A program made the position numbers and the translations under genes. From Ferrimonas sp. YFM (GTDB taxonomy: Bacteria > Pseudomonadota > Gammaproteobacteria > Enterobacterales > Shewanellaceae), in NCBI RefSeq assembly GCF_030296015.1, contig NZ_AP027368.1, forward strand, positions 434,001-498,000: a stretch of 64,000 nt of DNA, read 5' to 3'. The notes under the pieces are model-generated. The model did no database searches and had not been told where the DNA came from. It saw only the letters and a program-made list of their open reading frames with translations. Positions within the stretch are counted from its first letter, which is position 1. Each line of letters begins with the position of its first letter. Positions 1-64,000 of the stretch are shown piece by piece.

Positions 1-265
1 GTTCAAACAGGACCTGAATCGCCGCTCCCAGGAGAAACTGGCCCAGCTTGGTGGTGATCTGGACGACAATCACCTGCTGGTTCGCGAGGGCCGGGCCACC
101 GGCGAGATTGAGCGGGCGGTGAAGGAGCTGGACATCGATCTGGTGGTGATGGGCTCCCACGGTCACTCCGGTCTGCGTCGTCTGCTGGGCTCCACCGTGA
201 ATGTGGTGCTTAACCATGTGCATTGTGACGTGCTGACCGTGCGCACCAAGGCGCTGGACACCTAG
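1..265 (+). CDS. Universal stress protein, C-terminal part (partial)
   Basis: The open frame enters from the left edge and ends at the TAG at 263-265, leaving 87 readable codons. The C-terminal half shows the UspA nucleotide-binding signature: a VVMGSHGHSG stretch followed by GSTVNVVLNHVHCDVLTVR, matching G-2X-G-9X-G(S/T). UspA-family proteins are small cytoplasmic stress proteins with an HUP fold; those with this motif bind ATP. The N-terminal half lies outside the window, so it cannot be said whether this is a single- or tandem-domain form. The gene converges on the MFS transporter gene with only 6 bases between stop codons and no terminator in the gap. Confidence 0.9.
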   Translation, partial: FKQDLNRRSQEKLAQLGGDLDDNHLLVREGRATGEIERAVKELDIDLVVMGSHGHSGLRRLLGSTVNVVLNHVHCDVLTVRTKALDT

Positions 266-271
266 GCTTTA

Positions 272-1507
272 TCAGGCGGTCGATTCAACTTGCGCCCGTA
301 GCTGCAGCTTGTGAGCCAGCAGCACAATGAGGGCGTAGCTGACCAGGCTGCTGGCCACCACCAGCGGCCAACCTCCCAATTGCCAGATGGGCAGCAGCAC
401 GAAGCCGCCCAGGCTGGCCCCCAGATAGTAGTGCACCAGATAGAGGGAGCTGGCTTTGGCCCGCTCCCTTTTCGCCTGTTTGCCCACCCAGGAGTAGGCC
501 AGGCTGTGCACCTGGAAAAAGCCCACCGAACACAGCAGCAGCCCCAGTACGATTACCGCCAGGTCGTGAGACAGGGTGATCACCGTGCCCATGATCAGGA
601 ACAGGGCGCCGGTCTGCATGCCTGCCGGAGCGGTGAAGTAACGCAGCCAGCGGCCCGACAGCTGAGCAGAGACGCTGCCAGCCAGGTAGGTGCAGAACAG
701 CAATGAGAGCTGGGCAGTGGTCAGGTTCCAGGGGGCCTGGGCCAGCTGGAAGCCCAGCACGGTAAACAGGTTGACGAAGGTGCCGAAGGTGATGCCGGCG
801 ATGAGGAAGGCGGGCTGCAGCTGCTTGTTGTGCAGATGGTCCATCAGCCCATGCCAGGCGCACTTCAGCGATGGGGTGACGCTCTGGAAGTTCTGTTGTC
901 TGGGCAGCAGCCACCACAGCATCAGGGCGGCGGCGCAGCTCAGGGCCACCAGGGTCATAAAGGGTACTTGCCAACTGTCAAACTGGCTGGCCAGGCCGCC
1001 CACCAGTCGGCCACTGAGGCCACCCACGGCGTTGGCGGCCACGTAGCTGCCCATGGCTGTGGGGAGACGGGCGGCGCCGATCTCTTCCGACATCCAGGCG
1101 GCGGCCACCGCCACGAAGCCGGCCAGCATCACGCCGTGAAGGATGCGCAGGGCGATAAACCACTCCACCTGACTGGTGGTGAGAATCGCCAAGTTAATGA
1201 GCGGCAGGCTGGCCAGAGAGATCAGCATGATGGGGCGACGGCCCAGGACGTCGGAGAGCATGGCCCAGGGGATTAACGACAGCGCCAGGGCCAGGGGGGC
1301 TCCGGCATGCAGCCAATTGGCGGTGGAGGCATCCAGGCCGAAGGTGTCGGCCAGTTGCGGCAGCATCGGCTGGGCCACATACAGGTTGCAGAACACCACC
1401 ATGGCCGCCAGGGTAAGGGCGGTCAGGGCGCGGTAGTAGTTGCGTCCGTCCAGATGAGCCATGGGAATTCCGGGTGCGAAATCTGCCGTCAGCATACTCC
1501 TGTCCAT
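272..1507 (-). CDS. MFS transporter, YnfM/arabinose-efflux-like
   Basis: A protein of about 411 residues with the 12-helix major facilitator layout. The cytoplasmic loop after helix 2 carries the MFS signature in the form SDVLGRRPIML, and a related motif (SGRLVGGL) lies in the first half. Sequence style (CNLYVAQPMLPQLADTFGL near the N-terminus, SSLYLVHYYLGASLGG near the C-terminus) resembles E. coli YnfM, an inner-membrane drug/sugar efflux-type carrier. The substrate cannot be told from sequence. The start is uncertain: a TTG at 1525, ATGs at 1507 and 1462, none with a convincing Shine-Dalgarno; the first ATG is used here. It is divergent from the diguanylate cyclase gene at 1742. Confidence 0.82.
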   Translation of the reverse strand: MDRSMLTADFAPGIPMAHLDGRNYYRALTALTLAAMVVFCNLYVAQPMLPQLADTFGLDASTANWLHAGAPLALALSLIPWAMLSDVLGRRPIMLISLASLPLINLAILTTSQVEWFIALRILHGVMLAGFVAVAAAWMSEEIGAARLPTAMGSYVAANAVGGLSGRLVGGLASQFDSWQVPFMTLVALSCAAALMLWWLLPRQQNFQSVTPSLKCAWHGLMDHLHNKQLQPAFLIAGITFGTFVNLFTVLGFQLAQAPWNLTTAQLSLLFCTYLAGSVSAQLSGRWLRYFTAPAGMQTGALFLIMGTVITLSHDLAVIVLGLLLCSVGFFQVHSLAYSWVGKQAKRERAKASSLYLVHYYLGASLGGFVLLPIWQLGGWPLVVASSLVSYALIVLLAHKLQLRAQVESTA

Positions 1508-1741
1508 GGGTGCGGAATAATACAAATCATCAATGAAGTCTTAATCGATGCCGAGGACAGCCGCTTACACTGGCGAGTGCTTTTTTGCGGTGCGCCTTCA
1601 GGCCCGGGCAATTGGAGTCGCTTTTGTGTCCTATTGATGACATGTGGGTGACCGTATGTCTGGGTCTGAAATATACGGGGGCGCTCCTTAACGCACTCAC
1701 TTGGTGCTGGCCAAAGGGTGGGACACGGAGCATAAGAAGCG

Positions 1742-2980
1742 ATGTCTCATCGTCAATTACAGTTGGGCCTGGCGCTGTTGATGCTGGTGGTGGCGGCCAT
1801 AATGCCCGACTGGCAAACCCAGGTGGGGGTGGGCGTACGCTGGCTGCTGGTCTACCTGCCCTGGATCCTGCTGGGGGCGGCCGGAGTAACTGCGCACATC
1901 TACGGGCTGAAGAAGTTCAGCCTGATGGTGGTGCTGTGCCTGGTGCTCTACACCGTATGCCGACAACACCTGTTGGTGCTGCAGCCCGGGCATACCAGCG
2001 AGCTGCTGTTCTGGGAGCTGTGCCTGCTGGCCCCTCTGCTGATCTTTCTCTATGACCAGTTGCCGGATCACTGGTTGTTCGACGGTTACTACCTGGCGGT
2101 GCCGCTTTCCCTAGCGCCCTGCGGCTTACTGTTGCTGCTGCATCAGTATGCGCCGGAGCTTGAGCGCAGGATGCTGGAATCGCTGGTGGAGGGTCTGGGG
2201 GGCTATCCGGCCCCCTGGCTGGCGCTGCTGTTTATGCTGCTCTATTTTGCCCTGTGTGCCCAAACCCAGTACCGCAATCAGGATAAGGGGGACTCCGCCG
2301 CCCTGTTGTGCCTGACGGCCCTGGCGCTGCTATTCAGCAACTATGACATCTCCGGCTTCTCCTCCCTGGTGTTTACCTATCTTGGGCTGGCGCTGTGGAC
2401 CCTGCTGCTGTTTCACGGGTTTCAGGTGGTCTATTTCGACCCGCTGACGGAGATCCGCAATCGGCGCCGCCTGCATGCGGTGCTCAGTGGTCGGGGTGGG
2501 CGTTATCAACTGGCCATGGTCGACATCGACCACTTTAAACGTTTCAACGATACCTTTGGCCACGACGTGGGCGATCACGTGCTGAGGATGGTGGCTCAGA
2601 GGCTCAATCGCATCGGTGCTGGCGGTGTGGCGTTTCGTTATGGGGGTGAGGAGTTCACCATAGTGTTTCCCTCCGCCGACCGCGCCACCTGTCTCGCGGC
2701 CCTGGCAGAGGTGCGTATGTCCATTGCCGCCTATCCGTTTCGCATCCGTTCCCGTGAGTCCAAGGGCAGGGTAGGGCGTCTGGGACCAGGAGGGAAAGAG
2801 GTGCCGCCTCAGGCCATCACCGTGTCCATTGGATTGGCCCAGGCCGAGCCCAGTGATGCCGGGTATGAAGAGGCCATCAAGCGCGCCGACATCGCCCTTT
2901 ATGAGGCCAAGGAAGCGGGGCGCAACTGCATCCGCACCGACGCCATGGTGGGCCGCAGTGCGCGCAAGAGTGTGGCTTAG
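1742..2980 (+). CDS. Membrane diguanylate cyclase (paralogue 1)
   Basis: 412 residues. The first ~235 residues are a strongly hydrophobic multi-helix membrane region; the rest is a GGDEF domain that makes cyclic di-GMP from two GTP. The metal/GTP site is intact (DIDHFKRFNDTFGHDVGD, then GGEEF at residues 301-305). The RxxD allosteric inhibitory site normally found five residues before GG(D/E)EF is absent (the stretch reads IGAGGVAFRY). The N-terminal region is clearly homologous to that of the products at 5143 and 6534 (shared YLPW.LLGAAG and YGLKK), so the three arose by duplication. No signal-sensing domain of known family is recognised. A repeat block begins 18 bases after the stop. Confidence 0.9.
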   Translation: MSHRQLQLGLALLMLVVAAIMPDWQTQVGVGVRWLLVYLPWILLGAAGVTAHIYGLKKFSLMVVLCLVLYTVCRQHLLVLQPGHTSELLFWELCLLAPLLIFLYDQLPDHWLFDGYYLAVPLSLAPCGLLLLLHQYAPELERRMLESLVEGLGGYPAPWLALLFMLLYFALCAQTQYRNQDKGDSAALLCLTALALLFSNYDISGFSSLVFTYLGLALWTLLLFHGFQVVYFDPLTEIRNRRRLHAVLSGRGGRYQLAMVDIDHFKRFNDTFGHDVGDHVLRMVAQRLNRIGAGGVAFRYGGEEFTIVFPSADRATCLAALAEVRMSIAAYPFRIRSRESKGRVGRLGPGGKEVPPQAITVSIGLAQAEPSDAGYEEAIKRADIALYEAKEAGRNCIRTDAMVGRSARKSVA

Positions 2981-2997
2981 TATCTTCATTGTGCTGA

Positions 2998-3848
2998 GTG
3001 CGGTACTTCAGTGTCTGTGGTTTTAGCCGGAGCCCGAGCAGGAAAGCCACTGGACCCCGGCGTGCGCCGGGGAGACGATTGTGCGTGTGGAGGGGGAACA
3101 CTTCGTTGCTACGTTTGTTTGAAGCTGCAGGTTCGCAGAGAGCCTGAATTCAACCCATGCGGCTCCCCTTAGCACCGTCATTGTGGCGAACGCCGCAATC
3201 CAGTGTCTGTGGTTTTCGGCGGAGCCCGAGCGGGAAAGCCACTGGACCCCGGCGTGCGCCGGGGAGGCGGGAGAGGGGTGTCATTGTGGCGAACGCCGCA
3301 ATCCAGTGTCTGTGGTTTTAGGTGGACCTGAGCAGGAAAGCCACTGGGCCCCGGCGTGCGCCGGGGAGACGATTGTGCGATAGGGTGGGGGAGGCACTCA
3401 GTAGTAACGGGTTGAGGTTGCTGCTGACTCGTCGCCAAGAGGTCTTCTGCCTTTAGTCGCTGCTGCAGGTTCGCAGGGAGTCTGATTCCAACCTATGCAG
3501 CTCCCCTTAGCACCGTCATTGTGGCGAACGCCGCAATCCAGTGTCTGTGGTTTTAGGTGGACCTGAGCAGGAAAGCCACTGGGCCCCGGCGTGCGCCGGG
3601 GAGACGGGAGAGGGGTGTCATTGTGGCGAACGCTGCAATCCAGTGTCTGTGGTTTTCAGCGGGCCCGAGTAGGAAAGCCACTGGGCCCCGGTGTGCGCCG
3701 GGGAGACGATTGTGCAATAGGTTAGGGGAACACTTCGTCGCTGTTTTTAGTTGAAGCTGCAGGTTCTCAAGGAGCCTGAATCCAACCCATGCGGTTTCCC
3801 CTCGCACCGTCATTGTGGCGAACGCCGCAATCCAGCGTCTGTGGTTTT
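2998..3848 (+). repeat. Dispersed REP-like repeat block 1 (five hairpin units)
   Basis: Five head-to-tail imperfect units in one orientation. Each carries the module GTCATTGTGGCGAACGCCGC-AATCCAG(T/C)GTCTGTGGTTTT, then GAGCAGGAAAGCCACTGG, then the palindrome CCCCGGCGTGCGCCGGGG (8-bp stem) followed by GAGACGATTGTGCG. Palindromes lie at 3055-3072, 3247-3264, 3349-3366, 3584-3601 and 3686-3703 (the last with one stem change). Longer units add about 100 bases ending in GAAGCTGCAGGTTCGCAG; shorter ones go directly from GGAGAGGGGT to the next module. The same units recur at 9640-10195 and 11566-11947. Short ORFs through them are repeat translations, not genes. They resemble REP/BIME-type intergenic elements. 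Confidence 0.9.
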
Positions 3849-3900
3849 CATCGACGAGCAGTGGTGAGAGGCAGGTAGATAACAGAGTAAAATAATCCAG

Positions 3901-3936
3901 TTCACCGACGGATTGGCGGCGCTATAATCCAATCCG
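3901..3936 (+). promoter_or_regulatory. Promoter with overlapping 28-bp dyad, upstream of nucleoside hydrolase
   Basis: A sigma70-like promoter is visible: TTCACC at 3901-3906, a 16-base spacer, and a perfect TATAAT at 3923-3928. An inverted repeat, CGGATTGG (3909-3916) and CCAATCCG (3929-3936) with a 12-base spacer, surrounds the -10 box, the geometry of a repressor operator. Transcription would run into the nucleoside hydrolase gene at 4037. The binding protein is not known; a regulator of LacI or similar type is only an inference. Confidence 0.6.
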
Positions 3937-4036
3937 GTAAACGAGGCCGGCCGCGCAGTTTTCACCTGGTGTGTGATCGATAATGGGCGCCACCGAGCGC
4001 CGGCTGCGCTGAACTCAGAACAAGAAAGAGACCCCT

Positions 4037-4999
4037 ATGGCCGAGAAGATTATCTTTGACACCGATCCAGGCATCGATGATGCCATGGCCCTGCTGTTTG
4101 CCCACGCCCTGCCCAACATCGACATGATGGCCATCACCACGGTGTACGGCAACGGCACCATCGAGGATTGCACCCGCAACGCCTGCTTCCTCAACGACAA
4201 ATTCAACATGGGCGCCACCGTGGTGCGTGGTGCCGAAGGCCCCATCACTCGTGATCCTGTGGGCCCGACCGTGGTGGTGCACGGTGAACACGGCCTGGGC
4301 ACGGTGGAAGCGCCGGCGGACCAGCCCATCAACATCGATTCTCGTCCCGCCCATGTGTACATGAGCGAGATGACCCGGGCCCATCCCGGCGAGATCACCC
4401 TGGTGGCGGTCGGCCCTCTGACCAACCTGGCGCTGGCACTGGAGTACGACCCTGAGATCGTCAACAACGTCAAAGAGGTGGTGATCATGGGGGCGGCCTT
4501 CGGCGAACAGGGCCACAGCGGCAACATCTCTCCCGTGGCCGAAGCCAACATCTATGACGACCCTCATGCCGCTGATGTGGTGTTTACCGCCGACTGGCAT
4601 GTGGTGATCGTCGGCCTGGACGTGACCCACCAGACCTTCTTTACCGGCGAATACCTGGACAAGCTGCGCGATGCCGCCGGTGACGTGGGCCAGTTCATCT
4701 GGGACGTGAGCCGTTTCTACCTGAAGTTCTACTCCGAGCGCGTTGGCGTCAATGGCTGCCATGTGCACGACCCGTCGGCGGTGGCCTATGTGGCCGACCC
4801 CAGCCTGTTCACCACCCGTAAGGGGCCGGTACGCGTGGTCACCGACGGGCCTGCCATCGGCATGACCATCCAGAAGACCGACGACAAGTTCTACCACCAC
4901 GACCAGTGGTCCTCCAACCGGGCCCAGAGTGTGTGCGTTGGGGTGGAGAACGAGCGTCTGCTTCAACTGTACTGGGACAGTATCCTCAGCCTGGCCTAG
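4037..4999 (+). CDS. Inosine-uridine preferring nucleoside hydrolase
   Basis: 320 residues, the usual length for the IunH/Rih family. These enzymes cleave the N-glycosidic bond of ribonucleosides to a free base and ribose for salvage. The diagnostic N-terminal calcium-binding motif DTDPGIDDA is at residues 8-16, and the C-terminal catalytic His-Asp pair appears in CHVHDPSAVAY. No signal peptide is seen, so it should be cytoplasmic. It is transcribed alone from the promoter at 3901-3936 and lies between two paralogous diguanylate cyclase genes with which it has no obvious functional link. Substrate preference (purine, pyrimidine or both) cannot be assigned. Confidence 0.92.
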   Translation: MAEKIIFDTDPGIDDAMALLFAHALPNIDMMAITTVYGNGTIEDCTRNACFLNDKFNMGATVVRGAEGPITRDPVGPTVVVHGEHGLGTVEAPADQPINIDSRPAHVYMSEMTRAHPGEITLVAVGPLTNLALALEYDPEIVNNVKEVVIMGAAFGEQGHSGNISPVAEANIYDDPHAADVVFTADWHVVIVGLDVTHQTFFTGEYLDKLRDAAGDVGQFIWDVSRFYLKFYSERVGVNGCHVHDPSAVAYVADPSLFTTRKGPVRVVTDGPAIGMTIQKTDDKFYHHDQWSSNRAQSVCVGVENERLLQLYWDSILSLA

Positions 5000-5142
5000 T
5001 TTCAGTTTGCGGCGGGATGGGTCGCCTTGTGCGAAGGATTCGCCAGGGAATCTATCCCGCTGCGGTGCCATTTCAGGTACTCTGTAGCACAAGAGAACAA
5101 TAGGGCACCTGGTGCCAGCATAACCTTAGGGGAAGAGATAGG

Positions 5143-6393
5143 ATGTCGCATCGCCTGATCCAACTAGGTATGGCGCTGTTTATGCTGATCAGTATGGCGG
5201 TGCTGCCAGGATGGCTGGCGGCCGCCGGCGGCGAAGTGCGCTGGCTGCTGGAGTACCTGCCCTGGGTGCTGCTGGGAGCGGCCGGGCTGGTCAGCTTCGT
5301 CTATGGACTGAAAAAGCTCAGCTTTATGGTGATGGTGTGCTTGGGTGCCTATGCCCTGATCCGCAACGACCTGCAGGTGCCCCTGCCCCAGGGCAACACC
5401 GAGCTGAAGTTCTGGGGGTTGTGCCTCATCGCCCCGCTGTTGGTGTTCCTCTACGACAAGCTCCCCGAGCGCTGGCTGTTCAGCGGCTACTACCTCTCTG
5501 CCCTGACCGTGGCCCTGGTGCCCACCGGTCTGTTCTACTATCAGCTCAGTACGGATCCGGCTGGTGCCCACCAGGCGCTGGCGGGCTGGTTTGAGCCTCT
5601 GGGCGGCTACCCCGCCCCCTGGCTGGCCCTGCTGCTGATGGGCAGCTATTTCGCCATCTGCGCCCTCAGCCAGAACCGCCGCCAGGACAAGGGGGATTCC
5701 GCCGCCCTGCTGTGCCTGATGGCCCTGGCGCTGACCAGCTTCAACTTCGATGTGCCGGGGATCTCCTCACTGATGTTCACCTGCCTCGGGGTGTTGCTGC
5801 TGGTGGTGCTGGTGCTGCACAGCTACCGGCTGGCGTTTTACGACCTGCTGACCAGTGTACGCAACCGCCGCAGCCTGGACTCGCGCCTGAAAGGGCTCAG
5901 TGGCCGCTACCAGGTGGCCATGGTGGACATCGACCACTTCAAGAGTTTCAACGACACCTTCGGCCACGACGTGGGCGATGACGTGCTCAGGCTGGTGGCC
6001 CAGCGGCTGACCAAGGTGGGGGCCGGGGGCACCGTCTATCGTTACGGCGGTGAGGAGTTCACCATCCTGTTCCCCAGCCGCGATCGCAAGCGTTGTCTGG
6101 AGGCGCTGGAGGAGATTCGCCAGGCCATCGCCGATTACCCCTTCTACGTGCGTGACAAGCAGCCCAGCGGCCCGGTAAGACGGCGTCGTCGGGAAGCCAA
6201 ACCCAAGACGCCGCCGCAAACCATCACGGTGTCCATGGGGCTGGCTCAGGCCCGCTTCGATGATGCCAATGCCGAGGCGGTGATCAAGCGGGCGGACGAG
6301 GCCCTCTACCAAGCCAAACAGGCGGGCCGTAACTGCATTCGTGCCGACGCCACCCCTGGCCGGCGCCCCGCACGTCGCCGGGCCATGGCATAA
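5143..6393 (+). CDS. Membrane diguanylate cyclase (paralogue 2)
   Basis: 416 residues, with the same architecture as the product at 1742 and close similarity along its whole length, including the MSHR start and the YLPWVLLGAAG and YGLKKLSFMVM stretches. The N-terminal ~235 residues form a multi-pass membrane domain; the GGDEF domain has DIDHFKSFNDTFGHDVGD and GGEEF at residues 302-306. The RxxD I-site is missing here too. A short basic insert (RRRRREAKPK) precedes the final conserved TITVSMGLAQ strand, and the C-terminus is Arg-rich. The start has an AGGGGAAGAGATAGG purine tract upstream. It probably senses an unknown membrane or envelope cue. Confidence 0.9.
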   Translation: MSHRLIQLGMALFMLISMAVLPGWLAAAGGEVRWLLEYLPWVLLGAAGLVSFVYGLKKLSFMVMVCLGAYALIRNDLQVPLPQGNTELKFWGLCLIAPLLVFLYDKLPERWLFSGYYLSALTVALVPTGLFYYQLSTDPAGAHQALAGWFEPLGGYPAPWLALLLMGSYFAICALSQNRRQDKGDSAALLCLMALALTSFNFDVPGISSLMFTCLGVLLLVVLVLHSYRLAFYDLLTSVRNRRSLDSRLKGLSGRYQVAMVDIDHFKSFNDTFGHDVGDDVLRLVAQRLTKVGAGGTVYRYGGEEFTILFPSRDRKRCLEALEEIRQAIADYPFYVRDKQPSGPVRRRRREAKPKTPPQTITVSMGLAQARFDDANAEAVIKRADEALYQAKQAGRNCIRADATPGRRPARRRAMA

Positions 6394-6533
6394 CGACCGG
6401 CAAAAAGTTCTAACTTTTCCCGATATTTCGATCTATCCCTTTAGGCGTACCCGGAACATCTCAACTATCCTCTTTGGTGAAAACCAAAAAATGGGAGCAC
6501 AGGAGTGCTCCTCGCGAGGAACAGGATGTTGAT

Positions 6534-7772
6534 ATGTTGATACGGACGGTGCAGGGCGCCTTGCCGGTGCTGCTCTGCTCCCTGATACTGCTGCTGCCCC
6601 AACTGCTGGCAGGGTCTCATCCCGCCATCATGAATCTGGTCACGGTCCTGCCGTGGCTGCTGTTGTGCGCCGCCTGGCTGGTGAGCCGCCTCTATGCCCA
6701 ACCCAAGGTCAGTTTCATTCTGCTGGTGTCCCTGGTGGCCTACAGCATCCTTGAACTCTATCTGCAGCAGCTGCTGCCCTTTGGCCACAACGAGCTGATG
6801 TTGTGGCTGCTGTGCCTGATGGTGCCGCCGCTGATCATCACCTTCGAGCTGGTGCCCGACCTGATGGCTGGGGAGTCCAACAACTGGAAGTGTTACCTGT
6901 TGCTGGCGTCGGTGCTGGCCCTGGGGGCGGTGCTGCTGGTGGAGATCCCGGCGACCTCAGAGCAGCTGCTGTCGAGCCTGCCCGGACTGGATCTGGGCGA
7001 CCCGCCTCTGGCCGGATTGATTTTGCTGGTGACCAGCATGACGGTGCCCCTGGCCATGCTGTTTCAGCGGCGGGAGAGCGTGGACATGGCGGCGCTGATG
7101 GCGCTGCTGGTGCTCGGGTTTGGGGTGTGCGGCTTCAAGGTGGAGAGCATGCCTGAGGTGGCGTTCTCGGCCATGGGGGTGTTCACCATTTTGCTGTTGC
7201 TGCTGCACAGCTATCGTCTGGCCTTCTTCGATACCCTAACCGGGCTGCGCAACCGGCGCAGCCTGGAGTCCATGCTCAACGATCTGCCCAGGGGGTTTCA
7301 TCTGGCCATGGCAGACGTGGATCATTTCAAGCAGTTTAACGATACCTATGGCCACGAAGTGGGTGATGAGGTGCTCAGGCTGGTGGCCCAGCTGCTGGAT
7401 GAGGTAGAGGGCGGCGGCAAGGTGTATCGCCTGGGCGGGGAGGAGTTCGTCATCGTATTCCGTTCGCGCACCCGGGGGTGCTGCGCCAACGCCCTGGAGA
7501 ATGTACGCCGCAAGGTGGCCAGCTACCCCTTCCGCATTCGTCGCCCCCTGAACCAGCCCGTCGATCACGACAAGCAGGAGCGGGTCGAACAGATCACCGT
7601 GTCATTGGGACTGGTGCAGCAGAGCATCGATGACCGCCACCTGGATGACGTTCTTCGCCGGGCCGATGCCGCCCTGTACCGGGCTAAGAATCGGGGGCGC
7701 AACTGCCTGGTGGTGGACAATGGTCGGCCATTTCCCTGGACCATCATAGGGCGGGGCCACACCCTGCCTTAG
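6534..7772 (+). CDS. Membrane diguanylate cyclase (paralogue 3)
   Basis: 412 residues from the ATG at 6534; an upstream in-frame TTG at 6474 would add 20 polar residues that do not match the paralogues, so the later start is preferred (GAGGA at 6516-6520). It has the same plan: a multi-helix hydrophobic half, then GGDEF with DVDHFKQFNDTYGHEVGDEV and GGEEF at residues 301-305. It is the most diverged of the three in the membrane part. The RxxD inhibitory site is again absent (VEGGGKVYRL). It is 140 bases downstream of paralogue 2 and may share its transcript. It converges on the ParR-like gene with 10 bases between stops. Confidence 0.88.
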   Translation: MLIRTVQGALPVLLCSLILLLPQLLAGSHPAIMNLVTVLPWLLLCAAWLVSRLYAQPKVSFILLVSLVAYSILELYLQQLLPFGHNELMLWLLCLMVPPLIITFELVPDLMAGESNNWKCYLLLASVLALGAVLLVEIPATSEQLLSSLPGLDLGDPPLAGLILLVTSMTVPLAMLFQRRESVDMAALMALLVLGFGVCGFKVESMPEVAFSAMGVFTILLLLLHSYRLAFFDTLTGLRNRRSLESMLNDLPRGFHLAMADVDHFKQFNDTYGHEVGDEVLRLVAQLLDEVEGGGKVYRLGGEEFVIVFRSRTRGCCANALENVRRKVASYPFRIRRPLNQPVDHDKQERVEQITVSLGLVQQSIDDRHLDDVLRRADAALYRAKNRGRNCLVVDNGRPFPWTIIGRGHTLP

Positions 7773-7782
7773 CGGCCGCCTG

Positions 7783-8517
7783 CTACCAGATCCCCTTGGC
7801 TTTCACCCGGCTGGCTTTCTCAAGCTGGCTTTCGAGCTGGGCCGGCTCCGGTTCGGAGGCGGCAGTGCCTGGCTGGGCAAGTTGGCCTTTGAGTCCCTTG
7901 AGCTGGGACATCAGTTTCTCCTGGCCCTGCTTCAGTTGCAGCAAAGAGGGGCCAAGGTCCGGCTGGCTGCGCTCGGGCAGGGCATCGAACCTCTCCATCA
8001 GCGTCTGTTGAAACTCCACCAGTTGCGTCAGTTGCCCTTCCAGGGCAGAGAGGGCCGGATCCACTTGGGCCGGTGTGGGGGCGGGGATGGTCGACAACTT
8101 GTGCTCTACCTGTTCCAGCTGGCGGGTCAGGGCGCCGAGATCAGCTCCGGCGTCCGGTTTTGGGGTGGCCATGGCGGTCTTCAGCATGGAGGTGAGCTGT
8201 TGCCACTGGCCATCGGAGAGGGCGCCCTCGCCGGACTGTAGCAGCCCGGCATTGGTCAGACACTGCTGCAGGGCGGCATCCGGATTGGGCTCCCCCAGGC
8301 GGGCGCTGAGCTGCGCCGTCAGTTGGGGGGAGAGCTGGTGCAGGAACAGCCCGCTCAGATACAGATCCCGATGGAAGGCGTTGCGGCGGGCCAGTTGCGC
8401 CTGGCTGTTGCTCTCCAGGCTCTTCTCCCGCTGTTGCCATTGGCGCAGTCGTTCCACCGCATGGCTGTGGTTCTGATGTTGTTCAGGCTCCAGGGTAAAG
8501 CTGCAACGTATGCGCAT
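7783..8517 (-). CDS. ParR-like adaptor, second gene of a ParM operon
   Basis: 244 residues, starting 7 bases after the parM-like stop. The N-terminal ~75 residues have the look of ParR/StbB DNA-binding adaptors: a short basic beta-type start (MRIRCSFTLEPEQ), then a basic helix and a SGLFLHQLSPQLTAQL segment, comparable to the ParR ribbon-helix-helix region. The rest is Gln/Pro/Leu-rich, with predicted coiled-coil stretches (LTRQLEQVEHKLS, LLQLKQGQEKLMSQLKGLKG). It is about twice the length of R1 ParR (117 residues). In type II partition ParR binds the centromere and caps ParM filaments. Assignment rests mainly on its place after parM plus this loose resemblance; it could be an unrelated coiled-coil partner. 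Confidence 0.5.
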   Translation of the reverse strand: MRIRCSFTLEPEQHQNHSHAVERLRQWQQREKSLESNSQAQLARRNAFHRDLYLSGLFLHQLSPQLTAQLSARLGEPNPDAALQQCLTNAGLLQSGEGALSDGQWQQLTSMLKTAMATPKPDAGADLGALTRQLEQVEHKLSTIPAPTPAQVDPALSALEGQLTQLVEFQQTLMERFDALPERSQPDLGPSLLQLKQGQEKLMSQLKGLKGQLAQPGTAASEPEPAQLESQLEKASRVKAKGIW

Positions 8518-8524
8518 ACTGGCC

Positions 8525-9544
8525 TCAGACGGCTTCGGCGGTTTGTGGCTCGGCGGCGTGGTAGCAGCAGATCTCCCGGCTCAGGGCTTCCTGGGGCTCG
8601 GGCACCAGTACAATCTTCTCGCCCAGGCTGGGGTAGGCTTCGCGGATCGCCGGCTCGATGAGGGTGGCGCCACCGCCCACCAGATAGATGCGGTTGGGGT
8701 TGCGGGCGAAGGTTTTGGCCTCGTAAGCCACGGCGCTGCCCAGTTCGGCGATCTTCTCGTCAATCTTGCCCAGCACCCAGTCCAGCTTGGACAGGTCATT
8801 GATGACGTCACCAACAAAATCGCGGTCGTGGCGGCGTTTGATCAGTTCGTTGGCCACCAGATAGCTGGCGTCGCTGTCGGCGGCAGCCAGGGCCTTGCGG
8901 GTGGCGTTGGTGACCATGGATACGCCGATGTCGGCATTGCCGTAGACGGCGGAGACATCGTCAAACTCACCGACGATCACCCCCATGTCCAGGGTGGTGC
9001 CGCCGCAGTCGATCACCAGGGATTTGGTGTACTGGTTGACGCCGGAGTCCATCAGGGTGGTCAGTACCGCAGGCAGGCTCTCCGGCAGCACCTGGACGTC
9101 GACAATCTCGAACAGCTGGCCCTTGTTGAGACTGATCTTCCGCATCAGGTTGGCCTTCTTGCGGGCGATGTTCTCTTCGTTCTTCTGGCAGTCGTCGGCG
9201 TTGTAGTACTCGGTGATGGGCAGGGTTACCAGGATGGAGACCGGGCAGGGCTCGATGCCGGTCTGCAGCAGGGCGTGGTGCACAGACAGCAGGTTCAGGT
9301 CGTCGTACTGGAAGGCCACGTGGGTAGTGGACAGTGCCTTGTCCGAGGTGGCGTCGTAGGTGTACTTGGTGCTGCCCACCTGGTAGTTGAACACCTTCTT
9401 GTCGCTCAGCAGCGCGGCGCTCTTCCACTCCTTACGGAAGGAGTTGGGGGAGGTGATGCTGCGCACCAGACCACCTTCGATCCAGCTGATTTTTACGTTG
9501 GTGGAGCCATCGTCGATGGCGAACTTCATCTTGGCCTGTGGCAT
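8525..9544 (-). CDS. parM: ParM/StbA-type actin-like segregation ATPase
   Basis: 339 residues, clearly like plasmid R1 ParM (320 residues). Shared blocks include the phosphate-1 loop DDGSTN (residues 11-16), SPNSFRKEW, DKKVFNY, VHHALL, TLPITEYY, ENIARKKANL, PESLPA, the phosphate-2 motif DCGGTTLD, and GGGA near the C-terminus. ParM forms ATP-dependent bipolar filaments that push plasmid copies apart. The ATG at 9544 is preceded by AGGAAACC at a good distance; Met6 is an alternative. The following ParR-like gene completes an operon. The location among chromosomal housekeeping genes is unusual for this family. Its cargo and centromere are unknown. Confidence 0.92.
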   Translation of the reverse strand: MPQAKMKFAIDDGSTNVKISWIEGGLVRSITSPNSFRKEWKSAALLSDKKVFNYQVGSTKYTYDATSDKALSTTHVAFQYDDLNLLSVHHALLQTGIEPCPVSILVTLPITEYYNADDCQKNEENIARKKANLMRKISLNKGQLFEIVDVQVLPESLPAVLTTLMDSGVNQYTKSLVIDCGGTTLDMGVIVGEFDDVSAVYGNADIGVSMVTNATRKALAAADSDASYLVANELIKRRHDRDFVGDVINDLSKLDWVLGKIDEKIAELGSAVAYEAKTFARNPNRIYLVGGGATLIEPAIREAYPSLGEKIVLVPEPQEALSREICCYHAAEPQTAEAV

Positions 9545-9561
9545 TGCGGTTTCCTGAAAAT

Positions 9562-9580
9562 TAGCCCACTGGGTGGGCTA
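9562..9580. promoter_or_regulatory. Inverted repeat upstream of parM
   Basis: A perfect 8-bp dyad with a 3-base centre (TAGCCCAC-TGG-GTGGGCTA) lies 18 bases upstream of the parM start codon. A second, looser dyad (CGACAG 9584-9589 / CTGTCG 9613-9618) follows. In R1-type systems the parM promoter overlaps the ParR-bound centromere, so this could be an autoregulatory site. The 11-bp iteron array typical of parC is not seen in the ~95 bases before the repeat block. Confidence 0.4.
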
Positions 9581-9639
9581 GGGCGACAGCTTTTTTCCGG
9601 AACTTTAATTTCCTGTCGAAAATTGTGAGTTTTTGCGGG

Positions 9640-10195
9640 CGGCAGAAGGCCACTGGACCCCGGCGTGCGCCGGGGAGACGATTGTGCGTGTGGCGTGGGG
9701 GAGCACTCCGTCGTAGCTTTGGCTTGAAGCTGCAGTTTCGCAGGGAGTGTATTCATTGCCATGCACCTCCCCTTAGCACTGTCATTGTGGCGAACGCCGC
9801 AATCCAGTGTCTGTGGTTTTAGCCGGAGCCCAAACAGGAAAGCCACTGGCCCCCGGCGTGCGCCGGGGAGACGATTGTGCGTGTGGCGTGGGGGAGCACT
9901 CTGTCGCTGTTTTTACTTGAAGCTGCAGGTTCGCAGGGCACTCAATCAATGCCATGTGGCTCCCCCTCGCACCGTCATTGTGGCGAACGCCGTAATCCAG
10001 TGTCTGTGGTTTTAGCCGGAGCCCAAACAGGAAAGCCACTGAGCCCCGGCGTGCGCCGGGGAGAAGATTGTGCGTGTGGCGTGGGGGAGCACTCTGTCGC
10101 TGTTTTTACTTGAAGCTGCAGGTTCGCAGGGCACTCAATCAATGCCATGTGGCTCCCCCTCGCACCGTCATTGTGGCGAACGCCGCAATCCAGTG
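9640..10195 (+). repeat. Dispersed REP-like repeat block 2 (three units, cut by the IS)
   Basis: Three units of the same family as 2998-3848, in the same orientation, with palindromes at 9658-9675, 9851-9868 and 10044-10061. The units here are longer and more uniform (about 193 bases), with GTGTGGCGTGGGGGAGCACTC and GAAGCTGCAG segments in each. The fourth module starts at about 10167 (GTCATTGTGGCG) and breaks after CCAGTG at 10195, where the IS1111-group element begins. Its expected continuation (TCTGTGGTTTT) appears in diverged form at 11566. The first unit is truncated at its left end. Confidence 0.9.
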
Positions 10196-10278
10196 ATGTG
10201 ATGGACGCCCCCCTACGATACGGCGTCAAATGCGCCAGAATTAAGTTGCGACACATAATTCAGAGAGGAGCATCCATC

Positions 10279-11316
10279 ATGTCTATTAAAGCCATTGGAA
10301 TTGATTTAGCCAAGAGTGTTTTTCAGGTTTGCGTTCTGTTGGAGGATGGCTCCATCCTTTGGAACCGCAAGGTCAAAAGAGAAAAGCTGCTTCACACACT
10401 CCTTGAATTTCCAACGGGTACACTAGTGGCCATGGAGTCTTGTGCTCGCTCTCACTATTGGGGAAGGCAGCTTCAGCAGGCTGGTTACCAGGTGAAGCTC
10501 ATCCCCGCACAACACGTAAAACCCATGGTGTCTGCGCAAAAGAACGATGCCAACGATGCATTGGCCATTTGCGAGGCAGCCTTCCGGCCTAAGCTGCATC
10601 CCGTCCCCATAAAGACCATTGAGCAGCAAGACATTAAGGCTCTGCGTTGCGTCCGGCAGAGAATGGTCGAATACAGAACGGCTCTGGCCTGTCAGATACG
10701 CGGCTTGGCAGGGGAATATGGCGTTAACTTCAGTACCGGGATAAAGCTGCTGAGAAATCAGTTACCCGAATCCGTTGAAGATGGCGATAACGGTCTGAGC
10801 TTTGTCATGCGGGGGCTGTTGCTGCGGATAGAGCGGGAGCTCAAAGCTCTGGATGAGGAAATCAAAGCCATAGAGCAGGAGATTCATCAGCTGTGCAAAC
10901 AGCAGCCGCGCTACCAAATTTTGCAGAGCATTCCGGGGTTCGGCCCCATTGTCGCGGCGGCTTTCGTCAGTGAAGTGGGTGACGGTCGGCAGTTTTCTAA
11001 TGGCCGTCAACTGGCGGCTTGGTGTGGCTTGGTTCCAAAGCAGCACAGCACTGGAGGCAAAACTAGATTGGGCAGCATCACCAAGGCAGGAAACAAGCAA
11101 CTACGAGTGCTGTTAATTCACGGGGCAAGAGCGGTCTTCGCTCATGTGGCCAAACGAGATGACAGGCTGGGGAGATGGCTGAGCAACCTGATAGCGCGTC
11201 GGGGCAAGTGCAAGGCAATCGTGGCCCTGGCCAATAAATTGGCCCGGATTGCCTGGAGCATGACGGTCAGCGGAAACCAATTCGAGTTGACCCACGCTTT
11301 CACAGTTTCTAAATAA
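10279..11316 (+). CDS. IS110/IS1111 family DEDD recombinase (transposase)
   Basis: 345 residues from the ATG at 10279 (GAGAGGAG upstream); the open frame extends further upstream only through repeat sequence. The N-terminal RuvC-like DEDD domain shows D9 (GIDLAKS), E53 (AMESCARS), D90 and D93 (KNDANDALA). The C-terminal Transposase_20 domain has the helix-hairpin-helix-like IPGFGPIVAAAF and the segment around S266 (LGSITKAGNKQLR) that supplies the catalytic serine. These enzymes act with an element-encoded guide RNA that pairs with target and donor DNA. All key residues are intact and the gene is full length, so the element may be active. Confidence 0.95.
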   Translation: MSIKAIGIDLAKSVFQVCVLLEDGSILWNRKVKREKLLHTLLEFPTGTLVAMESCARSHYWGRQLQQAGYQVKLIPAQHVKPMVSAQKNDANDALAICEAAFRPKLHPVPIKTIEQQDIKALRCVRQRMVEYRTALACQIRGLAGEYGVNFSTGIKLLRNQLPESVEDGDNGLSFVMRGLLLRIERELKALDEEIKAIEQEIHQLCKQQPRYQILQSIPGFGPIVAAAFVSEVGDGRQFSNGRQLAAWCGLVPKQHSTGGKTRLGSITKAGNKQLRVLLIHGARAVFAHVAKRDDRLGRWLSNLIARRGKCKAIVALANKLARIAWSMTVSGNQFELTHAFTVSK

Positions 11317-11399
11317 CCACATCCTCCACTCAGAAAGAGGAATAGAGGGTACCAAGCAACCTGAGTTTGCATAGCTTGATGAAAAACGGTTATCCGGCC

Positions 11400-11560
11400 T
11401 GGCAAGAGCCTGACATAAGACCGACAGAGAATGTCGTTCCAGCGTGAAGGTGGCCAGGTTCGGACCACATTGTGGCGCTACCTCTCGAAGGTAATACAGA
11501 CGCCGAATATACGTCCGCAAACCGATCTCATCAATGTCTTGCAACTGCAGGGGCGTCCAT
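11400..11560 (+). ncRNA. Candidate bridge/seek RNA region of the IS1111 element
   Basis: The 3' non-coding end of the IS has no ORF of its own but is structured. A nested stem is visible at 11469-11507: ATT-gt-GGCG (11469-11477) pairs with CGCC-g-AAT (11501-11507) around an inner stem TACCT/AGGTA (11479-11483/11489-11493), leaving an asymmetric internal loop at 11494-11500. The loop region contains ACAGACGC (11497-11503 plus the next base), complementary to GCGTCTGT, which spans the insertion point in intact repeat copies. ATATACGTC occurs both inside (about 11508-11514) and at the right end (11559-11567). These fit target- and donor-type guides, but the exact RNA ends and pairing are inferred. 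Confidence 0.45.
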
Positions 11561-11565
11561 ATACG

Positions 11566-11947
11566 TCTTTGGTTTTTGTCGAAGCCCGAGCAGGAAAGCC
11601 ACTGGGCCCCGGCGTGCGCCGGGGAGACGATTGTGCGTGTGGCGTGGGGGAGCACTCCGTCGCTGTTTTTACTTGAAGCTGCAGGTTCGCAGGGCACTCA
11701 ATCAATGCCTCGCACCGTCATTGTGGCGAACGCCGCAATCCAGCGTCTGTGGTTTTAGCCGGAGCCCAAACAGGAAAGCCACTGGGCCCCGGCGTGCGCC
11801 GGGGAGGCGATGGTGCGTGTGGCGTGGGGGAGCACTCCGTCGTAGCTTTGGCTTGAAGCTGCAGGTTCGCAGGGCACTCAATCAATGCCATGTGGCTCCC
11901 CTTCGCACCGTCATTGTGGCGAACGCCGCAATCCAGCGTCTGTGGTT
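11566..11947 (+). repeat. Dispersed REP-like repeat block 3 (two units)
   Basis: This is the right-hand continuation of the repeat array after the IS. It starts with the diverged half-module at 11566 and holds palindromes CCCCGGCGTGCGCCGGGG at 11607-11624 and 11787-11804, with full modules starting at about 11718 and 11910. It ends in CAGCGTCTGTGGTT just before the valS terminator. Orientation and unit length match block 2, so blocks 2 and 3 were one array before the IS inserted. Confidence 0.9.
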
Positions 11948-11966
11948 GTAGAGGGGTGAAAACAAT

Positions 11967-11995
11967 AAAAAAGCCACCGCTTAGGGTGGCTTTTC
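11967..11995 (-). terminator. Rho-independent terminator after valS
   Basis: GCCACC (11973-11978) pairs with GGTGGC (11985-11990) around a 6-base loop. On the minus strand the stem is followed by a T run (AAAAAA at 11967-11972 on the plus strand). It also has TTTT on the plus side, so it may work in both directions. Confidence 0.85.
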
Positions 11996-12012
11996 TGTTT
12001 TCAGGCTAGAGC

Positions 12013-14859
12013 TTACAGAGCGCTGAGCTGTTGCTTCTGCTCTTCCAGCTTGGCGATGTCGCGCTTGGCTTCATCCAGCTTGGCTTGCTCCTTGGCGACA
12101 ACGGCCTCGGGGGCCTTGGCCAGGAAGCCCTGGTTGGAGAGCTTCTTCTCAACACGCTCGGCGTCCTGAGCCAGCTTGGCGATCTGCTTGTCGATACGGG
12201 CCATTTCGGCTTCCACGTCGATCAGGCCGGCCATGGGGATCAGCAGCTCCATCTCACCAATCAGCTGGGTGGTGCACATGGGCGCGTCGCCAGACAGCTC
12301 GGTGATGGACTCCAGGTTGGCCAGCTTGGTGAGGAAGGTGCTGTTGGTGTCGATGCGAGCCAGATCCTGAGCGGAGGCGTTCTTCAGCAGCACGTTCAGT
12401 GGCTTGGATGGCGCCACGTTCAGCTCACCGCGGATGTTACGCACCGCGACGATGAACTGCTTCACCCACTCCAGATCGGCGTGAGCCTCTTCGTTCACCA
12501 GAGAAGCATCGAAGCTTGGGAACTCACGCAGCATGATGGTATCGGCTTCGATGCCCATCAGCTTGGAAACGGTCAGCCAGATCTCTTCGGTGATGTAAGG
12601 CATCAGCGGGTGCAGCATGCGCAGCATCCCTTCCAGCACGGTCATCAGGGTGTGGCGGGTACCGCGCTGCTGGGCGTCGCTGCCAGATTGCAGAACCGGC
12701 TTGGTCAGCTCCAGGTACCAATCACAGAACTGGTTCCAGGTGAACTCGTAGGCGATGTTGGCGGCCATGTCGAAACGGTAGCCTTCCATCGCTTCACGGA
12801 TGTTCTTCACGGTGTCGTTGTACTGGGCCAGGATCCAGCGATCCGCCAGGGACAGCTCCATCTCGCCACCGCCAAAGCCACAGTCGTGCTCTTCGGTGTT
12901 CATCAGTACGAATCGGCTGGCGTTCCACAGCTTGTTGGCGAAGTTGCGGTAACCCTCCAGGCGGTTCATATCCCAGTTGATGTCACGACCGGTGGAGGCC
13001 ATGGCTGCCAGGGTGAAACGCAGGGCGTCGGTGCCGTGTGGGGCGATGCCATCCGGGAACTGCTTGCGAGTGGATTTCTCGATCTTGGCGGCCAGCTGCG
13101 GCTGCATCATGTTGCCGGTGCGCTTCTCAACCAGGGATTCCAGGTCGATGCCGTCGATCATATCCAGAGGGTCCAACACGTTACCCTTGGACTTGGACAT
13201 CTTGTCGCCGTTTTCGTCACGAATCAGGCCGGTCACGTACACGGTCTTGAACGGAACCTGTGGCTTGCCGTCTTCGTCCTTGATGAAGTGCATGGTCATC
13301 ATGATCATCCGGGCAACCCAGAAGAAGATGATGTCGAAACCGGTTACCAGCACGTCGGTGGGGTGGAAGGTCTTCAGATCTTCCAGGTTGTCCGGCCAGC
13401 CCAGGGTGGAGAAGGTCCACAGGGCGGAGGAGAACCAGGTGTCCAGTACGTCGTCGTCCTGGCGCAGGGCCACGTCGGCGGCCAGGCCATTGGCGGCGCG
13501 CACTTCGTCTTCGGTGCGGCCTACGTAGACCTTGCCAGACTCGTCGTACCAAGCCGGGATGCGGTGACCCCACCACAGCTGACGGGAGATGCACCAGTCC
13601 TGGATGTCGCGCATCCAGCTGAAGTACATGTTCTCGTACTGCTGAGGCACGAACTTGATGTCGCCGTTTTCAACGGCTTCGGTGGCGGTCTTGGCCAGAG
13701 GGGCGGCGCGCACGTACCACTGGTCGGTCAGCATCGGCTCGATCACCACGCCGCCACGGTCGCCGTAAGGCACCTGCAGCACGTGGTCTTTGATCTCTTC
13801 CAGCAGACCCAGCTCTTCGAATTCGGCCACTACGGCTTTACGCGCCTTGAAGCGCTCCAGGCCGTGGTATTTCTCGGGCAGCTCGGTGGTGTAGACGTCG
13901 GAGGCTTCACCGTTGAAGTCGAACACTTCGGCGGCGTCACGGATGTCGCCATTGAAGGTCAGGATGTTGATCATCGGCAGCTTGTTGCGTTTACCCACTT
14001 CGTAATCGTTGAAGTCGTGGGCCGGGGTGATCTTCACACAACCGGTGCCCTTCTCCATGTCGGCGTGCTCGTCGGCGACGATGGGGATGCGACGATTAAC
14101 GATAGGCAGGATGATCTCTTTGCCAATCAGATTTTTGTAGCGAGGGTCTTCCGGGTTTACCGCCACGCCGGTGTCGCCCAGCATGGTTTCCGGACGGGTG
14201 GTGGCCACCACGATGTAATCTTTGCCGTCGGCGGTCTGAACGCCATCCGCCAGAGGGTAGCGGAAGTGCCACATGAAGCCCTTCTTCTCCTTGTTCTCTA
14301 CTTCGAGATCGGAGATGGCGGTGTGCAGCTTGGGATCCCAGTTCACCAGGCGCTTGCCGCGGTAGATCAGGTCATCTTCGTACAGGCGTACAAACACCTC
14401 CTGAACCGCCTTGGACAGGCCTTCATCCATGGTGAAGCGCTCACGGTCCCAGTCTACGGACGCGCCCAGGCGACGCAGCTGCTGGGTGATGGTACCGCCG
14501 GACTCGGCTTTCCATTCCCACACCTTGTCAATGAAGGTTTCACGGCCCAGTTCCTGACGGGTGATCCCCTGAGCGGCCAGTTTGCGCTCGACCACCATCT
14601 GGGTGGCGATACCGGCGTGGTCGGTACCCACCTGCCACAGGGTGTTTTTGCCCTGCATCCGCTGGTAGCGGATCATGGTGTCCATGATGGTGTCTTGGAA
14701 CGCGTGGCCCATGTGCAGGCTGCCGGTGACGTTCGGCGGCGGGATCATGATGCTGTAGGCGTCTTTGCTGGTGTCGCCGTGGGGCTTGAAGTACCCGGCA
14801 TTCTCCCAACGCTGATAGTGGCGCTGTTCGATGGCGTTGGGGTTGTAAGTCTTATCCAT
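12013..14859 (-). CDS. valS: Valyl-tRNA synthetase
   Basis: 948 residues, the normal length for bacterial ValRS, a class I synthetase that charges tRNA-Val and edits mischarged threonine. The HIGH motif is present as HMGH at residues 49-52 (after PPPNVTGSL), and KMSKS at 553-557. The CP1 editing domain lies between, the anticodon-binding domain follows, and the C-terminal ~65 residues are a Lys/Glu/Ala-rich coiled coil ([18 protein letters not shown] onward) typical of ValRS. It lies 23 bases downstream of holC in the conserved pepA-holC-valS order. A 951-codon open frame on the opposite strand is a shadow. Confidence 0.98.
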
Positions 14860-14882
14860 GGGTGTTCCGAAATCAGTGAAAA

Positions 14883-15335
14883 CTAAAGCGGCTGCGCAGC
14901 CAGGTCATGGGTGGTCAGTTCCACCCCCATCTGGCGGTAAGCGCGGTAACGCTCACGGGCCAGGGCCTTGGCATCGTCGGCAGCCGGGACAAAATCGAAA
15001 ATTTGCGCAAATTCTACCGCAAATTGGGGCGCTTTGGCGGCCAGGTTGATTAAAACCGGCCGTTTTTTTGAGCTGAACTGGCCATTATGGCCAATTTCCA
15101 CCGGGGCACCACCCCGGGGACCCTCTCCCACCAGGTTGTGGGGGACGAAGCGATCGGCATCGAACTGCCACAGGGTCTCATCCATCTGCTCTGCCTGGGC
15201 CTGGTCCTCGCAGTGGAGGTAGACAGGTTTGCCTTGCCGGTAGCAGTTGGCTGCCAGCTGGCAGGCCAGGCTCAGGTGGGCGCTCAGGGCACCGTCGGCG
15301 TTGGCATCGATGAGATAGAAGGTGGCGTTGGCCAT
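14883..15335 (-). CDS. holC: DNA polymerase III chi subunit
   Basis: 150 residues, matching HolC in length and pattern ([10 protein letters not shown] at the start, then CRQG-like [22 protein letters not shown] and [14 protein letters not shown]). Chi, with psi, links the clamp loader of the replicative polymerase to single-strand binding protein. The PVEI and FVEIFD-type C-terminal segment is represented by [13 protein letters not shown]. Gene order pepA-holC-valS is the classic gammaproteobacterial one. No unusual features. Confidence 0.95.
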
Positions 15336-15410
15336 GCAGTTCGGCTCCTGTCAGCTCAGCCCCAAAGGGCGAACGGAGTATTCTATCGCGTCGAGGCGGC
15401 GACAGAAACA

Positions 15411-15438
15411 GAAAAGGCGGGGAGAACCCCGCCTTTTT
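15411..15438 (-). terminator. Rho-independent terminator after pepA
   Basis: A 7-bp GC stem, GGCGGGG (15416-15422) with CCCCGCC (15427-15433) and loop AGAA. On the minus strand it is followed by TTTT (plus-strand AAAA at 15412-15415); a longer T run on the plus side would also allow reverse termination. It separates pepA from holC, so holC-valS must have its own promoter or depend on read-through. Confidence 0.85.
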
Positions 15439-15459
15439 CAGTTGGTCAGGCCCAAGGCC

Positions 15460-16965
15460 TTATTCTACGTCCAGCTCACCGGTGCGGGAGAGCAGGAACT
15501 GGGTCAGCAGAGGCACAGGGCGACCGGTGGAGCCCTTGTTGGCGCCACTTTCCCAGGCGGTACCGGCGATGTCCAGGTGGGCCCAGCTGTACTTCTTGGT
15601 GAAGCGGGACAGGAAGGCCGCGGCGGTGATGGTCCCGGCGGGACGACCACCCAGGTTGGTCATGTCGGCGAAGGGGCTCTTCAGCTGCTCCTGGTAGTCT
15701 TCCCACAGGGGCAGACGCCAGCAACGGTCACCGGACTGTTCACCGGCGTGCTGCAGGTCGTGGGCCAGGGAGTTCTGGTTGGAGAGCAGGCCGGAGGCGT
15801 GCTTGCCCAGGGCGATGACACAGGCACCGGTCAGGGTGGCGGTGTCGATCACCAGCTCGGGGTCGAAACGCTCCACGTAGGTGAGGGCGTCGCACAGCAC
15901 CAGGCGGCCTTCGGCGTCGGTGTTGAGCACTTCGACGGTCTGGCCGGACATGGTGGTGAGGATGTCACCGGGGCGGTAGCTCTTGCCGTCGGGCATGTTT
16001 TCACAGCCGGCCAGAACGAAGACGATGTTGGCTTTGAGGTCCAGCTCGCACACGGACTTCAGGGTACCCAGTACGCCGGCGGCGCCGCCCATGTCGTACT
16101 TCATCTCGTCCATGCCTTCGCCAGGCTTGAGGGAGATGCCGCCGGAGTCGAAGGTCAGGCCCTTGCCCACCAGCACGATGGGACGCTGGTCCTCGTCGCC
16201 GCCCTGGTAGTGGCAGACGGTCATCATCGACTCGTTCTCACTGCCACGGCCCACGGCCAGGTAGCAGTTCATTCCCAGTTCGGCCATCTGCTCTTCGCCG
16301 ATCACCTCGACCCGCAGCTTGTCGTACTGCTCGGCCAGTTGGCGCGCCTGGCTGGCCAGGTAGGCGGGGTTGCAGATGTTCGGTGGCATGTTGGCCACGT
16401 CACGGCACATCTTGCTGCCGGCGGCCACGCCCAGACCATGGGCAATGGCTTTCTCACCCACGGTCAGCTCGCGACGGGTGGGCACGTTGAACACCATCTT
16501 GCGCAGAGGGCGACGGGTCTCGTCTTTCTTGCTCTTGAGCGCATCGAAGGTGTACAGGGTGGATTGGGTGGTCTCAATTGCCTGGCGCACCTTCCAGTAG
16601 GTGTCGCGACCCTTAACGTGCAGTTCGGTCAGGAAGCACACCGCTTCCATGGAACCGGTCTCGTTGAGGGTGTTGATGGTCTTGGCGATGATCTGCTTGT
16701 ACTGGCGCTCATCCAGCTCGCGCTCTTTGCCACAGCCTACCAGCAGTACCCGCTCAGAAAGCACATTGGGTACGTGGTGCAGCAACAGCATTTGACCGGG
16801 TTTTCCTTCAAGATCGCCGCGGCGCAGCAGGTTGCTGATGTAGCCGTCGCTGATGCGATCCAGTTGTTCTCCTACAGCGGACAGGCGGCGCGGTTCGAAG
16901 ACACCTACAACGATGCAGGCGCTGCGCTGTTTTTCTGGGCTACCGCTTTTTACACTGAACTCCAT
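15460..16965 (-). CDS. pepA: Leucyl aminopeptidase (cytosol aminopeptidase A)
   Basis: 501 residues. This M17 family enzyme removes N-terminal residues from peptides using two metal ions and forms hexamers; in E. coli PepA also binds DNA in Xer recombination and carAB control. The family signature NTDAEGR is at residues 348-354, and other metal-ligand blocks ([22 protein letters not shown]) are intact. The N-terminal macro-like domain begins MEFSVKSG. It is divergent from lptF, as in E. coli, with a 242-base intergenic region holding both promoters. Confidence 0.97.
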
Positions 16966-17207
16966 GCCATCTCCCGGTTTCGTAAAGACAAAGCGTATGA
17001 ATTGTTAGATAATGGCCCCTTTATCGGCTCCTGACAGCATCATTGCGGAACTCCATCTGCTAAACTGGGGTCCGCCCCGATGTTGCCCCCTTAAATAATA
17101 GGGGATAAGGGCCCGGGCTGGTTACAAAAACATCTGAAAGTAACCAGTTTACTTAAATAACGTCTCGTTTCCAGAGAAATTACAAGTTTGCTAGTTGAGC
17201 ACAGACT

Positions 17208-18308
17208 TTGATTATCTTTCGCTACTTGTTGAAGGAAGCGTTCAGAGCACAGATTGCCGTGCTGGCCGTGCTGGTTTCCATTTTCGTAAGTCAACAGTTC
17301 GTTCGCATCCTGGCGGACGCCGCCGAAGGTCAGCTTCCCGGGAAGCTGATCACCACCCTGGTGGCGCTGAATATGCCCGAACTCTTGGCGCTTATTTTGC
17401 CGCTGTCCCTGTTCCTGGGGATCCTGCTGGCACATGGCCGTCTCTACGCCGACAGTGAGATGACGGTGCTGCACGCCGTGGGGGTGTCCGAGTGGTACGT
17501 CACCCGGGTGACCCTGGTGCTGGCGCTGATCATGGCGATCGTCTCCGGCTTTATCTCCATCAAGGTGGCGCCCTGGGCCAAGGAGACGGAGTACCAGGTG
17601 CTGGAGAAGGCCGAATCTGAGGCAGGGCTGGCGGCCCTGGTGCAGGGCCGGTTCCAGCAGGCATCCAACGGTAAGGCGGTGATCTACGTGGAAGGCTTGT
17701 CCAAGGGCAAGCTGGAGAACGTGTTCGTGGCCATGCTGCCCCCCAATGATCAGCCGGACAGTGGAACCTCCATCGTGATGGCCAACGGCGGTGCCATGGT
17801 GGAGGAGCGCGACGGCTCCCAGCGACTGCAGCTGAGTGAGGGCACCCGCTACAACATGATTGCCGGCTCTCCCGAGTCCAATCAGATCGGCTTCGATACC
17901 TATCAGATGGAGATCCGCGAGCAGGAGGTGGACAAGAAGCGCCGCAAGCTGTCCGCCTACTCCATGCAGCAGCTGCTGGATGAGGGCACGCCCCACGCCT
18001 GGGCGGAGATCCACTGGCGGCTGGCGGTGCCCATCGCCATTCCCCTGCTGACCCTGATTGCGGTACCCATGGCCCGCACCAATGTGCGCCAGGGTAAGTT
18101 TGCCAAGATGATGCCGGCGATCCTGATGTACCTGGGGTACTTCGCCCTGATGATGGCCGGTCGCAAGGCCATTGAGGATCAGGTGATTCCCGCCGCCATC
18201 GGCATGTGGGGCATCCATCTGGCCGCCCTGGCCATCGGGGTGATATTGGTGGGCAAGGGCCGGCCTACGGGCAAGAAGATTGCCGCCAAGCTGGTGAGGG
18301 CCAAGTGA
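17208..18308 (+). CDS. lptF: LPS export ABC permease LptF
   Basis: 366 residues, starting at a TTG codon at 17208: the first residues (MIIFRYLLKEAFRAQ) align directly with E. coli LptF (MIIIRYLVRETLKSQ), which fixes the start despite a weak ribosome site. It has six predicted transmembrane helices, three on each side of a large periplasmic beta-jellyroll domain (about residues 120-265). With LptG and the LptB ATPase it extracts lipopolysaccharide from the inner membrane and passes it to LptC. The stop overlaps the lptG start by one base (TGATG), indicating translational coupling. Confidence 0.96.
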   Translation: MIIFRYLLKEAFRAQIAVLAVLVSIFVSQQFVRILADAAEGQLPGKLITTLVALNMPELLALILPLSLFLGILLAHGRLYADSEMTVLHAVGVSEWYVTRVTLVLALIMAIVSGFISIKVAPWAKETEYQVLEKAESEAGLAALVQGRFQQASNGKAVIYVEGLSKGKLENVFVAMLPPNDQPDSGTSIVMANGGAMVEERDGSQRLQLSEGTRYNMIAGSPESNQIGFDTYQMEIREQEVDKKRRKLSAYSMQQLLDEGTPHAWAEIHWRLAVPIAIPLLTLIAVPMARTNVRQGKFAKMMPAILMYLGYFALMMAGRKAIEDQVIPAAIGMWGIHLAALAIGVILVGKGRPTGKKIAAKLVRAK

Positions 18309-19372
18309 TGATCAAGATTCTTGACCTCTACATCGGCCGCACCATCATCAACACCTCGGCCCTGTGCCTGCTGGTACTGACCGGCCTGTCCGGGCTGATC
18401 AAGTTTGTCGACCAGCTGCGCTACGTGGGCCGCGGCGACTTCGACATCTTCGACGTGGGCCTCTATGTGCTGTTCCTGGTGCCCCGGGACATCGAGATGT
18501 TCTTCCCCATCGCCGCCATGCTGGGTGCCCTCATCGGCATTGGCATGCTGGCCTCCAGCTCTGAGCTGGTGGTGATGCAGGCGGCGGGGATGTCCAAATT
18601 CCAGATCACCCTGTCGGTGATGAAGACCGCGGTGCCGCTGATGCTGACCATCATGCTGGTGGGCGAGTATGTGGCACCGGCCTCCGAGGCCACCGCCCGG
18701 GAGATGAAGGCGCAGAAGATCTCCGGCGGTAACCTGATTGGCGGGGCCCGGGGCTCCTGGGCCAAGGATGGGGACAGCTTCGTGAATATTGGCACGGTGC
18801 AGGACACCGGCCATCTGCAGAACGTCACCATCTACCACTTCGATAAATCTCGCAACCTGGACAAGGTGACCTTCGCCAAGCAGGCGGTGTTTGACGGCGA
18901 TGCCTGGCGCATCATCGACATCACCGACACCCTGATGGAGGAGAAGCAGGTGACGGTGACCGAGCGGGAGCAGGATCGCTGGAAGTCCACCCTGACCCCG
19001 GACAAACTGCAGGTGGTGACGGTGCACCCAGAGTCGCTGTCCATCAGCGGTCTGCTGGATTATCTGGATTACCTCAAGGTGAATCAGCAGGACCCCACCC
19101 GCTATCAGCTGGCGCTGTGGCGCAAGGTGGGGCAGCCGGTGACCGTGGCGGTGATGATGCTGCTGGCGCTCTCCTTCATCTTCGGTCCGCTGCGCAGCGT
19201 GACCATGGGGGCGCGCATCCTGTTGGGGGTGGTGACCGGCTTCAGTTTCTACCTGGCCAGCGAGATCTTCGGCCCCATGAGCCTGGTGGCCAACCTGCCG
19301 CCCTTCCTGGGGGCGTTTTTGCCCTCCATGCTGTTTGCCGGAGTGGCCATCTACCTGCTGCAGCGGCGCTAG
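18308..19372 (+). CDS. lptG: LPS export ABC permease LptG
   Basis: 354 residues from the ATG at 18308, whose first residues (MIKILDLYIGRTIINT) match LptG starts; a longer in-frame extension reads back into lptF and is not used. Same fold as LptF: six transmembrane helices and a periplasmic jellyroll. The C-terminal helices contain KVGQPVTVAVMMLLALSF and FGPLRSV, typical of LptG. It works as the LptF heterodimer partner in lipopolysaccharide transport. A 26-bp perfect palindrome follows the gene as the likely terminator. Confidence 0.96.
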   Translation: MIKILDLYIGRTIINTSALCLLVLTGLSGLIKFVDQLRYVGRGDFDIFDVGLYVLFLVPRDIEMFFPIAAMLGALIGIGMLASSSELVVMQAAGMSKFQITLSVMKTAVPLMLTIMLVGEYVAPASEATAREMKAQKISGGNLIGGARGSWAKDGDSFVNIGTVQDTGHLQNVTIYHFDKSRNLDKVTFAKQAVFDGDAWRIIDITDTLMEEKQVTVTEREQDRWKSTLTPDKLQVVTVHPESLSISGLLDYLDYLKVNQQDPTRYQLALWRKVGQPVTVAVMMLLALSFIFGPLRSVTMGARILLGVVTGFSFYLASEIFGPMSLVANLPPFLGAFLPSMLFAGVAIYLLQRR

Positions 19373-19414
19373 TTCCACTACACTCAAGGCTGGCAAAGGC
19401 CGGTTTAGAACTGG

Positions 19415-19443
19415 AAGAGGGAGCCCCGGGGCTCCCTCTTTGA
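19415..19443. terminator. Bidirectional terminator (26-bp perfect palindrome)
   Basis: AAGAGGGAGCCCC at 19415-19427 is followed immediately by its exact reverse complement at 19428-19440, then TTTG. In RNA it would fold into a stem of at least 11 bp with a CCGG-centred loop. It lies between lptG (plus) and a convergent small membrane protein gene (minus), so it can serve both. Confidence 0.75.
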
Positions 19444-19444
19444 G

Positions 19445-19690
19445 TTAAGTCATTTTGTGGAAGGCAATCATTACCATGACGGCACTCGTCAGGGCGATCA
19501 TGGTTCCCAAAAGGCCGATACTGTCATCGGCAGTAATCTGAAACACCTGGGTCAGATAGCCACCAAAGATGGCACCTCCAACGGCCAAACCGATTGTCAT
19601 TGAGGGGCCAAATCCCCGGGTGCCTCTTAGAGTCCACAGTGCCCAGCCGCCTACCACTACGCCGGCCACTATCCAGGTCAGGATAACCAT
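19445..19690 (-). CDS. GlsB/YeaQ/YmgE-family small membrane protein
   Basis: 81 residues from the ATG at 19690, chosen because AGGAGG lies 4 bases upstream; a longer frame to 19738 adds 16 residues without support. It has three hydrophobic segments with glycine-rich turns (WIVAGVVVGGWALW, MTIGLAVGGAIFGGYL, GTMIALTSAVMVMIAF), the pattern of the transglycosylase-associated/YeaQ family, including the GAxxGG motif before helix 3. Family members are stress-induced inner-membrane proteins of unclear role. It stands alone between lptG and the RDD protein gene. Confidence 0.65.
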   Translation of the reverse strand: MVILTWIVAGVVVGGWALWTLRGTRGFGPSMTIGLAVGGAIFGGYLTQVFQITADDSIGLLGTMIALTSAVMVMIAFHKMT

Positions 19691-19745
19691 GGGACCTCCT
19701 AAGGTGCGACGCGCCAATGGCGCGCCACCTGTAAGCATAGCCCTA

Positions 19746-20243
19746 TCAGGAGCCCATGCGAGCCCGATTTTGCTCCAGGGTCAGCTCCACCATTTCACTG
19801 TGACTCCACTTGTCGTGCAGGGCGCGTTTGTCCGAGCTGAGCAGCATGGTCAGGGTCATCAATCCGAACAGGGAGGTGAGGGTGCGCACCAGGCCCTGCT
19901 GCCAGCTGATGAGGCTGCCGTCGGTGTTCTGCAGCTTGAGGCGCCAGGCACGCATGCCTATGGTCTGCCCAGACTTTTGCCAGAAGTAGCAGAAGAAGGC
20001 CATCACGCCTCCCAGCTTGAACAGCTCATTGACCAGGGTCCAGAAACTGCTGTGCTGCAGGACGTCGACGGCGTGTTCCTGCCCCAAGGTATCCACCATG
20101 CCATTGGCCACCAGGATGCCGAACAGGGCGAAGAACAGGGCACCTACGGCCATGTAGATGGCAAGGGCAACCAGGGCGTCGTAGATAAGGGTCGCCAGGC
20201 GGCGTTTCAGGCTGGCTCTGGGGGCATTGGCGTGGGGATGCAT
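19746..20243 (-). CDS. RDD family membrane protein
   Basis: 165 residues. The RDD signature is adapted as RRLATLIYDALVA near the N-terminus (Arg and Asp in helix 1), with a second conserved block GQTIGMRAWRLKLQNTDG and a final RALHDKWSHSEMV, all hallmarks of the family. It has three predicted membrane helices. RDD proteins are inner-membrane proteins of poorly known function; some act in cation/proton exchange. It is 55 bases upstream of the YeaQ-like gene on the same strand. Confidence 0.88.
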   Translation of the reverse strand: MHPHANAPRASLKRRLATLIYDALVALAIYMAVGALFFALFGILVANGMVDTLGQEHAVDVLQHSSFWTLVNELFKLGGVMAFFCYFWQKSGQTIGMRAWRLKLQNTDGSLISWQQGLVRTLTSLFGLMTLTMLLSSDKRALHDKWSHSEMVELTLEQNRARMGS

Positions 20244-20832
20244 AACTTGTCCTAGTTCGAATTCTGGCGGCAGTTTACCAGAGAAAGAGGGGGTTACGCA
20301 GTTTGTGATAAATCTCTCGCTTCATTCAGTAAAACTGTGATTCCGGCTGGGTAATAGCTAATTCCGTGATCCCGAACTTGCGTCGGTGCTGATGTGGTTG
20401 CGGCTCACAAAAAACGTGACATTCTTGTTACCCAATTAATGAATTCTACTGATGTTTGTGCAAAAATGGTGCAAATCAAGTACATGTTTGGTTCGGCGCT
20501 AAATTAAGCCTGAATTAAGTCGCTTTTCTTTTGTACGACGCATTTTTTGCAACTTATTGATATAGAAATAATTGATGTTTAGCTTCGCCTGGGCGCCCCG
20601 TTAGAGGGCAAGTCAGCTGGTTGGATCTCTGTCAAGAATGGAATTCACCAGCCGATATCAAGGATGTGCCCAGCAATGAATTGTCATAAATCAGTCACAT
20701 AACCAGTGCTCGAAATTATGGCGATTTCTGTCGAATGGATCACCCCAGTTGACCGTGCTTGAGGGAGAGCTTCCTCATAATTTTTATCGGTCGTGTAACT
20801 AAATCAGTTGCTGCAGTAGGTGGAGAAGATAT
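20244..20832. other. 589-base intergenic region upstream of the chemoreceptor
   Basis: This region is AT-richer than its surroundings and shows no coding frame on either strand. It separates the divergent RDD gene and the chemoreceptor gene and must hold both promoters. A GC-rich stretch near 20590-20620 (GGGCGCCCCGTTAGAGGGC) could fold but has no T run. I see no recognised riboswitch or clear operator. The chemoreceptor ribosome site is GGAGAAG at about 20822-20828. Confidence 0.5.
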
Positions 20833-22509
20833 ATGAAGCGACTCGGATTGATGGGAAAGATGTTGCTCCTGGCAACCCTGCCTCTGGTGATTACCCTGGT
20901 GGTGGTGACCGCAGGCTCCATCTACTTCAAGGAGCAGACCCTTGAGAAGCAGGTGGCGACCTTTACCGAAGATCTGCGCCACGAGAAGATGGCCCAGGTG
21001 AAAGACGCGGTAACCATCGCCATCGGCACCGTCCGCAATCAGATCAAGGCGCAGCCTCACCGTGACCCCCTGGACGTGGTGCGAGACACCCTGACCCAGG
21101 TGAAATTCGGCGATGGTGGTTACTTCTTCCTGTACGACATGGAAGGCACCAACATGTTCCATGCCCTCAAACCTGAGGTAGAGGGCAAAAACCTTATCCA
21201 CCTGAAAGATCCCAACGGCACCCCCTTTATCGTCGAACTGATCAACGCCGCCAAGGCCGGTGGTGGCACCTCCTCCTACTTCTATCAGAAGCCGGGCAGC
21301 GACAAGCTGGTGGAGAAGGTGAGCTGGGTTGAGCCCTTGAATGAGTATGGCTGGTGGCTGGGTACCGGTGTCTATGTGGACGAGATCGACGCCGCCGTGG
21401 ACGCCTTCCGTACCGATGCGGAGGCCCGCGCCCAGGAGGAGACCCTGACCAACATCATGATCTCCCTCGGCATCATGGCACTGGCTATTGTCGCCATCGT
21501 CTACGTGTCCCGTCGCACCGTAGCGCCGGTGAACGCCATGCTGGTGAACCTGCAGGAGATCGCCCAGGGTGAGGGTGACCTGACCAAGCGTCTCGAGGTG
21601 AAGGGCCAGGATGAGATCGCCAAGCTGGGCGAAGCCTTCAACCAGTTTACCTCCAAGCTTCAGGAAACCATCAGCGAGGTGGCCGACGCGACCGAGCAGG
21701 TGGGCATGGCCGTGGACAGCATCAACGATCAGACCTCGACCATCAGTCGTCAGCTGGCCACCCACAATGACGAGACCGAGCAGGTGGTGACCGCGGTGAC
21801 CGAGATGAGCACCGCCGCCGCCCAGATTGCCGGCAACGCCAACCAGGTGGCAGACGCCACCCAGGCCGCCGCCGATGACGCCGGTACCGCTCAGAACAAG
21901 CTGGGCCACTCGGTGACTTCCATCAATGCCCTGGTGGGTGAGGTGGACCTGGCGGCTCAGCACATCGACCGCCTCAACGAGCAATCCACCAAGATCCACA
22001 GCGTCCTCGGGGTGATTGGCGACATCGCCGATCAGACCAACCTGCTGGCCCTGAACGCCGCTATCGAGGCCGCCCGGGCCGGTGACCAGGGTCGAGGCTT
22101 TGCGGTGGTGGCCGATGAGGTACGGGGCCTGGCCAGCCGTACCCAGACCAGCACCCTGGAGATCAAGGAGATGCTGGACGAGTTGCATCAGTCTGTATCC
22201 AAGGCGGTAGAGACCATGAGCAACAGCCAGCAGAACTGTGAGACCACGGTGAGCTCCTCCTCGGAGATCACCACCAGCCTGAACGCGGTCTCCGGTGCGG
22301 TGAACGAGATCAACGACATGACCAGTCAGATCGCCACCGCCGCCACCGAGCAGAGCTCGGTGACCGAGGAGATCAACCGCAACATGGTGGCCATCCGCGA
22401 TATCGTTGGCGAGCTGGTGCACGCCAGTGAGGAGTCCGCCCAGATCTCCGATCAACTGGGGATGTCCGGTCAGAAGCTGCGTCAGTTGGTGGGCCAGTTT
22501 AAGGTCTAA
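20833..22509 (+). CDS. Methyl-accepting chemotaxis protein with single Cache domain
   Basis: 558 residues. Transmembrane helix 1 (about residues 10-31) is followed by a periplasmic sCache_2 domain with the hallmark [20 protein letters not shown] and a later [11 protein letters not shown]-type block, then helix 2 (about 205-225), a HAMP domain, and a long signalling hairpin. The hairpin tip [20 protein letters not shown] begins near residue 404 and is the CheA/CheW contact region. sCache_2 receptors often bind small carboxylates; the ligand here is unknown. No C-terminal CheR-tethering pentapeptide is present. It is transcribed alone and ends in a strong terminator shared with gltS. Confidence 0.93.
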
Positions 22510-22525
22510 CCCGCTTCAGCATTAG

Positions 22526-22560
22526 AAAAGCCCCGCATTGAGTGCGGGGCTTTTTTGTTT
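22526..22560. terminator. Bidirectional rho-independent terminator
   Basis: An 8-bp stem, GCCCCGCA (22530-22537) with TGCGGGGC (22543-22550) and loop TTGAG, is followed by TTTTTT (22551-22556) on the plus strand and preceded by AAAA, so it serves both the chemoreceptor gene and the convergent gltS gene. Confidence 0.9.
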
Positions 22561-22568
22561 TTGCGGCT

Positions 22569-23795
22569 TTAAAAGTTATTCAGGAAGTAGGGAATCATCA
22601 GGGCGTTGGCCAGATCGATGAAGAAGGCGCACACCAGGGGCACCACGATGAACGCCAGCTGGGAGTTGCCGTACTTGTGGGAGACCGCCGACATGTTGGC
22701 CATGGCGGTGGGGGTGGAGCCCAGGGAGATGCCGCCGAATCCGGCGCACACCACGGCGGCGTCGTAGTTTTTGCCCATGGCCGGGAACACCACCAGCAGG
22801 TTGATGGCGATGGCCACCAGGAACTGGGCGCCGAGAATGGCGAAGATGGGCCCGGCCAGGTCCACCAGGGTCCACAGCTGCATGCTCATCAGCGACATTG
22901 CCAGGAAGGTGCCCAGGGAGATGTCGGCAATCAGCGCCAGGGCCGGCTTACGGGCAGGCCACTGACTGCCGCTGATGCGGGGGAAGTTCTTGGGCATCAG
23001 GTTGGTGATGGCGATGCCGGCAAACAGGCAGGTGACGAACAGGGGCAGTTGCAGTCCCAGTTGCTGTATCCCTTCGTTGAGCAGGAAGCCGGCGATGATG
23101 CACAGGTGGATGGCGTAGATGGCATCGAGGAAGTCGAAGGCGTCGATGCGGCTGTCGTCCTCCTCTGCCAGGCCCACGTTAGGCTGCTCGTGCTCCGCCG
23201 GCTTGAGGTTGTGGCGGGTGATCAGGAATTTGGCAATGGGGCCGCCCATCAGGCTGGCCAGGATCAGGCCGAAGGTGGCACTGGCGATGCCGATCTCCAT
23301 GGCGCTGGTGATCCCGAAACGCTCGCCGATGGAGGGGGCCCAGGCGATGGCGGTACCGTGACCGCCGATGAGGGAGACGCTGCCTCCCAGCAGTCCCACG
23401 GGGGCATCCAGGCCGAACAGGGCGGCGACACTGATGCCGGTGAGGTTCTGCAGCACCATGTAACCTATGGTGACCGCCAGCAGGATGATCAGTGGTTTGC
23501 CCCCCTTAAGCAAATCCCCCAGGCTGGCGTTGATGCCGATGGTGGTAAAGAAGTAGACCAGCAGGACGTCGCGGGCGTTGAGGGTGAACTCCACCTCGAT
23601 GGAGGTGAGCATATACACCAGGGTCAGCAGTACGGAGAACAGCAGGCCGCCGGTAACCGGCTCCGGTATGCTGAACTCGCGTAGAAAGCCGATGCCGGCA
23701 TTGAGACGCCGCCCGATGAACAGGACGAAGATGCCGATGGTGATGGTGAAAAAGGGGCTGATGGTAAGGACGTTACCCTCAAGGACTAGGTCCAT
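22569..23795 (-). CDS. gltS: Sodium/glutamate symporter GltS
   Basis: 408 residues with about ten hydrophobic helices. The repeated GltS re-entrant loop motif is present in both halves (GGSVSLIGGHGTAIAWAP around residues 135-150 and GFGGISLGSTPTAMANM near the C-terminus). GltS proteins import L-glutamate with sodium ions across the inner membrane. It begins MDLVLEGNVLTISPFFTITI. It converges with the chemoreceptor gene and sits in a single-gene unit. A glutamate role for the adjacent receptor is possible but unsupported. Confidence 0.95.
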   Translation of the reverse strand: MDLVLEGNVLTISPFFTITIGIFVLFIGRRLNAGIGFLREFSIPEPVTGGLLFSVLLTLVYMLTSIEVEFTLNARDVLLVYFFTTIGINASLGDLLKGGKPLIILLAVTIGYMVLQNLTGISVAALFGLDAPVGLLGGSVSLIGGHGTAIAWAPSIGERFGITSAMEIGIASATFGLILASLMGGPIAKFLITRHNLKPAEHEQPNVGLAEEDDSRIDAFDFLDAIYAIHLCIIAGFLLNEGIQQLGLQLPLFVTCLFAGIAITNLMPKNFPRISGSQWPARKPALALIADISLGTFLAMSLMSMQLWTLVDLAGPIFAILGAQFLVAIAINLLVVFPAMGKNYDAAVVCAGFGGISLGSTPTAMANMSAVSHKYGNSQLAFIVVPLVCAFFIDLANALMIPYFLNNF

Positions 23796-24016
23796 ATGTG
23801 TTCTCCGACTCCTTGGACGCCTTGCGCACTGTGCGCAAGTAACAGAGGCGCCTCACTGGCACCACCCTCCAAGCTAGCACAGATTATGAGCAAGTTAACC
23901 TGCATCTCCCATGAACCGGAATAGCGAATTTTGTTTGGGGGGGCGGTGGGCCACAAGAGCCCAGCTGGCCGGTGTTTGCCCCATGGACGAATTCTATCCA
24001 GTTGATGCAATGGGGG

Positions 24017-24044
24017 TTGCGCCGAATCGCAGGGGGTCTATAAT
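24017..24044 (+). promoter_or_regulatory. Promoter of tRNA-Leu(CAA)
   Basis: TTGCGC (24017-24022), a 16-base spacer, and a perfect TATAAT (24039-24044) lie 13 bases before the tRNA start, with an AT-rich then CCCTC discriminator. Confidence 0.8.
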
Positions 24045-24057
24045 GCAAACCCTCTAT

Positions 24058-24144
24058 GCCGAGGTGGCGGAATTGGTAGACGCAGCGGATTCAAAATCCG
24101 CCGGTGGTGACACCTTGAGGGTTCAAGTCCCTCTCTCGGTACCA
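24058..24144 (+). tRNA. tRNA-Leu (anticodon CAA)
   Basis: An 87-base class II tRNA with an encoded CCA end. Acceptor strand GCCGAGG pairs with the 3' strand ending TCTCGGT before discriminator A. The anticodon stem GCGGATT-loop-AATCCGC carries TTCAAAA, giving anticodon CAA (reads UUG). The long variable arm and GGTTCAAGTCC T-arm are standard. Apart from position 1-72 and 7-66 G-U pairs it looks regular. Confidence 0.97.
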
Positions 24145-24154
24145 AACATAGAGA

Positions 24155-24184
24155 AAGGCCCTGACGAAAGTCGGGGCCTTTTTC
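24155..24184 (+). terminator. Rho-independent terminator after tRNA-Leu(CAA)
   Basis: A 9-bp stem, GGCCCTGAC (24157-24165) with GTCGGGGCC (24170-24178) and a GAAA tetraloop, followed by TTTTT (24179-24183). Confidence 0.9.
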
Positions 24185-24186
24185 GT

Positions 24187-24672
24187 TTCAGCGCGTTTTC
24201 ATCATCACTTATTTCGCTGGGGTGTCCGCCGTACTCTGCTATCAATCATGAATCGCTCGTTTCGGTGGCTATTCCTTCCGCAGTCACCCTCTATCTTCTG
24301 GCTGGCATTCTGGGTACCTCGCTTTCGGTCAGGCCGACCTATCCGGTATGGCCTGATCCGATCAGTTGGAAAAAGATCATTAAATATCAGTACTATCCGC
24401 TAGTGATTTGGATGCCATTGTTAACGGTTGGCTGAATTTCAATCGTCCGGTTTCGGAAAAAGCGACATTTCGGATACCTTTTCTCTAACATTAGGTTTCA
24501 GCTCACAGTTATTCAGTTTCCAGTAGGTTAGCTTTGCCTACTATGGCCGAGCTACGCCTGTTCGACCCGGATTCCCGGGGATTCAGTTAGCTCGCCGCCT
24601 GAAGAATTTCGGCAGAGAGGTCGCCGCGACTGCCTCTCGTGCCCTTAGCTGTTCAGTCGCGGGGGAGAGTCC
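24187..24672. other. 486-base intergenic region before the signalling operon
   Basis: No convincing gene. A frame running from the tRNA through to 24435 ends in a segment with protein-like composition (SWKKIIKYQYYPLVIWMPLL), but it has no start, no match I recognise, and passes through the tRNA, so at most it is a decayed fragment. The last ~230 bases presumably hold the promoter of the hybrid kinase gene; its ribosome site is GGGGGAGAG at about 24660. Confidence 0.4.
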
Positions 24673-27600
24673 ATGATCCGCCTGGCAGAACTTAAAATCC
24701 GCCCAAAACTCATAGGTTTGCTCTTTATCACCGGGGTGATTCCCATGGTGATTGTGACCTTTATTGCCAGCCGTCTGGCCAATGAAGCCTTGATCAACCA
24801 ATCCTTCGACCAGCTCAATGCGGTGCAGTCGATTCGTAAGGCCAACATTGAAAACTATTTCGATGAGCGTCTGGCGGACATTCGGGTGCTGTCTGAGTCG
24901 GAGCGCATTCAGAATTTGTTGCGGGAGCTGGACGAGGGCAGCCTGACCCGGGAGCGTCGTCAGGAGTTTGACGTGGCCCTGGAAGCCTACATTCAGGCCT
25001 ATGGTTACAACAACCTCTACCTGATCGACGGCAGCGACGGCAGAGTGGATTTCGCCCTGACCCTGAGAGAGCTTGAGGGACGAGGCTTGCAGAGCGGCGT
25101 GCTGAGAGGCAGCGGCCTCAATCAAGCCTGGACCAAGGTGACCACCAGTGGCGATGCCGTGGTGGTGGACTTTGCCCCTTTCGAGCCCAACCAGGGCAGT
25201 GAGACGGCGTTTCTGGCCCAGCCCATTTTCGATCATCAGCAGCGCATCGTGTCGGTGCTGGTGCTGCAGCTGACCCCGGAATTTGTCACCGGCATCGTTG
25301 ATGCCCGCGATGGCATGGGGGAGACCGGTGAGTCCTACCTGATGGGGGTCCATGGTGACGGTGAGCGCTATGAGTTCCGCAGCAACATGCGCACCATGGG
25401 CGATGGCAGTTACGTGGTGGGCTATGCCCTGGCCCAGCCCCTGGACTACTGGCGCAAGGCGGCGGAGATGGGTACCCGCGGCGGCTTCGACACCTTCATC
25501 GACAGTGCCGGCATTCCGGTGCTGGTGAGCTACAACCGGCTGGCGATCCCCGGCCTGCAGTGGTACCTGATCTCCAAGGTCAACGAGGATGAGGTGACCC
25601 AGCCCATCCTGGATATCTACACCCAGGTGGTGATGACCGCCGCCCTGGTGCTGCTGTTCATCGGCGGTGCCGCCTTCCTGTTCTCCCGCACTTTGACCCA
25701 GCCGCTGATCGACGGCATGGAGTTCGCTCAGAAGATCGCCCGCGGCAAGCTGGGCGCCAACCTGCCCGAGGCACGCAGCGATGAGCTGGGGGATCTGGCC
25801 CGGGCCCTCAATGGCATGGCCAGAGACCTGAGAGACCAGCATTGGCTGGTCTCGGGTAAGGAGACCCTGGATGACCAGCTGCGGGGCGACCTGCAGATGG
25901 AGGAGCTGGCGGGGCGCTTCATTACCCAGTTCTGCAAGCACATGGATTGTCAGCTGGGGGCGCTCTACCTGCTGGATGACGACCGCATGCTGGGCCTTCA
26001 GGCCAGTTACTCCTTCACCGACCGACAGGGCAACTTCAACCGCATCGCCCTGGGTGAGGGGATGGTGGGCCAGTCCCTGCTGGAGGAGGAGGTGATCTGC
26101 TTCTCCAGAGTAGAGCGGGCGCCGGTGTTGAACTTCGGTGCTGGCGAACTGATCCCGGAACATTTCATGGCCATCCCCATCAGCGTCGATGGCCATAAGC
26201 TGGGGGCGGTGCTGTTGGGGGCCACCACGCCGTTCTCCTCTTTGCAGCGCAAGTTTATCGATCAGGTGATGTCCAATGTGGGCATCCTGTTCAATGCCGC
26301 CAACGCCCGCCAGGTGATTGATCAGCTGCTGGCCCAGGCCCAGGAGCAGCAGCAGGCCCTCAAGGTGACCAATGAGGAGCTGGAGGAGCAGACCGATGCC
26401 CTGCGCCGCTCCGAAGGGGAGCTGCAGGCCCAGCAGGAGGAGCTGCGGGTGGCCAACGAGGAACTGGAGGAGCAGGCCAAGGTGCTCAAGCAGTCCGAGG
26501 CGGAACTCCAGGCTCAGCAGGAGGAGCTGAGGGTCACCAACGAGGAGCTGGAGGAGCGCTCCAAGGCGTTGGAGGAGCAGAAGGAGGCGATGGAGGCCAG
26601 CAACCACCAGTTGCAGCAGGCCCAGAAGGAGGCCCGCGACAAGGCCAGTGAACTGGAGGAGGCCAGCAAGTACAAGTCCGAGTTCCTGGCCAACATGTCC
26701 CATGAGCTGCGCACCCCGCTGAACTCCATCCTGATCCTCTCCCAGCTGTTTGCCGGCAACAAGGAGGGCAACCTCAACGACAAGCAGATTGAGGCGGCCA
26801 GGGCGATCAACTCGTCCGGGTCGGACCTGTTGTCGCTGATCAACGAGATTCTCGATCTGTCCAAGATTGAGGCGGGCAAGGTGGAGCTGATGGTCGAGGA
26901 GGTGGGGATCGATTCCCTGTTTGCCGACCTGGAGCGGCTCTACCGGGAACTGGCCACGGACAAGGGGCTGGATTTCCAGCTGAAGGTGCAGGGAGCGGTA
27001 CCCGATACCCTGCACACCGACTCCATGAGGCTGCAGCAGGTGCTGCGCAATCTGCTGACCAACGCCTTCAAGTTTACCCATGAGGGCGAAGTGAGCCTGA
27101 CCCTCTCCAGCCCGGACCCCAAGTGGTGCCTGGAGCGGGGCATCAACGGCGAGGGTTGCATCGCCTTTGCGGTGAAGGATGACGGCATCGGCATCTCCAA
27201 GGACAAGCAGCAGGCGATCTTCCAGGCGTTCCAGCAGGCGGATGGCAGCACCAGCCGCAAGTATGGTGGCACCGGCCTGGGCCTCTCCATCACCAAGGAG
27301 CTGACCCGCCTGCTCGGTGGCTCCATCCACCTGGAGAGCGAAGAGGGACAGGGCAGCTGCTTTACCCTGGTGCTGCCCCAGGGCGGTCCCAAGCTGCCGG
27401 ACAATGCCGAGCCTCAGCCCAGTGCGCCGGCCCTTGAGCTCAAGCCTCAGCCGTTGACCGAGCCCGCGCCCGCGCCAATGGCCCCGGTCGTCCCTGCACC
27501 CAAGGTGGTCCAGACGCCCCCCGGGGATGACAGCGAATACATCAGTGATGACCGCAAAGGCTTGAGCGAAGAGGAGCGCAGCCTGCTGATCATCGAGGAT

Positions 27601-28743
27601 GACAAGGCGTTCGCCAAGGTGATGCGCGACTTCGGCCGCGAGCGCGGCTTCAAGTGCATCGTCGCCTCCGACGGTGAGACCGGCCTGCACTTCGCCGATT
27701 ACTACAAGCCCAGCGCCATCATCCTGGATATCGGCCTTCCGGGGATCGACGGCTGGACGGTGATGGAGCGGCTGAAGGAGAACCCGACCCTGCGCCACAT
27801 CCCGGTGCATTTCATGTCCGCCAACGACAGCACCCTGGATGCCATGCGCATGGGGGCCATCGGCTACCTGACCAAGCCGGTGAACCTGGTGGAGATGGAG
27901 AGCGCCTTTGGCAAGATTGAGGAGATCATCTCCAAGCCGGTGCGCAAGCTGCTGCTGGTGGAGGACGATGATCTGCAGCGTCACAGCATCCAGGAGCTGA
28001 TTGGCGACGGTGATGTCAGCATCACCGCCGTGGGCTCCGGCCGGGAGGCCCTGGAGGAGCTGGAGCACCAGGGCTATGACTGCATGGTGCTGGACCTGGG
28101 GCTGGAGGACATGTCCGGCTTCGAGCTGCTGGACAAGATCCGCCGCAGTGAAACCGCCGCCAGGGTGCCCATCATCATCTACACCGGCCGCGACCTGACC
28201 CGTGAGGAGGAGAAGGAGCTCAACCGCTACGCCGAGAGCATCATCATCAAGGGGGTGAAATCTCCCGAGCGTCTGCTGGATGAGTCTGCCCTGTTCCTGC
28301 ACCGGGTGGAGGCGGATCTGCCCGAGGAGAAGCGGGGGATGCTCAAGTCAATCCACCACAAGGAGTCGGCCCTGACCGGCAAGCAGATCCTGTTGGTGGA
28401 CGATGACATGCGCAACGTCTTTGCCCTCTCCAGTGTGCTGGAGGAGAAGGGGATGGCGGTGACCATCGCCCGCAACGGTTTCGAGGCCCTGGAGAAACTG
28501 GAGGAGATGGAGCAGGTGGACGGTGTGCTGATGGACATCATGATGCCGAAGATGGATGGCTATGAAGCGATGCGTCAAATCCGCCAGCGCAGCGACTGGG
28601 CCAAGCTGCCCATTATCGCCCTCACCGCCAAGGCGATGAAGGGGGATCGCAGCAAGTGCATCGAAGCCGGTGCCAGTGACTACCTAGCCAAGCCGGTGGA
28701 TACGGATAAGCTGCTGTCGATGTTGAGAGTGTGGTTGTACTGA
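24673..28743 (+). CDS. Hybrid sensor histidine kinase with HAMP, GAF and three receiver domains
   Basis: 1356 residues. Order: transmembrane helix 1 (about 12-32), a periplasmic double-Cache-like sensor (about 35-310), helix 2 (about 315-335), HAMP (to ~390), GAF-like domain (about 410-550), a long Glu/Gln coiled coil with repeated EELRVxNEELEE units (550-675), HisKA with phosphoacceptor H677 in [11 protein letters not shown], HATPase (about 795-915), a Pro-rich linker, then three REC domains with phosphoacceptors D1019 ([10 protein letters not shown]), D1141 ([10 protein letters not shown]) and D1288 ([10 protein letters not shown]). It is the first gene of a four-gene operon with cheR- and cheB-like genes and a REC-GGDEF gene. 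The coiled-coil repeats are typical of large CheR/CheB-linked kinases. Confidence 0.95.
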
Positions 28744-29582
28744 TGAGTGAGATGGTAACCGTTGCCGATGAGCAACTGGAGATAGACCTGCTGCTGGAGG
28801 CGATCTTCCGCAAGTATGGCTATGACTTCCGGGATTACGCCGGGGCGCACACCAAGCGCCGTTTGGATCTGCGCCGCGCCCGGGAGGGGATGGCCAGCTT
28901 CTCGGAGATGCAGCACAAGGTGATCCGCGAGCCGGACTTCTTCAATAAGCTGCTGCTGGATCTCTCCATCAATGTCACCGAGATGTTCCGCGACCCCTGG
29001 TTCTATCAGAAGGTGCGCGAGGTGGTGGTGCCTCATCTGCAGACCTACCCCTTTATCAAGGTGTGGCACGCGGGCTGTTCCTCCGGCCAGGAGGTGTACT
29101 CCATGGGGATCCTGCTGGAGGAGGAGGGGCTCAAGGAGCGGGTGCAGATCTACGCCACCGACTTCAACGAGCGGATTCTGGAGAAGGCCCGTCAGGGGAT
29201 CTACCCGATGAACCTGGTGCGGGAGTACACCGCCAACTATCAGAAGGCGGGGGGCACAGGCTCCTTCTGCGATTACTACACCGCAGATTACGACAGCGCG
29301 GTGATCAAGAGCCGGCTGCGGGATAAGGTGCTGTTCTCCTCCCACAACCTGGTGACCGACAGTGTGTTTGGCGAGATGAATCTGATCTTCTGCCGAAACG
29401 TACTGATCTACTTCAACCGGGAGCTGCAGAGCAAGGTGCTGAAGCTGTTCTACGACAGCCTCTGCCCCGGCGGCTTCCTCTGCCTGGGGTCCAAGGAGAG
29501 CATCCGCTTCTCCGAGGTGGCGGACAAGTTTGAGGTGGTGTCTGAGCGGGAGCGCATCTATCGCAAGAAGCGCCTGCCATAG
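28743..29582 (+). CDS. CheR-type protein glutamate methyltransferase
   Basis: 279 residues from an ATG overlapping the kinase stop (TGATG), so translation is coupled. It has the CheR N-terminal helical domain (YGYDFRDYAGAHTKRRLDLR) and SAM-binding domain (VWHAGCSSGQEVYSMGILL as the motif I region, ATDFNERIL, NLIFCRNVLIYF, GFLCLGSKES). The family methylates glutamates on chemoreceptors. Because no receptor or CheA/CheW is in the operon, the target may be the coiled-coil region of the upstream kinase, as proposed for similar CheR-CheB-hybrid-kinase loci. Methylation of a classical receptor remains possible. Confidence 0.92.
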   Translation: MSEMVTVADEQLEIDLLLEAIFRKYGYDFRDYAGAHTKRRLDLRRAREGMASFSEMQHKVIREPDFFNKLLLDLSINVTEMFRDPWFYQKVREVVVPHLQTYPFIKVWHAGCSSGQEVYSMGILLEEEGLKERVQIYATDFNERILEKARQGIYPMNLVREYTANYQKAGGTGSFCDYYTADYDSAVIKSRLRDKVLFSSHNLVTDSVFGEMNLIFCRNVLIYFNRELQSKVLKLFYDSLCPGGFLCLGSKESIRFSEVADKFEVVSERERIYRKKRLP

Positions 29583-29590
29583 GGGAGAGA

Positions 29591-30169
29591 ATGAAGTCGG
29601 ACTCTGACTACAAAGCGGTGGTGATCGGGGTGTCTGCCGGAGGCCTGGCGGCCCTGGAGAAGATCCTGCCCAAGCTCAAGGGGAGCTTTCCCCTGCCGGT
29701 GCTGATCGTTCAGCACGTGGGGCCGGTGTCCGACAGCTATCTCCCCATCCACTTCAGCATGCGCTGCGCCCTGCCGGTGTACGAGGCCGAGGATAAGCAG
29801 CCCATTGAAGCGGGCACCATCTATTTTGCTCCACCCAACTATCACCTGATGGTGGAGCTGAAGCACACCCTGGCCCTGAGTACCGAGGACAGGGTCAATT
29901 TCTCGCGGCCGGCGGTGGATGTGCTGTTTGAAACTGCCGCCGATGCCTATGGTCCGGGCCTGGTGGGGGTGATCCTCACCGGCTCCAACGGCGACGGGGC
30001 TGCGGGAATGGCAAGGATAAAACAGCGCGGGGGGCTGCTGGTGGTGCAGAGCCCCGAGAGCGCGGAAGCGCCACAGATGCCGATGGCGGTGCTGGAACGG
30101 GTCGAGGTTGACCACCAGCTGTCTCTGGATGAGATCGGCCACTTTTTAAATTCACTGAGTAGCGACTAG
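29591..30169 (+). CDS. CheB-type methylesterase without receiver domain
   Basis: 192 residues comprising only the CheB catalytic domain. The Ser-His-Asp triad is visible: S15 (GVSAGG), H42 (VQHV) and D135 (TGSNGDGAAGM; canonical CheB has GMGDDGAAGM). CheB demethylates or deamidates receptor glutamates. Lack of an N-terminal receiver domain means it is not directly phospho-controlled; control could come from the neighbouring kinase or regulator. It sits 8 bases after the cheR-like gene with GGGGAGAG upstream of the ATG. Confidence 0.92.
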   Translation: MKSDSDYKAVVIGVSAGGLAALEKILPKLKGSFPLPVLIVQHVGPVSDSYLPIHFSMRCALPVYEAEDKQPIEAGTIYFAPPNYHLMVELKHTLALSTEDRVNFSRPAVDVLFETAADAYGPGLVGVILTGSNGDGAAGMARIKQRGGLLVVQSPESAEAPQMPMAVLERVEVDHQLSLDEIGHFLNSLSSD

Positions 30170-30171
30170 TT

Positions 30172-31182
30172 ATGGGTATTCCCAAGATACTGATAGTGGA
30201 CGACCGACCCGAAAACCTGCTGACCCTGGAGGGGCTGCTGGAGGGGTTCGATGCCGAGTTGGTTCGGGCCACCTCGGGCGAACAGGCCCTGGCCCACACC
30301 CTGGATCATGACTTTGCCCTGATCCTGCTGGATGTGCAGATGCCGGGGATGGACGGGTTCGAAGTGGCGGAGCTGATGCGGGGCAACAGCAAGACCAAGC
30401 ATATCCCCATCATCTTCGTCACCGCCTCCTACAAGGCGTCGGAGCACGTCTTCAAAGGCTATGAATCCGGTGCGGTGGATTACCTGCTTAAGCCACTGAA
30501 CCCGATGATGTTCCGCAGCAAGGTTGGGGTGTTTCTCGAGCTGTATGCCCAGCGAGAGGCCCTGTCTGAGAAGACCCAGGAGTTCGATCGCAAACTGGTG
30601 GAGCTGGAGGAGTTGCAGCAGCAGTTGGAGGAGACCAACGAGCAGCTGTTGATGCTCTCCACCACCGATGGCCTCACCGGCCTGCTGAACTGGCGCCGCT
30701 TCGATGAGCTGCTCAACGAGGAGTGGAAGCGCGGCAGCCGTACCCAGCGTTCCCTCTCCCTGGTGCTGATGGACATCGATCACTTCAAGGCGTACAACGA
30801 CACCTATGGTCACCAGCTGGGCGACGACTGCCTGAGGGAGGTGGCCTCCACCCTGGTGAAGATCCCCATGCGCGCCATGGACAAAACCTCCCGCATCGGT
30901 GGTGAGGAGTTTGCCGTGTTGCTGCCGGAGACCGACTGCAGTGGTGCCATGGAGGTGGCCAACCGCATCCGTGAATGCGTCGATGCCCTGAACAAGCCAC
31001 ACCGCAGTTCGCCCACGGCGGAGAACGTCACCATCAGCGTGGGGGTGGCCAGCATGGTGCCTACCCTGGACGATCCGGCAAGAAAGCTGCTGGAGATGGC
31101 GGACGTGGCCCTGTACGAAGCCAAGAGCGAGGGGCGCAACCGTTGCTGCTGCCACGAGTGCAGCCTGGTGACCCCGGCATAG
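30172..31182 (+). CDS. Response regulator diguanylate cyclase (REC-GGDEF)
   Basis: 336 residues, starting 2 bases after the methylesterase stop. The receiver domain spans residues 4-120 with phosphoacceptor D54 (LLDVQMPGMDG) and conserved DDRPENL acidic pair and KP switch lysine. A coiled-coil linker (FDRKLVELEELQQQLEETNE) leads to a GGDEF domain with GGEEF at 243-247. Unlike the three membrane cyclases near the window start, it keeps the RxxD inhibitory site (RAMD, 234-237). It is the likely output of the operon: kinase activity would be converted to cyclic di-GMP. No terminator is evident after it. Confidence 0.95.
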   Translation: MGIPKILIVDDRPENLLTLEGLLEGFDAELVRATSGEQALAHTLDHDFALILLDVQMPGMDGFEVAELMRGNSKTKHIPIIFVTASYKASEHVFKGYESGAVDYLLKPLNPMMFRSKVGVFLELYAQREALSEKTQEFDRKLVELEELQQQLEETNEQLLMLSTTDGLTGLLNWRRFDELLNEEWKRGSRTQRSLSLVLMDIDHFKAYNDTYGHQLGDDCLREVASTLVKIPMRAMDKTSRIGGEEFAVLLPETDCSGAMEVANRIRECVDALNKPHRSSPTAENVTISVGVASMVPTLDDPARKLLEMADVALYEAKSEGRNRCCCHECSLVTPA

Positions 31183-31264
31183 CCCGCCTTAAGCTTGCGG
31201 CAGATCAAACTTAGTGAGGTTCCTGCCCAGAGTGAGCGCTGATCGATTGTATGACGATTTTTAA

Positions 31265-31292
31265 ATGAGTAATATTTTGCTCGTTTACTCAT
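31265..31292. promoter_or_regulatory. 28-bp inverted repeat upstream of the nickel transporter operon
   Basis: ATGAGTAA (31265-31272) and TTACTCAT (31285-31292) form a perfect 8-bp dyad separated by 12 AT-rich bases, 14 bases before the nikK start. The 28-bp span equals that of the E. coli NikR operator (GTATGA-N16-TCATAC), though the half-site differs. It is a plausible operator for a metal-responsive repressor. No nikR gene is in the window. Confidence 0.5.
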
Positions 31293-31306
31293 CGACGGAG
31301 CGTTCC

Positions 31307-32074
31307 ATGTCCCAGTTTCTTCGCGCCGGTCTGCTGACCGCCTCCCTGATCAGCGGTGCCGTCAGCGCCCACTTCCAGGAACTGATCCCTCAGTCCGATT
31401 CCCTGAACGCCGTCAGTGGCGGCCAGGTGCAACTGGCGCTGACCTTTACCCACCCCATGGAGCGCGGTCCGGCGATGGCCATGGGCGCACCGGTGCAGTT
31501 TGGCGTGGTCGGCCCCCAGGGCAAGCAGGACCTGATGAAACGCCTCACTTCGACCCAGGTGGACGGTAAGCAGGCCTACCTGGCGGACTACCGGGTCACC
31601 CGTCCTGGCGACTACCTTTTCTATCTGGAGCCTGCGCCTTACTGGGAACCCGGTGAGGGTAAGATGATCATCCACTACACCAAGGTGGTGGTGGATGGCT
31701 TCGGTGCCCTGGAGGGCTGGGACCAACAAGTGGGGCTGCCGGTAGAGATTGAGCCTCTGAGCCGCCCCTACAGCCTGTGGACAGGTAACCTGTTCCAGGG
31801 CGTGGTACGCCATCAGGGTGAACCGGTTCCCTTCGCCGAAGTCGAGGTGGAGTGGCGCAACGACGGCAGCGTCACTGCCCCGTCCGACGGCTATGTCACC
31901 CAGGTGATCAAGGCTGACGCCAATGGGATGTTCAGCTACGCCATGCCCAAGTCCGGCTGGTGGGGTTTCGCGGCCCTGCTGGAAGCGGATAAGCCGATGA
32001 CCAACCCCGAGGGCCAGCAGGTGCCCGTGGAGCTTGGCGGCCTCATCTGGGTGCACGCCCGGGATATGAAGTAG
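31307..32074 (+). CDS. nikK: NikK-like periplasmic component (DUF4198) of nickel ECF transporter
   Basis: 255 residues from the ATG at 31307, which has GGAG upstream and starts directly with a signal peptide ([20 protein letters not shown]). The mature protein would begin with an Ala-His-Phe N-terminus, as in DUF4198 family proteins, with beta-sandwich segments and conserved [21 protein letters not shown] and [10 protein letters not shown] blocks. DUF4198 proteins accompany CbiM/NikM-type permeases in NikKMLQO transporters and are thought to help deliver Ni2+ in the periplasm. First gene of a five-gene operon with tight spacing. Confidence 0.82.
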
Positions 32075-32083
32075 GAGATAACC

Positions 32084-32698
32084 ATGGCCCACATCCCAGA
32101 CGGGGTACTCTCTCTGCCGGTATTGGCTGCCTCAGGTGTGGTGGCCGCCGGCCTGACCCTGGTGGCGGTGAAGCGGATGAACTACGACCGTATCCCCCAG
32201 GCGGCGGTGCTGGCGGCGGCGTTCTTTGTCGCCTCCCTGGTGACGGTACCCGTGGGCCCCTCCAGTGTTCACCTGATCCTCAATGGCCTGATGGGGGTGC
32301 TGCTGGGCTGGGCCGCAGTGCCCGCCCTGTTGGTGGCCCTGTGTATGCAGGCGGTGTTTTTCGGGTATGGTGGTCTGTCGGTGCTCGGGGTCAATGCCCT
32401 GAACCTGGCGTTGCCGGCACTGCTGTGTGCCTGGTTTATCGCCCCCAGGCTGCGCGCCGCCCAGGGGCGGGCCGTGCTCTATTGGGGGGCCGCCGCCGGC
32501 GCCCTGGGCGTGGGGCTGACCGGGGTGATGGTGATGTTGTCCCTGGTGGCCAGCGGTCCTGAATACCTGCCGGCGGGGCGGGTGGTTCTGGTGACCTATT
32601 TGCCCCTGCTGCTGGTGGAGGCGGCGGTGACCGCCTGGGCACTGAGTTTTATGAAACGGGTGGCACCTGAGTTGCTGACCCCGGGAGAGAACGAATGA
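32084..32698 (+). CDS. nikM: NikM/CbiM-type substrate-binding permease of ECF Ni/Co transporter
   Basis: 204 residues with six or seven transmembrane helices. In NikM/CbiM the metal is held by the N-terminal amine, the His at position 2 and a second His. Here the sequence begins MAHIPDG: removal of Met before Ala would leave Ala-His, putting His back at position 2. The second His is H63 (GPSSVHLILNG). This is the S component of the energy-coupling-factor importer. Nickel is favoured over cobalt because NikK and NikL-type partners are present, but cobalt cannot be excluded. Confidence 0.9.
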   Translation: MAHIPDGVLSLPVLAASGVVAAGLTLVAVKRMNYDRIPQAAVLAAAFFVASLVTVPVGPSSVHLILNGLMGVLLGWAAVPALLVALCMQAVFFGYGGLSVLGVNALNLALPALLCAWFIAPRLRAAQGRAVLYWGAAAGALGVGLTGVMVMLSLVASGPEYLPAGRVVLVTYLPLLLVEAAVTAWALSFMKRVAPELLTPGENE

Positions 32699-33225
32699 GA
32701 TCTTGGATTCTGGGCCTGGCCCTGGTGATGAGCTGCGCCGCCCAGGCACACCTGCTGAAGGTGTTTGCCTATGGTGAAGGAGGCCGGGTACACGGGAGTG
32801 TCTACTTCGCCGGCGGCGGCCCGGCCACCGGGGCCAGTGTCCAGGTGCTGGCCCTCGACGGCTCGGTGCTGGCGACCTTGAGCCCGGATGAGAATGGCGA
32901 GTTTGTCTATCAGCCCGAGGCGCCCCGGGATCTTGAACTGCTGGTGGATACCGGTGACGGTCACCAGGTCCGCTGGCCGGTGAGTGCCGATGAACTTCAG
33001 GGGGTATTGCCGGCCCCACAACCTGGCCAAACGGTTGCCCCGGAGGCGGTGAACCAGCAACAGCTGCTGTCGATGATCGAGCAGGCGGTGGCCCGTCAGG
33101 TGGGGCCCCTGCGTCAGGAGCTGCAGCAGGCTGAGGACAGGGCCAGGTTGTCTGACATCCTTGGTGGTCTGGGGATGATCTTTGGCATCGCCGGCCTGGC
33201 GATGTGGTGGCGGGGCCGCCGGTGA
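32695..33225 (+). CDS. nikL: NikL-like component of nickel ECF transporter
   Basis: 176 residues. N-terminal signal peptide (ILGLALVMSCAAQAHLLKV), a carboxypeptidase-regulatory/Ig-like beta domain (VHGSVYFAGGGPATGASVQVLALDG), a Gln-rich helical segment, and one C-terminal transmembrane helix (ILGGLGMIFGIAGLAMWW) with a positively charged tail. This matches NikL, which replaces CbiN/NikN in NikKMLQO systems. It overlaps nikM by 4 bases (ATGA) and nikQ by 4 bases (GTGA). Confidence 0.82.
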   Translation: MRSWILGLALVMSCAAQAHLLKVFAYGEGGRVHGSVYFAGGGPATGASVQVLALDGSVLATLSPDENGEFVYQPEAPRDLELLVDTGDGHQVRWPVSADELQGVLPAPQPGQTVAPEAVNQQQLLSMIEQAVARQVGPLRQELQQAEDRARLSDILGGLGMIFGIAGLAMWWRGRR

Positions 33226-33980
33226 ACGACGGCCTCTGGCTTAGAAGCCAGCAACCCCGCTGGCTGGAGCGCAGTGACCCCAGATTGAGGGTGCTGTGCG
33301 CCCTGGTGTTGCTGACGGTGACCCTGGGGCTGAGTCATCCCCTGCCTCTGCTGCTCTCTTTGGGGTTCGCCCTGAGCCTGGTGCCCCTGGTGGGCCTCTC
33401 CTTCAAAGCCCTGTTCAAGCGCCTGCTGGCGGTAGAGGGGCTGATGATCCTGCTATTGGTCTCCCTGCCCTTTACCCTGCCCGGAGAGCCCCTGTGGCAA
33501 GGGCTGGGCCTGACTCTGACCGCTGAGGGTCTGGAGCGGGCCCTGGTGGTGCTGCTCCGTGCCAACACCATGGTGGTGGGGATGCTGACCCTGCTGGGCA
33601 GCATGGAGCCTGAACGCCTGGGTCACGCCCTGGGCCGTCTGGGGGTGCCGGACAAGCTGGTGCACCTGTTCCTGATGACGGTACGCTATCTGTTCGTGCT
33701 GCTGGAGGAGTACCGGCGCCTGCGTCAGGCGATGCGCGCCCGCGCCTTCAAACCTGGCAGCAACCTGCACACCTGGCGCACCCTGGGCTGGCTGATTGGC
33801 ATGCTGCTGATCCGTTCCATGGAGCGCTCTACCCGGGTGCTGGCGGCCATGCGCTGTCGTGGCTTCCAGGGGCGTTTCTATCTGATCCACAAAGGGGAGT
33901 GGCAGGCGATGGACAGCCTGCACCTGGCCCTGTTTACCTCCCTGGCCCTGAGCCTGAAACTGCTGGAGCTACAGTTATGA
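33222..33980 (+). CDS. nikQ: ECF transporter T component (CbiQ/NikQ)
   Basis: 252 residues from a GTG overlapping the nikL stop; a longer in-frame start reads into nikL and is not used. It has several hydrophobic helices and the two coupling-helix motifs of the family: MRARAF near residue 174 and MRCRGFQGRF near residue 212 (Ala-Arg-Gly type signatures), which contact the ATPase. It links NikM to the NikO ATPase. The stop overlaps the nikO start (ATGA). Confidence 0.92.
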   Translation: MNDGLWLRSQQPRWLERSDPRLRVLCALVLLTVTLGLSHPLPLLLSLGFALSLVPLVGLSFKALFKRLLAVEGLMILLLVSLPFTLPGEPLWQGLGLTLTAEGLERALVVLLRANTMVVGMLTLLGSMEPERLGHALGRLGVPDKLVHLFLMTVRYLFVLLEEYRRLRQAMRARAFKPGSNLHTWRTLGWLIGMLLIRSMERSTRVLAAMRCRGFQGRFYLIHKGEWQAMDSLHLALFTSLALSLKLLELQL

Positions 33981-34753
33981 GTCACCCACTGATTGAACTG
34001 CGCGATCTGGCCTTCGGCTACGGAGAGCGACCCGTATTCCAGGGGGTGAACCTGACCCTGAACCCCGGTGAGCGGCTGGCCCTGGTGGGGGGCAACGGTG
34101 CCGGCAAGTCCACATTGCTGCAGCTGGTGGTGGGGCTGCGCCGCCCCCGAGAGGGCCAGGTGCTGGCCTTTGGCCAACCCTGCTCTGACGAGGCGGCTTT
34201 CCATCAGATGCGCAGTCAGGTGGGGCTGTTGTTTCAGGACTCCGATGACCAGCTGTTCTGCCCGACGGTGATCGAAGACGTGGCCTTCGGTCCCCTGAAT
34301 CAGGGGATGGACCAGAAGGAGGCCACCGCCCTGGCCAGGGAGACCCTGGCCAGCCTGGGTCTGGAAGCCTTCGCCGATCGCATCACCCATCGCCTCTCCG
34401 GCGGCGAGAAGCGGCTGGTGGCCCTGGCTTCGGTGCTGGCGATGCGTCCCAAGGTGCTGCTGCTGGACGAGCCCACCAACGGCCTGGATGAGCAGGCCCA
34501 GCAGCGACTGCTGGAGCGGCTTCAGGGGCTGGATCTGGCGATGATTCTGGTGTCTCACGACAAGTCGGTCATCGAGAAGCTGGCCAACCGGGCGGTGATC
34601 CTGCAGCAGGGGGAGTTGCTGGAGGCGGTGATGCACAGCCATCCCCATCAGCACACCCACAGCCATCTGCATATCCACCCCAAGCGGGAGCTGGAGAGCG
34701 ACCACAGCCACCCCACTCCGGCTCACAGCGACCACCACAACGCCGGCAACTGA
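33977..34753 (+). CDS. nikO: ECF transporter ATPase (CbiO/NikO) with His-rich tail
   Basis: 258 residues from the ATG at 33977. ABC motifs are complete: Walker A GGNGAGKST, Q-loop LFQDSDDQLF, signature LSGGEKR, Walker B VLLLDEPT, and the H-loop in LVSHDKS. After the ATPase core ends near residue 218, a ~40-residue tail contains 13 histidines (starting MHSHPHQHTHSHLHIHP). Such tails bind Ni2+ in other nickel proteins and may buffer or sense imported metal. Only one ATPase gene is present, so it probably acts as a homodimer. Confidence 0.94.
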   Translation: MSHPLIELRDLAFGYGERPVFQGVNLTLNPGERLALVGGNGAGKSTLLQLVVGLRRPREGQVLAFGQPCSDEAAFHQMRSQVGLLFQDSDDQLFCPTVIEDVAFGPLNQGMDQKEATALARETLASLGLEAFADRITHRLSGGEKRLVALASVLAMRPKVLLLDEPTNGLDEQAQQRLLERLQGLDLAMILVSHDKSVIEKLANRAVILQQGELLEAVMHSHPHQHTHSHLHIHPKRELESDHSHPTPAHSDHHNAGN

Positions 34754-34854
34754 TGCCTATGGCTACCCCTGCTTTGGCGGTGGCCACCCCCTTCCCCCGC
34801 CGTCGTTTCCATTGAACCTGGGTCGTTAGCCGGATCACCTTTCTCACCGAATAA

Positions 34855-34900
34855 CTGGCATATGCCAATTACTCGCGCTAAGGTTATTGGCATATGCCAG
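34855..34900. promoter_or_regulatory. Double-palindrome operator upstream of the DUF134 gene
   Basis: Two copies of the 12-bp palindrome TGGCATATGCCA (34856-34867 and 34888-34899), 32 bp apart, about three helical turns. Taken with flanks, CTGGCATATGCCAAT (34855-34869) and ATTGGCATATGCCAG (34886-34900) are exact reverse complements, so the whole region is one large dyad. The distal site ends 13 bases before the DUF134 ATG. This is likely an operator for an autoregulating DNA-binding protein, most simply the DUF134 product itself. Confidence 0.7.
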
Positions 34901-34913
34901 ATATGAGGTGGAT

Positions 34914-35222
34914 ATGCCCAGACCCAAACTTACCCGCAAGGTGCGCTGCTGCGCCCCTTATAGCTTGTACAAACCCAATGGTGTGCCCGGCAAGGAGCTG
35001 ACCAAGGTGCCCCTGGGTGCCGATGAGCTTGAGGCGATGCGCCTCACCGACATGGAGGGGATGAGCCAGCAGCAGGCGGCGGAGGCGATGGGGGTATCCC
35101 GGCAGACCCTGGGCAACATAGTGACTTCGGCACGCCGTAAGGTGGTGTCTGCCCTGGTTCAGGGGCAGGCGCTGGAGATGGAGTCGAGCTTGCCCTTCCC
35201 AGCAGAACAAGAGGAGCAGTAG
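34914..35222 (+). CDS. DUF134 (UPF0251) family HTH DNA-binding protein
   Basis: 102 residues from the ATG at 34914 (GAGGTG upstream). Begins MPRPKLTRKVRC, the typical DUF134 start with a Cys pair (RCCAPY), followed by a sigma-70 region 4-like helix-turn-helix (MSQQQAAEAMGVSRQTLGNIV). Family members are presumed transcription regulators, often next to NifX/NafY-like cofactor-binding proteins, as here. The product probably binds the twin palindromes just upstream. The next gene starts 2 bases after its stop. Confidence 0.88.
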   Translation: MPRPKLTRKVRCCAPYSLYKPNGVPGKELTKVPLGADELEAMRLTDMEGMSQQQAAEAMGVSRQTLGNIVTSARRKVVSALVQGQALEMESSLPFPAEQEEQ

Positions 35223-35224
35223 TT

Positions 35225-35674
35225 ATGGCCATTGCCATGCCAGTAACCGACCGGGCCCGGGTGGCCGGACACTTCGCCAAGGCCAACGCCTTCGCGGTCT
35301 ACAGCGATGAGGGCCAACTGATTCGCATCGACAACAGCCAGGATGGCGGCTGTGGACAGAAGAAGCGCCTGGTTAAGGTGTTCAAGGAGATGCAGGTCAC
35401 CAAGGTGGTGCTGCGCAACATCGGCGAGCGCTCTCTGGCTCGCCTGCTTAATGCCGGCATCGAGGTGGAGCGACTGACCCGGGGCGCCACCATTGCCCAG
35501 GTGTTGGATGGCAGCATCGCCACCAACGCCCTGACCGAAGCGGCCCAGGGGCGCCCCTGCAAGCCCAAGTCCAGCAAGTGCTGTGGCCATAAGAGTCCGC
35601 CAAAGCTGTTGGAGACCGCCCCTGGAGCCCTGAGCAGGGCGGACGGTGCCCTGCCCAAGATCAAGCTGAACTGA
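35225..35674 (+). CDS. NifX/NafY-like iron-molybdenum cofactor-binding domain protein
   Basis: 149 residues. The first ~105 residues match the dinitrogenase FeMo-cofactor-binding fold seen in NifX, NafY, the NifB C-terminus and many non-nitrogen-fixing proteins (IAMPVTDRARVAGHFAKANAF; ...GERSLARLLNAGIEVE). A Cys/Lys-rich tail (CKPKSSKCCGHK) could bind metal. No nif genes are present, so the cargo is probably another metal or Fe-S cluster. It is co-transcribed with the DUF134 regulator gene and lies downstream of the nickel importer. Confidence 0.85.
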   Translation: MAIAMPVTDRARVAGHFAKANAFAVYSDEGQLIRIDNSQDGGCGQKKRLVKVFKEMQVTKVVLRNIGERSLARLLNAGIEVERLTRGATIAQVLDGSIATNALTEAAQGRPCKPKSSKCCGHKSPPKLLETAPGALSRADGALPKIKLN

Positions 35675-35994
35675 TTACCCCTTCGGTAAGTCGCCATGGA
35701 TGGCGCTACTGGGTGCGCCCATCCTCGCGCACCCATCCCCCTGAGCAGGCGTTGCTCCTGCTCGCTGACCCCCTCGGAAAACCCGTCCTGGACCTGCTTG
35801 AGCAGGGGCGTGCTGGCGTGGTTGACCCGTTCCCCCTTGGGGACATTTCTCGCCAGCCAGAGGCCCCGCTGACCTGCGGCAGTGTTCTTCGCGATACAAC
35901 AGTTCCATTCGGCCGTGAAAAAAGCGTTTTCTGAAGATCCGCTTTGAGGAATTGGGTATCTTGGCTGGAGATGGGCAAATTCAAGGAGAGTGCC
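35675..35994. other. 320-base intergenic region with a GC hairpin
   Basis: No supported gene. A stem GGGTGCGC (35711-35718) / GCGCACCC (35727-35734) with an 8-base loop could terminate the DUF134-nifX-like transcript, but it lacks a T run. Short frames on both strands have no recognisable product. The end of the region carries the AGGAGA ribosome site for the lipoprotein gene. Confidence 0.4.
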
Positions 35995-36480
35995 ATGGGG
36001 CGTAAACTGGCGTTGCTGCTGATTCTGGCGTTGGCAGGCTGTGGTGGCTTGCCAGGCCATGAGGTCACCACCCAGGCTCCGGCAGGGACCGCGGCCAGTC
36101 CGCCGCCGTCTGAGCTGCCCCTGCCGGCCATGAGCTCGGATCAGGCCAGGGTGGAGCGGGTGCTGGGGATGGAGGGGAACAGGTTGTGGCTGTCGCTGTC
36201 GGCGCGCCCTGCCGGCATCGACCCTCAGGTGCTGCTTACACCCAGGGGGATGAGACTGCCGTCGGTGACGGGAACTTGCCCGCTGGAGCGCAACCTGGCC
36301 CGCGCCCTGGTGGTGTTTGTTAACGAACGGCTGGCGGGGCAGGTGATGACTCTGGAGGGGATGGCCCTCACCGAGCAGGGGATGGTGGCCGATGCCTTCC
36401 TGGATGGTCAGCCACTGCTGCAGCGGTTGCAAGCCGAGGGACTGGCCCGCCCCACCGATAGTCCGGGCTGGTGTCCCTGA
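35995..36480 (+). CDS. Predicted lipoprotein of unknown function
   Basis: 161 residues from the ATG at 35995 (AGGAGA upstream). A lipoprotein signal peptide ends in the lipobox LALAGC, with the acceptor Cys followed by Gly-Gly, which suggests sorting away from the inner membrane. A Pro/Ala/Thr-rich linker follows. The mature domain ends with a pattern (VVFVNERLAG...GMVADAFLDGQPLLQRLQAEGLAR) faintly like the C-terminal part of staphylococcal-nuclease-fold domains, but no catalytic Arg/Glu set can be claimed. It converges with the two-component kinase gene. Confidence 0.7.
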   Translation: MGRKLALLLILALAGCGGLPGHEVTTQAPAGTAASPPPSELPLPAMSSDQARVERVLGMEGNRLWLSLSARPAGIDPQVLLTPRGMRLPSVTGTCPLERNLARALVVFVNERLAGQVMTLEGMALTEQGMVADAFLDGQPLLQRLQAEGLARPTDSPGWCP

Positions 36481-36502
36481 GCCCGCCCCCCAGGGATAAG
36501 CT

Positions 36503-37978
36503 TCAGGCCAGGGGCAGGCTGAAGCGGAACTCAGTACCCTGCTGAACCTTGCTGGAGACCTCGATGCTGCTCTTGTGCAGGGCCAGCAGCCGCTTGGTGA
36601 TCGCCAGTCCCAGCCCGGAGTGGGCGGCGTCGCCACGGATGGAGTTGGCCGCCTTGTAATGAGCATCGAAGATGTGGGGCAGGTCCGAGGCGGGGATGCC
36701 GATACCGGAATCGCTCACTGATACCTTCACCAACTGGTCATCGTGAAGCAGTTGGATGCGGATGCTGTCCCCGGCATGGCAGTGGCGCAGGGCGTTGTCC
36801 ACCAGATTGGTGAATACCCGCTCCAGTTTCTCGATGTCCGCCGCCACCTGCAGGCCGGGATCCTTGGGGGAGACATCCAGCAGCACCTTTTTCGCCTCGG
36901 CGGCGGGGCGGTACTTCTGCAGGACGTCCTGCACCAGCTCGGCGATGCTCACCGACTCGATGTTCATGGGCACCTGGTCGCTCTCCAGCCGCGCCAGCTC
37001 CATCAACTGATCCACCATCTTGTGAATCTTGGCAGCGTTCTGCTGGGCGATCTCCACGTATGCGGGATCCGGCTGCTGCCCCTTGCGCTGCTGCAGCATC
37101 CAGGTTTCCAGATAACCCTGAAGGGAGGCCAGGGGGGTGCGCAGGTCATGGCTGACGTGGGCCAGCAATTCGCGGCGCATCTCATCGACGCTCTTCACCT
37201 TGCGGTACTGCAGCTGCAGCCGCTGTGAGAGGGTGTTGAACGCTTGCTCCAGCTGGCGGATCTCCCGGGCGGCCCCCGGGGTGTTCAGGGCCAGGGAGGG
37301 GGTCTTGAATCCCTGGGCTTCCAGGGCGCCGATGGCGTTACTGAGCCGGCTCAGGGGGCGGGTGAGCCAGGCAAACAGCCCCAGGGTGGACGCCAGCAGG
37401 AACAGGGCGCCGCTGCCCAGCATCAGCAGGGCGAACGGCAGCCAGGCGCTGTCGGCTACCTGGGCCGCCATCGAATCGTAGATCTCGCCATTGATGATGA
37501 TGTAGAGGTAACCCAGCATCTGCCCGTCGATCACCACCGGGGCCACGGAGAAGATCTTCTCGCGGATGGGATCCCTGGGGTCCGGCCCCCGCAGGGGCAG
37601 GGTAGGCTGACCGGTCAGGGCCAGCTCAATGGTGGCGGTGGGGATCCGCTCCCGGCGAATCTTCTCCGGCGGGGCGGAGTAGTTGAGCAGGGTGCCGTCG
37701 GGGGAGAGCAGGTAGAACTCGAACCCCTTACCCAGGATCATCATGTTATGGAAAGCGCGCTCCACGGCGGCGGGATCCGGCTTGCCCTCCACGAAGAGCG
37801 GGCCCTCATGGACGATGTGTTCCGCCAGGGAGAGGTGCAGTTTCTGGGTAACCTGCTCCTGGAAGCTGGCGTCCAGCTGACGACTCAGCTGCACCAGCAT
37901 CAGCCCCAGCATCAGGAAGCTGACGGTGAGTACCAGGGCCAGCCTGGAGAACAGGGAGTTAATGGGAAAGTTTGTCAT
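36503..37978 (-). CDS. Two-component sensor histidine kinase
   Basis: 491 residues. Transmembrane helix 1 (about 12-30), a periplasmic sensor (about 31-175) of unrecognised family with a double-Cache-like look, helix 2 (about 180-200), HAMP, HisKA with the phosphoacceptor in LLAHVSHDLRTPLASL, and HATPase with SDSGIGIPASDLPHIFD and SGLGLAITKRL. EnvZ/BaeS class. The start overlaps the response regulator stop by 20 bases. The operon begins with two Spondin_N proteins, which may be its signal source or its output. Confidence 0.94.
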   Translation of the reverse strand: MTNFPINSLFSRLALVLTVSFLMLGLMLVQLSRQLDASFQEQVTQKLHLSLAEHIVHEGPLFVEGKPDPAAVERAFHNMMILGKGFEFYLLSPDGTLLNYSAPPEKIRRERIPTATIELALTGQPTLPLRGPDPRDPIREKIFSVAPVVIDGQMLGYLYIIINGEIYDSMAAQVADSAWLPFALLMLGSGALFLLASTLGLFAWLTRPLSRLSNAIGALEAQGFKTPSLALNTPGAAREIRQLEQAFNTLSQRLQLQYRKVKSVDEMRRELLAHVSHDLRTPLASLQGYLETWMLQQRKGQQPDPAYVEIAQQNAAKIHKMVDQLMELARLESDQVPMNIESVSIAELVQDVLQKYRPAAEAKKVLLDVSPKDPGLQVAADIEKLERVFTNLVDNALRHCHAGDSIRIQLLHDDQLVKVSVSDSGIGIPASDLPHIFDAHYKAANSIRGDAAHSGLGLAITKRLLALHKSSIEVSSKVQQGTEFRFSLPLA

Positions 37979-38663
37979 TGAACTTGTATCCTACGCCCCA
38001 CACGGTAAGCACATAGTTGGGATTGGCCGGATCCTGCTCCAGCTTGGCCCGCAGACGGTTGATGTGGGAGTTGACCGTATGCTGATAGCCGCTGTGCTGA
38101 TAGCCCCATACCGATTCCAGAAGCTGCTCCCGGCTGAAGACACGACCCGGATGGCGGGCCAGGTAGCAAAGCAGATCGAACTCCGTGCTGGTGAGCTCCA
38201 CATCCCTGCCGGACAGCCTGAGTTCACGACGGTCTGGGTCAAGCTGCATCGCCCCGAAGGTGAGGGTTGCCGGCGCGGGCTGCCGGCTCTGGCGACTGAG
38301 TTCGGCGCGCCTCAGGTGTGACTTCACCCTGGCCTGGAGCTCGCGGACGCTGAAAGGCTTGCTCAGGTAGTCGTCGGCACCGCTCTCCAGCCCCACCACC
38401 CTGTCCACTTCGGTGTTGCGGGCAGTGAGCATCATGATGGGGGTGATGCACCCCTGCTGGCGCAGGGTCTGGCACAGGGTCAGGCCATCCATGCCCGGCA
38501 GCATCAGGTCCAGTACCATGAGATCGAATTGGCCACTGCGGGCCAGTTCAAACCCCTCTTTGCCATCCCTGACCCGCACCACTTCATGGTTCAGGGCTTC
38601 CAGGTTTAGCGACACCAGGGCGTTGATGTCCTCGTCGTCCTCGATTACCAGCAGTCTTGCCAT
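37959..38663 (-). CDS. OmpR-family response regulator
   Basis: 234 residues from the ATG at 38663 (AGGGAGA upstream); an upstream in-frame start adds nine residues without support. The receiver domain has the EDDED acidic cluster and phosphoacceptor in MVLDLMLPGMDG, then the winged-helix output domain (REQLLESVWGYQHSGYQHTVNSH). It pairs with the downstream kinase. Target genes probably include the upstream spondin genes, given the shared direction and spacing, but no direct-repeat box is confirmed. Confidence 0.95.
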   Translation of the reverse strand: MARLLVIEDDEDINALVSLNLEALNHEVVRVRDGKEGFELARSGQFDLMVLDLMLPGMDGLTLCQTLRQQGCITPIMMLTARNTEVDRVVGLESGADDYLSKPFSVRELQARVKSHLRRAELSRQSRQPAPATLTFGAMQLDPDRRELRLSGRDVELTSTEFDLLCYLARHPGRVFSREQLLESVWGYQHSGYQHTVNSHINRLRAKLEQDPANPNYVLTVWGVGYKFNDKLSH

Positions 38664-38717
38664 GATCCCGTCTCCCTTGCCTGCCGCCAAAAGGGGCGAC
38701 AGGCAATTAGACCGGGG

Positions 38718-39422
38718 TTAGCGGGTTCGCATTACAGTGAGACGTGCCACCGGCGCATCAAACTTGTGGCGACCATCCAGGGCGGACTCGGCAAAGCCGT
38801 CCTGATTGCCGACCACACCAGGGTGTCGGGCGACATAGTCCACGTCGTCGCGGGTGGCGTCATAACCTGCTCCGCCTCCGGCAGGCCCTGGAATGGTGGC
38901 CGCCAATTCGGAGTTGGCCTCAGTGCCTGCGTCGTACACCGGCAGGTTCACCGTCATCGACTGACCCACCGCCAGGGCGGAGAGATCCCAGCCATTGATG
39001 CCGGCGAAGGCGTCGTTGGTGTTCACCAACATGGTGGCCGACGTCAGCCGCATCCCCTGGCCTGCCTCCAGAGTCAGGGTCAGGCTTTGGGCCATGCCGG
39101 GGGGCAATATGCCTTCTCCGGCGGCGGTGATACCGGCTCCTGCCGCGGTTGCGGCGGCAAGCCAGTCAGTGCCGTCGCCGCCTTCCGCCAGTACTTCCAG
39201 CGGTTCCGAGGCGGCTTCGCCAAACTGCCAGCCGGCGACACTGCCGTCGTGGAGGTAGGCGGCCACGGGGGACATGGGCTGAGCGGCGGTGAGGTTGGTC
39301 ACTGTCACTTCGAAGCTGACCATTTCCGGTGGCGGCGGTGCGGTGCTGTTGTCATCGTCATCGTCGTGGCAGCCCACCAGCAGGGCGGTGGCCATCAGGC
39401 CCAGGGTAAGTGTGCGCTTCAT
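38718..39422 (-). CDS. Spondin_N domain lipoprotein
   Basis: 234 residues. The lipoprotein signal has lipobox ALLVGC and is followed by an Asp-rich tract (HDDDDDN) and Pro stretch. Asp residues after the lipidated Cys can act as inner-membrane retention signals in Gammaproteobacteria. The body is a Spondin_N-type beta domain (FEVTVTNLTAAQPMSPVAAYLHDG, GEAASEPLEVLAEGG, AMLVNTNDAFAGINGWDLS, YDAGTEANSELA). In animals this domain mediates matrix adhesion; in bacteria the role is unknown. Paralogous to the protein encoded 10 bases upstream. Confidence 0.88.
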   Translation of the reverse strand: MKRTLTLGLMATALLVGCHDDDDDNSTAPPPPEMVSFEVTVTNLTAAQPMSPVAAYLHDGSVAGWQFGEAASEPLEVLAEGGDGTDWLAAATAAGAGITAAGEGILPPGMAQSLTLTLEAGQGMRLTSATMLVNTNDAFAGINGWDLSALAVGQSMTVNLPVYDAGTEANSELAATIPGPAGGGAGYDATRDDVDYVARHPGVVGNQDGFAESALDGRHKFDAPVARLTVMRTR

Positions 39423-39432
39423 GGCGGCCTCC

Positions 39433-40134
39433 TTACTCTGCTACGGTGACGGTGATGCGGGCCACAGGGTTGAGCCAGCGGTGGATGCGGCTGTCGACAT
39501 CACTGATGCCGCCGGTGGCGTTGGTGTCACCCAGGTTGCCGCGATGGATGTGGACCTTGGCATTGGGTTCCATGTCGGTCACGCCGGTGGCACCGCTGCC
39601 GCCGCCGGTCCCGGGGATGGCGGGCATGCCCGGAGTGCCCGGTGCGCCCCCTGCGCCGGCCACCAGCACCTCGTCGTTGGCCTCGGTACCGGCGTCATAG
39701 GCGTTCAGGTTGATGGTGTAGGTGCCTGGCTCAGAGGGGATCGGCCAGCTGTCCAGGCCGACGAATCCGTCGTTGCTGGGCAGGATCATGGCGGTCAGGG
39801 ACAGCACCATCCCTTCGGTGACGTTTTCCAGGGTGGCACTGGTGCTGGCGGCGGGCGCCAGCAGACCGGCAGCGGGATTTTCTGCGGAGATGGCGCTGAT
39901 GCTGTTGGCTATGGTCACCAGACCGCTGATGTCTCCCCCTTCAGCCATGGCGGCCAGCTCCGGAGAGGCGTCGGTGCCGGACTGGAACAGGTGGTACTGA
40001 CTGTCATGGGCGGTGATCAGCAGAGGGGTGAAGTAGATCCCCTGGGTCAGGTTGGTGACCTCCAGGGTCAGGGTCTGTGCCTGAAGGGCGGGTGCGGCCA
40101 GCAGAGCGGCCAGGGCCAGAGGCTTGAGTGTCAT
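39433..40134 (-). CDS. Secreted Spondin_N domain protein
   Basis: 233 residues from the ATG at 40134, chosen because it puts a clean Sec signal peptide (LKPLALAALLAAPALQAQ) at the N-terminus. The Spondin_N domain follows (TLEVTNLTQGIYFTPLLITAHDS, DASPELAAMAEGGD, MILPSNDGFVGLDSWPI, NAYDAGTEANDEVLV). A glycine/proline-rich insert (GAGGAPGTPGMPAIPGTGGG) precedes the final strand, also seen in shorter form in the neighbour. First gene of the operon with a second spondin lipoprotein, regulator and kinase. Confidence 0.88.
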   Translation of the reverse strand: MTLKPLALAALLAAPALQAQTLTLEVTNLTQGIYFTPLLITAHDSQYHLFQSGTDASPELAAMAEGGDISGLVTIANSISAISAENPAAGLLAPAASTSATLENVTEGMVLSLTAMILPSNDGFVGLDSWPIPSEPGTYTINLNAYDAGTEANDEVLVAGAGGAPGTPGMPAIPGTGGGSGATGVTDMEPNAKVHIHRGNLGDTNATGGISDVDSRIHRWLNPVARITVTVAE

Positions 40135-40548
40135 GGTCTTCCATCTCCCGATTGATTGAGTCACTTCAGTCTAGGGAGCAGGTATCAACAGGCCTTCACG
40201 GATTTATCACGATTTCATCACAATTGCGTTGGGGCGCTGTGATGGGGATTGGTCTTTCCAATTACCAATATTTATGACCCAGTAATCAAAACGTCTAATT
40301 GACTAAAGGGAAAGGTGGAATAAATTGCCTGGGCGAATATCAGCTGAGAAATAAATTAAAATCCCTCCGGGTTAACGTCCTGAGAAATATGTTAATTAAA
40401 TAAATGGCGTGCTATTTTAACCCTTCGTGGGATCCCTGCTTGATCGACCCGGAGCGACTGAAGTCGCGACTGACTCTGCGCCAAGATGGGGCGTTGAACC
40501 CCATTGTGGCGGGATTTCTGTGAAAGACGCAAAGCAGATTTTCAGTAA
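40135..40548. other. AT-rich intergenic region upstream of the spondin operon
   Basis: About 410 bases of mostly AT-rich DNA between the divergent spondin operon and the tetR leader. No ORF is supported. It should contain the spondin promoter and perhaps response-regulator sites; stretches such as ATTAATTAAATAAAT near 40390 are visible but no clear repeated box. Confidence 0.4.
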
Positions 40549-40567
40549 TTGGCATTCAGTGTGCCAA
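40549..40567. promoter_or_regulatory. 19-bp dyad, candidate TetR operator
   Basis: TTGGCA (40549-40554) and TGCCAA (40562-40567) form a perfect inverted repeat with a 7-base spacer, a size typical of TetR-family operators. It lies about 190 bases upstream of the TetR-family gene start and just before the structured leader, so autoregulation is plausible. Confidence 0.5.
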
Positions 40568-40573
40568 ATTGGG

Positions 40574-40644
40574 CGATCTTCATGAGATCGACACTCCAAG
40601 GCAGGAGGTCGATTATGTCTGAATTTTTAAAGTTAACGTGCTAA
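40574..40644 (+). promoter_or_regulatory. Structured leader with 9-codon ORF and competing hairpins
   Basis: A perfect AGGAGG-type site (40603-40608) precedes ATG at 40615, opening a 9-codon frame (MSEFLKLTC, stop 40642-40644). The ribosome site is the 3' arm of a strong hairpin: ATCGAC-a-CTCC (40587-40597) pairs with GGAGGTCGAT (40604-40613) around loop AAGGCA. A second hairpin, CGATCT (40574-40579) / AGATCG (40585-40590), uses part of the same 5' arm, so the two are mutually exclusive. Downstream, AAAGTT...AACTTT followed by a T-rich stretch (about 40629-40670) resembles a weak terminator. This suggests translational or attenuation control of the following tetR-type gene. Confidence 0.45.
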
Positions 40645-40754
40645 CGCTCAAACTTTTTGTTTTTGGCTTTCATTAAACGTGGCGTAGCTAACATTCGAGC
40701 GTGTTTTTCAGGCGTACAGTGGGTCCAGATTTGCGTTTTAAGGAGTTCATTGAT

Positions 40755-41519
40755 ATGGAGCAGGAAGCTAAGTCCGGGCTCAATTCTAGCCATTGGGCTT
40801 CGCCGGTGCACGCCCGTTTCCGCCAACGGGACCAGGCACTGTTGCGACTTGGGGAGAGTCTGGTGAAAGAGCAGGGTATTGTCTCTTTCCGCTTCTCCGA
40901 ATTGGCACCCCGTGCTGGGTGCAGTGCAGGGACGCTGTATAAGCACTTTAACTGTAAAGAGGATCTGCTGGTCGCCATCTTCGCCAAGCATGTGGAGCTG
41001 TTGACCGAACGTCAGCCTGAGCTGATGAACGCGGACCTGAACCACGCCGAGCGCTGGCTGGCGATGCACCTCTATGGCGCCATGGCCGTGGCCCACACCA
41101 GCTGGTCTCTGGGCTTCAATGCCCTGGCCGGTGCCGAGGGGATCGTGGATAAGGTGAGTGATTACCGTCTGCAGGAGATGCAGATGTTTGTGGATCAGGC
41201 CTGTTCGACCGCCAAGCGGGTCGTGGAAGCGGCACGTATTGAAGGGCAACTGGTGTCCGATGATCAGGAGATTGAGGTGGCCCACGCCACCATGGTGGCG
41301 TGCCAGCGTGGTGCGACGACCATGATCAACAACCCGATGATCGCCCAGAACCTGAATTTCAACCAGATCCACAAGCTGTATGACAGCCTGGCGCTGATCA
41401 CCGGTACCTTGAACTGGCGGGTGGGGCTGATCCCTGAATCCCGTGACCGGGTGATCAAGGCCGTGGAGGAGCAGTTGATTGCCCTTCAGCAGGAGCACGA
41501 CCTCACTGCGGTGTTCTAG
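40755..41519 (+). CDS. TetR/AcrR family transcriptional regulator
   Basis: 254 residues from the ATG at 40755, with AGGAG 9 bases upstream; an earlier in-frame start at 40701 lacks such a site. The N-terminal helix-turn-helix is clear (VSFRFSELAPRAGCSAGTLYKHF, then NCKEDLLVAIFAKH), preceded by RFRQRDQALLRLGESLVKEQG. The ligand-binding domain is unassigned. It converges with the SieB-like gene. No divergent transporter gene is adjacent, so targets are unknown. It may be controlled by the dyad and leader upstream. Confidence 0.9.
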   Translation: MEQEAKSGLNSSHWASPVHARFRQRDQALLRLGESLVKEQGIVSFRFSELAPRAGCSAGTLYKHFNCKEDLLVAIFAKHVELLTERQPELMNADLNHAERWLAMHLYGAMAVAHTSWSLGFNALAGAEGIVDKVSDYRLQEMQMFVDQACSTAKRVVEAARIEGQLVSDDQEIEVAHATMVACQRGATTMINNPMIAQNLNFNQIHKLYDSLALITGTLNWRVGLIPESRDRVIKAVEEQLIALQQEHDLTAVF

Positions 41520-41533
41520 GGTTTGACAGCCCT

Positions 41534-42139
41534 TTAGGCGGCGTGGCGGCTGCCACGGGTCAGGTTGGCTGCAAAATCGGGCCGGCTGGCCAGTAGCCGC
41601 TCTCTCTGCTCTTCGCTGAGCTGCCCCTCGGGCAGCCTCAGCACCTTCCGAGTCAATTTCCCCCTGGCCATGGCGGTGATCTTCAGCGGCGCCACCGGTC
41701 CCTCAATCGCATACTCCTCCACCGAACCCGCGCGGGCAAGAATGCCTGACTCCATCAGGGCACTGACGCCATGGTGGTTCAATGGCATGGGCACGCTGCC
41801 GCGAGCCTGCAGAATGAATTCGCGCAGGATGGCCCGCTCGGTATTGTCCAGGGTCTGTACCTTCTCCTCCATCAGCAGCTTTTGTTGGGCGGCGAGCCGC
41901 TGCTGCATGATGCGGCCGAAGATAAGGCGCCCGGCCAGGGTGGCCAGGTAGGCACAGCTGGCGACTACCGCCAGGCCCAGCCAGGAGGCGTAGTCGGTGA
42001 CCCACTGTTGCAGATACAGAGACTGAGCCCACTTAACCGGCAGCCACAGCAGGGCCAGGCTGGTGACCAGAAGCCACAGGGCCAGCTTGTAGAGAGGGGC
42101 GTTGGTCAGGGCTTGGATATGAGAATCCTGACTTCCCAT
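41534..42139 (-). CDS. Superinfection exclusion B (SieB)-like membrane protein
   Basis: 201 residues. Two N-terminal transmembrane helices (LALWLLVTSLALLWLPV and WLGLAVVASCAYLATLAG) are followed by a charged cytoplasmic domain (EEKVQTLDNTERAILREFILQARGSVPMPLNHHGVSALMESGI), the layout of the SieB family, which includes phage superinfection-exclusion proteins and many chromosomal proteins of unknown role. No phage genes surround it. The family call is moderate; the membrane topology is certain. Confidence 0.55.
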   Translation of the reverse strand: MGSQDSHIQALTNAPLYKLALWLLVTSLALLWLPVKWAQSLYLQQWVTDYASWLGLAVVASCAYLATLAGRLIFGRIMQQRLAAQQKLLMEEKVQTLDNTERAILREFILQARGSVPMPLNHHGVSALMESGILARAGSVEEYAIEGPVAPLKITAMARGKLTRKVLRLPEGQLSEEQRERLLASRPDFAANLTRGSRHAA

Positions 42140-42271
42140 GGTGGTGAGTCCTCGTGTCGGAAAATTGGCGGAAACGGGCAGCCCCCATTGTAAAGCAAAA
42201 GGGGTGCCAGCTTACAGGCCCGAATGCGGCGGCCTGGGCCTGAGAAAAAGGTCCTGAGAGATCAGCAGCCT

Positions 42272-43945
42272 CTAGCTATTGGGGTTCACCAGGGGTTCGA
42301 TCTGAATGGCGTTGCCGTCGTTAAACAGCTTGCTGGGGCCGTGCTCCCTGGCACTGGTGAGGTTCTGAGTGCCTATCTCCACCTCCACCTGGGGATAGAG
42401 GCTGTGACTGACACTGATGGCCACCCGGTTGAAGAAGCTGGCCAGCTTCTCGTCGGTTTCGGCCAACAGCAATTGGGCTTCGGCCAGCCTGACGCTGTTC
42501 TGCTGCTGTGCCTGGGTGAACTGAGCCACCAGGCGCTTGCGCTCTTCGTCGGTCTTGTCCTTGGCCATGGAGGCCTTGTTGACCGCCTGGCGCAGCTTGT
42601 AACTCTGGGCCAGCAGGGCCTGCTCTTTCTGGTGATACTCCTTGGCCATGGCGCGCAGATGCTGCACCCCGAGGCCTGCCCGAATGCGGCTCTGGGTGGC
42701 GGCGCGGGAGCCCAGGTTGATGCAGTTCACCGAGTGGGTGACCTGAGTCAGGCCGCCGACGATGTCTCCCTTCTTGCCATTGGGCACCCCAACGGTGAGG
42801 TTGTTGCCGCTGTGGGACTGACAGTGCACCAGTTGGGTTTGGACCAGGATGTCGCCCCCCGCTTTGAGATGGGCATACTGGGCGAAGGCCACGTGGATTT
42901 CGCCTTCGGCCTCCAGGGAGGTACTGAGTTTGCTGTTGTCGATCAGTCGGCCGATCACCCCTTTGCCGATGACGATGTCGCCGCCCGCCTTGAGCAGCTC
43001 TCCGTCGACAAAACCGTTAACCGTGATGTCGCCCCCCGCCTGAACCCGCATCTCCTCATCCACATTGCCGTTGATCACCACGTTGCCGTGGTAGTTGATG
43101 TGGCCGGTGCCCACGTTGACGTCTTTGAGGGTCAGGACCTCGACAATCTCCAGCCCATCCTTGGTTTCTTTGGGCTGGCCGTCGGCGCTGGCCAGAAGCA
43201 GGTTGGGATCATTGTCGGCGGTGGTGGTGCCCTTGCCCGCTTTCAGTTTGCGGTCCTTGCCGGGTTTGGCTTTGAGCACCTCGCCGATGACGTTGTAGCC
43301 GTCGACACCGGGTTCGGCGTCGTGTTTGCGCATCACCTCGTCGCCAGCCTGTACGGTGACAATCTCCCCCAGATCGCGCATGTCCACTTTGCCGTTGTCG
43401 AGGATCCTTGGAGTCATCAGTCGCTCGCGGTTGAGCTGAACCAGGCGCTCCAACTGGGCGTCCCGGCCATTTTTTGCGGGCTTACCCTTGGCGATGGTGG
43501 CACTGATGCTTTCGCCTGGGGAGGCGGACTCTGCCTGCTTCAACAGGGTGTTGATGGCGTTTTTCAGCAGTCCGTTCTGAATGGCGAGGGTCTGGAGTTC
43601 CTGGACCAGCTCTTTAAACCCGATGCGGCGCCCACCCTGGGGGGAGGTGAGGGTGGCGGTGACCTCCATCTTGTCGGTGGAGAGGTTGAGTTTGCACTCT
43701 CCGTCCACCTTCATCGCCAGCGGGATACGTTGTACCTGAGCCTTGTTGGCGCCCTTGGCCTGATGCTTCAGCAGTTGCAGCGCCTTGCGAACGTCGTGGT
43801 CGAGGAAGGCGCAGTGGCGATAGGGGGAGCTGTCCACCAGAGACTTAAGCTGACTCAGTTCCACTAGGGCATGCTTTTCTGGGGTGAGATCCACACAGAG
43901 GGTCTGGTGTTCTTCGTCGAAAAAGAGGAGGTCCGGTCCTATCAT
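42272..43945 (-). CDS. FapA/DUF342 family protein
   Basis: 557 residues. The central region (about 185-400) has the DUF342 beta-helix signature: VDGYNVIGEVLKAKPGKD followed by repeated GDI/GNV strands (GNVVINGNVDEEMRVQAGGDITVNG, KAGGDIVIGKGVIGRL). A long C-terminal coiled coil (about 440-515) and an N-terminal helical part flank it. These polymer-like proteins are widespread in Vibrio and Shewanella relatives; some influence flagellar or cell-envelope structure, but the function is not established. Monocistronic, 132 bases upstream of the SieB-like gene. Confidence 0.85.
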   Translation of the reverse strand: MIGPDLLFFDEEHQTLCVDLTPEKHALVELSQLKSLVDSSPYRHCAFLDHDVRKALQLLKHQAKGANKAQVQRIPLAMKVDGECKLNLSTDKMEVTATLTSPQGGRRIGFKELVQELQTLAIQNGLLKNAINTLLKQAESASPGESISATIAKGKPAKNGRDAQLERLVQLNRERLMTPRILDNGKVDMRDLGEIVTVQAGDEVMRKHDAEPGVDGYNVIGEVLKAKPGKDRKLKAGKGTTTADNDPNLLLASADGQPKETKDGLEIVEVLTLKDVNVGTGHINYHGNVVINGNVDEEMRVQAGGDITVNGFVDGELLKAGGDIVIGKGVIGRLIDNSKLSTSLEAEGEIHVAFAQYAHLKAGGDILVQTQLVHCQSHSGNNLTVGVPNGKKGDIVGGLTQVTHSVNCINLGSRAATQSRIRAGLGVQHLRAMAKEYHQKEQALLAQSYKLRQAVNKASMAKDKTDEERKRLVAQFTQAQQQNSVRLAEAQLLLAETDEKLASFFNRVAISVSHSLYPQVEVEIGTQNLTSAREHGPSKLFNDGNAIQIEPLVNPNS

Positions 43946-44010
43946 TGCGCCATTACTTTTGCTAATTAGGCGAGTTCAGCGAGTATACCGGATTGTTGAC
44001 AATGGGGAAT

Positions 44011-44042
44011 AGCAAAAAGCCCCGACCATGGGTCAGGGCTCA
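44011..44042 (-). terminator. Rho-independent terminator after the tRNA-Leu cluster
   Basis: AGCCCCGACC (44018-44027) pairs with GGTCAGGGCT (44031-44040) with one internal mismatch. On the minus strand it is followed by TTTTT (plus-strand AAAAA at 44013-44017). Confidence 0.85.
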
Positions 44043-44048
44043 AAAATT

Positions 44049-44135
44049 TGGTGCAGAAGGAGAGACTTGAACTCTCACGTCCTAACGGACACTAGCACCT
44101 GAAGCTAGCGCGTCTACCAATTCCGCCACTTCTGC
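44049..44135 (-). tRNA. tRNA-Leu (anticodon CAG), copy 3 of 3
   Basis: An 87-base class II tRNA with encoded CCA (plus-strand TGG at 44049-44051). Acceptor GCAGAAG pairs with CTTCTGC; anticodon loop TTCAGGT gives CAG (reads CUG). It differs from the other copies only in the variable-arm region. Confidence 0.97.
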
Positions 44136-44194
44136 AAATATCGAATAATCGATTCAGGTCTTATTTTTTTGTCGGCTCACCATCTCAAAGAGAA

Positions 44195-44281
44195 TGGTGC
44201 AGAAAGAGAGACTTGAACTCTCACGTCCTAATGGACACTAGCACCTGAAGCTAGCGCGTCTACCAATTCCGCCACTTCTGC
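44195..44281 (-). tRNA. tRNA-Leu (anticodon CAG), copy 2 of 3
   Basis: Nearly identical to its neighbours, 87 bases with encoded CCA. It has one acceptor-stem change giving a G-U pair at position 7-66 (plus-strand GCAGAAA instead of GCAGAAG) and a variable-loop change (CCTAATGG). Confidence 0.97.
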
Positions 44282-44303
44282 ATTTAGCCGTGGTATCGAT
44301 GAG

Positions 44304-44390
44304 TGGTGCAGAAGGAGAGACTTGAACTCTCACGTCCTTGCGGACACTAGCACCTGAAGCTAGCGCGTCTACCAATTCCGCCACTTCTGC
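44304..44390 (-). tRNA. tRNA-Leu (anticodon CAG), copy 1 of 3
   Basis: First gene of the tandem tRNA operon, 87 bases with encoded CCA, anticodon loop TTCAGGT. The promoter is immediately upstream at 44420-44447. Confidence 0.97.
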
Positions 44391-44419
44391 TCTGCATTTC
44401 CTCATCGGTACGGAGGCGC

Positions 44420-44447
44420 ATTATAGAGAGATTCCGCGCCCCGTCAA
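44420..44447 (-). promoter_or_regulatory. Promoter of the tRNA-Leu(CAG) cluster
   Basis: On the minus strand TTGACG (44442-44447), a 16-base spacer and a perfect TATAAT (44420-44425), then a GC-rich discriminator (GCGCC), the pattern of stringently controlled stable-RNA promoters. Confidence 0.88.
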
Positions 44448-44483
44448 CACCATTATCCAATTAGTTTTTCGTTCGAGCAAATT

Positions 44484-45503
44484 TTAATCCGAAACTCTGA
44501 GATGAGAGTAGATTTTGAACTTTTTATCCTGTGCGGCGATGTTGACCCTGCCGAAGGCCTTCTCCAGGGCGTCACCGTAGGGCAGATGGTGGTTGGCCAC
44601 AAACAGCAGTTGGCCGCCGGGTTTCAGGTGCTTGCGGGCACCGGCAATGAAGGCCTCGGCGGTGGCGAAGGTCTGTTTGCCCGCGTGATGGAAGGGGGGA
44701 TTGGAGATGATCAGGTCGAACTCGCCCTCCACATCGCTGAACCCATCTGAGGGGTAGACCCTGCCATCCAGGCCGTTGGCTGCCAGGGTGGCCTGACTGC
44801 AGGTCAGGGCAAAGGCGTTGATGTCCACCATCTCCACCTGAGTCAGGGGGGCCTTGGCTTTGATGGCGGTACCTATGGTGCCGGCGCCACAGCCAAAATC
44901 CAGCACCCGGCCGTTCAGCTGGGGCAGGTGCTCGAGGAGCAGGGCGGTACCCGCATCCAGCTCTCCCTGGCTGAATACCCCGGGCAGGGCGCACACCTCG
45001 ACCGCCGGCTCTCCGGCGAGGTAGGACGATGTGGCGGTCAGTTCCGGCAGCGCCGCAGGCTGACTGATGCCCATCAGCATCTGGCAATGGGCGCCGGTGG
45101 CGTACTTGCTGACAGGGTCGAAGTGGGCCTTCATCAGTTTGGGGGCACTCTTGATCCCCCCTTTGTTGTCGCCCACCAGGAAGCAGGGAGTGCCCTCCGG
45201 CAGTCGGGCAGCCAGCCACTGCAACAGATGATTGGCCAGGGCCTTGGCGCCGGGCAGCACCATGATGGCGGCGTCCACCTCTGGCAACGGTTCGCTCAGG
45301 TCGCACCCGAAGTGGAGGTCGCAGGTTTTGAGCTGCTTCAGTTGGCGGTAGACCAGGTAGTCGTGAGTCAGGGCGGTGACTGTCATTCCCTGACGCTGCA
45401 ACTGAGGAATCAGGCCATCGGCCATGGGATTCAAAATTAAGAGGCGCGGACCGAGCTCGTCTGCGTACTTCTCTATCAGGCGGCTGGGGTTGGTCAGGGT
45501 CAT
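44484..45503 (-). CDS. rsmC: 16S rRNA (guanine1207-N2) methyltransferase RsmC
   Basis: 339 residues with the two-domain RsmC architecture: a degenerate N-terminal methyltransferase-like domain (PRLLILNPMADGL, SKYATGAHCQ) and a catalytic C-terminal domain with SAM motif I DFGCGAGTIGTAI and the NPPFHHAGKQ active-site loop typical of N2-guanine methyltransferases. It modifies G1207 of 16S rRNA in the small subunit. Single-gene unit, divergent from the GGDEF-EAL gene. Confidence 0.95.
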   Translation of the reverse strand: MTLTNPSRLIEKYADELGPRLLILNPMADGLIPQLQRQGMTVTALTHDYLVYRQLKQLKTCDLHFGCDLSEPLPEVDAAIMVLPGAKALANHLLQWLAARLPEGTPCFLVGDNKGGIKSAPKLMKAHFDPVSKYATGAHCQMLMGISQPAALPELTATSSYLAGEPAVEVCALPGVFSQGELDAGTALLLEHLPQLNGRVLDFGCGAGTIGTAIKAKAPLTQVEMVDINAFALTCSQATLAANGLDGRVYPSDGFSDVEGEFDLIISNPPFHHAGKQTFATAEAFIAGARKHLKPGGQLLFVANHHLPYGDALEKAFGRVNIAAQDKKFKIYSHLRVSD

Positions 45504-45727
45504 GGCGTGTCTCGGGCCGAGTAAAAAAGGGTCGCCAGTATAGCATTGAGATGGGTCCTTGCCTGTAGTTGCGGAAGTTCGACAAATTTTTCAGTCCGTT
45601 CCGGGAGCGGCGGTTCCCTGTTCTACACTAAGTTTCATAGGATGTTCTTCGGAGCAGGTGCGGTAATGGATTTGTGGCGACTGGCCCTGCTCAGTGGGGC
45701 GGGTGTCGCTGTCCTTCAGGAGAGACG

Positions 45728-48184
45728 ATGAGCCGTTCAAAGGCCCTTCCTTTTATCAGTCTACGCTGGAAGTTTCTGTTGGTGCTGGCTGTCATTATGA
45801 CCCTGCTGACTCTGTTATTGGGGCAGCTGGCCCTACGTCATTTCGGCCAGCAGCGGGAGCTGTTCCTGGCCCAGCAGGCCGAGTTTCTGCAACGGGACTA
45901 TGGCCAGACCCAGGAGATGCTGATTGGACAGCTGGCCTCGGTGGGGCGGGTGCTGGAGCAGAGGCTGGCTCAGCAGCAGGATCCCTATGGCGGGCTGAGG
46001 GAGCAGTGGCGGGAGCTGCGAGGCCTATGGCATCTTTCCGGTCTGCATCTGCACGACATCCAGGGGGAGAATCTGTTGTCACTGGGGGGGTATCCTCTGC
46101 CCAACGACAGCTGGTTGGATTCTCTGGAGTCCAGGGACCAGCAGTTGAGCCGCGCCCGCTGCCGGCCCGGCTGCATACTGGAGCTGGCCATGCCGGTTCC
46201 CCTTCAGGGAAAGCTGCACATCCTGGTGCTCTCCACCCCCCTGGAGCGCATCCCCGAGATCCTGGCCGACCATCATGATATCGAGCTGGCGATCCTGGGC
46301 CCCACCCAGGAGAACAGCCTCAATCCCTGGAGCCGTCCCATCCTCAGCCTGACCAACAGGGAGAGTAATTACCCGGTACTCAGCGCCGCCGCTTCCCAGG
46401 TGACCCTTGAACAGTTGTCCGACAGGCCCTGGTTGGTGGAGCTGGGGGGGCGTCACTGGAGTCTGTCACGCTGGCCCATTGATGAGGGCCACCAGTTACT
46501 GCTGTTCAGCGATGTCAGTGATCTGCAGCTTGGGCTGCAGTCTTATCTCAAGGACATGGCGGGTCTGATGCTGCTGTGTGTGCTGGCGGCCACTCTGATG
46601 GGCGGTTGGCTGTTCTGGCGGCCGCTGAAGCGAATCCAGGCGCTGCAGAAGCTGCTGCCGATGCTGCCCAACCGTGATTACAAGCGTTTCCGGGAGAGGC
46701 TGGTCAGTGGTGGGGCGGGGTTCACCGATGAGGTGGACCGTCTGGAGCAGGCCGTAGGGGAGACGGCCAATCAGCTGGAGAAGCTGCATGAGGAGGTAGA
46801 CAGGTACACCCATGAGCTGGAGCGTCTGGCGATGATGGATACCCTCACCGGTCTGCCAAATCGCACCATGATGCATCATGAGCTGAGCAAATCCCTCAGC
46901 AGTTTGGGCCGGACCGATGAGAAGATCGCCCTGCTGTTTTTGGACTTGGATGAGTTTAAGCGGATCAACGACACCCTGGGCCATGATGTGGGGGATGAGT
47001 TGCTGAAGACCGTGGCCAACCGCCTGAAGAAGAGTGTGCGCTCCATGGATACGGTGTGCCGCCTCGGAGGCGACGAGTTTACGGTGATCATCCGTGGCTT
47101 GGGCGAGGGATCCAACATCCATCGCATCATCCATCAGATTTTTGTTTCTCTGCAGCAGCCGGTGCAACTGGGGCGCCATACCCTGATCGTCACCACCAGC
47201 ATCGGCGTGGTGTTCTGTGACAACCCCATGGAGCGTCCGGAGGAGCTGCTGAAGCGGGCGGATCTGGCCATGTACCAGGCCAAACAGGCTGGGCGGTCCA
47301 ACTACCGGGTGTTCGACGACCAGATGCTGGAGCTCGCCAGCCGCAAGCTGATGCTGGAGGCGGATCTGAGGCTGGCCCTGGAGGAGGGGCAGATCGCCAT
47401 CAGCCTGCAGCCCATTCTCTCCATTCGTGAGCAGCGGGTGGTGGGGTTTGAGTCCCTGGTGCGCTGGTATCACCCCAGCCGGGGCCTGCTGATGCCCTCT
47501 GAGTTCATGAAGGACCTGGAAGGGAGCAGCGAGATACTGGCCCTGAGCGACTGGGTGCTTAAGCGCAGCCTCAATCTGTTGCTCAAGCTGACCAAGCTTT
47601 CCGGCAATCGGGACTTCTACATCGCGGTGAATCTGTCGCCGCACCAGTACCTGCACGCCAGCCTGGGGCACCGAATCGAGACCCTGTTGCAGGAGCTGCA
47701 GGTGGCACCGAACCGGCTGCTGCTGGAGCTCACCGAGGAGAGCCTGATCAAGAACCTGGAGCAGGCGATGACCACCATGGAGCGCCTCAAGGGGATGGGG
47801 GTGCGCATCGGCATCGACGACTTCGGTACCGGTTACTCCTCACTGAGTTACCTGAAACAGCTGCCCTTCGACGTGCTGAAGATCGATGGCAGTTTCGTGC
47901 GGGATCTGGACAGTTCCGACGTGGACCGGAACATCGTCAGCTCGGTGATCGATCTGGCCCACAACCTGCACCGCTCGGTGATCGCCGAAGGGGTGGAAAG
48001 CCACGATCAGCTGCAGTATTTGCTGAAGGCGGGGTGTGACCATGCCCAGGGCTACCTGTTCTCACCGGCTCTGGATGAACAACAGGTGGTGGAGCTGATT
48101 CGTCAGTTGGGCAGCACCCTGGAGTGGCAGCGCATCGAGTCCCTGCAGGCGGTGTTCCATCCCCTGAGTGGCAGCCGCAATTGA
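45728..48184 (+). CDS. GGDEF-EAL bifunctional-type c-di-GMP protein
   Basis: 818 residues from the ATG at 45728 (AGGAGAGA upstream). Transmembrane helix 1 (about 15-35), an extracytoplasmic sensor (about 40-275), helix 2 (about 278-300), a HAMP-like linker and coiled coil, GGDEF with GGDEF at 447-451 and a preserved RxxD site (RSMD) five residues before it, then EAL. Catalytic EAL residues appear intact: E575 (ESLVR variant of EALxR), NLSPHQ, ELTEES, DDFGTGYSS, KIDGSFV, EGVES. Both activities are therefore possible. It is flanked by rsmC and gshB and ends in a strong terminator. Confidence 0.94.
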   Translation: MSRSKALPFISLRWKFLLVLAVIMTLLTLLLGQLALRHFGQQRELFLAQQAEFLQRDYGQTQEMLIGQLASVGRVLEQRLAQQQDPYGGLREQWRELRGLWHLSGLHLHDIQGENLLSLGGYPLPNDSWLDSLESRDQQLSRARCRPGCILELAMPVPLQGKLHILVLSTPLERIPEILADHHDIELAILGPTQENSLNPWSRPILSLTNRESNYPVLSAAASQVTLEQLSDRPWLVELGGRHWSLSRWPIDEGHQLLLFSDVSDLQLGLQSYLKDMAGLMLLCVLAATLMGGWLFWRPLKRIQALQKLLPMLPNRDYKRFRERLVSGGAGFTDEVDRLEQAVGETANQLEKLHEEVDRYTHELERLAMMDTLTGLPNRTMMHHELSKSLSSLGRTDEKIALLFLDLDEFKRINDTLGHDVGDELLKTVANRLKKSVRSMDTVCRLGGDEFTVIIRGLGEGSNIHRIIHQIFVSLQQPVQLGRHTLIVTTSIGVVFCDNPMERPEELLKRADLAMYQAKQAGRSNYRVFDDQMLELASRKLMLEADLRLALEEGQIAISLQPILSIREQRVVGFESLVRWYHPSRGLLMPSEFMKDLEGSSEILALSDWVLKRSLNLLLKLTKLSGNRDFYIAVNLSPHQYLHASLGHRIETLLQELQVAPNRLLLELTEESLIKNLEQAMTTMERLKGMGVRIGIDDFGTGYSSLSYLKQLPFDVLKIDGSFVRDLDSSDVDRNIVSSVIDLAHNLHRSVIAEGVESHDQLQYLLKAGCDHAQGYLFSPALDEQQVVELIRQLGSTLEWQRIESLQAVFHPLSGSRN

Positions 48185-48206
48185 GCCTGATAGGCCGAAC
48201 AGGATC

Positions 48207-48238
48207 AAAAAAGCCCCGATGAATCGGGGCTTTTTTTA
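48207..48238. terminator. Bidirectional rho-independent terminator
   Basis: GCCCCGA (48213-48219) pairs with TCGGGGC (48224-48230) around TGAA, with a run of seven Ts (48231-48237) on the plus side and six As on the other. Serves the GGDEF-EAL gene and the convergent gshB gene. Confidence 0.9.
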
Positions 48239-48250
48239 TATTGCTGGTGG

Positions 48251-49201
48251 TTAACGCTGGGCCAGGCGCGCCTCGATGGCATCGAACAGGCGGCCGGTGA
48301 TGTCCACCTCGAACGCCGCCTCGATTTCGCGGATGCAGGTGGGGCTGGTGACGTTGATCTCGGTGACCTTGTCGCCAATCACATCCAGGCCGACGAAGAT
48401 CAGGCCGCGACGCTTGAGCTCGGGGCCGATGGCCCGGGCGATGGCCCAGTCGCTGTCGGACAGGGGGCGGGCTTCGCCACGGCCGCCGGCGGCCAGGTTA
48501 CCCCGGGTCTCGCCACCCTGGGGGATGCGGGCCAGGCAGTAGGGCACAGGTTCGCCGTCGATGATCAGGATGCGTTTATCGCCATCCTTAATCTGGGGCA
48601 GGTAGTTCTGCACCATGGTGTAGCTGCTGCCATGGGCGGTGAGGGTTTCGATGATCACCCCGATGTTGTCCCCCTCCGGCTTGATGCGGAAGATGGAGGC
48701 GCCGCCCATGCCGTCCAGGGGCTTGATGATGATGTCCTGATGCTTGGCGTGGAAGCGGCGGATGCGCTCGGCGCTGCGGGTCACCAGGGTATCGGCGGTG
48801 AACTCGCTGAACCAGGCGGTAAACAGCTTTTCGTTGCAGTCCCTCAGGCTGGAGGGTTTGTTGACGATCAGGGTGCCCTGCTCCTCGGCCCGCTCCAGCA
48901 TGTAGGTGGCGTAGATGTATTCGGTGTCGAACGGGGGATCCTTGCGCATCAGGATCACGTCCAGGTCTGCCAGGGGGCGTTCCACCGCCTCGCCCAGCTC
49001 GAAGTGATTGCCCTGTTCGTTGCGTACGGTGAGGGGACTCATGCTCGCCAGGGCTTCACCCTGATCCAGGAACAGATCCGCCATCTCCATGTAGTGCAGC
49101 TCGTAGCCCCGCTCCTGGGCCGCCATCAGCATGGCAAAGCTGCTGTCCTTCTTCAGGTTAATCTCTGCGATGGGGTCCATCACTATGCCGAGTTTGATCA
49201 C
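48251..49201 (-). CDS. gshB: Glutathione synthetase
   Basis: 316 residues, matching GshB in length. This ATP-grasp enzyme joins gamma-glutamylcysteine and glycine to form glutathione. Family blocks are clear: MIKLGIVMDPI at the start, MRKDPPFDTEYIYATYMLE, NKPSSLRDCNEKL, KPLDGMGGASIF, GDKRILIIDGEPVPYCLARIP, and the C-terminal EINVTSPTCIREIE. It lies 13 bases after rsmE in the conserved sprT-endA-rsmE-gshB order. Confidence 0.98.
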   Translation of the reverse strand: MIKLGIVMDPIAEINLKKDSSFAMLMAAQERGYELHYMEMADLFLDQGEALASMSPLTVRNEQGNHFELGEAVERPLADLDVILMRKDPPFDTEYIYATYMLERAEEQGTLIVNKPSSLRDCNEKLFTAWFSEFTADTLVTRSAERIRRFHAKHQDIIIKPLDGMGGASIFRIKPEGDNIGVIIETLTAHGSSYTMVQNYLPQIKDGDKRILIIDGEPVPYCLARIPQGGETRGNLAAGGRGEARPLSDSDWAIARAIGPELKRRGLIFVGLDVIGDKVTEINVTSPTCIREIEAAFEVDITGRLFDAIEARLAQR

Positions 49202-49214
49202 GCTGTGCTCCTTT

Positions 49215-49946
49215 CTAGCCCAGATCGCCGAAACGGGTCTGCAGGGCGGTAATGGCGGTCAGGGCGGCGGTCTCCGTCCGCAATACCCTGGGGCCGAGTA
49301 GAATGTCGGTAAACTGGTGCTGGCGGGCGGACTCAATCTCCTCCGCGCTCAGCCCCCCTTCTGGGCCGATCAGCAGTCTGGCCCGCTCCATGGGGGAGGG
49401 CAGGGTCTGGATGCTGTAGTCCGCCCTGGGGTGCAGGTTGAGTTTGGTGGACGAGGTTTCCTCTGCCAGCCAATCCTGCAGCTTCATCACCGGCCGTACC
49501 ACCGGGATGGTGTTGCGGCCACACTGTTCACAGGCGCTGATGACAATCTTCTGCCACTGGGCCAGTTTCTTGTCCAGGCGGTCCCCCTGGAGTTTTACGC
49601 CGCAGCGTTCTGACCACAACGGGGTGATGGTGTTCACCCCAAGCTCCACCGACTTCTGGATGGTGAACTCCATCTTGTCGCCCCGGGAGATCACCTGTCC
49701 CAGGTGCAGATTCAGCGGGGATTCGCGGTCATCGACTTGTTGCTCCAGCACCCTGACCTCCACCTGCTTCTTGCTGGCGGCGGTGATTTCGGCGGGGTAG
49801 GTGTGGCCATCGCCGTTAAACAGCTCCAGGGCCTGGCCAGACTGCATCCGCAGTACCCGACCGACGTGGTTGGCCCCGTCCTCCTCCAGTGCCACCAGAT
49901 TGCCTGGGACCAGGGGGCCGGGTTGATAGATTCTAGGGATTCGCAT
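49215..49946 (-). CDS. rsmE: 16S rRNA (uracil1498-N3) methyltransferase RsmE
   Basis: 243 residues from the ATG at 49946, where the sequence becomes typical of RsmE ([12 protein letters not shown]); an upstream frame reads back through endA. It has an N-terminal PUA-like domain ([20 protein letters not shown]) and a C-terminal SPOUT knot domain ([31 protein letters not shown]). It methylates U1498 of 16S rRNA. The start overlaps the endA stop by 14 bases. Confidence 0.96.
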
Positions 49947-50637
49947 CGGCTTCCAATTGTTGGCATTGCTGAACCAGGTGGGGGTTAGGCCACCCCTGCT
50001 GCTGGCTGACCAGGCGGTGGCGCTCGCACTCAAGGGCGGTAACCGGATAGAGCCTGTCCCAGCTTTGCATCAGCTTAAGTTGAGATCCCGATAGCTTAAC
50101 CCGATATTGCTCCTGCATATAGAGGTAGGTGCGGGCGATGGCACCGCGGGCACGCTCCGGAGGCTGGGCCTTACGCCCCTTGAAGTCCACCACCATCTGG
50201 CAGTGACCGTACTGGAAGGGGGTCTGTCCCATGTCGGTGAAGCGGTAGTGGGCCCGGTCACCGTTGACCTCCCCCAGGGCGGGCACCAGGTTGTGCATGT
50301 CCGCCTCCATTGCTTTGAATCTCTTGTCTTTTTTGCAATTTTTGCGACCGCCTTCCTGCCAGCACTGCAGCTGGTGACCAAAGGCCCAGGCGGGCATCAC
50401 GTGCTCCCATTCGATGCGGCTGGCGCGGGTCTTTTGCTTGCGAACCCGGTAGCCGCAGCTGTGCAGATCCGGTAACAGTTTTTTCCCCACCCGCTGGTAA
50501 TCACAGCCGCAGTAGAAGGTGGTGGCGCCGGGAAGGTGGTCGTAGACCGACACCAACTGCCGTTTGGCGGCGGAGAAACTGGTGGGGGCCGCCGCGACGG
50601 AGGCGGTGGCAAAAAGTAAAAACAGTAATGATTTCAT
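49933..50637 (-). CDS. endA: Periplasmic endonuclease I
   Basis: 234 residues from the ATG at 50637, where a signal peptide begins ([18 protein letters not shown]); an ATG 30 bases earlier is an alternative, neither with a strong ribosome site. EndA family features: YCGC near residue 40, [15 protein letters not shown] with the His of the beta-beta-alpha metal nuclease centre, [25 protein letters not shown], and [15 protein letters not shown]. Cysteines should form disulfides in the periplasm. It degrades double-stranded DNA non-specifically. Order sprT-endA-rsmE-gshB as in E. coli. Confidence 0.95.
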
Positions 50638-50702
50638 TTTGTTGAGTCGTAAAACCTGTGCCGGCATAGGGTACTGCCGACCGGGGATAACTCAAACTGA
50701 TT

Positions 50703-51185
50703 TCATTGACTGGCCTTAAGGGGCTGATTGCACAGGCGACAAATGTAGCGGGCCTGACCTCGACGCACCTTGTTGTGGCGACGCACCGTCAGGGCATGAT
50801 CCTGGCAGCCGCAGCGGTAGGGAAAGGTGGCCGGGGCAACTGAGCTGATGTCGAAGCTGTGGCGGGCCCGGGGGGCGCAGTCAAATACCCGGCTCATCAG
50901 GACCTGCCACTCTGGGCCATGGGGGCGGACCCGGCCGTGCAGCTGCCAGGCGAGCAGGTGGGCCACCTCATGGGGCACTACCTCGGCCAGGAAGGCGTCC
51001 GGATTTTCCGCCAGCAGCACCGGGTTGAAGCGCAGACGATTCTCCTGAAGGTGGGCGGCGCCGGCGCTCTGTCCCCGCAGCTTCAGGCTGATCTGGGGTC
51101 TGGGAAAGGTCTGGCCCAGACGCCGTTCGGCGGTGAGGTAACAGGCTTCTACCCGCTGTGCCAGGGCCTGCGGCAGCTCGGTCAC
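50703..51185 (-). CDS. sprT: SprT-family zinc metalloprotease-like protein
   Basis: 160 residues from a GTG start overlapping the upstream channel stop (GTGA). The HExxH zinc motif is HEVAH at residues 72-76 (VVPHEVAHLLAWQ), and the C-terminal zinc-ribbon-like CGCQ...C..C cysteines typical of SprT/YggI follow. Eukaryotic relatives (Spartan) remove DNA-protein crosslinks; the bacterial role is not settled. Next to endA as in E. coli. Confidence 0.93.
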   Translation of the reverse strand: MTELPQALAQRVEACYLTAERRLGQTFPRPQISLKLRGQSAGAAHLQENRLRFNPVLLAENPDAFLAEVVPHEVAHLLAWQLHGRVRPHGPEWQVLMSRVFDCAPRARHSFDISSVAPATFPYRCGCQDHALTVRRHNKVRRGQARYICRLCNQPLKASQ

Positions 51186-52000
51186 ACCTGCTCCTCCAGC
51201 TCGGTGCCGCAGTGATTGCAGAAGCGGGCATCCTGATCGTGGCCGGAGCGGTCGCAGTTCTCACAGCGGCGCAGGTCCCGGTGCAGGGTCATCTCCTGAT
51301 GGATGGTGGCGGTGAAGATGCCGGTGGGCACCGCCAGCACCGAATAGCCGAGGATCATGGTGACCGAGGCCACCAGCTGGCCCAGGGTGGTCTGGGGGCT
51401 GATGTCCCCATAGCCCACAGTGGTGATGGTGACAATCGCCCAGTAGATCCCTTTGGGAATGCTGGTGAAGCCGTGGACCGGCCCCTCCAGGATGTACATC
51501 ACCGAGCCCATGACGCAGGCCAGCAGCAGCACGAAGGTGAAGAACACGGTGATCTTGCGCAGGGAGCCCTTGATGGAGCGCCACAGCAGGTTGGCCTCCG
51601 CCAGGTAACGGATCGCCTTGACGATGCGGAACACCCGCATCACCCGCAGTAGCCTGAGCACCAGCAGGTACTGGGTGCCCGGCAGCAGCAGCTGCAGATA
51701 GGTGGGCAGAATCGCCAGCAGGTCGATGACGCCGTAGAAGCTGCGGGCGTAGTGGCTCGGCTTGGGGGAGGCCCAAAGCCGCACCAGGTATTCGGCGGAG
51801 AACAGCAGGGTGAAGCCCCACTCGGCGTACCAGAACTGGCGGCCATACTGGCTGTGGAGGGCATCGATGGAGTCGAGCATCACCACCAGTACGCTGAGGA
51901 GGATCATCCCCAGCAGGAAGAGGTCGAAGGCCTTGCCCGCCGGGGTGTCGGTGCCAAAGATGACGTCGAACACCCGTTCTTTGAGACTTGGGTTACTCAT
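51182..52000 (-). CDS. Voltage-gated potassium channel with C-terminal zinc-ribbon
   Basis: 272 residues with six helices: the S4-like segment has regularly spaced arginines (LRLLRVMRVFRIVKAIRYL), and the pore carries the K+ filter TTVGYGD (ITTVGYGDISP). The end after S6 is short and contains two CxxC pairs (CENCDRSG...CNHCGTE), a predicted zinc ribbon. It resembles the bacterial Kv-type family, forming tetramers in the inner membrane. It overlaps sprT by 4 bases and lies 15 bases downstream of the C15-like gene, an arrangement not seen in E. coli. Confidence 0.92.
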   Translation of the reverse strand: MSNPSLKERVFDVIFGTDTPAGKAFDLFLLGMILLSVLVVMLDSIDALHSQYGRQFWYAEWGFTLLFSAEYLVRLWASPKPSHYARSFYGVIDLLAILPTYLQLLLPGTQYLLVLRLLRVMRVFRIVKAIRYLAEANLLWRSIKGSLRKITVFFTFVLLLACVMGSVMYILEGPVHGFTSIPKGIYWAIVTITTVGYGDISPQTTLGQLVASVTMILGYSVLAVPTGIFTATIHQEMTLHRDLRRCENCDRSGHDQDARFCNHCGTELEEQV

Positions 52001-52015
52001 GGTGTTGCTGCTCTA

Positions 52016-53155
52016 TCAGAGGCTGCCAATGGCCTGGGTCAGCATGGCGCGGATCTGGGCGACGATGGCCGCTTCGGTGTCCGCCTCGTACTGGGCGATT
52101 CTCGGGGTATGGATATGGCCGGTGGGTACTTTGGCTTCCAGCAAGTTGCCCAGGCGGATGCTGCGGTAGCTGATCTCGTTGGAGAGGTAGCCGCCGCCGG
52201 AGCCGGAGACCGAGGTCTGTCCCGACAGCTCTTCCAGGCTGCTGGCCTCAAATTCGCCTTTTTCCAGGGTGGCCACCTGATGATTGTCGATGATTTTCCA
52301 GGGACCTTTGGCCCGTTGCATGGCGGATACCGGCAGGGAGAACTCCACAAATTCCGGGCCGGCCAGGGCCTGGTCCATCAGCCTGGGGGGCAGGGGGGTC
52401 TCCTTGGTGGCGCCGGTGAAGATGTTGCGGTTGCCCGGTGCCTTGGCACTGCGGTTGAGGCCGGGGAAGCGCTCCAGATCGAAGTCGCTGCGGCCCATGG
52501 AGATGGTGACCACCATGTCCACCTTTTTGCCTTCGAGGTAGGGGGTCAGCAGGGATTCGATCAGCCCCTGGTCGAAGTCCTCGAAGCGCACCGGGATCAT
52601 CGCCGCCTCCACCTGGGCGGTGCGGCCATTGAGGTGCAATACCTGGCCGTCCAGGGCCAGAGCCGCCAGGCCGGAAGGGTTGGACTGGTTCAGGTGACGG
52701 TCGAGGAAGAAGGGGTCGAAGCCGGTGACCAGGATCTTCAGATCCGTGCCCTTATTGAACTGGATGTCGCTCATGCCACGGGAGGCGCGCTCGAAGGCGT
52801 CGAGGCTGATCTGTTGTTGCCAGTCCGCCTGGGAATAACCTGCGGCCTGTTGTTTCATCTCCCTGCGCACCAGCAGACGGTTCCAGTAGAGGGGGCGGTC
52901 ATCCAGATCGCCGGATTGCACCCGGGCCACGGCGTGACGCCACAACTGGCTGCCCGACAGGGTCATCCCCTGGGTGTGCTGCTGCTCATCGACGGCGCTT
53001 TGATGGTAGCCGATGGCGTTGGCGCTGATGGGGGCCAGGGGGGAGAGCAGCTCAGGCAGGTCGGTTTCGACCTGGGCCACTCTCAGCTCTTCCGGGTCCA
53101 GCACGGCGGCATTCAGGGACAGGCTGAACAGGGTCAGCAGGGCAAGGTGTCGCAT
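52016..53155 (-). CDS. Exported pyroglutamyl-peptidase (C15)-like protein lacking catalytic Cys
   Basis: 379 residues from the ATG at 53155 (AGGGAGAT upstream; longer frames read into metK). A signal peptide (HLALLTLFSLSLNA) is followed by ~135 residues without match and then a C15-like core: ILVTGFDPFFLD...NPSG, ISMGRSDFDLERFPGLNR with the expected Glu (E228), GGGYLSNEISY and GHIHTP. In true pyroglutamyl peptidases the block reads AGxYxCN; here the catalytic Cys is replaced by Ser (S325) while the His (H349 or H347) and Glu remain. It could be a serine variant or a binding protein. Cytoplasmic PCPs are ~215 residues; this one is longer and exported. Confidence 0.75.
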   Translation of the reverse strand: MRHLALLTLFSLSLNAAVLDPEELRVAQVETDLPELLSPLAPISANAIGYHQSAVDEQQHTQGMTLSGSQLWRHAVARVQSGDLDDRPLYWNRLLVRREMKQQAAGYSQADWQQQISLDAFERASRGMSDIQFNKGTDLKILVTGFDPFFLDRHLNQSNPSGLAALALDGQVLHLNGRTAQVEAAMIPVRFEDFDQGLIESLLTPYLEGKKVDMVVTISMGRSDFDLERFPGLNRSAKAPGNRNIFTGATKETPLPPRLMDQALAGPEFVEFSLPVSAMQRAKGPWKIIDNHQVATLEKGEFEASSLEELSGQTSVSGSGGGYLSNEISYRSIRLGNLLEAKVPTGHIHTPRIAQYEADTEAAIVAQIRAMLTQAIGSL

Positions 53156-53216
53156 CGGGATCTCCCTATCTTTGGTTACTGGCGTCAGGGTATCACAGAT
53201 GATTCTCGGTACCCGG

Positions 53217-53247
53217 ATACAAAAAGAGGTGCCCAAGGGCACCTCTT
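53217..53247 (-). terminator. Rho-independent terminator after metK
   Basis: A 10-bp stem, AGAGGTGCCC (53225-53234) with GGGCACCTCT (53237-53246), with a T run on the minus strand (AAAA at 53221-53224). Confidence 0.88.
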
Positions 53248-53267
53248 CGTTCTCGACTGAGTGGACC

Positions 53268-54419
53268 TTACAGGCCGGCGTCGGCGCGCAGGGCCTCTGC
53301 CTTGTCGGTCTGCTCCCAGGGGAACTCGACGCGGCCGAAGTGGCCGTAGGCGGCAGTCGGCGCGTAGATGGCACGCTCCAGCTTCAGCATCTCGATCAGG
53401 CCGTAGGGGCGCAGGTCGAAGTGGCGGCGGACCAGCTCGATCAGCTTCTCTTCGGGCAGCTTGCCGGTGCCGAAGGTTTCGATGCTGATGGAGGTCGGCT
53501 CGGCCACACCGATGGCGTAGGAAACCTGAATTTCGCAGCGCTCGGCCAGGCCGGCCGCCACGATGTTCTTGGCTACGTAGCGAGCAGCGTAGGCCGCGGA
53601 ACGGTCAACCTTGGAGGGATCCTTACCGGAGAAGGCACCGCCACCGTGACGGGCCATGCCGCCGTAGGTGTCAACGATGATCTTACGACCGGTCAGGCCA
53701 CAGTCACCCATTGGGCCACCGATAACGAAACGGCCGGTTGGGTTGATGAAGAACTTGGTGTCCTTGTTGATCCACTCGGTGGGCAGCACAGGCTTGATGA
53801 TGGTTTCCATCACCGCTTCGCGCAGGTCTTCGGTGGAGACACTGTCACAGTGCTGGGTGGACAGAACCACGGCGTCGATGCCGGATACCTTGCCGTTCTC
53901 GTAGGCGAAGGTCACCTGGGACTTGGCGTCGGGACGCAGCCAGGGCAGGGTGCCGTTCTTGCGCACTTCAGCCTGACGCTTCACCAGACGGTGAGAGTAG
54001 GTGATGGGGGCAGGCATCAGCACGTCGGTTTCGTTGCTGGCGTAGCCGAACATCAGGCCCTGGTCACCGGCGCCCTGTTCACGGGGATCGATCTTGTCCA
54101 CACCCTGGTTGATGTCGGGGGACTGCTTGCCAATGGCAGACAGTACCGCACAGGAGTTGGCATCGAAGCCCATGTCGGAGTGGATGTAGCCGATGTCGCG
54201 AACGGTCTGACGGGTGATCTCTTCGATATCAACCCAGGCGGAGGTGGTGATCTCACCGCCGACCATCACCATACCGGTCTTAACATAGGTTTCGCAGGCT
54301 ACGCGAGCCTTGGGGTCCTGGGCCAGGATGGCGTCCAGTACGGCGTCGGAAATCTGGTCGGCGATCTTATCGGGATGACCTTCAGATACGGACTCAGAAG
54401 TAAACAGATGACGTGCCAT
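53268..54419 (-). CDS. metK: S-adenosylmethionine synthetase
   Basis: 383 residues from the ATG at 54419 ([18 protein letters not shown] matches MetK N-termini; E. coli has 384). It makes SAM from methionine and ATP in the cytoplasm. Conserved blocks: [73 protein letters not shown]. It is next to the polyamine genes, as in E. coli; SAM feeds spermidine synthesis through decarboxylation. Confidence 0.98.
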
Positions 54420-54657
54420 GGCAATCAACTCTCACATTAGAAACTGGGGAAAGATGCGGAATTTCAACCGATAAGCACACATCGCTCGGAATCGACTGGT
54501 TGGACGCATCTACATCTAGACGGCTATTTTATGTATTTGCCACCCAAAATCCAGTGATGTTGAGGGTATTTTTTTACTCAAGCCGTGAAATGGGCGTTAC
54601 AGCGGGGTTCAGCCAGCAACGATATGGTGTCAGGGGATTGATCTGTGGAGAGTCCGT
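54420..54657. other. Upstream region of metK
   Basis: About 240 bases, moderately AT-rich, no ORF supported on either strand. It should hold the metK promoter (reading left). No SAM riboswitch-like or MetJ-box series (AGACGTCT-type repeats) is clearly visible, although GACGCATCTACATCTAGACGGC near 54503-54525 has two loose met-box-like octamers. Confidence 0.35.
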
Positions 54658-54907
54658 CTAGGGCGTGTTGACCTTTGCTGAATATTTTTGCGCCAGCAGC
54701 CATTCACTAAGGTCTAAATGTGTCGACATTGTGCCCAAAATGAATGGGTACCTAGACTGAGCAAGGCGCCCTTCGGGGCCGGCCTGACAACAGCCACTCG
54801 ACGTCGTTCGATTTTGACGTAGGCCCACTATGCCGGCAATCGAACTCCTTGATTGGCTGGTGTCATCCTCGGCCAAATTCTAAACACCAAAGATAAACAT
54901 GCCCTAG
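54658..54907. mobile_element. MITE-like element (about 250 bp) with terminal inverted repeats
   Basis: The ends are imperfect inverted repeats of about 24 bases: left TAGGGCGTGTTGACCTTTG (54659 onward) and right, read on the minus strand, TAGGGCATGTTTATCTTTGG (from 54906). Each is flanked by CTAG, possibly a target-site feature. The interior (about 200 bases) has no transposase; its only frame, 72 codons on the minus strand, has no recognisable motif. This is the structure of a non-autonomous transposable element mobilised in trans. The parent family is not identified. Confidence 0.7.
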
Positions 54908-55218
54908 AAGTTCAAATTTTCTTCACCGGTTTCTCTGGCGCAAATTTAACAAAGGGGGTATAAAGCGCTCGGAGGCAACTGGCCCCAAACAGATTTCAAT
55001 AAACTGAGGTTTTATGGTTCTCGTGGCATAAGCCGCCCGATGTGACAGTTCACGTTGGAGCGGCAACCGGTAGGATTTAGCACAACTATGATGATATCCC
55101 CCTCTTTCGGACCCTTCTGGTCCGGGTCGCGACCCTCGATCTCCGTTTTATCTACACTCTTTCTACATGAGTCTGCCCGCCAACCGGGACAGACGCGAAA
55201 TGGTTCGGAGACCGCGCA
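54908..55218. other. Intergenic region upstream of speE
   Basis: About 310 bases with no supported gene. It contains a GC-rich section with nested dyads near 55110-55140 (GACCCTTCTGGTCCGGGTCGC) that could form a leader hairpin, and the speE ribosome site GGAGA at about 55206-55210. A promoter is expected but no strong -35/-10 pair stands out. Confidence 0.35.
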
Positions 55219-56079
55219 ATGAGCGACAAGCATTACAAAGAAACCCTCTACCCTGGTTATGGTCAGGAGTTTGGCATGGACAAGGTGCTGTTCCGCGCCC
55301 CCACCGAACACCAGGAACTGATCATCTTTGAGAATGAACGCTTTGGCCGGGTGATGGCCCTGGATGGCATTATCCAGACCACCGAAGCCGATGAGTTCAT
55401 TTATCACGAGATGCTGACCCACGTTCCCCTGCTGGCCCACGGCAGCGCCAAGAAGGTGCTGATCATCGGTGGTGGTGACGGCGGCATGCTGCGTGAGGTG
55501 ATCAAGCACCAGAGCGTGGAGCGTGTGGTTCAGGTGGAGATCGATAACACCGTTATCGAGATGTGCAAGGAGCACCTGCCCAACCACAGTCAGGGGGCCT
55601 TCGACGACGCCCGGGTGGAGATTGTCATCAATGACGGTAAGGAGTTCGTGCTGAACTGCCAGGAGACCTTCGATGTGATCATCTCCGACTGCACCGATCC
55701 CATCGGTCCCGGCGAGGCCCTGTTCGAGTCTGACTTCTACAAGGGCTGCAAACAGTGCCTGACCGAAGGCGGCATCTTCGTGGCCCAAAATGGCGTGCCT
55801 TTCATGCAGCAGGGCGAAGCGGAGACCACCTATCAGCGGCTGGCGCCCTACTTTGGCGATCGTCACTTCTATGTGGCGGCCGTGCCCACCTACATTGGTG
55901 GTGTAATGAGCTTCGCCTGGGCCAGTGATAACGCCGAGGCGCGCAAGGTGAGTCTGGAGACCATCAGTGCCCGTTTTGCCGACGCTGGCATCAGCACCAA
56001 ATACTACAACCCCGGCATCCACCTGGGCAGCTTCGCTCTGCCTCAATACCTGGTGGATCGTCTGGCCAAGGTGAGCTGA
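55219..56079 (+). CDS. speE: Spermidine synthase
   Basis: 286 residues, same length range as E. coli SpeE. It transfers aminopropyl from decarboxylated SAM to putrescine. Signature blocks: [60 protein letters not shown] (SAM-like ligand loop), [15 protein letters not shown] with the catalytic Asp, and [16 protein letters not shown]. Followed after 14 bases by speA, so putrescine precursor and spermidine steps are coupled. No speD (SAM decarboxylase) gene lies in the window. Confidence 0.97.
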
Positions 56080-56093
56080 CGGAGGAGACGCCA

Positions 56094-57992
56094 TTGAGCT
56101 GGAGTAGTCGCGACGCCCATCAACTCTACAACGTGCCCTACTGGGGACGGGGTTACTATGGGGTAAACGGCGAGGGTCAGGTTGAGGTACGCCCCAACCC
56201 GGCCAACCCGCAGATCAGCCTGTCGCTGTCCAAGCTGACAGAGCAGTTGATTCAGGACAGGGGCGCCCAACTGCCTATGTTGGTGCGTTTTCCCCAGATC
56301 CTGCACTCTCAGGTGCAGGGGCTGTGCAGCGCCTTTACCACCGCCATCAGTGAGTATGGCTACCAGGGTCAGTACCTGGCGGTCTACCCCATCAAGGTGA
56401 ATCAGCAGCGCACCGTGGTGCAGGAGCTGCTGGCCGGTGGCGGCCAGTCCCTGGGACTGGAAGCGGGCTCCAAGCCCGAGCTGCTGGCGGTATTGGCCAT
56501 GGCCCAGGACAGCGCCCAGGTGATCGTCTGCAACGGTTACAAGGACCGGGAGTATGTGCGCCTGGCCCTGCGTGGTCAGCAGCTGGGTTATCAGGTGTTC
56601 CTGGTGATCGAGAAGATGTCTGAGATGCAGCTGGTGCTGGAGGAGGCCGAGGCCCTGGGGGTGTCCCCGCTGTTGGGGGTGCGCGCCCGCCTGGCGTCCC
56701 AGGGTAAGGGCAAGTGGCAGGCCTCCGGTGGCGAGAAGTCCAAGTTCGGCCTGTCTGCCGCCCAGATCCTCAAGCTGGTGGAGACCCTGAGGGAGTCGGG
56801 CCGGCTGGAGTGTCTGCAGCTGCTGCATTTCCATCTGGGCAGTCAGATCGCCAACATCCGCGACATTCAGAAGGGGTTGACCGAGTGTGGCCGCTTCTAC
56901 ATGGAGCTGCGTAAGCTGGGTGCTCCCATCACCACGGTGGACGTGGGTGGCGGCCTGGGTGTGGACTATGAAGGTACCCGCAGCCAGAGCAACTGTTCGG
57001 TGAACTACTCCCTGCAGGAGTACGCCAACAACGTGGTGTATGCCATCGGCGATGTTTGCCGTCAGTACCATCTGCCCCATCCCAGGTTGATCTCCGAGTC
57101 GGGCCGGGCGATGACCGCCCACCACGCGGTGCTGATTGGCGACGTGATCGGGGTGGAGGCCTACGAGCCGGAAACTCTGCCGCCTCCGGGCAACGGTGCG
57201 CCCCTGGTGCTGAAGAACATGTGGCAGACCCTGCAGGAGGTGCGCGAGCACACCGACGCCCGCGCCCTGGGAGAGACCTATCACGACACGGTGAACGACC
57301 TGGCCGATGTGCACGCCAAGTACAACTATGGCCTGCTGGACCTGTCCCAGCGAGCCTGGGCGGAGCAGGTGCATCTGCAGGTGTGTTACGAGGTGTCCAA
57401 GGAGCTGTCGCCGAAGAACCGCTCTCACCGGCCCATCATCGATGAGCTCAACGAGAAGCTGGCGGACAAGTTCTTTGTGAACTTCTCCCTGTTCCAGTCC
57501 CTGCCCGATGCCTGGGGCATCGATCAGGTGTTCCCGGTGTTGCCCCTGTCCGGACTGGAGAGTAAGCCGGACCGACGGGCGGTGATCCTCGACATCACCT
57601 GTGATTCCGACGGCACCATCGACCAGTACGTGGATGGCCAGGGGATCGAGACCACCCTGCCGATGCCCGCCTGGAGTGCAGAGCACCCCTATCATGTGGC
57701 GTTCTTCATGGTGGGCGCCTACCAGGAGATCCTGGGGGACATGCACAACCTGTTTGCCGACACCGATGTGGTGGACATCAAGCTGCAGGACGACGGTGAG
57801 ATCGAGGTGGTGGAGTACCTGCCCGGTACCCGGGTCAACGAGGTGCTGGAGTACGTCAACCTGGATCCCGAGTGGATGCTGGAGCGTTACCGCTCCCGTC
57901 TGGAGTCCTGCAGCCTGGCGGACGGTCAGCGGGACGAAGCCCTCATCGACCTGGAACAGGGGCTGGTGGGCTACACCTACCTGGAACCCTGA
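56094..57992 (+). CDS. speA: Biosynthetic arginine decarboxylase
   Basis: 632 residues starting at a TTG with an excellent GGAGGAG ribosome site. PLP-dependent fold III enzyme making agmatine from arginine. PLP lysine K101 is in [10 protein letters not shown]; other blocks are [40 protein letters not shown], and [10 protein letters not shown] near the C-terminus with the catalytic Cys. Close to E. coli SpeA (658 residues) but shorter at the N-terminus, where the E. coli protein has extra residues. A speB-type agmatinase is not in the window. Confidence 0.97.
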
Positions 57993-58032
57993 CAGGGAAA
58001 AACTCGCTTTTTCAGTGGGTAGCTATCTATGA

Positions 58033-58056
58033 AACGGCCGAAAGGCCGTTTTTTTA
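58033..58056 (+). terminator. Rho-independent terminator after speA
   Basis: AACGGCC (58033-58039), GAAA tetraloop, GGCCGTT (58044-58050), then TTTTT. Confidence 0.9.
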
Positions 58057-58146
58057 TGGGAATAGTTTGCTAAGGGGGTCACAAATGGCGAAAATATGCC
58101 ACCTGATTTATGGAGCATACCCCTACATATACAAGTTGGAGCCAAG

Positions 58147-60138
58147 ATGTCATCTCGTAAAGAGCTAGCTAATGCTATCCGTGCCCTGTCCATGGATGCA
58201 GTTCAGAAAGCCAACTCCGGCCACCCCGGTGCCCCCATGGGCATGGCGGACATTGCCGAAGTCCTGTGGCGCGATTTTCTGAAGCACAATCCAGGCAACC
58301 CCGAGTGGGCAGACCGCGACCGTTTCATCCTGTCCAACGGCCATGGCTCCATGCTGCTGTATTCACTGTTGCACCTCAGCGGCTATGACCTCGGCATCGA
58401 CGACCTGAAGAACTTCCGTCAGCTGCACTCCCGCACCCCTGGCCACCCAGAGTACGGCTATGCCCCTGGTGTGGAGACCACCACAGGTCCTCTGGGTCAG
58501 GGCATCACCAACGCCGTGGGTATGGCCCTGGCCGAGAAGGTGCTGGCGGCCCAGTTCAACCGTGAGGGTCATGAGATCGTTGACCACCACACCTATGTGT
58601 TCATGGGCGACGGCTGTCTGATGGAAGGTATCTCCCACGAAGCCTGCTCCCTGGCCGGTACCCTGAAGCTGGGTAAACTGGTGGCGTTCTGGGATGACAA
58701 CGGCATCTCCATCGACGGTCACGTTGAAGGCTGGTTCACCGATGACACTCCTGCCCGTTTCGAGTCCTACGGCTGGCACGTGATTCGTGACATCGACGGT
58801 CACAACCCGGAGCAGATCAAAGCCGCCATCGAAGCCGCCAAGGCGGAGAGCGACAAGCCTACCCTGATCTGCACCCGCACCATCATCGGCTTCGGCTCCC
58901 CCAACAAATCCGGTTCCCACGACTGCCACGGCGCCCCTCTGGGTGATGCCGAGATCGCCGCCGCCCGTGAATTCCTGAACTGGCCCCACGCGCCTTTCGA
59001 GATCCCTGCGGATGTGAAGCAGGCCTGGGACGGCAACGAAGTGGGCGCCGCCAAGGAAGCCGACTGGAACGGCCGCTTCGACGCCTATGCCGCCGCCTAC
59101 CCTGAGCTGGCTGCCGAGCTGAAGCGTCGTATGGCTGGCGACCTGCCTGCCGACTGGGAAGAGAAGGCCGCGGCCTACATCGCCGATCTGCAGGCGAACT
59201 CCACCAAGGTAGCGACCCGTAAAGCGTCTCAGAACTGCCTGAACGCCTTCGGTCCCATGCTGCCCGAGTTCCTCGGTGGCTCCGCCGACCTGGCACCGTC
59301 CAACCTGACCATCTGGGACGGCTCCAAGTCCGTGACCCCGGATGATGCGTCCGGTAACTACATCCACTATGGTGTGCGTGAGTTCGGCATGAGCGCCATC
59401 ATGAACGGTGCAACTCTGCACGGTGGCTTCAAGCCTTACGGCGCCACCTTCCTGATGTTCATGGAGTACGCCCGTAACGCGGTGCGCATGGCGGCGCTGA
59501 TGAAGCAGCCCTCCATCTTCGTCTATACCCACGACTCCATCGGTCTGGGTGAAGATGGTCCGACTCACCAGCCTGTTGAGCAGATTGCCTCCCTGCGCAT
59601 GACTCCCAACATGAGCACCTGGCGCCCCTGTGACTCCGTGGAGTCTGCGGTGGCCTGGAAGCACGCCGTTGAGCGTAACGACGGCCCTACCTCGCTGATC
59701 TTCTCCCGTCAGGGGTTGGCGCCCATGGCCCGTGACGCTCAGCAGCTGGCTGACGTGGCCAAGGGTGGCTATGTGCTGAAGGACAGCGCCGGCACCCCAG
59801 AGCTGATTCTGATCGCCACCGGTTCCGAAGTGGAGCTGGCGATGGAAGCGGCCGAAGTTCTGGAAGCTCAGGGCAAGGCGGTTCGCGTGGTCTCCATGCC
59901 CTGTACCGATGCCTTCGACGCCCAGAGCGCCGAGTACAAAGAATCTGTACTGCCTGCTGCCATCAGCAAGCGCGTGGCCATCGAAGCCGGCATCGCCGAC
60001 TACTGGTACAAGTACGTGGGTCTGAACGGCAAGGTGATCGGCATGACCACCTTCGGTGAGTCTGCCCCGGCCGGTGAGCTGTTCAAGATGTTCGGCTTCA
60101 CCGTCGAGAACATCGTTGAGGCCGCCAACGCCCTGTAA
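58147..60138 (+). CDS. tkt: Transketolase
   Basis: 663 residues from the ATG at 58147 (GGAG upstream; an upstream in-frame ATG adds 17 residues that do not fit the family). A thiamine diphosphate enzyme of the pentose phosphate pathway. Blocks: [66 protein letters not shown] (ThDP-binding GDG...N), [42 protein letters not shown]. Same length as E. coli TktA. In E. coli tktA lies near speAB and metK, so the neighbourhood is conserved. Confidence 0.98.
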
Positions 60139-60152
60139 GCATTTGCTTTTGG

Positions 60153-60184
60153 AAAAATCCCCCGCTTGTCGGGGGATTTTTTTT
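60153..60184 (+). terminator. Rho-independent terminator after transketolase
   Basis: AATCCCCCG (about 60157-60164) pairs with CGGGGGATT (60170-60178) around CTTGT, followed by a run of Ts to 60184. Confidence 0.9.
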
Positions 60185-60294
60185 GCCCGTTTGCCAGAGG
60201 CTTGACCAATCGCCTCAATAAAAGCCCTGCATAATCCTCTGAAATTGCGCCAGCTTGTCTACACTTGTCAGTCCGATTGACTGCCTGCCAGGTG

Positions 60295-63200
60295 ATGTCC
60301 ATGGGCTGGAGAGTATTGGGTTGGTTGCTGGGCTGCTGCCTGAGCGTCGGTGTTGTGGCGTCCCCGGCGGTGGTGTTCTCCGGTGACCGAAGTTATGGGG
60401 AGATGGCCCAGTGGCAACCCGGTGGCAGCTTCAGGGTGGTGGTGTGGTTTGCCAGCATCAATCCTGACCCCAATGCCCGCACCATGGTGCTCACCTCAGC
60501 CGACTCCAGTGAGTTTCTCTCCTTCACCCACACCAGTGTGCAGGGCCGCTGGGGGGGGCGCTATCCTGGGATCTACGGCAAGTTTGCCTTCAATGATACC
60601 GGGTATGCGGAGTTCACCGTCGAGCCCGGAGTGCTGACTGCCTCCGATGGTGTGGTGACGCACAGTGTGTCCGATGGTGCCATCGACCCGGCTGCCGTGG
60701 GCTATGGCTGGATCTATCGCCGCGGATACAAGGATTACTCCACAGGGGCTCTGCAGGGGCTGGCACTGATGGATCTGCAGACGCCGAGCAACTCCAGGGC
60801 CTATGGGGTGTTGTTCGGCGAGGGGATGGTCAGTCTGGAGGGACAGCCGGTCACCCTCTATGGTGTCGGCGAGGGAGACTGGATCACCGCCTCGGCGGTT
60901 CCCCAGAACCCGGATCCCGGCCTGTTTGACCCAGAGGCCTGGCAGGCCCTGTTCGGTGATGGCAGCGCGCCGCCACCTCCCGAGCCAGAGCCCGAACCCG
61001 AGCCCGAGCCAGAGCCGGAACCTGAACCCTCTCCGGGCATCCTGGCCTCCCAGGCGGTGTATTTTGATGGCATCGCCTCCTTCGGTACCCTGATGCCCTG
61101 GCAGGCCACCGGCCCCTTCCAGGTGTTTGCCTGGCTGGAGTCTCTGGCCGATGATCCCAAAGAGCGCACCATACTGCTGAGCGACTCAGGAACCAGTGAG
61201 TTTCTCGCCTTTAATCACGACACCGTCCAGGGACGCTGGGGCAGCGAGTACCCGGGGATCTATGGGAAATTCCGCTTCCAGGACTCCGGCTATCTGTGGA
61301 TGCGGGTGGCACCGGGCAGCCTGAGCGCCTCAGATGGGGAGCGTACCTTTGAGGTCAGCGGCAGCACCATAGACCCCACCTCGGTGGCCTATGACCGGCT
61401 GTTCCGCCGAGGTTACAGTGACTACTCCCAAGGGGCCTTGCAACTGCTGGTGCTGATGGATGAGCAGACCCCTGCCAACTCCAGGGTCTACAGCTTTGAG
61501 CAGGAGAGCGGCATCTGGCTGTGGCAGTCCGGTGTCCAGGGGCAGTTAACCGGGGTCGGTCAGGAGGACTGGCTTGCGGCCACCCGGGTGCCCACCAACC
61601 CGGACCCCGAACAGTTCGATGACGCCCTGTGGGTAGCGGATTTCGGTGAGGGGAGCTCAGCACCGCCTCCGGAGCCTGAGCCCGAACCTGAGCCTGAGCC
61701 CGAACCTGAGCCCGAGCCACCCATAGTGGTGGTGCCAGACACCGATCTGCTGACCGGTGCCCATGGGCGTGCCGTGCGGTTTGACGGCATCGATGACTAT
61801 GGTCTGCTGCAGGAGTGGTCGCCGGAGGGCTGGCACCGGATCCTGGCCTGGCTGGAACCTGTGGCCGACGAGGAGCAGGTGGAGACGGTGTTGATCAGCG
61901 ATGCCGACAGCGGCGATCACATCGGCTACGGTCCCGACCGGGTGTTTGGCCAGGTGGCGGGCCAGCCATTCTCTGTGACCGGCCTGGCGCCCTACCAGTA
62001 TCGTTACCTGCTGGTGGAACTTCAGGAGGGGCTGATACGGGTGTCCGACGCCCAGACGGAGCGTGAGGTGGTGATCACTTCGTTGGATCCCAAGCTGCTT
62101 CATTGGCAGCGCCTCTATCAGCTGGATGATGGTTACTACCCCGGAGCCCTGCGGGCGCTGATGCTGTTTGACGGCCACAACAAGGACAACTCCCGCAGCT
62201 ACGGCTTCGATGGGGAACAGGGAATTGTGGAGCGAGGCGCCCTGTCCCAGAGCCTGACCCTGGTGGGCCCGGCTCAGCCCGATTGGCTAGAAGTTACCCA
62301 GCCTCAGCCTCTGCCCAAGCCCCATATCGATTCCAAGGTGGCCTGGGACATTTGGTTCGAAACCCAGTACCCGGTCACCCGGCCGTTGATGACGGTCACC
62401 GAGGGTAACGACAACAACCGCCTGGCCTGGGAGGGGCATTACTGGCTGCGTGCCTATGTGGATATGGCGGCGGCCTTCGACGATGACAGCTACCTGGAAT
62501 ACGCGGTGGAGCTGGCGGATCACATGCTGGCCTACACCGATGAGCAGCGGGTTGCCCGCGGCGAGCTGAACCTGAGCGCCGAGCCCTATGAAGTGGCTCC
62601 CAAGTATTACCTCAACACCCCGGGAGAGCCGGTCCCCGGCTGGCGACGGGCTTACCGGGGCTGGCGGGCCGAGGTACTCAGCGATGGCATGATCTTAAGC
62701 GGCATCATGCGTCTGGTGGATCACATCAAGACCCACAACAAGCAGGCGTTCATGGCGGCGGCGGATCGCTACCTGGCTCGCACCCTGGTCATCATCCGCA
62801 GCCACGACAGCTCCTACAGCAACACCAAGAACAGCGCCATTCCCGGCAGCTACCACTATGTGAACTACAAAAACAGCAGCTACGGGGACAACGGCCTGTT
62901 CACCAAACCCCTGCCTTACAATCACAGCCTGTCCATGGGCACGGCGATGCTGCTGGCTCACAGGCACGGCAGCGGGACCGGAGATCTGGCCATCAAGGCG
63001 GGGGAGTTGCTGATGTTCCTGCTGGACAGCTTCAGGCTGGAATCAGACCGTTACTGTCGCTGGAGCTACGCGTTCGACCCCAAGGGGGAAGACAGAGAGG
63101 TGGTGGAGGACCTCAACCATGGGCATCTGGATGTGGGCTTCCTGCTGTTGGCCCAGGAGATGGGGCTGGCGGACCTCAGCAGTGAGTTCCAGTGCCTGGC

Positions 63201-63444
63201 CAACACCCTGACCGAGGTGATCTACCGCCCGCCCGGACTGATGAGCTACGGGGTGGACGGCAGTGGCATCAGCGATCGCTTCGAGCAGGCGGCCCTGGGG
63301 TACGACTGGCTGGAACTGCACCCCTGGGATCCCAGGATCAACAGCCTGTTGGCGCACCAGCTGTTCCTGTACGCCAAGCCGGACTGGCATCGGGCTTTTG
63401 CCATCTGGGCCAGCGTGCTCCGGCAGAAGCAGGCGGCCCAGTGA
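60295..63444 (+). CDS. Large secreted protein with three repeated modules and C-terminal helical domain
   Basis: 1049 residues from the ATG at 60295 (an ATG at 60301 and a TTG at 60265 are alternatives). Signal peptide (VLGWLLGCCLSVGVVASPA). Three homologous modules of about 200 residues (near 22-224, 249-454 and 482-665) share phrases such as VQGRW...YPGIYGKF, YSxGALQ, NSRxY and NPDPxxFD; the third is most diverged. Modules are split by Pro-Glu repeat linkers (PEPEPEPEP, residues ~225-246 and ~455-475). Residues ~679-1049 form a mostly helical domain (LAWEGHYWLRAYVDMAAAF, WSYAFDPKGED, DLNHGHLDVGFLLLAQEMG) resembling alpha/alpha-toroid glycan-processing enzymes such as polysaccharide lyases or epimerases. 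The modules look like beta-sandwich carbohydrate- or matrix-binding domains. No family is claimed. Confidence 0.85.
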   Translation: MSMGWRVLGWLLGCCLSVGVVASPAVVFSGDRSYGEMAQWQPGGSFRVVVWFASINPDPNARTMVLTSADSSEFLSFTHTSVQGRWGGRYPGIYGKFAFNDTGYAEFTVEPGVLTASDGVVTHSVSDGAIDPAAVGYGWIYRRGYKDYSTGALQGLALMDLQTPSNSRAYGVLFGEGMVSLEGQPVTLYGVGEGDWITASAVPQNPDPGLFDPEAWQALFGDGSAPPPPEPEPEPEPEPEPEPEPSPGILASQAVYFDGIASFGTLMPWQATGPFQVFAWLESLADDPKERTILLSDSGTSEFLAFNHDTVQGRWGSEYPGIYGKFRFQDSGYLWMRVAPGSLSASDGERTFEVSGSTIDPTSVAYDRLFRRGYSDYSQGALQLLVLMDEQTPANSRVYSFEQESGIWLWQSGVQGQLTGVGQEDWLAATRVPTNPDPEQFDDALWVADFGEGSSAPPPEPEPEPEPEPEPEPEPPIVVVPDTDLLTGAHGRAVRFDGIDDYGLLQEWSPEGWHRILAWLEPVADEEQVETVLISDADSGDHIGYGPDRVFGQVAGQPFSVTGLAPYQYRYLLVELQEGLIRVSDAQTEREVVITSLDPKLLHWQRLYQLDDGYYPGALRALMLFDGHNKDNSRSYGFDGEQGIVERGALSQSLTLVGPAQPDWLEVTQPQPLPKPHIDSKVAWDIWFETQYPVTRPLMTVTEGNDNNRLAWEGHYWLRAYVDMAAAFDDDSYLEYAVELADHMLAYTDEQRVARGELNLSAEPYEVAPKYYLNTPGEPVPGWRRAYRGWRAEVLSDGMILSGIMRLVDHIKTHNKQAFMAAADRYLARTLVIIRSHDSSYSNTKNSAIPGSYHYVNYKNSSYGDNGLFTKPLPYNHSLSMGTAMLLAHRHGSGTGDLAIKAGELLMFLLDSFRLESDRYCRWSYAFDPKGEDREVVEDLNHGHLDVGFLLLAQEMGLADLSSEFQCLANTLTEVIYRPPGLMSYGVDGSGISDRFEQAALGYDWLELHPWDPRINSLLAHQLFLYAKPDWHRAFAIWASVLRQKQAAQ

Positions 63445-63457
63445 CCGCCCCATTGGC

Positions 63458-63934
63458 TTACTGGGGCCGGGTGCCCAGTTTGAGATTGTGTTCGTCGGCG
63501 AAGAACAGGGCCTGGCGGCGGCGCTTGCCGATCACCAGGGCGGCCTCGTCGGCAAACATGAAGCACTTCCAGTTGCGACGGAACACCGCCCAGTGGGTCT
63601 CCACCACGTGATCGCTGCCGTAGCAGACCCAGACCACGGTGTTGTCGTCCCAGGCCAGGAAGGGTTCCACCTCTTCCGGCAGGGAGGGATCGTCACTGTC
63701 GAAGGCGGCTTCCCAGGGCAGGGTCTCCTGCCAGGTTTGCTGGTTACGGGCCCAGTCCCCCTTTCTCAGGTCGGTGCAGTGGTTGGCGTTTTTGCTGATC
63801 TGCGCCTGCCACAGCTCGTCGGCGGCCCTGGGGGTCAGGGGACGGATATGGGACAGATCCTGTTCGCTTACATCCATATCCTGTCGCTTAAACACCCAGA
63901 GGTAGGGGTAGTGTTCAAAGTCGCTGTACTTCAT
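63458..63934 (-). CDS. DUF2947-type conserved protein
   Basis: 158 residues, soluble, rich in Trp and acidic residues. Its pattern (YLWVFKRQDMDVSEQDLSHIRPLTPRAADELW near the start; LAWDDNTVVWVCYGSDHVVETHWAVFRRNWKCFMF in the middle; ALVIGKRRRQALFF and KLGTR at the end) resembles the DUF2947 family known from Vibrio and Shewanella relatives, with no function assigned. The call is from memory of that pattern. It converges with the large secreted protein gene with 13 bases between stops and no terminator. Confidence 0.65.
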   Translation of the reverse strand: MKYSDFEHYPYLWVFKRQDMDVSEQDLSHIRPLTPRAADELWQAQISKNANHCTDLRKGDWARNQQTWQETLPWEAAFDSDDPSLPEEVEPFLAWDDNTVVWVCYGSDHVVETHWAVFRRNWKCFMFADEAALVIGKRRRQALFFADEHNLKLGTRPQ

Positions 63935-64000
63935 TGAAGGGGTCCGGTTCCTTAGGTCCGCACACTCTACCAGATGGTCTACCCTTATTCAGCCGTCCCG

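Follow-up and report, generated by a model that had tools for sequence, protein, structure and literature searches.

A predicted two-loop guide RNA in the 3' end of an IS1111-group insertion sequence of Ferrimonas sp. YFM, with signs of a changed core dinucleotide

Introduction

Elements of the IS1111 group produce an RNA that is bound by the recombinase, is needed for both circle formation and insertion, and is thought to be made from a promoter at the circle junction, as described in the text of PMC11187229. In IS621, pairing takes place through two loops that share a core, according to the texts of PMC11208160 and PMC11208158. The same two texts already record natural core diversity, the first base of the core being less conserved, and describe IS621 cores changed by engineering.

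Here, we examined an element in a 64,000-nt stretch of the genome of Ferrimonas sp. YFM (contig NZ_AP027368.1, positions 434,001 to 498,000; hereafter the window, in whose numbering all coordinates are given). The kind of system, an IS1111 guide RNA, is already known. We consider it probable (roughly 0.8) that the element belongs to the IS1111 group and carries in its 3' end the sequence of a guide RNA with two loops, of the type known as seekRNA or bridge RNA. As in the IS1111 seekRNAs of ISEc11, ISPa11 and ISKpn4 described in the text of PMC11187229, the predicted RNA lies in the 3' non-coding region, with its match to the top strand of the target 5' of its match to the bottom strand, both matches being short. 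The elements also share 11-bp subterminal repeats with extensions of 7 and 3 bp, and promoter-like hexamers at the predicted circle junction may form a promoter there alone, as in the published elements. The target is another one, and whereas the published RNAs are described in that text as matching the target only, a second loop that matches the element's ends is proposed here from sequence alone.

The predicted RNA resembles the IS621 bridge RNA, as presented in PMC11208160 and PMC11208158, in having a target loop and a donor loop with a two-base core within the guides. It departs from the IS621 arrangement, in which the RNA lies in the left end and the left guide is 5' of the right guide in each loop: here the RNA is in the right end and the guide order is reversed in both loops. 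Unlike in IS621, the left-donor guide follows the right flank, and the donor guide lies in a multi-branched loop, a feature that many IS1111 elements have according to the text on bridge RNAs.

Results

An intact IS1111-group element in an intergenic repeat

The element occupies 10194-11563 on the + strand (1370 bp; Table 1), with its right end at 11563 rather than 11565 and a non-coding stretch starting at 11317. The earlier note had claimed an intact IS1111-group element, and this was borne out by the open reading frame, the IS110 domain matches and the ends common to all copies. The 345-aa recombinase has the length (330–350 aa), DEDD/RuvC domain and C-terminal S/T-G motif (GLVPKQHSTGG) of IS1111-group proteins; a GL-P----STG motif and a KNDAND acidic pair are visible in its sequence. 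It matched the DEDD_Tnp_IS110 and Transposase_20 domains, the NCBIfam entry 'IS110 family RNA-guided transposase', and PDB chains of ISCro4 (E 5.7e-16) and IS621 (E 1e-14), to which the N-terminal DEDD part aligned weakly. The nearest named element met was ISSba8 of Shewanella, whose recombinase is ~60% identical. A search for ISEc11 as a positive control did not find it, giving partial matches only, two of which were inspected and had no annotated IS110-family gene. Other features typical of the IS1111 group were present, namely subterminal inverted repeats of 11–13 bp with extensions of 7 bp (left) and 3 bp (right), and a long non-coding region downstream of the recombinase gene (11317-11563).

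Table 1. Coordinates of the element, its flank and the predicted guide RNA (all on the + strand).
Feature	Position	Basis
Left-end extension TGATGTG, opening with the element's own core TG	10194..10200	Same in 7/7 copies
Left subterminal inverted repeat ATGGACGCCCC	10201..10211	Perfect 11-bp inverted repeat with 11550-11560
DEDD recombinase gene, 345 aa, open	10279..11316	ORF, domain and structure matches
Predicted guide RNA, ~164 nt, ends approximate	11363..11526	Alignment A1, consensus fold, covariance model R1 (146.1 bits)
UGAUG, letters as at left-end start; pairs with 11468-11472 inside the RNA	11377..11381	Helix 2, 98.5% of cells paired
Target-loop stem, 5' strand (partner 11453-11459)	11397..11403	Helix 4, 6/6 pairs with changes on both sides
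Putative right-target guide CATAAGACCG	11414..11423	Position by covariation in relatives; five contiguous bases fit here
Hairpin between the two target guides	11423..11435	Single-sequence fold; by eye in relatives
Putative left-target guide TTCCAG + core CG	11437..11444	Covariation in relatives
Target-loop stem, 3' strand	11453..11459	Consensus fold
Putative right-donor guide CCACATTG, complementary to left end, partly by wobble	11465..11472	Covariation with left end
Conserved stem GGCG/CGCC and apical stem; 3' strand includes ACAGACGC	11474..11504	Helices 6 and 7; kept in relatives with unrelated targets
Putative left-donor guide GAATATACGTCC, letters as right end ATATA + core + right flank	11505..11516	Comparison with ends and flanks
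TTGCAA, -35-like half of predicted circle-junction promoter with TATGAT	11539..11544	Spacing in relatives
Right subterminal inverted repeat GGGGCGTCCAT	11550..11560	Perfect 11 bp, partner 10201-10211
Right-end extension ATA	11561..11563	Comparison of seven copies
Right flank of target, CGTCTTT	11564..11570	Copies compared; free sites also listed

Seven copies of the element are present in the genome, all with the same ends: TGATGTG-ATGGACGCCCC on the left in 7/7 (two copies being one C shorter after the repeat) and GGGGCGTCCAT-ATA on the right. Over the aligned part of the non-coding end two copies are identical and five stand at 96%, with recombinases at 100% and 97%. The copies are flanked by CCAG on the left and, on the right, by C (six copies) or A (one), then GTCTTT. 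The element has inserted at the end of an intergenic repeat that matches 60 places in the genome. GTCTTT is the sequence at each of the seven insertions and GTCTGT at none; TCTTT accounts for only 55 of 134 CCAGNGTCTNT sites, yet every insertion is at TCTTT.

In the window, the element sits inside a tandem array (9583-11951) of a GC-rich palindromic intergenic repeat, with five copies of ~240 nt in register, spaced at 193 nt on the left side. Such palindromic repeats also hold, or lie next to, several copies of other IS1111 elements. Beside the array, on the - strand of what is a chromosome (7783-9544), lie a gene for a ParM-like plasmid segregation actin (StbA_N, E 1e-60) and a weakly StbB-like gene (Plasmid_stab_B, under the family cut-off).

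A predicted RNA of conserved structure in the 3' end

Of the protein and DNA searches for relatives, one yielded 74 loci, its nearest named matches being to F. kyonanensis (91% over 53–76 residues) and F. sediminicola (79%), and the others had matches in 19/394, 32/394 and 22/369 genomes and in 6/14 of the genus. Ends were located for 90 elements, leaving out duplicates, matches that ended before residue 280 and those without a right end, and 43 non-coding regions were aligned beside their flanks. The consensus fold of 26 sequences (alignment A1) has 31 pairs, with consensus pairing in 97.9% of cells compared to 89.3% in shuffled alignments and two-sided changes in 76 cells compared to 19.5; none of 500 shuffles reached either value, and the covariation signal collapsed once partners were slid. 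Folded alone, the window's RNA took a similar, modestly stable structure (z -1.81; 8/200 shuffles as good). The nested stem that had been described at ~11469-11507 was present in both the single-sequence and the consensus fold, and conserved structure and the covariance model back the earlier proposal of a guide-type RNA in the 3' non-coding end.

Covariance model R1 matched all 40 loci searched at E ≤ 0.05, and 38 of these at ≤ 3.3e-6, a rate far above chance, with the window itself part of the training set. It also found the RNA outside that set, for instance in eight IS1111 copies elsewhere in this genome (E 1.5e-6). An Rfam search of 9500-12010 gave only two sub-threshold Phe_leader matches.

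The eight further IS1111-type copies (at L034, L035, L036, L037, L038 and L039) encode a recombinase 36% identical to that of the window. Their left-target guide, CGTTC, fits the left flank in the palindromic repeat at L034 and L037, and with one mismatch at L038. From these matches, two unrelated IS1111 lineages in this genome appear to use different points of similar repeats.

Guide-target covariation locates two predicted target guides

Guides were placed by comparing relatives inserted in different targets, as the bases that change with the target. An anchor was present in 53 of 97 elements; the near group held 48 with the full RNA in 24 clusters, giving 23 representatives (one was without right flank), 19 of them with a left flank. 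Right-target guides were the complement of the right flank, for example TTGACCA for TGGTCAA, ATTAAGCAACA for TGTTGCTTAAT and TTTTGGACA for TGTCCAAAA, and left-target guides had the letters of the left flank (TGTAG, GGCTT, CTTTG, GTGGG, TGTTG and GGAAA). When each cluster was counted once, the right-target score was 6.70 compared to 4.44 in shuffled pairings (n = 23; 0/5000) and left-target identity was 4.63 of 5 compared to 2.34 (n = 19; 0/5000); these permutations treat related elements as independent and so overstate independence.

A more distant group, found with the model, gave the same picture (right-target 6.05 vs. 3.57, left-target 4.70 vs. 3.23; n = 20, 0/5000 each). Its input was 35 model hits, with L067, L068, L069, L073, L075, L103, L109, L195, L198 and one of two L034 hits left aside; L188 was kept though absent at the model-search cut-off, and dropping L105, L096 and L155 left 20 of 21 clusters. 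These results place the predicted target guides at 11414-11423 and 11437-11444.

The fit is not uniform. In the window's own right-target guide only five contiguous bases fit, and TCTTA would be preferred; four of 23 cluster representatives (L050, L055, L122 and L200) scored ≤ 4, and by eye L077 fits neither guide. L200, the nearest relative with a TG core (one site known, the same as that of L089), sits at TGTCTGT, a site not predicted by its own right-target guide. The misfits between flank and right-target guide in L077, L055 and L200 are possibly off-target insertions or recently changed guides.

The internal-loop bases lie mostly in a conserved stem

The earlier note had proposed ACAGACGC (11496-11503), in an internal loop, as the target guide, complementary to GCGTCTGT across the insertion point. 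GCGTCTGT occurs at 3835, 8001, 11743 and 11936; the element's actual right flank is CGTCTTTGG, with one mismatch to the proposed pairing, and of the four uninterrupted sites nearest the element two carry GTGTCTGT. Conserved structure and covariation instead put the target guides ~50–80 nt upstream, in the other loop. Most of ACAGACGC belongs to a conserved stem, on its 3' strand, and is paired within the RNA; a loop that differed between targets had been expected, and GACG[C/T]C recurs in relatives whose targets are unrelated, with variation in the bases that precede it. Its fit to the target carried no information in permutations, at 3.48 vs. 3.38 in shuffled pairings for the near group (1503/5000 as good) and 3.30 vs. 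3.37 for the distant group (3431/5000). We therefore rejected it as a guide. That it nonetheless guides targeting is highly improbable. In favour, GCGTCTGT, its complement, is present at two of the four uninterrupted sites closest to the element, the actual insertion site is complementary to it at 7/8 bases, L200 is inserted at TGTCTGT, and a looser local score was marginal in the near group (255/5000); against stand its conservation whatever the target, the permutations and the seven of seven insertions at TCTTT. No covariation of GACGCC with the inverted repeat was seen by eye; the right-end repeat of L063 is GGTGTCC and its RNA still has GACGCC.

A further match pointed out earlier, that of ATATACGTC within the RNA to the right end, was found at 11507 and 11559. 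It proved meaningful, as the letters are those of the right end, the core and the first bases of the right flank, and we read it as the left-donor guide.

A proposed second loop and its matches to the ends

Two segments of the second loop, 11465-11472 and 11505-11516, correspond to the ends of the element. Its predicted right-donor guide followed the left end at base 6 in 38/40 clusters and at base 7 in 18/40 (0/5000 each; L127 was dropped), and its core did not follow the left-end core in these 40 clusters (1775/5000 and 2896/5000). In the predicted left-donor guide, ATATA matches the right end, and the core equals that of the right flank in 35/40 clusters (22.0 expected, 0/5000) and that of the left end in 20/40 (16.8 expected, 147/5000). 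Bases 3 and 4 of this guide followed the right flank in the nearer group (0 and 1 of 5000), but on a tree of 26 proteins base 3 of the right flank and of the guide changed only four times each, jointly four times. In the distant group the signal was weak at base 3 (9/20, 341/5000) and absent at base 4 (4/20, 3595/5000).

A conserved UGAUG close to the 5' end of the RNA (11377-11381) has the letters of the left end and pairs internally with the right-donor guide, which may therefore be masked until it is displaced. This internal pairing, and the failure of the right-donor core to follow the left-end core, are also what one would expect if only the first loop guides, as in a short seekRNA, and the second were a folding or protein-binding part whose resemblance to the ends is a relic or has some other role. 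An 82-nt RNA supports transposition of ISEc11 according to the text of PMC11187229, and the second loop may therefore be dispensable. We regard this explanation as rather unlikely, given that left-end bases 6 and 7 are followed across clusters and that the left-donor core follows the right flank so widely.

The core differs between the guides and the left end

The core is CG in the left-target and left-donor guides of the window's lineage and TG in its near relatives, and the lineage's own left end is still TG in 7/7 copies. The other two guides of the window copy have G opposite the first core base; in a related genome (L199 of G762) the right-donor guide has A there. The two bottom-strand guides of L200 carry TG, with G already in place in its other guides, and L200 is possibly a wobble intermediate. 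L047, a homologous element from Shewanella, resembles the window's in the type of its ends and RNA and is inserted at TGTAG/TGGTCAA with core TG, compared to CG in the window's lineage.

Across clusters, the cores of the two loops agreed in 30 of 36 (18.4 expected, 0/5000). The representative of each cluster was whichever member matched best at the left target, a choice that favours the left-target guide, and four of 40 clusters (L107, L188, L053 and L061) were dropped for their left-target core; the discordant clusters include L091 and L174, the latter kept as such although its guide was probably misplaced by the script. The first base of the left-end core agreed with that of the left-donor-guide core in 31/36, the window's lineage being one of the five exceptions, and the second core base of that guide was the right flank's in 36/36 and the left end's in 22/36. 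On a tree of the 36 clusters, the target-guide core changed 10 times, the donor-guide core 7 times and the joint state 11 times, so that at most 6 of the 7 changes coincide. Among relatives of the distant group (L180, L173, L178, L164 and those of TAATGG type), the left end often has TA or CA and the right flank TG or CG, with the first core base shared and the second different.

The right-flank core itself appears to come from the target, judging by the copy near 421 kb, which has AG, as do three free sites 1.4–1.8 kb off. Six of the seven copies have CG, and the 55 free TCTTT sites have CG (12), TG (25), AG (12) or GG (6). Of the six copies that carry these CG guides in two related genomes, three have TG in the right flank.

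Taken as a comparison of sequences, these patterns suggest concerted natural core switching. It may instead be, and we rate this too as a tentative account, that CG arose by drift in the guides, that a one-base core mismatch is tolerated and that the right-flank base reflects only the target that was hit. The TG flanks in the two related genomes and the AG copy in the window's genome fit drift well; the excess of CG among the copies over the free TCTTT sites, in copies that are not fully independent, and the agreement between loop cores do not.

A predicted promoter at the circle junction

No promoter was predicted on the + strand within 11280-11620, and one was on the - strand. A TTG hexamer precedes TATGAT at a distance of 17 bases in 30/36 elements and is off by one base in five more; none was found in L051. 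A junction promoter TTGCAA-17-TATGAT would favour a left end that stays fixed at TG.

Discussion

We propose that excision joins the ends of the element, so that the promoter TTGCAA-17-TATGAT would form and transcribe the recombinase gene and the RNA. Of the guides in the first loop, the left-target one (TTCCAG + CG) would match the bottom strand of CCAG/YGTCTTT and the right-target one (AAGAC + core) its top strand, while the second loop would match the element's own ends, for which covariation is seen with the left end and the core. The recombinase would then join ends and target at the two-base core, as is known from relatives. By analogy with those relatives, the window's element would act in the same way, its second loop would be used, and the left-donor guide would serve the integrated junction.

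A further-reaching proposal, which we advance tentatively and hold to be short of probable, is that the core of IS1111 elements has switched in nature in both loops together. The left-donor guide would be fitted to the integrated junction (right end, core and right flank) rather than to the circle, as a bottom-strand counterpart of the handshake guides of IS621, and the window's lineage would have been caught part-way, with CG in its guides and TG at its left end, so that target and donor cores need not be identical. In the article texts searched, no report was found of concerted natural core switching, or of a donor guide that tracks the right flank, in IS1111.

The analysis replaces a tentative reading with a located guide map whose base pairs can be tested, and its covariance model recognises the RNA in diverse IS1111 elements. 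If true, core switching and junction reading would show how natural elements change their cores, and would bear on a point that the text of the IS621 structure paper calls unclear, namely whether a single complex carries out excision as well as insertion, and in what way.
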